Virus record (IMG/VR): IMGVR_UViG_3300021378_000158
Location: 1-24,445 of that record
Reading direction: 5' to 3' (one strand)
DNA from: a virus
DNA: 24,445 nucleotides
Under the pieces are notes generated by a model. The model did not search any database, was not told the origin of the DNA, and saw nothing but the letters and a program-made list of their open reading frames with translations. This document shows, in pieces, positions 1 to 24,445 of the stretch (its first letter is position 1; every line of letters begins with the position of its first letter). The translations under genes and the position numbers were made by a program.

Positions 1-15
1 ATCTCCATCATCCAT
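1..15 (-). CDS. start of next downstream gene (partial, 5 codons)
   Basis: The stop codon TAA of the gene at 15-377 overlaps an ATG on the minus strand (TAATG), and the frame is open to the window edge, reading M-D-D-G-D. This 1-2 base overlap style recurs at several gene junctions in this genome, so a further downstream gene probably begins here. Nothing can be said about its product. A second in-frame choice is not available inside the window. Confidence 0.35.
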
Positions 16-377
16 TAGTTACCTGCCAAACTGTTTCGAGATGCGCCGGAGTATCCGGCCACTCCGCCAGAGAACCAAGACACGCGAGGGTCTGTGTACT
101 TCCGGCCAACCTCAATGATGTCAAGAATGCCGGGAATAGTCCTGTCATAGCCGAAGCGCTCAGGAAAAAGATTAATCTGTGGGATTGGTGTGCGCACCAG
201 TTCAGCCAACTCGGCGCCGGGGATAACGGCTGCGTTAACAGCCTGTTGGGTAAGTCGCTCCTCGTTAGAAGCAAACGGCCCTAGGTACTGCCAGCGGGGA
301 ACTAGCGGCTTTGGAGATACCTGCGGGGACCACGCGTGAGTTCGGTCATACCGACCGTCAGGAGTTTTAGAGTCCAT
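15..377 (-). CDS. hypothetical phage protein, 120 aa
   Basis: A 120-residue protein that I do not recognise. It has no membrane segment, signal peptide or cysteine pair; it is mixed polar with several Pro and Gly residues, and its C-terminus is Gly/Ser-rich. The ATG at 377 has no convincing Shine-Dalgarno sequence, as with the genes starting at 1955 and 2476, so this left-hand group may use weak or leaderless initiation. It lies 24 bp downstream of the 517-residue gene and belongs to the same run of Gly/Ser/Met-rich proteins at the left of the window. A virion-associated or accessory role is possible but is only inferred from position. The coding call rests on tight packing and an uninterrupted frame. 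Confidence 0.7.
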   Translation of the reverse strand: MDSKTPDGRYDRTHAWSPQVSPKPLVPRWQYLGPFASNEERLTQQAVNAAVIPGAELAELVRTPIPQINLFPERFGYDRTIPGILDIIEVGRKYTDPRVSWFSGGVAGYSGASRNSLAGN

Positions 378-401
378 AGCAACAACCGAGTAATTCGTAG
401 G

Positions 402-1955
402 TCACGATTGTCCCTTGAACTGCTGACTTGTTCCCCACGTTGAGTGGTCAAACACGTTAAACTGCTGGCTCATTCCCATGCGTGCAAGGCCGCCGGGGTG
501 CTCTGTCTCGAAAGTGTTCGACATGTCCGAGCGAAGAATCTGACGGTCGCGCCAGTCATGTTCCTGCATTTGATTTTGCGCTTGGGCATGGTTAACACTT
601 GGTGTTTTTCCGGACGCTGCGGCAGCAACACGACCGGCTCTATCAAGAACAGCGTGTGCGGGAGGACCTCCCCGGGCCAGCAATTCCTCCGACGGAGAAG
701 ACCCTTTTGCGGGCTTGTTGTCAGACCCCATGGCAGGAACGTAAGTCCCGGTCAGCCCGAAATGCTTTAGTCGGCTTCTTGCATGGCGGGTGTTAGGAAC
801 GCCGCTCTTATGTATGTCCTCTGCCTCAAACTGATGCACAATCGGTTTCTCGTCTGCGCCCACAACCAAGTTTCCAGACGAGTCTTGAACATTGAACTTG
901 TGCTGTTTGCGAGTATCAAGGTGAGGCATTGCCGTCGTGGTTGAAAGAACGTCGTTAGTCCTGTACGAGTCCGGGTGAGAAGCGGAAATATGTGCGCTGA
1001 CGTAAGCGCTTGTTTTTGGGTTCTTTTCCCAAGGAAACAGGTCACTGACACTTGCTCCGTTGACAAGCGCCTGAGTGTCTTTTGCAGCCTTGATTGTGTT
1101 GCCGTGAATGCCCCCATGGGGAGCCTTAGGAACGTATTTCGGATCGTGCCCGTCCAGTACGTGCGTGATGGCTGTCTCTGCAGCAGCAGCGTTCGGGTAA
1201 ATAGTTCCGCGCCCGTCCGCGTAGGTGTGCTCAAACTTAGCCCTAGGGCTCGTATCCGAATTAGCAACCGAAGTCACTGCCCACGCCTGCTCTGGTGACC
1301 CCTCGTAGAGAGGATGACTTACCACCATATTGGCCGTTGCTTTCATACGTGTGTTTGGCTTTGACGGACCACCGTAAAATCCTGATCCGGCAACCGACGT
1401 AGACCCACCAAGGATAGACCGCATGTTGGCACGATCGCTGGCGTCGCGAATGTGCCGAGCGGCACGTTCTTCAGTTACACCGTAGGCGCCCAGTTTTGCT
1501 GTCACAGCCCGATGCTCCAACCCCGTCAAATCTTCCGCTCTGCGACCGACCACAACGTCTGGATTCGGAGTGTGCGGCTCATTAATCGAGGGTCCTGAAG
1601 TCACGTTGGGGGTCTTGGAGTTGCCGTCAAACCCCATGAGGTTCCGCATCATGGACCCTTCGACCTTCCAGCCAACTTCGTCCATGTCCACGGTGCCATA
1701 CACCGGCACATCCTCAATCTTGCGGCCTGTTCTCTGCGCGTCATACTCACTCGCCCGCTTTTGAGAGCGTCGCTGCGTCATTTTAACGTACGGGTCGGTC
1801 GGCCGCTTTGGCATTTCTGACTTCACAGGATTGGGAAGATCAACTCCCAACGCCTGAGTGTACGTGTTAGCAGGCTTTTTGGTAATCGGGTTAAGCAACG
1901 CTTTTTCATTTTTTTCAGCAGTGATTTGTTCCTTGGTCTTTTTCTTTGCAGCCAT
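402..1955 (-). CDS. large hypothetical phage protein, 517 aa
   Basis: The longest gene in the left part of the window, with no family that I can name. The first 15 residues are Lys-rich (MAAKKKTKEQ), followed by a Pro/Thr-rich polar stretch to about residue 130. The middle (about 140-400) has more order, with an Ala/Arg-rich helix near 150-175 and a Gly/Ser segment near 185-200. The last 100 residues are rich in Gln, Gly, Met and His and look disordered. There is no signal peptide or membrane helix. The ATG at 1955 lies 5 bp after the stop of the upstream gene and has no clear ribosome binding site. The size, basic N-terminus and disordered ends would suit a DNA-associated or internal virion protein, but that is inference. 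Confidence 0.8.
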   Translation of the reverse strand: MAAKKKTKEQITAEKNEKALLNPITKKPANTYTQALGVDLPNPVKSEMPKRPTDPYVKMTQRRSQKRASEYDAQRTGRKIEDVPVYGTVDMDEVGWKVEGSMMRNLMGFDGNSKTPNVTSGPSINEPHTPNPDVVVGRRAEDLTGLEHRAVTAKLGAYGVTEERAARHIRDASDRANMRSILGGSTSVAGSGFYGGPSKPNTRMKATANMVVSHPLYEGSPEQAWAVTSVANSDTSPRAKFEHTYADGRGTIYPNAAAAETAITHVLDGHDPKYVPKAPHGGIHGNTIKAAKDTQALVNGASVSDLFPWEKNPKTSAYVSAHISASHPDSYRTNDVLSTTTAMPHLDTRKQHKFNVQDSSGNLVVGADEKPIVHQFEAEDIHKSGVPNTRHARSRLKHFGLTGTYVPAMGSDNKPAKGSSPSEELLARGGPPAHAVLDRAGRVAAAASGKTPSVNHAQAQNQMQEHDWRDRQILRSDMSNTFETEHPGGLARMGMSQQFNVFDHSTWGTSQQFKGQS

Positions 1956-1960
1956 CTACA

Positions 1961-2476
1961 TCACGCCCATGCCGGTCGGAGTCGGTCAAGTTGGGCGCGT
2001 CGACGTGGCCCCATTTCAGGAGCGACGTTGTTAGGCATGTCGACTTTGCCGTCGTTGACAAGATGTGTGGGCTGAATCTTCAAAGCCGCAAGTACGGTCT
2101 TTCGACCCTTAAACTGATTACCGATCCCGGTCTCCGCGCCCCACTCGGTGGGCCAGACGTAGTCGTTGGGATCGATGCGCTCGCCCTTGTGAACGCCGCG
2201 CTGGTAAGACTTCTGGTTAACTCGAGTCTTAATAGAATCCAAAACGGCTTCAGAGACAGAGTTAGGCTTTCCCTTGTCATCATGGCGGGAGCGGATAGTT
2301 CCTAGGTAGCCATCGGGGTACTCAGCGTGGGGAACACGACCGGTACCCATGCGGGCGTAATCAAGATCTGAGCGGGCAATAGGGACGCCACCGCCGCCAA
2401 AGTTGAATGATCCGTACATCCCGCCTGCGCCCATAGAGGACCAGTTCTGTTGGGGATTAAGGTTGTTGTACGGCAT
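1961..2476 (-). CDS. hypothetical Gly-rich phage protein, 171 aa
   Basis: A 171-residue protein of unknown function. The N-terminus is Asn/Gln-rich and then Gly/Met/Phe-rich (about residues 15-30, with a GGGG run), suggesting a flexible, low-complexity segment. The remainder is polar and basic. There are no cysteines, membrane helices or catalytic motifs that I can see. The ATG at 2476 is embedded in the string TTGCTACATG, which recurs exactly at the start codon of the next upstream gene (3090). Neither start has a Shine-Dalgarno sequence. A second Met at residue 15 is a possible alternative start. The gap upstream contains an inverted repeat (2475-2505). Confidence 0.75.
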   Translation of the reverse strand: MPYNNLNPQQNWSSMGAGGMYGSFNFGGGGVPIARSDLDYARMGTGRVPHAEYPDGYLGTIRSRHDDKGKPNSVSEAVLDSIKTRVNQKSYQRGVHKGERIDPNDYVWPTEWGAETGIGNQFKGRKTVLAALKIQPTHLVNDGKVDMPNNVAPEMGPRRRAQLDRLRPAWA

Positions 2477-2505
2477 GTAGCAATGGTTGCAAACACACGC
2501 TACAT
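2475..2505. repeat. inverted repeat ATGTAGC / GCTACAT
   Basis: Perfect 7-bp arms ATGTAGC (2475-2481) and GCTACAT (2499-2505) are separated by 17 bp. They span the start codon and the short gap upstream of the gene ending at 1961. The geometry suits a dimeric DNA-binding protein or a pair of opposed promoter elements. Related half-sites occur in several other gaps of this window. Confidence 0.5.
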
Positions 2506-2514
2506 CGTCAGCAC

Positions 2515-3090
2515 TTACTTACTGGAGGAATTCCTCGCTGCGGACTCTCGGTCACGGGCGCGTCGAGCCTCTACTTTGTGCAGAGAAGCAGCAATCTGGT
2601 GCAGCCGGGGATCAACCGCCAACTTCTCAGTCTCTCCAGTCTTAGCGTTCTCCTGTGAAGATGTGATCTCAGGAAACTGGTGTGCAGAGGGGTTGTGCGC
2701 TGAGTACATCGCCAGTTGAGTGTTGGCCATCCCGTGCTGAAGAGCATGCATGAGGCCAGCGGTGGATTTGCTGTATCTGTCTGACACGTCGAGGTATCGG
2801 TCTTTGCCCTCTGACCATGTGCCTTGGTAAGTCTCTTTTGAACTCTGACCCGATGAAGCAGTGCCCGCCGTGGCCGCACCGTCTTCGTTAATAAGTTGCA
2901 TGTGAGCCTGTACATCTTCAGGGGTGTGATCAGCGACCTTGGCCTCGAAAGAACCGCCATCGCGCACGCGGGTGTCAGGGTCTCGGGAGACGTAGTAGCC
3001 GTGCGAGGGACCCTGTTCATGGGTCTCAACGTTTCTACTGCCACCGTCGAGTCCTGAGAACTGGGCATCGCTTATAATGTTCTTGGACAT
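2515..3090 (-). CDS. hypothetical polar phage protein, 191 aa
   Basis: A 191-residue, strongly hydrophilic protein that I do not recognise. It is rich in Ser, Gly, Asp, His and Gln, with a helix-forming segment near 110-135 and a basic, Arg/Ala-rich C-terminus (about 165-191, ending in a Ser run). There are no cysteines, membrane helices or signal peptide. Its ATG at 3090 is the first start of a divergent gene pair: the 44 bp upstream are shared with the plus-strand gene at 3135. That gap carries a near-perfect palindrome and possible -10 elements in both directions. There is no Shine-Dalgarno sequence; GATACT ends seven bases before the ATG, which would fit leaderless transcription. Confidence 0.75.
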   Translation of the reverse strand: MSKNIISDAQFSGLDGGSRNVETHEQGPSHGYYVSRDPDTRVRDGGSFEAKVADHTPEDVQAHMQLINEDGAATAGTASSGQSSKETYQGTWSEGKDRYLDVSDRYSKSTAGLMHALQHGMANTQLAMYSAHNPSAHQFPEITSSQENAKTGETEKLAVDPRLHQIAASLHKVEARRARDRESAARNSSSK

Positions 3091-3091
3091 G

Positions 3092-3120
3092 TAGCAAGTA
3101 TCGCTTATTTAAGATACAAA
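3092..3120 (+). promoter_or_regulatory. possible plus-strand promoter for the 57-aa gene
   Basis: TAGCAA (3092-3097), 17 bp, then TACAAA (3115-3120). This has the same layout as the minus-strand candidates at 9770, 15897 and 18967, but with a weaker -10. It is the only place in the window where a plus-strand gene needs its own promoter. Confidence 0.3.
3098..3117. repeat. near-perfect palindrome in the divergent gap
   Basis: GTAT (3098-3101) and CTTA (3104-3107) pair with TAAG (3110-3113) and ATAC (3114-3117) around a central TT, leaving two unpaired bases (CG, 3102-3103). It sits between two head-to-head genes and overlaps the proposed -10 regions of both directions, as expected for an operator. 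Confidence 0.45.
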
Positions 3121-3134
3121 AGAGAGGCTAAAAA

Positions 3135-3308
3135 ATGCCCACTGTATGGAGCGCAGGCGAGCACGACGTCAAGATGAAACTCAAAGGATTCTCGGGAACC
3201 CTTAACTGCAAATGCGGATGGGTGCGAGAGTTGACCAGAGATGAGTTAATGACCAAGGGCGAGATCTGGCGCGACATCGCAGACGATCACAAGGCCAATC
3301 CTGCTTAG
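3135..3308 (+). CDS. small putative zinc-binding protein, 57 aa (only plus-strand gene)
   Basis: Reading the plus strand from the ATG at 3135 gives 57 codons ending in TAG at 3306-3308. The purine-rich GAGAGG ends about eight bases before the ATG, a good ribosome binding site. The protein carries a Cys-x-Cys-Gly-Trp motif (C25, C27) with histidines at 10 and 52 that could complete a metal site. Small phage proteins with a Cys-x-Cys-Gly-Trp core flanked by histidines are common in actinophages, but I know no function for them. The gene is divergent from 2515-3090 and convergent with the phosphoesterase, with which it shares stop-codon bases (TTAG at 3305-3308). No minus-strand gene fills this interval, which supports it being real. 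Confidence 0.7.
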   Translation: MPTVWSAGEHDVKMKLKGFSGTLNCKCGWVRELTRDELMTKGEIWRDIADDHKANPA

Positions 3309-4282
3309 TGCTTGAACTCTTGGCCTGCGTAGAGCGCCCATCCTTCTTGGATGTGAATTGTCTCTAAGGAATACCGGGGATCGTTGTCTCGGTACCGCAA
3401 CACCATGACACCTTGCTGCCAGTCTTCATAGTTCTTGATGGGACGACCGTGGAGATCCATAGCGCCCTTGACCGATGGAACTGCGCCATCGACCCTGCAC
3501 AGACATCCCGGTGTTGCGGCGAACTGGCGCACCGCTCCATGGCGATCTTGCTGCGTTGTGTGATGAACCTCGATGCGGTGAATGTGGCCAAAGATCGTGG
3601 AAGTGCGGTCACCGCGTGAGTACGCGCTGGCGGTTGAACCCGAGGATCTCACGATGGTGCCGTGGACACACTTGATCCAGTCATTGATCCAGAACTTTCG
3701 GGCAGGGTACCCATCGAGCCATTCGACGTTGAGATCATCTGTGCGTAAAAGAAATGGCGCGGACAGTGTCGGCCAGTCCAAAGGAATGAGTGCGCGGGTT
3801 AGCCCAACAGATGCGGCATTGAACCGCATGACGGTGTCGCTGATGCGCTTGTCGTGGTTTCCTTCAAGGACAACAATTTTGGCCTTGGGAACGGTAGCCC
3901 GTTGCTTGGCAAGGAACTCATGACCTGCGTCAATGGCAGCCTGTGTGGTCTGCTGCCAAGTCGGGTGCTGGTCGTACTTGCTGTGCGCGGGGAGATCTAG
4001 GAAGTCACCCAGATTGACAACTATGTCAACACGAGAGTCGGTAGCAACTGCGGCAAGGATTTGAGTCGCCACCTCGATGGCTGCAGGATCATGAAATGGG
4101 TCAAGAGGGTCGGGGGACCCTTTGAGATACCTGTACCCGAACTGAGGATCGGGAAGGATGACGGCGGTATTCCATCCCTTAAGAAACGCGGGGGCTTTCT
4201 TAGGAGGCTTAGCGGGGTATATGTTGACCTTAGAAGCCTTTGTAACAGGTTCAAACAGGGTGTTCACAGTATCTTGCGTCAT
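3305..4282 (-). CDS. calcineurin-like metallophosphoesterase
   Basis: A 325-residue protein with the full motif set of the calcineurin-like phosphoesterase superfamily: D45-x-Q47 in place of the usual D-x-H, G92-D93 in VNLGDFLD, G141-N142-H143-D144, H207 in KCVHGT, and G232-H233-I-H235 near the C-terminus. These residues bind two metal ions and hydrolyse phosphomonoesters or phosphodiesters; the substrate here is unknown. Phage members are often found near DNA-metabolism genes and may act on nucleic-acid ends or nucleotides. The first 35 residues are a basic, Pro/Lys-rich extension. The start is ATG at 4282 with GGAG about five bases upstream. The stop overlaps that of the convergent plus-strand gene. 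The upstream gap contains a 20-bp tandem repeat. Confidence 0.9.
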   Translation of the reverse strand: MTQDTVNTLFEPVTKASKVNIYPAKPPKKAPAFLKGWNTAVILPDPQFGYRYLKGSPDPLDPFHDPAAIEVATQILAAVATDSRVDIVVNLGDFLDLPAHSKYDQHPTWQQTTQAAIDAGHEFLAKQRATVPKAKIVVLEGNHDKRISDTVMRFNAASVGLTRALIPLDWPTLSAPFLLRTDDLNVEWLDGYPARKFWINDWIKCVHGTIVRSSGSTASAYSRGDRTSTIFGHIHRIEVHHTTQQDRHGAVRQFAATPGCLCRVDGAVPSVKGAMDLHGRPIKNYEDWQQGVMVLRYRDNDPRYSLETIHIQEGWALYAGQEFKH

Positions 4283-4320
4283 TGTGTGCTCCGATGTTGT
4301 GTGCCAGTTAGTAGTCGATT

Positions 4321-4360
4321 TATTTAGTTGTTGTTCCTGTTATTCAGTTGTTATTCCTGA
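4321..4360. repeat. 20-bp tandem direct repeat (two copies)
   Basis: Copies at 4321-4340 and 4341-4360 match at 17 of 20 positions (shared core AGTTGTT.TTCCTG). They lie upstream of the phosphoesterase gene, and the second copy runs over the stop codon (4351-4353) of the preceding gene. There is no coding reason for the repeat in the first copy, which is intergenic. Confidence 0.6.
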
Positions 4361-4617
4361 TCAAACTTGTAAGTGCTTCCCGCAGTTCTTTTGCTGTAAG
4401 GCTGGGGTGGCTCACTGCCGCTGCGCTTCAATCGCCATGCGGTCATCTTGTCGGCGCTAGTCATCATCCCCGCGCCCATAGGAGACACATCGGAAGGACC
4501 CCGGTACTCGGGGTGAGCGGCACCGACCTGACTATCTTTGACAGTGTTCTCTTCAGGAGAGTGCATCTGCATTGGGATACTCTGCTGAAACTGCACAGAA
4601 GCCATGTCCTTAGCCAT
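4351..4617 (-). CDS. hypothetical phage protein, 88 aa
   Basis: An 88-residue polar protein beginning MAKDMASVQF, of unknown function. It is rich in Met, Ser, Gln and Pro and has a Gly-Met patch near the middle, like the other left-hand proteins. An in-frame ATG exists further upstream (4656), but the start at 4617 is preferred because the stop of the upstream gene (TGA, 4617-4619) overlaps it as TGATG, an arrangement that also occurs at 12189 and 20276. This implies translational coupling to the gene at 4617-5084. No cysteines, membrane segments or recognisable domain. Confidence 0.65.
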   Translation of the reverse strand: MAKDMASVQFQQSIPMQMHSPEENTVKDSQVGAAHPEYRGPSDVSPMGAGMMTSADKMTAWRLKRSGSEPPQPYSKRTAGSTYKFDQE

Positions 4618-5084
4618 CAGTACCCTTCGTATGCCCCAGACATTCCGTCTGCCCATGAGCCGGAGCGGTTAATGACGGAAGGAATGATGCGTCCGTTTGC
4701 TTGAGTCGCCGAGGCGGCAGGATCAATTGTGGGACTCATAATGGCCTTAACCCGGTACGACGCACCACTGCGCTCAGATCCCCACGCAACATTGCCGCGT
4801 ATCTGCAGGCCCGGAATTACGTACGGGTCCCCGGTCTTGATATTGCCGGTCTTGGGGACAAGTTCACCACGAAGCGGTGGAACCGCATTCGCGTGAGCAA
4901 AATCAGTAATGGTGGAAGTACCCATCGGGATACGACCACTGCCCACGCGAGCCATTCCAGCCAACGCCTCTTCAGGTGTTGGGAGGTTAACCCGGGGAAT
5001 CGCAGCCGCGAATGAATCCATGTGGCTTGCAGGGGCGCCCTCGCGCCGACGAACTGCAGAACCAGAAGAACGCCAATTAGCCAT
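4617..5084 (-). CDS. hypothetical phage protein, 155 aa
   Basis: A 155-residue protein starting MANWRSSGSAVRR. The frame stays open upstream to 5510, but that extension is the shadow of the SpoVS gene. The ATG at 5084 is preceded by a strong ribosome binding site (GGAAAGGAG, 5091-5099), which fixes the start. The sequence is Gly/Pro/Ser-rich with an Arg-rich N-terminus (about residues 4-17) and a C-terminal segment that repeats Ile-Pro, Gly-Ser and Tyr-Gly patterns. No catalytic motif, cysteine or membrane helix is visible. It is coupled to the 88-residue gene downstream (TGATG). Both share the composition of the 171- and 191-residue proteins nearby and may act with them; this is a guess from composition and location. 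Confidence 0.75.
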   Translation of the reverse strand: MANWRSSGSAVRRREGAPASHMDSFAAAIPRVNLPTPEEALAGMARVGSGRIPMGTSTITDFAHANAVPPLRGELVPKTGNIKTGDPYVIPGLQIRGNVAWGSERSGASYRVKAIMSPTIDPAASATQANGRIIPSVINRSGSWADGMSGAYEGY

Positions 5085-5140
5085 GTAAGGCTCCTTTCCT
5101 ACCCTTGTAACGGTAGAGAAACCTGCGCCGTTCGTCTGCA

Positions 5141-5431
5141 CTAACTCACAGTTATTACAAACAGAATGGCGCTGATCTCCCCATCGCGAGATTCGATGCT
5201 GGTAAAGCCCGGCTTGCACACAAGGTCGTACCCGCGAGGGGCCACATAACCCCGAGCGATTGCGATGCCCTTGACTGCCTGATTTACAGAGCCCGCGCCA
5301 ACCGCCCGAAGGCGAACTAACTTGTGCTCGTAAATAGCGTGTGCGATAGCCGAAGCCACGGCTTGTGGATTGGAACCGGCGCTCACTCGGAGAGGATGGT
5401 CTTCCGAGACGCCAACAATTGATTCGGTCAT
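5141..5431 (-). CDS. spoVS: SpoVS-family protein (stage V sporulation protein S)
   Basis: A 96-residue protein whose residues 14-95 match the SpoVS family along its whole length: LRVSAGSNPQAVASAIAHA, then VGAGSVNQAVKGIAIARGYVA, then GYDLVCKPGF and a closing beta strand. SpoVS in Bacillus subtilis is needed for progression through late sporulation. The fold is Alba-like, and a nucleic-acid-binding or regulatory role is suspected but not proven. Family members are usually about 86 residues, so this one has roughly ten extra N-terminal residues. The ATG at 5431 has only a weak AGG upstream. It sits alone in a gap-flanked position between the RuvC-type gene and the 155-residue gene. Identification is confident; its role in a phage is not known. 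Confidence 0.9.
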   Translation of the reverse strand: MTESIVGVSEDHPLRVSAGSNPQAVASAIAHAIYEHKLVRLRAVGAGSVNQAVKGIAIARGYVAPRGYDLVCKPGFTSIESRDGEISAILFVITVS

Positions 5432-5499
5432 AGTTATACCTAGGGGTCCAGTGGGTGGTCGTTAGTACCACGGTATGGACTATCGAAGCCCTTGACTGG

Positions 5500-6033
5500 C
5501 TAAAAATCATTATGATCTCGAAACTTAGGATCTTCTAACTTTGTTAAAATATCCTTTTCATACCCTGTGTTGCAGACCTGACCCACTATTCGAGCAATCA
5601 CATAAGAGTCCGCCAAGTTATCATCGGTAAACTCAACCCCGTACTTCTTGTACACACTCAGAAGAACCTCGTTCTTTTTCGCATTACCTCGATCGGTAGC
5701 AAACTTCTTCACCATAGTCGGAGGAACCCGAAGAGGAAACTGAGAAGACCCTGAGAAGTTCTCATAAAAGTACATCCGAGTCGTACCGTGTAACTCACCT
5801 AAAGCCACCGCACTATGGCTATGCACCACAGAGTCTTCGATACCTACATCAACAATCTCAAAACCCTGAGAAGATATATCCGACAAAGTACTACTAATAA
5901 AAAGAGTAATATCATGCAACCGAGCAACCCCACGAAGTGGCGACTTAAACAGCCGCGACTCATACGCTAGGTCATCCAATCCCAGAAGAGTCACAGCAAA
6001 TCCAGTCAGACTAGGGTCCAGTCCAACCACCAC
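5500..6033 (-). CDS. ruvC: RuvC-like Holliday junction resolvase
   Basis: A 177-residue RNase H-fold nuclease. Motif I is VVVGLDPSLTG (D6), motif II VGIEDS (E66), and the C-terminal acidic motif TDDNLADSYVIA supplies D138 and D142. Spacing matches the D7, E66, D138 and D141 catalytic set of E. coli RuvC closely. Such enzymes cut four-way junctions to resolve recombination intermediates or debranch DNA before packaging. The frame is open back to 6162, but GTG at 6033 is chosen because AGGAGGT (6043-6049) lies nine bases upstream and motif I then begins at residue 1, as in other RuvC proteins. The longer version would overlap the preceding gene by over 70 bases. The C-terminal tail is short and acidic/basic. 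Confidence 0.9.
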   Translation of the reverse strand: MVVGLDPSLTGFAVTLLGLDDLAYESRLFKSPLRGVARLHDITLFISSTLSDISSQGFEIVDVGIEDSVVHSHSAVALGELHGTTRMYFYENFSGSSQFPLRVPPTMVKKFATDRGNAKKNEVLLSVYKKYGVEFTDDNLADSYVIARIVGQVCNTGYEKDILTKLEDPKFRDHNDF

Positions 6034-6088
6034 ACGCTGGGGACCTCCTGTACGAAGGCCACCCGACGCAACAATCCTAGGCACCTGT

Positions 6089-6616
6089 CTAGACACCGAC
6101 GGAAACCAAATCTTCAACCTGCAGATCGTGAATAGAAGACAACAACTCTTGAGGAACCTCACGACACGTATTCGTCGTATCCCACCCCGGCTTTGTCCCT
6201 ACAGACCAACCCACCTGCGCGGTAATCCACCCAATGACATCTACCTCACGGCACCAGTCATCAATGTCGGTGTACGCCAAAACCGTGACCCTGTCTAGCC
6301 GCCTGTCCCGCTCGCGGATAACAAGCGGTGACTTTGGATGGCGCACCCGTCGAACCTCCAAATTTGGAAGCACATCAGGAAGATCCTTAAACTTGTAATG
6401 CTGCGAAGAGTCCCACACCGAAGCAGTCCAATAACAACACGTTGCCTTAGCAACAGCCAACTCACACGCAGCCGCAGCCACAGACGCACGAAGGTTGTCC
6501 TCCATCCGCGACTTGTCATAGTAGGCAGCATCCGACTTACCCGCATTCGCGCTATCACGACGAATACCCACCTGATAGGCCATCTCAAGTTCCCACGTCT
6601 CCAACTTGATCTTCAC
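6089..6616 (-). CDS. conserved phage protein, putative PD-(D/E)XK-like nuclease
   Basis: About 175 residues. The pattern is an N-terminal ETWELEMAYQVGIRRD helix, an Ala-rich helix ending ACELAVAK, a segment with D-L-P-D followed by LEVRRV, then a strand VTVLAYTDIDDW and VIGWIT. In phage proteins that I recall with this layout, Glu of ACELA, Asp of the loop and Glu-x-Arg of the EVR strand occupy the places of a restriction-endonuclease-type active site. Activity is unproven, and the final Lys is replaced by Arg. GTG at 6616 gives a GTGA overlap with the upstream gene; GTG at 6625 is an alternative three residues earlier. It lies next to the RuvC-like resolvase and the Nmad1-like gene. Confidence 0.75.
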   Translation of the reverse strand: MKIKLETWELEMAYQVGIRRDSANAGKSDAAYYDKSRMEDNLRASVAAAACELAVAKATCCYWTASVWDSSQHYKFKDLPDVLPNLEVRRVRHPKSPLVIRERDRRLDRVTVLAYTDIDDWCREVDVIGWITAQVGWSVGTKPGWDTTNTCREVPQELLSSIHDLQVEDLVSVGV

Positions 6617-6987
6617 TCTCGCCACCCCGCAATAACATCTAGAAGCAAGTACCCAGCAAGATCAATGGCAGGGTGCTCGCCATCGCCTCCATTGGCTCCA
6701 AGACCATTTCGTATGCGATTCAACTTGTCGTCCATCCGTACTGCCATCCTTTCGCGGGGTGATATGCCACGGGCAAATATGTCGAGTGGTTGAAGTGCTG
6801 AGTCCCCGTAACGTCTGTTCTTCAGCAGCAGTAAGTGAGTCAATGCAATACCAACTTCAGCAATTTCCTGCTGGGTGCTGTTGTCTGCGTTCTCAAGTGT
6901 TTGCTTGATATCAAAAAGAGCATCGACTGGAGACCACAGATCCGGAAGACCTTCCCAATTGGAATAAGGACGATTAGGCAAAATCAC
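6613..6987 (-). CDS. Nmad1/DUF1599-like all-helical phage protein
   Basis: A 124-residue, predicted all-alpha protein with the signature K56-N-R-R-Y60-G61-D-S, then RMDDKLNRIRNG (D86, D87, K88), then HPAIDLAGYLLLDVIAG (D109). This resembles the phage family named nucleotide-modification-associated domain 1 (DUF1599), which is sometimes found with DNA base modification or nucleotide-metabolism genes. The paired acidic residues also recall MazG-type pyrophosphohydrolases. No base-modification synthase is visible in this window, so a substrate cannot be named. GTG at 6987 overlaps the stop of the upstream gene as GTGA, implying coupling. Gene identity is solid as a phage family; the domain name is less certain. 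Confidence 0.75.
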   Translation of the reverse strand: MILPNRPYSNWEGLPDLWSPVDALFDIKQTLENADNSTQQEIAEVGIALTHLLLLKNRRYGDSALQPLDIFARGISPRERMAVRMDDKLNRIRNGLGANGGDGEHPAIDLAGYLLLDVIAGWRE

Positions 6988-7331
6988 GAAAACACCGGTT
7001 CACAAAGGTGAGACCGCCAAATCATGACGGGGCGGGACCCATGACGGTTAGACTTGATGTAGTACCCAGTCGGCTCAAGGTGACCTTCAGAAACCATGAA
7101 CCGCAGCATCGGTCCTAGCACTCGGGTGTCTACGCCTGTGCTGTCAATGACGCCTTTGCTCTGGCGGGTAGATATTTCGTCCCACACGTCGTCAACGATG
7201 AACTCACGGTTCTTCTTGCTTACTTTGAGAAGTACTGAGAAGACTTGTCGAAGCCAACGCTCTTCTTTAACTGACCATGCCCGAGCGTGTCCACGAACGA
7301 ATGATTTTGTTAACTGTGCTGGAGTAACCAT
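6984..7331 (-). CDS. hypothetical protein, possible winged helix, 115 aa
   Basis: A 115-residue basic protein with a predicted order of helices and a C-terminal beta pair: helices near 14-38 and 44-60, then VDTRVLGPMLRFMVSEGHLEPTG followed by YYIKSNRHGSRPVMIWR. The last part reads like the recognition helix and wing of a winged-helix domain, so DNA binding is plausible, though I cannot place it in a family. The start ATG at 7331 has a clear ribosome binding site (AAGGAG about seven bases upstream). Its stop is fused to the start of the Nmad1-like gene (GTGA). It lies 10 bp downstream of the coiled-coil protein gene. Confidence 0.75.
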   Translation of the reverse strand: MVTPAQLTKSFVRGHARAWSVKEERWLRQVFSVLLKVSKKNREFIVDDVWDEISTRQSKGVIDSTGVDTRVLGPMLRFMVSEGHLEPTGYYIKSNRHGSRPVMIWRSHLCEPVFS

Positions 7332-7341
7332 TTAATGCTCC

Positions 7342-7821
7342 TTACGGCGCCCATCGATTAGTTTTTCTGTTGCTGGATGACGTTCTTCGAGTAAGTTCCC
7401 TACTGATGAGATTGGAGTCCCGATCAAGGTTGTTCGACAGCGACTCGATAAGTTTTCGGTATGCGTAAACAACCTCTAACTCTTCCTTAAGTTTGACAAC
7501 TTGAGGATCTTGAGCAACCGCTGCTTTCGCGTAGGTCACTAACTTTTCCGCTCCACCGTTTGCTTTGCTGGCAAGCATTTTCATGCTCTCTAGTGATGAA
7601 ATCTTTTTTTCGAGCGAACGCTCGTCTACTTGTGCGCAGGAAACTTGTACGCCGACAAAGTCTGAGTAGGCGGTGTACTCGGAGTACAAGACCATTAAAT
7701 CTTCGTCACCCACTGATGTCAGGTCTCGAGGAAGTTCAGGTAAGTCATACCCGGGTTTCTTAGGCTCTCGAATACCTTGGGCAACAAGGGTGTCCATTGC
7801 TGTGCGAGAGGCGCTGTCCAT
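7342..7821 (-). CDS. coiled-coil hypothetical phage protein, 159 aa
   Basis: A 159-residue protein with a Pro-rich N-terminus (about 12-30) followed by long charged helices. Heptad-like leucine spacing is visible near 65-85 and 105-135, so a coiled coil is likely. The C-terminus is Arg/Ser-rich. ATG at 7821 is chosen because the upstream nuclease gene stops at 7830 and the preceding in-frame start would overlap it deeply. A helical partner of this kind right after a Cas4/RecB-like nuclease gene is a familiar actinophage arrangement, but no function is known to me. No cysteine pair or enzyme motif is present. Confidence 0.75.
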   Translation of the reverse strand: MDSASRTAMDTLVAQGIREPKKPGYDLPELPRDLTSVGDEDLMVLYSEYTAYSDFVGVQVSCAQVDERSLEKKISSLESMKMLASKANGGAEKLVTYAKAAVAQDPQVVKLKEELEVVYAYRKLIESLSNNLDRDSNLISRELTRRTSSSNRKTNRWAP

Positions 7822-7829
7822 ACGTAGGC

Positions 7830-8699
7830 TCACTCGGGAACCTCTATGCCTTTGCACGACTTGCAGCCCTCGGGTGAGATATTGCACGCAAGTGGAGTAC
7901 TTGCTCGCACGGCGCGGGCAATATCGAACGCGTTGTCGAGCATGTCCTTGACGATGAACGGGTCAGCCGTAACAACAAACTCTTTGTAGGACTGGTCTGC
8001 CTTGAGTTCATACAGGAACACAATTTCCGAAGGCGCGGACTCTAGAACTCCACGCTCTGCCATTCTGCGGGCAAGTTCCAAGTACAACTGGCCTTGACGA
8101 ATGTGTGTAGGAAAAGGACGGCGGACGTCACGCCATGCGCTAAAAAGATCGTTGCCGCCTTTGAACAAAGACGGCTGTTCAAGCCGCATGGTTCCTGAAC
8201 CAACTGACTTGATCTCAATCATGAAGTCTTCTTTAAGACCCTTAACCCAGCCGTCAGAGTGGCCAGCAATCATTAAGTCAGGGTCAGAAAGTGGAACCTC
8301 TTTGTAAGACACCTGTGGGTCTCCACACAAAGAGCATGCTTCGGGTGAAGTATCCCAGAAGCGATTGCCACAGTCGTGGCACTGCCACACGCCGTACATC
8401 CAGCCGCCTTCACGAATCCACTCTTGCCACTTGTGGTGAATAGAGTGACCTTCGTCAAAAATTGACTGCAGCCGAAGACCGGGACGATCCTCATTCTGGG
8501 TGACTCCGATAATTCGGAAGTAAGAGGCTCGAACGCAGAAATCGTTCTTTACAAGTTCTGACGGGTGTATGACGTCTTGACGTCGGGAAGTATCAAGTGG
8601 GCGAGTGAGCAGGTGTCGCTCAATAGGGCCGATAAGCCGGGTATCTGCTTTCTTGGTGTCAAGGAACTGCTTTAGTGAACCGCTTGGCTTTATTCCCAC
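7830..8699 (-). CDS. Cas4/RecB-like PD-(D/E)XK exonuclease with zinc-ribbon insert
   Basis: A 289-residue nuclease. H85 (DEGHSIHHKW), D149 (AGHSDGW), E162 and K164 (MIEIKS) and a downstream RQGQLYLELA box form the RecB-type active site. C55 plus C272, C279 and C282 sit where Cas4 and AddB place the four ligands of an iron-sulfur cluster. Between motifs there is an inserted CxxC-x11-CxxC zinc ribbon (C107, C110, C122, C125). The role is probably 5' or 3' end resection feeding the RecA-like recombinase. GTG at 8699 is preferred because GGAG lies seven bases upstream; the ATG at 8705 is only one base from that GGAG. Either start overlaps the whiB gene by about 40-47 bp. Confidence 0.88.
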   Translation of the reverse strand: MGIKPSGSLKQFLDTKKADTRLIGPIERHLLTRPLDTSRRQDVIHPSELVKNDFCVRASYFRIIGVTQNEDRPGLRLQSIFDEGHSIHHKWQEWIREGGWMYGVWQCHDCGNRFWDTSPEACSLCGDPQVSYKEVPLSDPDLMIAGHSDGWVKGLKEDFMIEIKSVGSGTMRLEQPSLFKGGNDLFSAWRDVRRPFPTHIRQGQLYLELARRMAERGVLESAPSEIVFLYELKADQSYKEFVVTADPFIVKDMLDNAFDIARAVRASTPLACNISPEGCKSCKGIEVPE

Positions 8700-9012
8700 C
8701 GTCATGCTCCAAAATAAACTGTTTGAGTGTTTTGGTTTTGCTGGACTTTTCCCACTTGCGCTGGAGATGACTGCGCTCGCGGTGGGACATGCCGCCCCAG
8801 ATGCCATGAGTGTCCTCCATCGAGATGGCGTACCAGAGGCACTGGCTGCGGACAGGGCATGGAGGATCTCCCTCGCCTGTGCCCCAACAAATAGACTTTG
8901 CTTTGTCGGCAATGGGCTTGTAGAGACGACGGTCTCTGGGTGGGAAGAAGATGTCGGTGTCGACGTCCATGCATTTGGCGGTGTATCGCCATGAGTGTGC
9001 GGGTTCTCTCAC
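8659..9012 (-). CDS. whiB: WhiB-family transcription factor
   Basis: A 117-residue WhiB-like protein. Four cysteines (C14, C42, C52, C58) would hold a 4Fe-4S cluster, followed by the family's G-I-W-G-G turn (70-74) and a basic C-terminal region (RERSHLQRKW and later Lys-rich residues) for DNA contact. Wbl proteins bind sigma factor region 4 and alter host promoter use; phage versions can block host whiB genes. Here C42 and C52 are separated by nine residues, whereas the usual spacing is two. GTG at 9012 is the start needed to include C14, with GGAGGT close upstream. A 120-bp leader gap with an extended -10 precedes it. The basic tail continues about 40 residues beyond the turn, longer than minimal phage WhiBs. 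Confidence 0.93.
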   Translation of the reverse strand: MREPAHSWRYTAKCMDVDTDIFFPPRDRRLYKPIADKAKSICWGTGEGDPPCPVRSQCLWYAISMEDTHGIWGGMSHRERSHLQRKWEKSSKTKTLKQFILEHDGGNKAKRFTKAVP

Positions 9013-9106
9013 GAGACCTCCGAAGCGTAAGTAACGGCTGCTGTGTCTTGTGCATCGGCAGGTGTGTACTTACGGCTTGGATACCGCTAGTTAATGGTCT
9101 GGAGGA

Positions 9107-9115
9107 ATTGTAGCA
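9107..9115 (-). promoter_or_regulatory. possible extended -10 promoter for whiB
   Basis: On the minus strand this reads TGCTACAAT, an extended -10 with five of six consensus bases. There is no good -35. It lies in the 120-bp gap (9013-9132) between the resolvase gene and whiB, and would give an untranslated leader of roughly 90 bases. No other feature was found in this gap. Confidence 0.35.
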
Positions 9116-9132
9116 TGCGTACGTTGTTGGCA

Positions 9133-9444
9133 TTACATGCCCCCCTCACGAAGAGCGATGAAATCGTTTTCATCAATGACTACATAGTCTTTTCCTTCGA
9201 GGTGAAATGCAAGGACTGGCATCCTGCCGTCCATGATGGCCTCAAGGCGAATCTTTTCCAGAACGGCTGAGGTCAGGCTGATGGATTTCTTGCTGGTGTA
9301 CTTGTGCTCAATGAGGAGATCCTCAGTGCGAACGTCTCCTTTTCGGCTCCAAAATGCGCCTGAGGCTGCGGTGCGCTGGCCGCCCAAGACTTTTTCCAGT
9401 CTCTTCTCATGATGCTGAGACTGTTTCTGGCCTTCAGTCTTCAT
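9133..9444 (-). CDS. PD-(D/E)XK Holliday-junction-resolvase-like nuclease
   Basis: A 103-residue nuclease of the compact archaeal-Hjc-like type. E13 in the first helix (HHEKRLEKVLGG), the Gly-rich loop AASGAFWSRKGDV with D37, then LLIEHKYT with E46 and K48 form the E-D-ExK active site. A helix (VLEKIRLEAIMDG) and strands MPVLAFHLEG and DYVVIDENDF complete the fold. It likely cuts branched DNA; a second, unrelated resolvase (RuvC-type, 5500-6033) is also encoded. The start ATG at 9444 overlaps the end of the upstream gene by 11 bases, so translation is probably coupled. Length is at the short end for the family but all motifs are present. Confidence 0.85.
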   Translation of the reverse strand: MKTEGQKQSQHHEKRLEKVLGGQRTAASGAFWSRKGDVRTEDLLIEHKYTSKKSISLTSAVLEKIRLEAIMDGRMPVLAFHLEGKDYVVIDENDFIALREGGM

Positions 9445-9763
9445 CGCCGTCCACTGTCATAGCGGCCAGTTCGCGGGCTGCTCCGAACGCGATTGCAGAA
9501 GTTCCCTCAAAATGACAGTGAATTTTGCGTATTTTCGCGGATAGATCTTTGCGTAGGTCTGCTTCTACACAGACTTTAGGGATTTGGGTGAGGGTGTCCG
9601 GGTGCTCTTGCACGAACTGCTCAGTCAGCATCTCTTCGTATGCAAAAAGGGCAGAAATCGCTGTAGACGCCAGCGACTGTGCATCTTCGGCAGAAAGGCT
9701 ATAACTCTCTTTCAGGACTTGTGCGACGTAGTTGTCACTTTCGGTGACGATCAAGTGCTCCAT
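9434..9763 (-). CDS. hypothetical acidic phage protein, 109 aa
   Basis: A 109-residue acidic, mostly helical protein that I do not recognise. Helices are likely at 10-22, 25-45 (DAQSLASTAISALFAYEEMLTEQ) and 68-82. The single strand-like IHCHFEGTSAIAFG precedes an acidic tail. C64 and C82 do not form a motif. The ATG at 9763 lies six bases after a good -10 (TACAGT), with TTGCAT 17 bp further up, so this message may be leaderless; the purine run AAAGG is too far upstream to act as a ribosome binding site. It appears to head a short operon with the resolvase gene. Confidence 0.7.
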   Translation of the reverse strand: MEHLIVTESDNYVAQVLKESYSLSAEDAQSLASTAISALFAYEEMLTEQFVQEHPDTLTQIPKVCVEADLRKDLSAKIRKIHCHFEGTSAIAFGAARELAAMTVDGDED

Positions 9764-9769
9764 GTGGAT

Positions 9770-9798
9770 ACTGTACCTTTCATTGCAAGTAGATGCAA
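9770..9798 (-). promoter_or_regulatory. putative leaderless promoter
   Basis: Minus strand: -35 TTGCAT (9793-9798), 17-bp spacer, -10 TACAGT (9770-9775). The -10 ends six bases before the ATG at 9763, which would place transcription initiation on the start codon, a common actinobacterial arrangement. Nearly the same hexamers and spacing occur at 15897-15925 and 18967-18995. Confidence 0.5.
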
Positions 9799-9829
9799 CA
9801 CCCGGACACCTGCGTGTCGGATTGATTTG

Positions 9830-10297
9830 TCAGGCTAATTGATTGCAGCGACTCCCTGCGATATACCAGTGCTGCTTGCCTTCACCGAATCTAAACGCCA
9901 CCCAGAAGGCACGGTCCTGCCAGTAGCGACTCCATTCATGAATAGGCTTGTCGCGTAGGTCACGGATCTCTTTCAGCCGGTGGCCGCCTGATTTCTTTTC
10001 TTCAGGAATCATCAAATACGTCAAGGAGACTCTCCAAGCACGATCCAAAAATTGGTACGCGCCTCTCGCTGATGATGTTTTGTTTGCTGCCCGATAGTTG
10101 AACCGGGACTCTTGATACATAATGCATTCCCGGAACTCTTCATGTTCGGGTGAGTGCCATTCGCCTAAGTAAAGACTTGGCTGATAACCCAACCAGCGGG
10201 CTTTTTTGTCAACGCTGGTTTGCTCCGCAGTAGCGGGGGTGGTGCTGAGTAGAAGTCCTGCAAGTAGTGCTGTTACTAATACAAGTTGCTTATTCAT
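9830..10297 (-). CDS. exported lysozyme/transglycosylase-like protein
   Basis: A 155-residue protein with a Sec-type signal peptide: a Lys at residue 3, a hydrophobic core (LVLVTALLAGLLLS), and a probable cleavage after Ala-Thr-Ala near residue 24. The mature part has the pattern of small lysozyme-fold transglycosylases: E57 and C58, then Y-Q-E63-S with the likely catalytic Glu, then an Asn/Ala/Ser-rich loop and RGAYQFLDRAWR. Such domains occur in Rpf-like muralytic proteins and in phage lysins. Location between DNA-metabolism genes is unusual for an endolysin. ATG at 10297 is preferred over an upstream start because GGAGA lies four bases before it and the signal peptide begins there. A role in late lysis, cell-wall weakening or superinfection exclusion remains open. 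Confidence 0.78.
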   Translation of the reverse strand: MNKQLVLVTALLAGLLLSTTPATAEQTSVDKKARWLGYQPSLYLGEWHSPEHEEFRECIMYQESRFNYRAANKTSSARGAYQFLDRAWRVSLTYLMIPEEKKSGGHRLKEIRDLRDKPIHEWSRYWQDRAFWVAFRFGEGKQHWYIAGSRCNQLA

Positions 10298-10371
10298 AAT
10301 TCTCCAATGCTTGAGGGATATGTCAAGTCTTGGCAATAGGCGGCTCCTCTACTCTGCTAGTGATTAGGTCT

Positions 10372-11415
10372 TTACGAAACTTCCTGCGGTCGCGGAACAT
10401 CAACAGTTGTAAGCGCAAGGTGCTCCAACTCTTCGCGCAGATCGACCATCTCCCGGATGCCTTGTACAACGGCGTCCATTCCGTTCCACTTGTCGTCTTT
10501 GAAGTAATACCAAGCACCCTTACGAGTGATGATCTCCTTGACTATGCACAGGGAAGCAATCTCTTTAGCGAAGTCGTATTCCCCGGGAGCGCACTCGCCG
10601 CCCTCGTCGAAATACATATCGACGTAAGCGACCCTGTGCGGTGGGGCTGACTTGTTCTTGAGTGTGCGCATACGGATTCTCTGTCCAATTCGCTTTTTGT
10701 TTCCACTTGGGCCGATTTCCACCCAGTCGTCTCGCTTCACCTCAGTACGTGTGAAGTACGCAAAATCTTTCCCAACACCTCCGGGTGTTGTACGGGGATC
10801 ACCGTGCATGACGCCAATCTTGAAACGCCACTGATTAATCATGATCCCAATAATTGGGCGCTCAGACTCCGTTAACGACCTCTGCATCGCAGCGCCTACC
10901 TTGCGAAAGAACTTATTAGTGAGTAAAGCGCCTCTACCGATAGTCATTTCGTCCATACTTTTGGCAACCTCAGGCGACGGCGTAAGCGCAGGAAGCGAGT
11001 CGATGACGATGCAGTCGATGGCTTTAGACTCAGCAAAAGCAATGCAAGCGTCGTACGCCTCTTCCATCACGGTTGTCTCAATGACGATCACCCGGGCGGG
11101 GTCCACACCGCACTTCTCCGCCCACGTAGGTACCCACGGCTCAGCAGCAACCCAGACGGCTGTCCACTCAGGGTCTCGAAACTGGTTCTCCGCAATAGTC
11201 TTAAGGGCGAGAAAGGACTTACCGTGACTAGGCTCACCGACAAGTTCGTGCCACTGGTTGGCTGGCCACCCACCACCGAGGATGTAGTCAAACGTCACGG
11301 AGCCGGTGGGTACTCGACCGCCATGCTGGGTAATGGAACTGGCGATAACGGCAACGCTCCCGCCCATCTTCTTATTCAGGGCAGCGATGACAGACTTTGC
11401 TTCAGGGTTGATCAT
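10372..11415 (-). CDS. recA: RecA-like recombinase
   Basis: A 347-residue RecA/UvsX-type ATPase. Residues 36-60 (PTGSVTFDYILGGGWPANQWHELVG) lead into Walker A GEPSHGKS (60-67), a catalytic-Glu-like segment WVAAEPW near 90, and Walker B CIVIDSLPAL near 135. The following TIGRGALLTNKFFRKV and IGIMINQWRFKIGV, with a Gly-rich loop GGVGKDF, match the core and DNA-binding loops of phage RecA proteins. It would carry out strand exchange with the SSB-like and Cas4-like proteins. The start ATG at 11415 has AGGAG six bases upstream. The gap after it (10298-10371) holds no gene; a TTGACA hexamer is present there without a convincing -10. Confidence 0.9.
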   Translation of the reverse strand: MINPEAKSVIAALNKKMGGSVAVIASSITQHGGRVPTGSVTFDYILGGGWPANQWHELVGEPSHGKSFLALKTIAENQFRDPEWTAVWVAAEPWVPTWAEKCGVDPARVIVIETTVMEEAYDACIAFAESKAIDCIVIDSLPALTPSPEVAKSMDEMTIGRGALLTNKFFRKVGAAMQRSLTESERPIIGIMINQWRFKIGVMHGDPRTTPGGVGKDFAYFTRTEVKRDDWVEIGPSGNKKRIGQRIRMRTLKNKSAPPHRVAYVDMYFDEGGECAPGEYDFAKEIASLCIVKEIITRKGAWYYFKDDKWNGMDAVVQGIREMVDLREELEHLALTTVDVPRPQEVS

Positions 11416-11427
11416 GTAGGGCTCCTA

Positions 11428-11769
11428 TTAAGTGGGCATTCCTTGTTGGGGTCTTCCTTGGGTGTACCCGCATGAGTAGCAACGGGGCGCGACTGCTGAA
11501 CCGCTGTTTGAACGAGAGAAAAACAAGTTGCTACCGCATGAGGGACAGTTACCAAAGTCAGTCCGCGCCGCCTCTCCGCCAGACCACTGCATCGACGCCT
11601 CCGCAAAGTTTTCGGCCGTTACCTGAATCCCGGGGGAGGACTGCGGCGTGGGTCGGGGCATCGGTGGAATCCGGGGAGGGGCTGGTGCCCGTATAGGAGG
11701 CGTTGACGAGGGCGGTGTTGAAGCACTGTCAGACTTGAGTTTGTTTGCCCACCACGACTGGTTACTCAT
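11428..11769 (-). CDS. proline-rich protein with C-terminal zinc ribbon, 113 aa
   Basis: A 113-residue protein. Residues 15-50 are dominated by Pro, Ser, Thr and Arg and should be disordered. A short helix follows (VTAENFAEASMQW), and the C-terminus is a two-CxxC zinc ribbon: CPSCGS near 75 and CYSCGY near 97. Small actinophage proteins with this disordered-linker plus zinc-ribbon design often sit beside recombination or replication genes and may be adaptors for DNA or for a partner; no function is established to my knowledge. The ATG at 11769 is six bases after GGTGA, and a TTG at 11775 directly abuts the upstream stop but lacks a ribosome binding site. It precedes the RecA-like gene by 12 bp. 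Confidence 0.78.
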   Translation of the reverse strand: MSNQSWWANKLKSDSASTPPSSTPPIRAPAPPRIPPMPRPTPQSSPGIQVTAENFAEASMQWSGGEAARTDFGNCPSCGSNLFFSRSNSGSAVAPRCYSCGYTQGRPQQGMPT

Positions 11770-11775
11770 GGACAA

Positions 11776-12189
11776 TCACCGCGCAAACTTGTATTCGATG
11801 ACACCAAGGTCTTCTAACTGAGCGACTGTTGCTAGAGATGACGTGTACGTTGCAGCCCTAATGATCGTCAGCATGTCGTGGATATCGTCTTCCGAAGGCG
11901 AAATGGACTCCGCATCGGTCATAGCCGTCAAGATCATTGACGCGGTGGTCTTGCTGAATTCCTCGATGAGCATTTGCAGCGGAGCCAAAGCCTTAAGTCT
12001 GGCAAGAGACTCTGCCGAGTCTTCATCCAAAGCGTCATCGTTGAGTGGTGCTAAGTTCATCCACTCGCGCACCTCGGCGGGTGGCAACAGGCGAGTGTCC
12101 AATGCGTACTTATATATGGAGTCCTCAAAAGACATCATCTGGTTGATGATTACTTTTGGATGACTCTTCTTGCGCCTAGACTTAAACAT
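11776..12189 (-). CDS. hypothetical helical phage protein, 137 aa
   Basis: A 137-residue protein starting MFKSRRKKSHPK, so with a strongly basic first dozen residues. The rest is mostly acidic helices: DSIYKYALDTRLLPPAEVREWMNL near 22-45, and amphipathic helices up to the C-terminus. No metal-binding motif or catalytic signature. The start at 12189 overlaps the polymerase stop as TGATG, so it is translationally coupled to polA. Conserved small partners in this position could be polymerase accessory factors, but there is no sequence evidence for that. A longer start at 12207 would extend into polA and has no support. Confidence 0.75.
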   Translation of the reverse strand: MFKSRRKKSHPKVIINQMMSFEDSIYKYALDTRLLPPAEVREWMNLAPLNDDALDEDSAESLARLKALAPLQMLIEEFSKTTASMILTAMTDAESISPSEDDIHDMLTIIRAATYTSSLATVAQLEDLGVIEYKFAR

Positions 12190-14168
12190 CACTTTGCCTC
12201 TCCCCACTTATCAACTATTTTTATGTCGGCAACTAGCGGAACCTTGAAAAGGTTGACACCCTCCATTGCTTCCCTGATGCGCTCAGCAGTTTCTTCGGCG
12301 TGGTCTTGAGGTGCAGTTGTGACCAACTCGTCGTGAACGGTCAAGATGATTTTTGACGTCTCAGGAACCATCTGGAATGCACGAACCATTGCAATTTTCA
12401 TGACATCGGCTGCGCTGCCTTGAATCAGTGTGTTGAACGCCTGACGCTCGGCCTTACTGACCAGCCATCTTTCACGGCTGACCAAGTCGGGTAGGTACCG
12501 TCGGCGTCCCGTAATCGTTCCGACGTAAGGAACGGGAGCCTTCTTCCGTGCTGTTCTGATGGTCAAGTGCTTGAGTTTGGGAATGTTCTTAAACTTCTCC
12601 GAAAACTCTTCAAGAAGTTGAGTTGCATCGGTCGCTGTACATCCGATCTGACGAGCAATTTTGTCTGCCCCTACTCCGTAGGCGATGGAAAGAACAAGAA
12701 CTTTGCCCGCCTTACGATCGACACCCATCGTCTCTCCAATGGCTGTGTAGATATCACCGCCGGACCTGTAGGTCTCCAGCATCACTGGGTCTTTAGAGAA
12801 TGATGCAATCATGCGAGGTTCAATCTGGGAGTAGTCCGCCACGACCAGTTGGTGACCTTCGGGAGCCACAAATAGGTTCCTAATTAACTTCCCGTACTCA
12901 GACCCGGGAGCAGGGACGTTCTGGAGGTTGGGATTCCGAGAAGAGAACCTTCCCGTAGCAGCACCGATTTGGTTGAAGTCTGTGTGCAACCGCCCACGAT
13001 CCAGCAGTGGAGCCTTTATTTGCCGAGTTGATTTACCGTTGGTAACCCTAACAACAACACCGCCCATATAGGGGGTTACGTACGTTGTGAGCAGTTTATT
13101 AAGGTCTGAGTACTCAAGGAGAGCGTCGACAAGTTGATCGTTACCTTTGTATATCTCAAGTGCATCAGCGGAGACGCTGTAGTCCAAAATCGACAGTTCT
13201 ACTTTGGTTCTCTTCTTCTCTTTGCCACCGAGGGTCAACAACTTAGGTTGAAGACCTCGACCGCCTTCCTTCTTAGAACCATATAAAAGTCTTTGCTTAA
13301 CTGCTGTCGAGTTTATGTTGAACTCTTCACCAGCAATACGAAAGATCTTTCCTTTCGACTCTTCGATATCTATCTCGAGCCTGCCCTTAAGAGAAGTAAG
13401 CGCCTCCGTATCAAGTAGAGCGCCCGATAGTCGCATCTCGGTCACGACGCGGAGTACCTGCATCTCGAGGTCAAATACTTTTGAAAGGTTGTCCTGCTCT
13501 ATTCTTTCTCTCAGAACCTTCCACACCTCGATGGTGGCCACGACGTCTAGATCCGAGTAGCGAGCCACCTCGTCAAATGAGTACTTCTCAATCTCTGCGC
13601 CGACACCTTTGACCATCTCGATACCTGCGTACTGCTTAGAGACATCCTTGAGGCCGTATCCAAAAGACTTTGAAGAGTCCACCTGAAAGGCTGCGATCAT
13701 GGTGTCGAAGTACGGTGCGGAGGGGACGCCATCTAAGTATTTAGTCACTGAGCCAAGATCAAAAGCGAGGTTGTGACCAATCTTCAAATGGCGGTCACTT
13801 TTGAATATGTCTGCTAAGTGTGAGAACACAAATGTGCGGGTTAACTGAGCGGGTGGGTCGGTGAATACCTTTACTTCTTTCTTAATGTCGGTGCTGTAAT
13901 CCTGTGGGCGGATTAGCAACCCCTTCTCAATACGCTGGGCTGCGGACTCTCGTAGCGGGTACTGGGACTCAACAAAGTCACCATTGGGGTGTCCCATAGG
14001 AATTACCCATGACTCTTCGCCATCTGAAATGGAAATCCAAGTGACGTTGTTTCTCCACGGGTCTCCCCGGTGGTCACCAAGGGTTTCCACATCAAAGCAG
14101 AAAATCTCTCCTGCGCGTAATTTTTCCAACATCGAAAAGAATGCTGACTCGTCAGTTATGACGTTCAC
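12189..14168 (-). CDS. polA: family A DNA polymerase with 3'-5' exonuclease
   Basis: A 659-residue polymerase lacking the 5' nuclease domain of bacterial Pol I. Exonuclease motifs are D26 and E28 (CFDVETL), N133 with D137 (GHNLAFD), and Y204 with D208. Polymerase motif A is VVADYSQIEPR (D445), motif B is R485-x3-K489 with Y497-G498, and motif C is TVHDELV (H612, D613, E614). All catalytic residues are present, so it should replicate the phage genome with proofreading. The residue aligned with E. coli Phe762 is Leu493. Start is GTG at 14168, with AGGAG five bases upstream. A 90-bp gap with two hairpins separates it from ssb upstream, while the next gene is coupled to it by TGATG. Confidence 0.96.
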   Translation of the reverse strand: MNVITDESAFFSMLEKLRAGEIFCFDVETLGDHRGDPWRNNVTWISISDGEESWVIPMGHPNGDFVESQYPLRESAAQRIEKGLLIRPQDYSTDIKKEVKVFTDPPAQLTRTFVFSHLADIFKSDRHLKIGHNLAFDLGSVTKYLDGVPSAPYFDTMIAAFQVDSSKSFGYGLKDVSKQYAGIEMVKGVGAEIEKYSFDEVARYSDLDVVATIEVWKVLRERIEQDNLSKVFDLEMQVLRVVTEMRLSGALLDTEALTSLKGRLEIDIEESKGKIFRIAGEEFNINSTAVKQRLLYGSKKEGGRGLQPKLLTLGGKEKKRTKVELSILDYSVSADALEIYKGNDQLVDALLEYSDLNKLLTTYVTPYMGGVVVRVTNGKSTRQIKAPLLDRGRLHTDFNQIGAATGRFSSRNPNLQNVPAPGSEYGKLIRNLFVAPEGHQLVVADYSQIEPRMIASFSKDPVMLETYRSGGDIYTAIGETMGVDRKAGKVLVLSIAYGVGADKIARQIGCTATDATQLLEEFSEKFKNIPKLKHLTIRTARKKAPVPYVGTITGRRRYLPDLVSRERWLVSKAERQAFNTLIQGSAADVMKIAMVRAFQMVPETSKIILTVHDELVTTAPQDHAEETAERIREAMEGVNLFKVPLVADIKIVDKWGEAK

Positions 14169-14193
14169 AAAGACTCCTAAGGTTTGAGGTGGA

Positions 14194-14237
14194 GGCAGGA
14201 CGCAGAACAGAGAAGGGGGGTCTGTTTGCGTCCTGCC
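14194..14237 (-). other. strong RNA hairpin in the ssb-polA gap
   Basis: Arms GGCAGGACGCA (14194-14204) with TGCGTCCTGCC (14227-14237), and AACAGA (14206-14211) with TCTGTT (14221-14226). Together they give 17 paired bases with one bulge and a nine-base loop, which is C-rich in the transcript (CCCCCC followed by TTC). No T tract follows on either strand, so it is not an ordinary intrinsic terminator. Confidence 0.7.
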
Positions 14238-14242
14238 GTCCG

Positions 14243-14270
14243 AGCAACCGCTGCGCTGTTAGCGGCTGCT
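14243..14270 (-). other. second hairpin at the ssb stop codon
   Basis: Arms AGCAACCGCT (14243-14252) and AGCGGCTGCT (14261-14270) pair over ten positions with one wobble around an eight-base loop. The stop codon of the SSB-like gene lies at 14259-14261. No T tract follows. It is the first of two consecutive hairpins met by transcription from the right. Confidence 0.55.
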
Positions 14271-14951
14271 GATCTCACGCGCGACTCGAGTCATCTCATC
14301 GCGGGGGGCAAACAAGATGACGGCGGGCGTGAGAGGTTCAAACCGTGAGATTGTTGTTTCAATCTCGTTGGCGTCTGCACTCCAGTCCTCAGAAAGATCC
14401 CGAGGCTTGACTGGAATGACTGTGTAGACGGTCTTTGTTCCGCGACCTTGGCGTGACATAGACCAGTAAATGCGGTCTAGGGGTCCAGTCTTTGAATCTT
14501 GATCAAATGCTGCGAGTTGTCGTGTCAGGGTGGGGCTGGTCAACAAGATGTCCACAACTGGTTCTTCGGCCGACAAGTTGACAATGCTAAACGCTGCCTT
14601 AGGTCGCGGAGTATCACCGATGCCGCATAGTGGGCACTCGTTCTCAAGACACACGAAAGACTTGCGACCTGCACGCTCGATCCAGTGCTGGCGGAAAACA
14701 GCGAAGGGTGTTGCATCAAGAAACTTCACCAACTGAGGTTCGTCATTAAACTTGAACTCAGTGGTGAACTTGCGATCTGTTGTCGCAGTCTTCAGAGCAG
14801 CAGCCCAGCCCGACTGAACCGCTGATGTGTGACTGGCCACAGTGTCTTCATGGTCTTCTTCAAGTACTTCTTCATCAACATCAAGGTCAATGTCAACGCC
14901 GTCTGCGATGAAATCAGATGGATCTGCGATCTTTCTTTGAGCAACGGGCAT
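14259..14951 (-). CDS. ssb: phage ssDNA-binding protein (OB-fold, zinc-containing type)
   Basis: A 230-residue protein of a type common in actinophages. The first 40 residues are acidic and disordered (EEVLEEDHED). The core begins SGWAAALK, then FKFNDEPQLVKFLDATPFAVFRQHW, then SFVCLENECPLCGIGD with C101, C106 and C109, which with H89 could bind zinc as in T4 gp32-like proteins. Beta strands of an OB fold follow. Its role would be to coat single strands during replication and RecA-dependent recombination. In bacteria and T4 the acidic tail is C-terminal; here it is N-terminal. ATG at 14951 has AGGAG seven to eight bases upstream. It is placed between the wHTH gene and polA. Confidence 0.85.
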   Translation of the reverse strand: MPVAQRKIADPSDFIADGVDIDLDVDEEVLEEDHEDTVASHTSAVQSGWAAALKTATTDRKFTTEFKFNDEPQLVKFLDATPFAVFRQHWIERAGRKSFVCLENECPLCGIGDTPRPKAAFSIVNLSAEEPVVDILLTSPTLTRQLAAFDQDSKTGPLDRIYWSMSRQGRGTKTVYTVIPVKPRDLSEDWSADANEIETTISRFEPLTPAVILFAPRDEMTRVAREISSR

Positions 14952-14961
14952 GTTTTTTCTC

Positions 14962-15438
14962 CTAGGCAGTGGTTGCAGTTGTAGTGGTGTTGTCTAGAAC
15001 GTTTTTCCACCGCTCGTAAAGAGCGATAGTGAGGTCGTGGTGTTCCTTCCACTCGACGCGAGCAGTACCCAGAAGATTTCTCTCCTGAAACTCGTCGATA
15101 GTGACCTCAATAATTTCCCGGGAGTACACACGCTTTCCCGGTATTTGTTTCCCCGAGGTATTGGTGTACCCCGGAAGTCTGTAAGGAGCCTTTGGGATGT
15201 ATGACTTGCGCTCCCAAAGACGGATAGTGACTGTGGTCTTCCCGAGAGCCAAGGCCATTGCTCCGGGGTAATAGAACTCGCGTTCTTCGCCGTTCAAAAG
15301 TTTCTTGACGGACTTAGTGCGCCACTCCTGATCGTCCTTAGTGACCGACTCAATTAGATCGCGACGCTTGTTCTTACTACCGGGGTAGTACGCGTCGACG
15401 GATGCCAGAAACTCGTCAACCTCAGTTGCATTGGTCAC
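14962..15438 (-). CDS. MerR-like winged-helix DNA-binding protein
   Basis: A 158-residue protein. Residues 57-115 have the MerR/excisionase-type pattern: YPGAMALALGKTTVTIRLWERKSYIPKAPYR, with a helix-turn-helix and the Trp-Glu-Arg signature, then a wing (LPGYTNTSGKQIPGKRVYS) and the REIIEVTIDEF helix. It lacks an effector domain. It could be a transcription regulator or a DNA-architectural protein for replication. Translation is coupled to the upstream gene through GTGA (start GTG at 15438). The upstream promoter region contains a 9-bp inverted repeat at 15913-15958, a natural candidate for autoregulation, though this is inference. The C-terminal tail is Thr/Ala-rich. Confidence 0.82.
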   Translation of the reverse strand: MTNATEVDEFLASVDAYYPGSKNKRRDLIESVTKDDQEWRTKSVKKLLNGEEREFYYPGAMALALGKTTVTIRLWERKSYIPKAPYRLPGYTNTSGKQIPGKRVYSREIIEVTIDEFQERNLLGTARVEWKEHHDLTIALYERWKNVLDNTTTTATTA

Positions 15439-15869
15439 TTAAGCACCAGTGCATAGGTCACCTTTGGTGGATAAATCTTGTCGACGTCGTCCTCGGTAAG
15501 TTCGTTGTCGTAAAGGGCAGCCATGACGCGGTCTTCGTTAACAACACGGATTAACTCAGTGCAGGTGTCCCAAAGTCCGTGTGCAGAAAGAACCTCATCG
15601 GCGTTGTCGTCATTTACTACGCGGGTGACACGACGCTGGCGTTGGAGAGAAGCAACCCCATCAATAGCCTCGTCGAACTCGAACCACATATGGCCCTGAT
15701 CGTCTTCATAACCACCGTCAGTAATTACGGTGAGGAGTTGATCCCTAAGTTCTTTCTGTCGCTTGCCCAGTTTGTCGGTCTCGATCTTTAAGTGCTTGTA
15801 CTCACGCACTAGAGCCTCCGTGGTGTTCACGGGCTCAATGCTTCTTCCTTCATCCGATACTTTTGCCAT
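15435..15869 (-). CDS. small coiled-coil-like phage protein, 144 aa
   Basis: A 144-residue acidic protein. Residues 22-52 (VREYKHLKIETDKLGKRQKELRDQLL) form a strong coiled-coil-like helix, followed by a beta segment GHMWFEFDEA and QRRVTRVVNDDNADEVLS. The rest is mixed alpha/beta ending in YALVLK. I do not recognise a domain, although similar small proteins are common beside SSB genes in actinophages. ATG at 15869 has GGGAG seven bases upstream; the longer frame to 15905 is not used because it would cover the proposed promoter. It appears to be the first gene of a polycistron that continues through the MerR-like, SSB-like and polymerase genes. Confidence 0.75.
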   Translation of the reverse strand: MAKVSDEGRSIEPVNTTEALVREYKHLKIETDKLGKRQKELRDQLLTVITDGGYEDDQGHMWFEFDEAIDGVASLQRQRRVTRVVNDDNADEVLSAHGLWDTCTELIRVVNEDRVMAALYDNELTEDDVDKIYPPKVTYALVLK

Positions 15870-15896
15870 CTTGTTCTCCCTTGTGATGTAGCGCTT

Positions 15897-15925
15897 ACAG
15901 TACATGCATGCGACAACATATGCAA
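15897..15925 (-). promoter_or_regulatory. putative promoter of the ssb-polA operon
   Basis: Minus strand: -35 TTGCAT (15920-15925), 17-bp spacer, -10 TACTGT (15897-15902). The transcript would have a leader of about 20 bases before ATG 15869. It is almost identical to the candidate at 9770-9798. The -35 overlaps one arm of the inverted repeat at 15913-15958. Confidence 0.55.
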
Positions 15926-15958
15926 GACCCGAAACCGCGTGTCATTTCAATATGTTGT
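15913..15958. repeat. 9-bp inverted repeat overlapping a promoter
   Basis: ACAACATAT (15913-15921) and ATATGTTGT (15950-15958) are perfect inverted copies with 28 bp between them. They lie in the gap between the SNF2 gene and the gene at 15435-15869. One arm covers the spacer and -35 of the proposed promoter, which suits operator half-sites. A hairpin in RNA is less likely given the long loop. Confidence 0.5.
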
Positions 15959-15983
15959 TAAAGATACAGCAGGGGTCTGACAA

Positions 15984-17558
15984 TCAGGGTTGGTTCTCCG
16001 AGAGGAATCCGATTAGTGATCCTGCTGTCATATCGACCCCGCCACGGGTGTTAATTCCTTTGCCATCAATAACGGCAGAGGCTACGGCTGACTTTTGATG
16101 AAGAACCTCAAACTGACGTTCTTCAATTGATTCTGACATCAACAAATCTTGTATGACAACAGACGGCCAGCGAGAAGATGCGCGTTTGATTCTGCCGTTG
16201 CGTTGCACCGACAATCCGCTCGACCACGGAAGATCAAAGTTCACCAGCATGTTTGCTTGCGGAAGATCCACACCGTAACCGCCTGCGTCAGTAGACACGA
16301 GTACGCGAGTGTCAGGATCAGTTTGAAATTTGACTTTGGCTTCTTCTTTTTTTACTGCATTCATCGCACCTGTATATACGACTCCACCAGTCTGTTCCTG
16401 TATGAGATCTGCCATAAGAACATACGAGCAAAAAATTACAACTTTATTTGTGTCATCCGAAGACAAGTGATCAGCAACTAATGATGCCAGAACATCAAGT
16501 TTGGGTGACTTTGACTTTGCCAACGTGGCGGCAATCTTCTTGTCCTCGAGCAGTTCGGCAAGGTACTTAGATCCTTCAGTTCCGTAAGGACTCCATAATG
16601 CTGCGCTTTTGGCAAGAAGTGCTGGGTGGTCACACAACATTCGGAGCGATGTCACTTTGCTCATGATGCTGCCGCGTAGCGCATCTTCGGGTCCACCAGT
16701 AGTAGCGCCGTGGCCGTAGTGCGAGTCTATGCTCCATCCTGATCCAAAAGAGGCTTGCGCATCGCTAAGTTCTTCTGCCAAGTCGTTGGCGATCTTTCGG
16801 TACACGATTGAAGAGTTCCGGTCAAAAGGAATAACAACAGGGTCTTTGTGGATTGTTTCAGGCAAGAAGGGGGCAACGTCTGGATCGGATTGGGACTTAC
16901 GAACCGAGGCTGTCATCACTCGCTCATGCAGTTTGGCTAGATTCCTGTACCTGTCAACCCCACCAAACTTATTGCGAACGATGAAGGTGGCGTCAAAGAG
17001 GTCAAACCGCTGGCCCAATACAGTCGGATCAACACTCTGCATAATTGAGTACAGTTCTTCAGGACGACCGTTCTCAATGGGAGTACCCGTGAGTGCAAAT
17101 CGGATGTCCACACCGCGAGATAGTTCCTTGACTTTCTTTGATCGCTTGGACCTAAACGACTTGACGGCGGTTGCCTCGTCCATGATGAGAGCGTCGATCT
17201 CTAGGTGCTTGACCAGATCCCAGTCGTTAACAACCTGCTCGTAGTTCACGATTACGTACGAGTAGTCGCTTGCGGTGACGTACTGACTCAGGCGCTGTCC
17301 TTTTGGTCCATCGATTACAAGAGCAGTTTCAGTAGAGAACTTCTCAATCTCCTTCTTCCACTGGTACTTCAAACTTGAAAGGCATACAACGAGAGCGGTT
17401 TTGGTTAGTTTGCCCGCACCGCGCAGTTCTTCAATTGCGCAGATTGTTAACACGGTTTTTCCTAAACCGAGGTCGTAGGCAACGAGCACCTTGTGCCGGT
17501 CAGTCATTTTGTCAACGGCGTCTTTTTGGTAGGGAAGTAGTGTGCCTGTAAAACTCAT
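15984..17558 (-). CDS. SNF2-family DNA helicase/translocase
   Basis: A 524-residue superfamily 2 protein. Motif I is DLGLGKT (29-35), motif II is MDEAT (126-130, DEAT in place of DEAH/DEGH), motif III is LTGTP (156-160). The C-terminal RecA-like domain has VIFCSYV, LVSTDAGGYGVDL and QRNGRIKR (motif VI). SNF2 proteins translocate along double-stranded DNA and remodel protein-DNA complexes or branched DNA; phage members sit in replication modules and are thought to help fork restart or remodelling. The ATG start at 17558 overlaps the upstream stop as ATGA. There is no accessory DNA-binding domain outside the core. Confidence 0.92.
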   Translation of the reverse strand: MSFTGTLLPYQKDAVDKMTDRHKVLVAYDLGLGKTVLTICAIEELRGAGKLTKTALVVCLSSLKYQWKKEIEKFSTETALVIDGPKGQRLSQYVTASDYSYVIVNYEQVVNDWDLVKHLEIDALIMDEATAVKSFRSKRSKKVKELSRGVDIRFALTGTPIENGRPEELYSIMQSVDPTVLGQRFDLFDATFIVRNKFGGVDRYRNLAKLHERVMTASVRKSQSDPDVAPFLPETIHKDPVVIPFDRNSSIVYRKIANDLAEELSDAQASFGSGWSIDSHYGHGATTGGPEDALRGSIMSKVTSLRMLCDHPALLAKSAALWSPYGTEGSKYLAELLEDKKIAATLAKSKSPKLDVLASLVADHLSSDDTNKVVIFCSYVLMADLIQEQTGGVVYTGAMNAVKKEEAKVKFQTDPDTRVLVSTDAGGYGVDLPQANMLVNFDLPWSSGLSVQRNGRIKRASSRWPSVVIQDLLMSESIEERQFEVLHQKSAVASAVIDGKGINTRGGVDMTAGSLIGFLSENQP

Positions 17559-17776
17559 TGAAATTCCTCGTCAATTTCTGTGGCACCTCGAAGAAGTGAT
17601 CCGCAAGATGCGCAGACCATTTCCGTGAAGTAGCCTGCGATGGTTTTGTCCTCGTCGAACCAGATAAGTGCGTGGAAAACTTGGTTGCCGCATACGCAGA
17701 CGGTGGTGGGACCCATGAATAAAAGGTCAGTACCGTCGGGCTCTATGTAGAAGAGTTGGTACACGGGTTGGCTCAT
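17555..17776 (-). CDS. small putative zinc-binding protein, 73 aa
   Basis: A 73-residue protein with C27-x-C29 and C55-x2-C58, which could make a zinc knuckle, within a mostly beta-strand sequence (YQLFYIEPDG, LIWFDEDKTIAGYF) and an acidic tail. I do not recognise it. It overlaps the primase gene upstream (ATGA) and the SNF2 gene downstream (ATGA), so it is translated as a linker between two replication enzymes. Small zinc proteins in such positions may serve as adaptors; this one has no other sign of function. Confidence 0.75.
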   Translation of the reverse strand: MSQPVYQLFYIEPDGTDLLFMGPTTVCVCGNQVFHALIWFDEDKTIAGYFTEMVCASCGSLLRGATEIDEEFQ

Positions 17777-18711
17777 GCAACTCCACCAAGGGCTGCTTTT
17801 CCGAAGGCGCGGGATTTTGCTGTCGCGAGACCGTTGTGTAGTTGATCCAAAGTCATGTCTCCGGGGTCTTTCGCATCGACGTCGCTGTAGTTAAAGAAGC
17901 GGACACTTCGTAGAACTCCTTGGGTGTCCTTGAGGAGTTCGATGCTGGACTTTCTACCGGCGTCATCTTTGAATGGGTTGTCGAGGGCGAAAACCACATC
18001 GTCGGCTGCGCTCATGAGGAGTAGTTGTAGTTTGGACACGATGGCTCCGTAGGTGGCGACCGCGCCTGTGATGCCGTCAGATTGGAGGCGCACTGCATCA
18101 AGTGGGGACTCCACGACAACCATTCGCCCTCCGGTAAACGCTTGGTATCCAAAGAGTGTTCCACTCTTTTTTACCCCGAGGGGGTAGTTGCGGAATACGC
18201 GCTCTACTTCGGATTTTTCTTGCCAGCCAAGGAGTGCGTTGTCGACGGGGTTCCTGATGGGCAGTATCCACGACTCGGATACAAAGTTCCATCTGACTCC
18301 GTAGAGGTCGCACGCTTCGGGGGAGAGGTGGCGTCGTCGTAGCGCCCACTTTGGTGGTGCGGAGAACCTGTAGATCTGGGACTCGGAGATGTGCTGGCGG
18401 TGGCTCACGATGGGTTGTGGGCCGGGGATGCGGGAGATGCTGTCCACCAAGTCGGGCTTGACGGTGAGTGTCTTGGCTTGGTCGAAGGTGACGCCCTTGA
18501 GGTCTGAGATCAACGTGATTATTGATCCTTTGTAACCGCAAGAGAAGCACAGGAACAGACCTGTGTTTATGTTGATCGACCATGACGGGTGGGAGTCGTA
18601 CTTTCCGGTCCGCTGGTAGTGCATAGGACATTCCGCAACAAACTCGTCACCCCGGGCGTAGCCGGAGATGCCTAGCCCAGACAGTGTGGACGAGACGTCG
18701 ATGGAGGTCAC
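17773..18711 (-). CDS. dnaG: DnaG-type DNA primase
   Basis: A 312-residue primase with two parts. The N-terminal CHC2-type zinc domain has C28-P-M-H31 and C55-x2-C58. The Toprim domain has VVVESPLDAVRL near 198, with the metal-binding Glu, and FALDNPFKDDAGRK near 245 supplying the Asp cluster. This makes RNA primers for the polymerase. It is shorter than bacterial DnaG and shows no C-terminal helicase-interaction domain. In the second Toprim motif a three-residue insertion (Pro-Phe-Lys) separates the Asp residues compared with the usual DNDxAG. GTG at 18711 overlaps the upstream stop as GTGA and has no clear ribosome binding site, so it relies on coupling. Confidence 0.92.
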   Translation of the reverse strand: MTSIDVSSTLSGLGISGYARGDEFVAECPMHYQRTGKYDSHPSWSININTGLFLCFSCGYKGSIITLISDLKGVTFDQAKTLTVKPDLVDSISRIPGPQPIVSHRQHISESQIYRFSAPPKWALRRRHLSPEACDLYGVRWNFVSESWILPIRNPVDNALLGWQEKSEVERVFRNYPLGVKKSGTLFGYQAFTGGRMVVVESPLDAVRLQSDGITGAVATYGAIVSKLQLLLMSAADDVVFALDNPFKDDAGRKSSIELLKDTQGVLRSVRFFNYSDVDAKDPGDMTLDQLHNGLATAKSRAFGKAALGGVA

Positions 18712-18956
18712 CTGTCGTTACCCCGAAGCCGGTACAGGTCAGTCTCTGTCGTGAGAAGAAGAATTGCTGGTTGGAGTGCCTCATCAAAGTCGTCGTCACG
18801 GGACTGCAAGTGTGAGGTCACCGCATCGACCACGACGTCGGCGATCTGGAGGTAGTAGCGCTTATCGTCCATAATGGCGTGGTTCCACGGAATGGCCTGT
18901 TCATCGGATGTGTATATAAGTTCAGCGATTTCTTCGATTAGTGCGCTCACGGGCAT
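18708..18956 (-). CDS. hypothetical phage protein, 82 aa
   Basis: An 82-residue acidic, helical protein of unknown function. Helices cover about 3-15, 34-50 (YLQIADVVVDAVTSHLQ) and 58-70. The ATG at 18956 follows immediately after GAAGGG; GTG at 18950, six bases after that GGG, may be the better start and would remove two residues. It is headed by a promoter candidate at 18967-18995 that overlaps the end of dnaB, so it and the primase may have their own transcript. No cysteines or motifs. Confidence 0.7.
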   Translation of the reverse strand: MPVSALIEEIAELIYTSDEQAIPWNHAIMDDKRYYLQIADVVVDAVTSHLQSRDDDFDEALQPAILLLTTETDLYRLRGNDR

Positions 18957-18966
18957 CCCTTCGGTA

Positions 18967-18995
18967 AATGTATTTCAAACTAGTAGCGCATGCTA
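18967..18995 (-). promoter_or_regulatory. putative promoter before the primase operon
   Basis: Minus strand: -35 TAGCAT (18990-18995), 17-bp spacer, -10 TACATT (18967-18972). The -35 includes the stop codon of dnaB. Spacer and hexamers resemble the candidates at 9770 and 15897. The gap is only 36 bp. Confidence 0.45.
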
Positions 18996-20276
18996 CACCT
19001 GTGGGACGCTTGGACCAAAGCGGCTCGCCGTAACGCACCCCGGGCATTTGCTCGAAGCGTCCTCGTCATGGAAGCACCCTGTATCCCAGCGCCATACCAA
19101 CACGGTGGAGTCAGGTCCGCAGTTACGGGAGGCGACAATGCGTAGTTCGCGGATCTCGTCATCTTCAGGCACTTCCTGCAGTCCAAGGATCACATCAGAG
19201 TCTTGGAAAAAACTGGATGAGTAACCGATCGAATCGGCAGAGACTTTCCCGCCCTTCATCTTCCACAGAAGAGTTTGCGTGGATATGACGACCGGAATGT
19301 TGATCCGTTGTGCGAGCCGCTTGAGCGAGCGAGTGATGTTGGTCAGTGCCTGCGGAGTATTGGATTCACCGCTCTGTTCATCCTGCATCAAGTACACCCC
19401 GTCGATGAACGCCACGTCCGGCTTGGTCTGATCAATCTTTGCCGCCAGAGCGCTCACAGTGATCCCATGCATCGCATCGCTGAGTGTGAACTGGTTCTCC
19501 ATCGAATCCATATCGGTGAGCATCGACCGGTACCGATCGAACTCGGGGGAAAGAAGTGAGCCCCTGCGCATCCTGTCGTGGGAGACCTTAGACCGCATTG
19601 AGTCATGGCGGACCTGCTGCTCGGTGTTGGACATCTCAAAAGACTGAAACAAAACATTGTGACCTGCTGCATGGATATTGATGGCGGTTTGCAGCAGAAT
19701 CTGCGACTTTCCTGTCTTAGGGGGAGCGATGACGGTGACCAGTTGGCCACCCTGCAGACCCGCTGTCGCCTCATCGATCTTCTCATAACCTGTAGGTAAT
19801 CCAAGAAGACTTCCCGAAGAAGACGCAAGGTCCTCGTATGTCAGCAGCCGAGTAAGGGGATCAAGTTCCAGATGCATATCGGTGACACCGGGAACACCCT
19901 CGCGATGTATATCGGTAACACCCTGCTCAATAAGAGAAAGCGCGGCCTCGTGATCGTTTGTGCTCGAAAGGACCTCGGCTGCACCTTGGATCGTGTCCTC
20001 AACCTTGACGTATCTTCTATACGCAATGAACTGATCGAGTAAGTAATCAAGTGAGTCTTCTACCTTAAGAATCGCAAAGTTAGGAAACTCCGCCCGCACG
20101 GTAGTAGCGGTGGCTACCTCCCCGTACTTACCCCAATGATCGACAAGCCAGCGAAAGACTTCCCGAACCTCAGGATTCACAAACCAATCAGGCTGTACAC
20201 CAATAGACAACAAAGGAGTGACGTGGCGCTCCCGAATCACTCGAGAGATTAAGCGAACCTCGTTATCGGCCGCCAT
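18993..20276 (-). CDS. dnaB: DnaB-like replicative helicase
   Basis: A 427-residue hexameric helicase. Residues 1-110 match the N-terminal helical domain, then the RecA-like core starts LPTGYEKIDEATAGLQGGQLVTV with Walker A APPKTGKS (184-191), the FQSFEMSN motif (210-217), Walker B VAFIDGVYLM (D292), and STQTLLWK. The arginine-finger segment lies near RIVASRN. The C-terminal 30 residues contain three cysteines (C401, C411, C414), which is unusual and may hold a zinc ion. It unwinds the fork with the primase and polymerase. The ATG at 20276 overlaps the upstream stop as TGATG. The loader-like gene lies two genes upstream. Confidence 0.93.
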   Translation of the reverse strand: MAADNEVRLISRVIRERHVTPLLSIGVQPDWFVNPEVREVFRWLVDHWGKYGEVATATTVRAEFPNFAILKVEDSLDYLLDQFIAYRRYVKVEDTIQGAAEVLSSTNDHEAALSLIEQGVTDIHREGVPGVTDMHLELDPLTRLLTYEDLASSSGSLLGLPTGYEKIDEATAGLQGGQLVTVIAPPKTGKSQILLQTAINIHAAGHNVLFQSFEMSNTEQQVRHDSMRSKVSHDRMRRGSLLSPEFDRYRSMLTDMDSMENQFTLSDAMHGITVSALAAKIDQTKPDVAFIDGVYLMQDEQSGESNTPQALTNITRSLKRLAQRINIPVVISTQTLLWKMKGGKVSADSIGYSSSFFQDSDVILGLQEVPEDDEIRELRIVASRNCGPDSTVLVWRWDTGCFHDEDASSKCPGCVTASRFGPSVPQV

Positions 20277-20695
20277 CAGAGTGACCGATCCAAATGACCC
20301 AAACCAATACCACGACCGCCATACCGCGACTGGTTCTCCGGCGTATCAACCACACCGATCACCTCAGGACGATACGGAAGATCACTCAGCAGAGACACAA
20401 TGTCGGGGTAAGTCGTCGATACATTCACCGGATTCGTCCCCATCGCATCAAGTTGACCCAGCCGTTTATCGGCCTCGTCCTGATCCACCCCAAAATTAAC
20501 CAACTCAATCCTGATCGCGGAACGCTCAGTGTATCGCCAAACGCGGTTCAGTGCTACGCGGTCAAACCTGCGAACGTTATGTGATCCCACAGCCACCCCT
20601 AATATCTTCCGAGGCTCATCAACAGCCACGGTAATCGATTCATACGTCACAAGAATCCTTGGCGGAATCTCGTTTGAAATGTCACCCCTAATCAA
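20276..20695 (-). CDS. hypothetical phage protein, 139 aa
   Basis: A protein of up to 139 residues of a family seen in actinophage replication blocks but without a function that I can cite. It has alternating strands and helices: [22 protein letters not shown], an Arg-rich helix with [14 protein letters not shown], then a helix, and at the C-terminus [24 protein letters not shown]. Such an alternation suits a HAD-like or other Rossmann-type fold, but catalytic Asp motifs are not obvious. The frame begins with TTG at 20695, just after the upstream stop; GTG at 20650 with AAGGA five bases upstream is an equally good start and would give 124 residues. Confidence 0.7.
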
Positions 20696-20986
20696 CTAAA
20701 GAACCTCAATCCTCCCGTACTTCACAACGAAGTCCCTAAATTTCTTACCCGTAGTCATCACACTCGTCAAATCATCCGCCTGAGAGTTCTCATGAACCAT
20801 CAACGGGTAGTGACCGTTATTACTCTCCAACCGGGCCACCACAAACTTTGTATGCCTGCAGACAGACCGCCCCTTAAACGTAGGGCAGTTACACCGAGCC
20901 GTCGCATCATCAAGGTTCATCTCTACCTCAAAAATGGCAGGCTGCCTCGGGGAAAGAAACAGTTGCACAGTTCGCCAATCATTCAC
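20696..20986 (-). CDS. SWIM-type zinc-finger protein, 96 aa
   Basis: A 96-residue protein containing C32-x-C34-x8-C43-x-H45 (RCNCPTFKGRSVCRHTKF), which fits the SWIM pattern CxCx(n)CxH known for binding DNA or proteins. A beta-rich N-terminus (VQLFLSP, AIFEVEM) and a helix after the finger complete it. The nominal ATG at 21001 has no site upstream; GTG at 20986 has AGGAGG six bases ahead and lies just after the loader's stop, so it is the better start. It may tether DNA to the helicase-loading machinery, judging only by position between loader and helicase genes. Confidence 0.82.
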   Translation of the reverse strand: MNDWRTVQLFLSPRQPAIFEVEMNLDDATARCNCPTFKGRSVCRHTKFVVARLESNNGHYPLMVHENSQADDLTSVMTTGKKFRDFVVKYGRIEVL

Positions 20987-20987
20987 G

Positions 20988-21572
20988 TCAGTCCTCCTCA
21001 TGGGTTACCTCCATGATGACGGCTATAAAAAAAATGTCACTTGATAAGTTACCCAAAAAAGAATCTTTAGGACGCGACTTAGACGTGACAATGGTGGGAA
21101 GCCCCTGATCAAACCTGCGACCAATCAACGCATCAAGAGTTGAGTCCACCCAACCCGATTCCGTCCGGTGCTCGTCGCCGTATCCCGACAGGATCAACAA
21201 GTCGTCGTCCATCCGGGATCGGAATTCCCGTTCGCCCTCTGGCCGCTCAGACGCCAAGAAGTCGCTGCTGCGAAGGTAAAGCAACGATCCTATAGATTCC
21301 CGGATCAACAAGTCCTGAGCCACAGCCGTTGCCACGGCAACACCGTTACGGCCAACGAGCCACAGCCCTTTCCCACAGAATTCAAAGTTTCCCTGCGCCC
21401 GAACCACGTCCCCAGTTGTCACACGCTCTGACCACTTCTCCACCAAGCCGTGGGGGCGGGCACCTTCGAGTAGAGGTGCCACATGCGGGGAATCTGGCAG
21501 TAATCCGAGGTAGCGGGGGCCTATCTTGGATAGCCGTAAGCGCGAGGTTGTTAGGCCCCTGTACTCCCTCAC
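20988..21572 (-). CDS. degenerate DnaC/IstB-like helicase loader
   Basis: A 194-residue protein with the layout of an AAA+ helicase loader. GKGLWLVGRNGVAVATAVAQ (68-86) occupies the Walker A place, DDLLILSGYGDEHRTESGW (123-141) the Walker B place, and IGRRFDQGLPTIVTSKSRP (150-168) the sensor-1 and Arg region. The N-terminal 60 residues include RYLGLLPDSP, typical of actinophage loaders. However the P-loop Lys/Thr and the Walker B Asp pair are absent (V80, A81, S129, G130). It would bind DnaB next to the initiator. GTG at 21572 overlaps the initiator stop as GTGA, with GGAGG a few bases upstream; a TTG at 21608 is less likely. Confidence 0.8.
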   Translation of the reverse strand: MREYRGLTTSRLRLSKIGPRYLGLLPDSPHVAPLLEGARPHGLVEKWSERVTTGDVVRAQGNFEFCGKGLWLVGRNGVAVATAVAQDLLIRESIGSLLYLRSSDFLASERPEGEREFRSRMDDDLLILSGYGDEHRTESGWVDSTLDALIGRRFDQGLPTIVTSKSRPKDSFLGNLSSDIFFIAVIMEVTHEED

Positions 21573-22441
21573 AGGGCCTCCATCTGGGCGTCCAGACTGG
21601 TGACCCAATCGTCGGAAACCTGCTCGCGGGTGATCTCGCGGTAGTTCTGCTGCAAGAAATGCAGGAATCGTTTGTAGGCTGGCGGGGTCTCGGTCAGCGA
21701 GGTGACCGTCTCGATATCTTCAAAAAATCGATCCACGGCGGTCGCCATGTCTGTGACCGAGAGGCCGTGCTCTTTGGACCATTTCTGGAGGACCACGGTC
21801 ATGGTCGAGCCGTCGGTGCCACCGCCCAAAATGTCTGGCCGGGAGGTGACCATCCGGTGGCGGAACTCTTTGACCACATGGGCGACCGACCACTGGTCGC
21901 GGGGAGTTAGGCGGTGGTACTTAAGGCTTTCTCGTCGCTGGGCACGGGTTGGGCGTTCACGGTGTGAACGGTTTTCAGGCCGCCCCACGCCTGCAAGATG
22001 GTCGCCGTCGTCGGTTTCGTAGTAAATTGGCACTATTCGTGTTATCCCTTTCTCGGGGGTACCCCGGGAGATAAGAGAACCTTTAGGTTCTCTTGTCGAC
22101 CTATGATCACTAGTCGTCCTATCGGCCTTTTCTACGTACCCTGTTTGTCTCACTGGTGGGATTTCTTTTCCCATATGTGGGATTTCTTGTCTCACCTGTG
22201 GGATTCCTTGGTGTGCGGCTGGCAAGGCGTAAACGCCACTTCCACACCGAATGAGGATGCCTTTTTCGACAATTCCTTGGATAGACCTGTGTGCGGTGGA
22301 CCTGCTAACGACCATCAGTGCCGCTACATCTTCGATCCTGACCCTGATCACTCCGTCGTTTTCGTAGGTGAGCAGGACGCATGCCGCCATGAACTCTTGG
22401 GGTGTAAGCCCTTTGTTGAGTAGGTCGTTTACAGATGTCAT
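21569..22441 (-). CDS. winged-helix replication initiator (lambda O / DnaD-like role)
   Basis: A 290-residue protein. Residues 12-75 form a winged helix (LTPQEFMAACVLLTY, RIEDVAALMVVSRSTAHRSIQGIVEKGILI, then a wing). Residues 76-170 are a polar, Pro/Arg-rich linker that includes a heptad repeat GIPQVRQ-EIPHMGK-EIPPVRQ (79-99). A helical C-terminal domain (about 175-290, with WSVAHVVKEF and YKRFLHFLQQNYREI) could bind the loader or helicase. The combination of N-terminal DNA-binding domain, linker and C-terminal partner domain immediately before a loader gene is that of phage initiators. The coding sequence contains an iteron-like array and palindromes. ATG at 22441 has only a weak ribosome binding site. 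Confidence 0.8.
   Translation of the reverse strand: MTSVNDLLNKGLTPQEFMAACVLLTYENDGVIRVRIEDVAALMVVSRSTAHRSIQGIVEKGILIRCGSGVYALPAAHQGIPQVRQEIPHMGKEIPPVRQTGYVEKADRTTSDHRSTREPKGSLISRGTPEKGITRIVPIYYETDDGDHLAGVGRPENRSHRERPTRAQRRESLKYHRLTPRDQWSVAHVVKEFRHRMVTSRPDILGGGTDGSTMTVVLQKWSKEHGLSVTDMATAVDRFFEDIETVTSLTETPPAYKRFLHFLQQNYREITREQVSDDWVTSLDAQMEAL
22051..22071. repeat. GC-rich imperfect palindrome inside the initiator gene
   Basis: A perfect 10-bp palindrome GGGGTACCCC (22056-22065) is extended by TCTC on the left and GGAGA on the right with a small mismatch. It lies next to the perfect palindrome at 22073-22094, so the two make a nearly continuous 44-bp symmetric stretch. Confidence 0.45.
22073..22094. 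repeat. perfect palindrome inside the initiator gene
   Basis: AAGAGAACCT (22073-22082) and AGGTTCTCTT (22085-22094) are perfect inverted copies separated by TT. The site codes for part of the initiator linker (Arg-Glu-Pro-Lys-Gly-Ser-Leu). A perfect 10+10 symmetry inside a coding region is unlikely by chance. Confidence 0.7.
22147..22209. repeat. three 21-bp iteron-like repeats (candidate replication origin)
   Basis: Units at 22147-22167, 22168-22188 and 22189-22209 share the core TGGGATTTCTT (TTCC variant in the third). The first and third also share GTCTCAC at the left, and the middle unit contains TCCCA-TATG-TGGGA, itself symmetric. The 21-bp period is two helical turns. The repeats lie in the initiator's linker coding region and encode three seven-residue repeats. 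Confidence 0.6.
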
Positions 22442-22481
22442 GCGAGTCCGTTCGTTATGTCGTATGCGTAGGCGTTGTATG

Positions 22482-22970
22482 CTACACCTTATTGGAGGTA
22501 TTGCGGAAGCGGCGCGACCGAAACATTTCCTGCATCTCTGATCTGACCGTTTTAAGTACCTCGGCGGTGACCCGGGCAATGACCTCGTCGATGTAGGGAA
22601 CGGCGTCCACCACGAGTTCTTGGTACTCGTCTGCCATGTCCAAACTGGTAACTCCTTTGGACGCAAGAATTTGCAAGTACGTGTACTGCTTGGGCGTGTC
22701 TGTCCAACCCATCAGTACGAGGTCGCCCAGTTGAGCAAGGCTGACACAGTAGGCGTCCCTATCGACGACTGATATGAGGTCGGCAGCATTCTCAAGCACG
22801 TCCTCGGACAGTTCCGTGTCGGTGACAATAGTGACTGGTATTCCTAACGAAAAGGCCCAACTGGTGATCACATCAGATGCGGGAAGTGAGACATACAATT
22901 CAGCGACTGCATCCGAAAGATCAGGTAGTACTTCGGGTGCCGCGTCACTGGGAATGACAATAACTTTCAT
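22482..22970 (-). CDS. hypothetical protein with Rossmann-like N-terminus, 162 aa
   Basis: A 162-residue acidic protein that I do not recognise. MKVIVIPS at the N-terminus, DAVAELYVS, a helix SWAFSLGIPVTIVTD, and LGDLVLMGWTDTPKQYTYLQ look like alternating strands and helices of a nucleotide-binding Rossmann-type fold. No family-defining Gly-rich loop is clear. The C-terminal 45 residues form an amphipathic helix ending in a basic tail (RSRRFRNTSNKV). Its start overlaps the stop of the upstream membrane-protein gene by four bases (ATGA), so the two are probably coexpressed and may function together. It lies 40 bp before the initiator gene. Confidence 0.72.
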   Translation of the reverse strand: MKVIVIPSDAAPEVLPDLSDAVAELYVSLPASDVITSWAFSLGIPVTIVTDTELSEDVLENAADLISVVDRDAYCVSLAQLGDLVLMGWTDTPKQYTYLQILASKGVTSLDMADEYQELVVDAVPYIDEVIARVTAEVLKTVRSEMQEMFRSRRFRNTSNKV

Positions 22971-23224
22971 CGTCGCGCCTTGATTGATGTTGAGGATACC
23001 TTTGTCATCGAGTACAGCACCTGTATGGAAGTCAGCGCGATGAATGCGCTGGCCAGAGACCAGATCGTTAGTTGCTGCGCGTTAACCGTGTCTACCAGCA
23101 GAATCCACGTAGTAACGAGGGACGTTACTACCGCTACAGGTACTCGGTAGAACTGGATATCCACCCAGTAGTCAATAATCGATATTATGAGGGCTGTAGC
23201 AGCCGCTGCCAGTATGAGTTCCAT
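22967..23224 (-). CDS. small membrane protein, three predicted helices (holin candidate)
   Basis: An 85-residue hydrophobic protein with three likely transmembrane segments: about residues 2-18 (ELILAAAATALIISIID), 25-44 (YRVPVAVVTSLVTTWILLV) and 50-70 (QLTIWSLASAFIALTSIQVLY), with a basic C-terminal tail (KARR). Size and topology fit a class I holin, but no lysin is adjacent and the next gene is an unknown soluble protein, so superinfection exclusion or an effector role is also possible. ATG at 23224 follows AGGTG by six bases and is preferred to an upstream GTG (23233). The gene lies 14 bp downstream of the tail-fibre-like gene. Confidence 0.72.
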   Translation of the reverse strand: MELILAAAATALIISIIDYWVDIQFYRVPVAVVTSLVTTWILLVDTVNAQQLTIWSLASAFIALTSIQVLYSMTKVSSTSIKARR

Positions 23225-23238
23225 ACTTGGCACCTTAC

Positions 23239-24445
23239 CTATAAGTCGTAGATTCCTCTAGGGATAAGTGACTGAACTTGTGGGTCAGGGGAGTCCCAAA
23301 GCAGAACCTTGGCAGACATCCCAAGGGGCAGGTAGTAGGGGAGCGTCTGCTTGAGTCTACCCAACTTTATGGGCGCCTTGTTGTACAGAAGTGAGTACGA
23401 CCCTGAGGTGCCATCTGACCACCTACCATCTTGGTTGTCGATATCAGATAGATCACCTGAGAAAAACACTTGAGTCCGGTCTGCCCTCTCCATTAGCACA
23501 TTGTCAATGTAGACAGTTCCCGTACCTGAAAATCTCAAGACCGCGTATGTTGCATTTTCTGGTGATGTTACCGCTGCTTCAACACGGGACCACGCTGCGG
23601 AAAGATTACTAAACGGGTACTCATTGACAGCCACGACAGCATCGGAGTAGTCGTACCAAGTAACCGATGCCGTACAGGTTCCCATTGTTGACAGCGCGAA
23701 ACTTGACAGGCTGTATGAGTAGTCTCCGACAACAGGAATGTCGTTGCTCTTAAATGCCCAAGTGGCACCCGATGCTTTTCCACACTTTGTTCCACTGACG
23801 AATTGTTCTGTGGTCGTGACAAGTGCTCCGGTCTCTACACCCCACGTTGTCCCGGGTAATTCAAATGAAGGGTCAAAAACAAGGTTTAGCCTGTCCGGTT
23901 GACAGATGACGGTGACCGTTGCTGGGTCGCGGTACACGTAATCGATCTCATAATTGCTGTACACAAATGATCCGTAGATACCATTGTCACCGTATTTGGT
24001 GTTTGTTATTCCCGTGAAGTAGTCACCTAATCGGCTTGATTTTTCCACAAGGAAACTATCCATGTTGAACGCTTCAGCGTTACTGAAAGTAGTTGGTGTG
24101 TTAACAGAAAACACAAGTTGGGTCGTGTCTGCTGGAGCAGTAACCGTGTAATGAACACGGGTCCACTCATTGGCGGGTGAAGCCACCGATCCCGAAGTAC
24201 TAACCGATAACTGCGTTGCGCCGTTGAACCATGTGAACGACACCGCTGCCGTGGCAGCCTTAGATGGCCGCACGTATACAGACCCCGTAAATGTTTCCCC
24301 TGCTGCCGCAGCGATAGTTCCGGCGGTAGAAACTTTAAGATTTTGCGGTGTTGTTGTGGATGAGTTCGCCCTGAAAGACGTGTCTCCGTGAACGCTCATG
24401 TCTGATCTTATGGATATAACTCTTCCAGTAGAAGGAGTTCCAAGG
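23239..24445 (-). CDS. tail/receptor-binding protein, C-terminal part, tandem carbohydrate-binding-like domains (partial)
   Basis: The frame is open to the right window edge, so only the 3' part (about 401 residues) is seen; ATG at 24399 is probably internal. Two similar modules are present. Numbering from that Met, one runs through about 120, with W58, SVYVRPS and ANEWTRVHYTVTAP, ending LVEKSSRLGDYFTG. The second spans about 172-315 (LVFDPSFE, SGTKCGKASG, SAAWSRVEAAVTSP, VYIDNVLMERADRTQVFFSG). This is the layout of galactose-binding-like or CBM-type jelly rolls in phage minor tail proteins, which bind cell-wall or surface sugars. The last 45 residues are Leu/Pro-rich. Its position upstream of the holin candidate fits the end of a tail operon. 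Confidence 0.85.
   Translation of the reverse strand, partial: LGTPSTGRVISIRSDMSVHGDTSFRANSSTTTPQNLKVSTAGTIAAAAGETFTGSVYVRPSKAATAAVSFTWFNGATQLSVSTSGSVASPANEWTRVHYTVTAPADTTQLVFSVNTPTTFSNAEAFNMDSFLVEKSSRLGDYFTGITNTKYGDNGIYGSFVYSNYEIDYVYRDPATVTVICQPDRLNLVFDPSFELPGTTWGVETGALVTTTEQFVSGTKCGKASGATWAFKSNDIPVVGDYSYSLSSFALSTMGTCTASVTWYDYSDAVVAVNEYPFSNLSAAWSRVEAAVTSPENATYAVLRFSGTGTVYIDNVLMERADRTQVFFSGDLSDIDNQDGRWSDGTSGSYSLLYNKAPIKLGRLKQTLPYYLPLGMSAKVLLWDSPDPQVQSLIPRGIYDL

Follow-up and report, generated by a model that had tools for sequence, protein, structure and literature searches.

The initiator locus and its relatives

The window, the 24,445-nucleotide stretch of viral DNA analysed here (positions 1 to 24,445 of IMG/VR record IMGVR_UViG_3300021378_000158), carries on its minus strand a gene whose product is, from its sequence and predicted structure, a candidate winged-helix initiator. 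It is followed in gene order by a degenerate DnaC-like loader, a small SWIM-type protein, a protein of unknown function, a DnaB helicase and a DnaG primase. The genes and domains concerned are the following:

21569–22441, minus strand: initiator gene, 290 aa (open reading frame, internal ATG at 22441)
22220–22441, minus strand: winged-helix DNA-binding domain, residues 1–74 (profile matches and AlphaFold wHTH)
22031–22033, minus strand: candidate internal start (GTG); the family conserves its position, and its ribosome site in the window is poor
21572–22033, minus strand: C-terminal domain, a stand-alone gene in the loci L060 and L084 (locus comparison)
20988–21608, minus strand: degenerate DnaC-like helicase loader (phrog_26922, E 5e-5; 26% identity to the AAA+ loader of L084)
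18993–20276, minus strand: DnaB-type replicative helicase (Pfam/PHROGs profile matches)
17773–18711, minus strand: DnaG-type primase with zinc ribbon and Toprim (Pfam/PHROGs profile matches)

The AlphaFold model lays the initiator protein out as a winged helix, a disordered linker and a helical C-terminal domain, with a confident wHTH at residues 1–76 and disorder at residues 77–160. In profile searches the window protein gave a weak match to MarR_2, HTH_36 was matched in 9 of 14 of its relatives, and most relatives match the HTH_36, HTH_Crp_2 or MarR_2 models; Foldseek matched the N-terminal part to wHTH regulators, all at E of at least 0.001. No homology to lambda O or SPP1 G38P is recognisable, since Pfam and PHROGs name neither family and, for the comparison with lambda, return only other wHTH families. 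The window initiator had no match among 50,697 phage records, and profile and fold searches matched its C-terminal domain to no family or fold. The neighbouring loader reads VGRNGVAVATA where the intact AAA+ loader of L084 reads GGPGLGKTT (Walker A), and one Walker B aspartate also seems to be missing; on these residues it is a possible pseudo-ATPase.

Two contigs with 81% identity came up in searches with the window protein, and DnaB searches added many more related loci. The first DnaB set carries the initiator in 67 of 81 loci; in the remainder, several of which are short upstream, no homolog was found. Altogether, initiator homologs occur in 190 of 226 related loci and amount to 96 distinct proteins. 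No cultured relative of the window initiator or of the L022 initiator was found in the phage collection, L095 gave a single partial helix-turn-helix match there, and DnaB matches in that collection reached at most 31% identity. The phage family is large and has almost no cultured members in the phage collection. A search for the host through bacterial genomes found nothing. The window encodes a WhiB transcription factor (8659–9012, minus strand; PF02467, E 4e-17). Because WhiB proteins are known from actinobacteria and from phages that infect them, an actinobacterium is the probable host.

Repeated dyads in the linker codons

The iterons and two hairpins, H1 and H2, all lie inside codons of the disordered linker. 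A reading of the sequence alone (hereafter the sequence-only reading) had placed the repeats and both palindromes there, and the modelled linker at residues 77–160 indeed spans all three. In gene order, the elements are:

22145–22210, unstranded: iteron array of three 21-bp units (TRF and repeat finder)
22190–22203, unstranded: iteron dyad 1 in gene order, TCTCACCTGTGGGA on the plus strand (exact dyad match)
22169–22182, unstranded: iteron dyad 2, TCCCATATGTGGGA on the plus strand (exact dyad match)
22148–22161, unstranded: iteron dyad 3, TCTCACTGGTGGGA on the plus strand (exact dyad match)
22098–22144, unstranded: spacer, AT-enriched at third codon positions and a candidate for unwinding (AT3 excess)
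22073–22094, unstranded: hairpin H1, perfect 10+10 palindrome (repeat finder, covariation in relatives, family-wide position)
22054–22066, unstranded: hairpin H2, GC-rich, CGGGG-GTA-CCCCG on the plus strand (core; comparison with L018)

The three 21-bp direct repeats, placed by the sequence-only reading at 22147–22209, were recovered by TRF as an array at 22145–22210 (period 21, 3.1 copies, 77% matches), the top-scoring tandem array in the window, and the repeat finder set the unit starts at 22145, 22166 and 22187, i.e., a spacing of 21 and 21. Every unit contains a 14-bp dyad, TCYCA-N4-TGRGA, whose only exact matches in the 24.4-kb window are at 22148, 22169 and 22190. When the codons of the open reading frame were shuffled synonymously, the repeat score was reached in 0 of 60 shuffles. 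Elsewhere in the window, at 4320–4359, TRF also recorded a two-copy 20-bp tandem repeat, TTATTCAGTTGTTATTCCTG.

Among the relatives, 47 of 86 linkers contain a single dyad in two or more copies directly after the winged helix, compared with 3 of 318 control windows; a simple detector found no repeated dyad in the other 39. The half-sites vary by clade (TCCCA/TGRGA, GTTTCA, GTAACA, CCCACA, CGGTA, CCCTC or GCCTC, and GCCCT), and they vary together with the recognition helix of the adjoining domain: SRTTxWRDM pairs with GTTTCA, SRMQISR with GTAACA, S-x-ESxRR with CCCACA, SSDKT with CGGTA, and SR[SA][ST]AHR with TCCCA. Common descent partly accounts for this association.

The array was also said to encode three heptapeptide repeats, and QGIPQVR/QEIPHMG/KEIPPVR can be read in frame from the three units. 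Such in-frame heptads are present in the window, in its 81% relative L018 and in L020, as would be expected if the repeats were selected as peptide (three heptads) and the palindromes arose from codon choice or by chance. Several observations speak against that explanation. The linker is disordered in the model, and it is the dyads rather than the peptide that are conserved: distant relatives have lost the peptide and carry repeated dyads of different sequence at the equivalent place. The sequence-only reading had named relatives with the peptide kept and the DNA repeats lost as evidence against an origin; the relatives show the opposite, dyads kept and peptide free. In L020, read by eye, the peptide keeps its 7-residue period although the three dyads are spaced by 22 and 20 bp, and dyad spacings in some relatives are 31, 32, 37 and 58, none of them a multiple of three. 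Between the window and L018, 13 of 13 sites of the iteron stretch with the same amino acid also share the codon, whereas in the wHTH region 30 of 53 such sites do. The off-register spacings and the frozen iteron codons indicate that selection acts on the DNA.

Pairs of such dyads at a distance of 21 bp were also sought across 2.9 million viral contigs; 14 stretches were recovered, 2 of them belonging to the family. Unrelated wHTH proteins also appeared, with three or four dyad copies directly after the winged helix in L005 (575–1393) and L016 (6448–7449) and two copies at the same place in L017 (1280–2074). The dyads in these genes are TCTCA-N4-TGAGA or TCCCA-N4-TGGGA at 21-bp spacing. That unrelated wHTH genes share this layout suggests that it arose more than once.

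A covarying hairpin beyond an AT-enriched spacer

In the window, H1 reads AAGAGAACCT-TT-AGGTTCTCTT. The perfect 10+10 palindrome reported at 22073–22094 is confirmed, and it extends to 22070–22097 with 13 bp per arm and one mismatch. The second, GC-rich palindrome reported at 22051–22071 exists, but over that span it is imperfect, pairing at 7 of 10 positions when read by eye, and its solid core is 22054–22066; in this H2 stretch, 8 of 8 amino acid-identical codons are unchanged between the window and L018. Synonymous shuffles of the open reading frame contained a 10-bp hairpin in 4 of 300 cases, a figure that leaves some room for palindromes from codon choice or chance. The window hairpin in isolation is thus only moderately surprising, and it is the relatives that make the case.

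Perfect arms of at least 8 bp, most often 10, are present in 64 of 86 linkers and in 0 of 567 control windows. About a quarter of the linkers lack a hairpin of at least 8 bp, so that neither repeated dyads nor the hairpin, as tested, is universal among linkers. In most relatives of 45–93 kb there are just 2–6 such hairpins per genome, H1 among them. When 2.9 million viral contigs were searched with the H1-H2 pattern, 24 of 24 matches fell in the initiator gene in the coding orientation; in many clades the GC-rich H2 comes after H1.

In a set of 21 distinct sequences of H1, pairing holds in 98.1% of cells; double-sided changes number 63 and one-sided changes 1, and the covariation score is 0.832, compared with 0.209 for shuffled and at most 0.195 for slid alignments. 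These sequences had been chosen by a Watson-Crick screen, and a recount therefore took in the imperfect clades, the pairs being counted in a hand-set register because MAFFT misaligned the larger H1 DNA alignment. Here 302 of 320 cells were Watson-Crick, with G-U in 3 on the coding strand and 9 on the template strand. This covariation, together with the family-wide counts of hairpins and dyads, already contradicts selection for the peptide or chance as the source of the elements, which we regard as highly improbable. Since the stem sequence varies while the symmetry is kept, and the loop has 3 or 4 nt, an extruded hairpin or cruciform fits better than an operator bound by a dimer. With G-U pairs so scarce, a function in RNA alone is disfavoured.

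A GNA or GNNA loop closed by C-G on the template strand was found in 28 of 35 unique H1 sequences, compared with 7 of 163 control hairpins; this loop marks the family and not the window, whose own loop is TTTA rather than GNNA. DNA hairpins of the cGNAg/cGNNAg type have been described as extraordinarily stable (PMC4686876), and the promoter hairpins of phage N4 require the C-GNA-G loop and closing pair to extrude (PMC4496689). Such a loop in most unique H1s, directly upstream of the internal start, would suit an N4-type promoter, in which H1 is a template-strand hairpin for a phage RNA polymerase transcribing the C-terminal domain and helicase operon. We consider this very unlikely. The largest frames in four larger relatives are 960–1866 aa, whereas the N4 vRNAP has about 3500 aa; each genome has one gene-linked H1, whereas N4 has several promoters; and the H1 stem sequence varies freely, whereas N4 keeps the stem bases that contact the polymerase. 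A PF00940 search of 12 records gave no match, with a control equally silent.

Other properties of the hairpins were also considered. Wobble pairs at first seemed to indicate the folding strand, with G.T on the template strand, and this was rejected when an unbiased count resembled the controls (non-Watson-Crick wobble in linkers 7 sense and 16 template, in control helices 26 and 35, no difference). The DNA folding energies of the two strands differ by 0 to −0.4 kcal/mol, which did not discriminate between them. Rfam models had no match in the window, and an intrinsic terminator was dismissed on the finding of no T-run after H2 in the sequences read.

The spacer between the iterons and H1 is a candidate unwinding stretch. 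For the window, the excess is moderate, with AT3 at 22 observed against 14.8 expected (P=0.009) in a tested region that includes part of the array and H1. The AT3 excess of the spacer over own codon usage is strong in the GC-rich clades L022, L026, L088, L044 and L061 and not significant in several AT-rich clades. An excess of in-phase TA triplets is found in L022, L026, L088, L040, L029 and others, and is not significant in the window (P=0.1). The linker of L110 contains, before H1, a long run of almost nothing but the codons ACT, AGT, ATT and GTT; read from the opposite strand, it is a series of TAN triplets.

A candidate internal start at the C-terminal domain

In relatives, an in-frame internal start directly precedes a conserved WxDDD motif. 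The SD match at this position is only 3 in the window and at least 5 in 33 of 53 relatives, compared with 3% of control windows. In L060 (4019–4543, start TTG) and L084 (4000–4536, start GTG), the C-terminal domain is a stand-alone gene with its own SD that begins exactly at the internal-start position of the family. The wHTH and linker were not found in the sequence examined for either locus, so the origin there must lie elsewhere. The 3′ end of the initiator gene (21572–21750) is 97% identical in DNA between the window and L018, phages that differ elsewhere, with 52 of 54 amino acid-identical codons unchanged, suggesting recent recombination or another hidden constraint.

A conserved SD and in-frame start after the hairpins, at the very position where L060 and L084 begin their C-terminal domain gene, would be expected if the segment served expression control and not replication, the wHTH binding the dyads as an operator and an H1-H2 mRNA structure, akin to a 5′ leader, controlling the internal start. 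We judge this unlikely. G-U pairs on the coding strand, at only 3 of 320 H1 cells, are unusually few for an RNA helix. The hairpin-less clades L064, L085, L079 and L083 retain the internal ribosome site, and L060 and L084 have the start without hairpins; thus, the start does not need the hairpins. In the window itself the internal ribosome site is poor, and the AT-enriched spacer beside the iterons is left unexplained. Expression control and origin function could coexist.

Discussion

We consider it probable that the linker-coding segment 22051–22210 is a theta-type replication origin within its own initiator gene, and in the phages of this family the initiator gene very probably also houses the replication start site. 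A self-contained initiator-plus-origin had been proposed from the single sequence, and it gains support when 190 related loci, encoding 96 distinct proteins, are compared. Features of the architectural class of initiator-embedded iteron origins, of the lambda O/SPP1 gene 38 kind, are present: repeated intragenic dyads, and an initiator followed by a loader and DnaB. GC skew was set aside as an origin mark, as the detrended minimum lay near the gene in 1 of 8 larger relatives and the skew tracks gene orientation.

The elements, their position throughout the family, the covariation of H1, the association of recognition helix with half-site and the gene neighbourhood are direct observations; from them we infer the following series of events. 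Winged-helix dimers would bind the dyad iterons on one face of the DNA, in 21-bp steps, and the AT-enriched spacer beside the iterons would open. H1 and H2 would extrude where the DNA is supercoiled or has already melted, most likely forming DNA hairpins of the template (plus) strand with hyperstable loops, and the extruded hairpins may hold the bubble or mark an entry point. Next, the C-terminal domain together with the DnaC-like loader would recruit the phage DnaB and DnaG. A stronger form of the origin reading makes the hairpins obligate: H1 and H2, as template-strand cGNAg/cGNNAg hairpins, would nucleate opening beside the iterons and serve loading or priming. We hold this form tentatively, as possible and somewhat doubtful. 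If true, one segment would be linker, iterons, unwinding element, hairpin and start of a nested protein.

Origins within initiator genes are already known from lambdoid phages and SPP1, as are in-frame Rep pairs from plasmids. What is new is the family, the conserved hairpin pair, the series of recognition helices and half-sites, and the nested start; no description of the arrangement in this phage family was found in the open-licence literature. The initiator gene gives a computable origin signature for a large environmental phage family that has hardly any relatives in culture. The half-sites, of at least seven types, and the seven recognition-helix types beside them form a natural data set on winged-helix specificity, and the hairpins raise the question of whether extruded DNA hairpins like those of the N4 promoters are put to use at phage replication origins.

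Comparison with known systems

The basal unwinding system of bacterial oriC contains DnaA-trios (PMC8287927), arrays of 3′-GAT-5′-type triplets next to the initiator boxes. Similarly, the sites of the family lie beside AT-rich DNA in which some clades have an abundance of TAN triplets, in phase and on one strand. Unlike in the DnaA-trio system, the clade of the window shows such triplets weakly or not at all, and they may be no more than a consequence of AT-richness; the likeness is a lead only. In plasmid pIGRK, a single rep gene yields the in-frame proteins RepR and RepR′ through an internal start (PMC6854812). The initiator gene likewise has an in-frame full-length product and a putative internal-start product; RepR′ binds DNA and inhibits, whereas the putative short product here would be without the wHTH, and its ribosome site in the window is weak.

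At the promoters of the N4 virion RNA polymerase, a template-strand C-GNA-G hairpin extrudes at physiological supercoiling (PMC4496689). The H1 of the family mostly has a template-strand loop of the C-GNA-G type and may extrude in the same way. Unlike H1, the N4 hairpins are promoters with shorter stems (7 bp in the crystal complex), and, unlike in N4, no large polymerase frame was seen in four larger relatives.

In SPP1, oriL lies within gene 38 and comprises direct repeats and an AT-rich unwinding element, with G38P as initiator, G39P as loader and G40P as helicase (PMC6316719). The window shares with it repeats and, as a candidate unwinding element, an AT-enriched stretch within the initiator gene, and the set of initiator, loader and DnaB, and the window protein gave no sequence match in the phage collection to link it to SPP1. 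Unlike the window, SPP1 has a second origin, oriR, and uses the host primase, and its description (PMC6316719) mentions no hairpin pair such as that of the window family.

In lambda and Stx phages, ori-lambda lies in the middle of gene O, with inverted-repeat iterons, an AT-rich flank and the loader gene next to it, and in-frame insertion alters the iteron number (PMC7466680). The locus described here resembles it in the inverted-repeat iterons inside the initiator gene, the adjacent loader gene and, as a candidate unwinding tract, the AT-enriched flank. The lambda-like arrangement suggested by the sequence-only reading holds for the embedded repeats; the palindromes, as hairpin elements, stand apart from the iterons and do not belong to a lambda-type iteron set. 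Unlike lambda, the window family has a covarying hairpin pair after the spacer and a conserved internal start, and in the window both helicase and primase are encoded by the phage.
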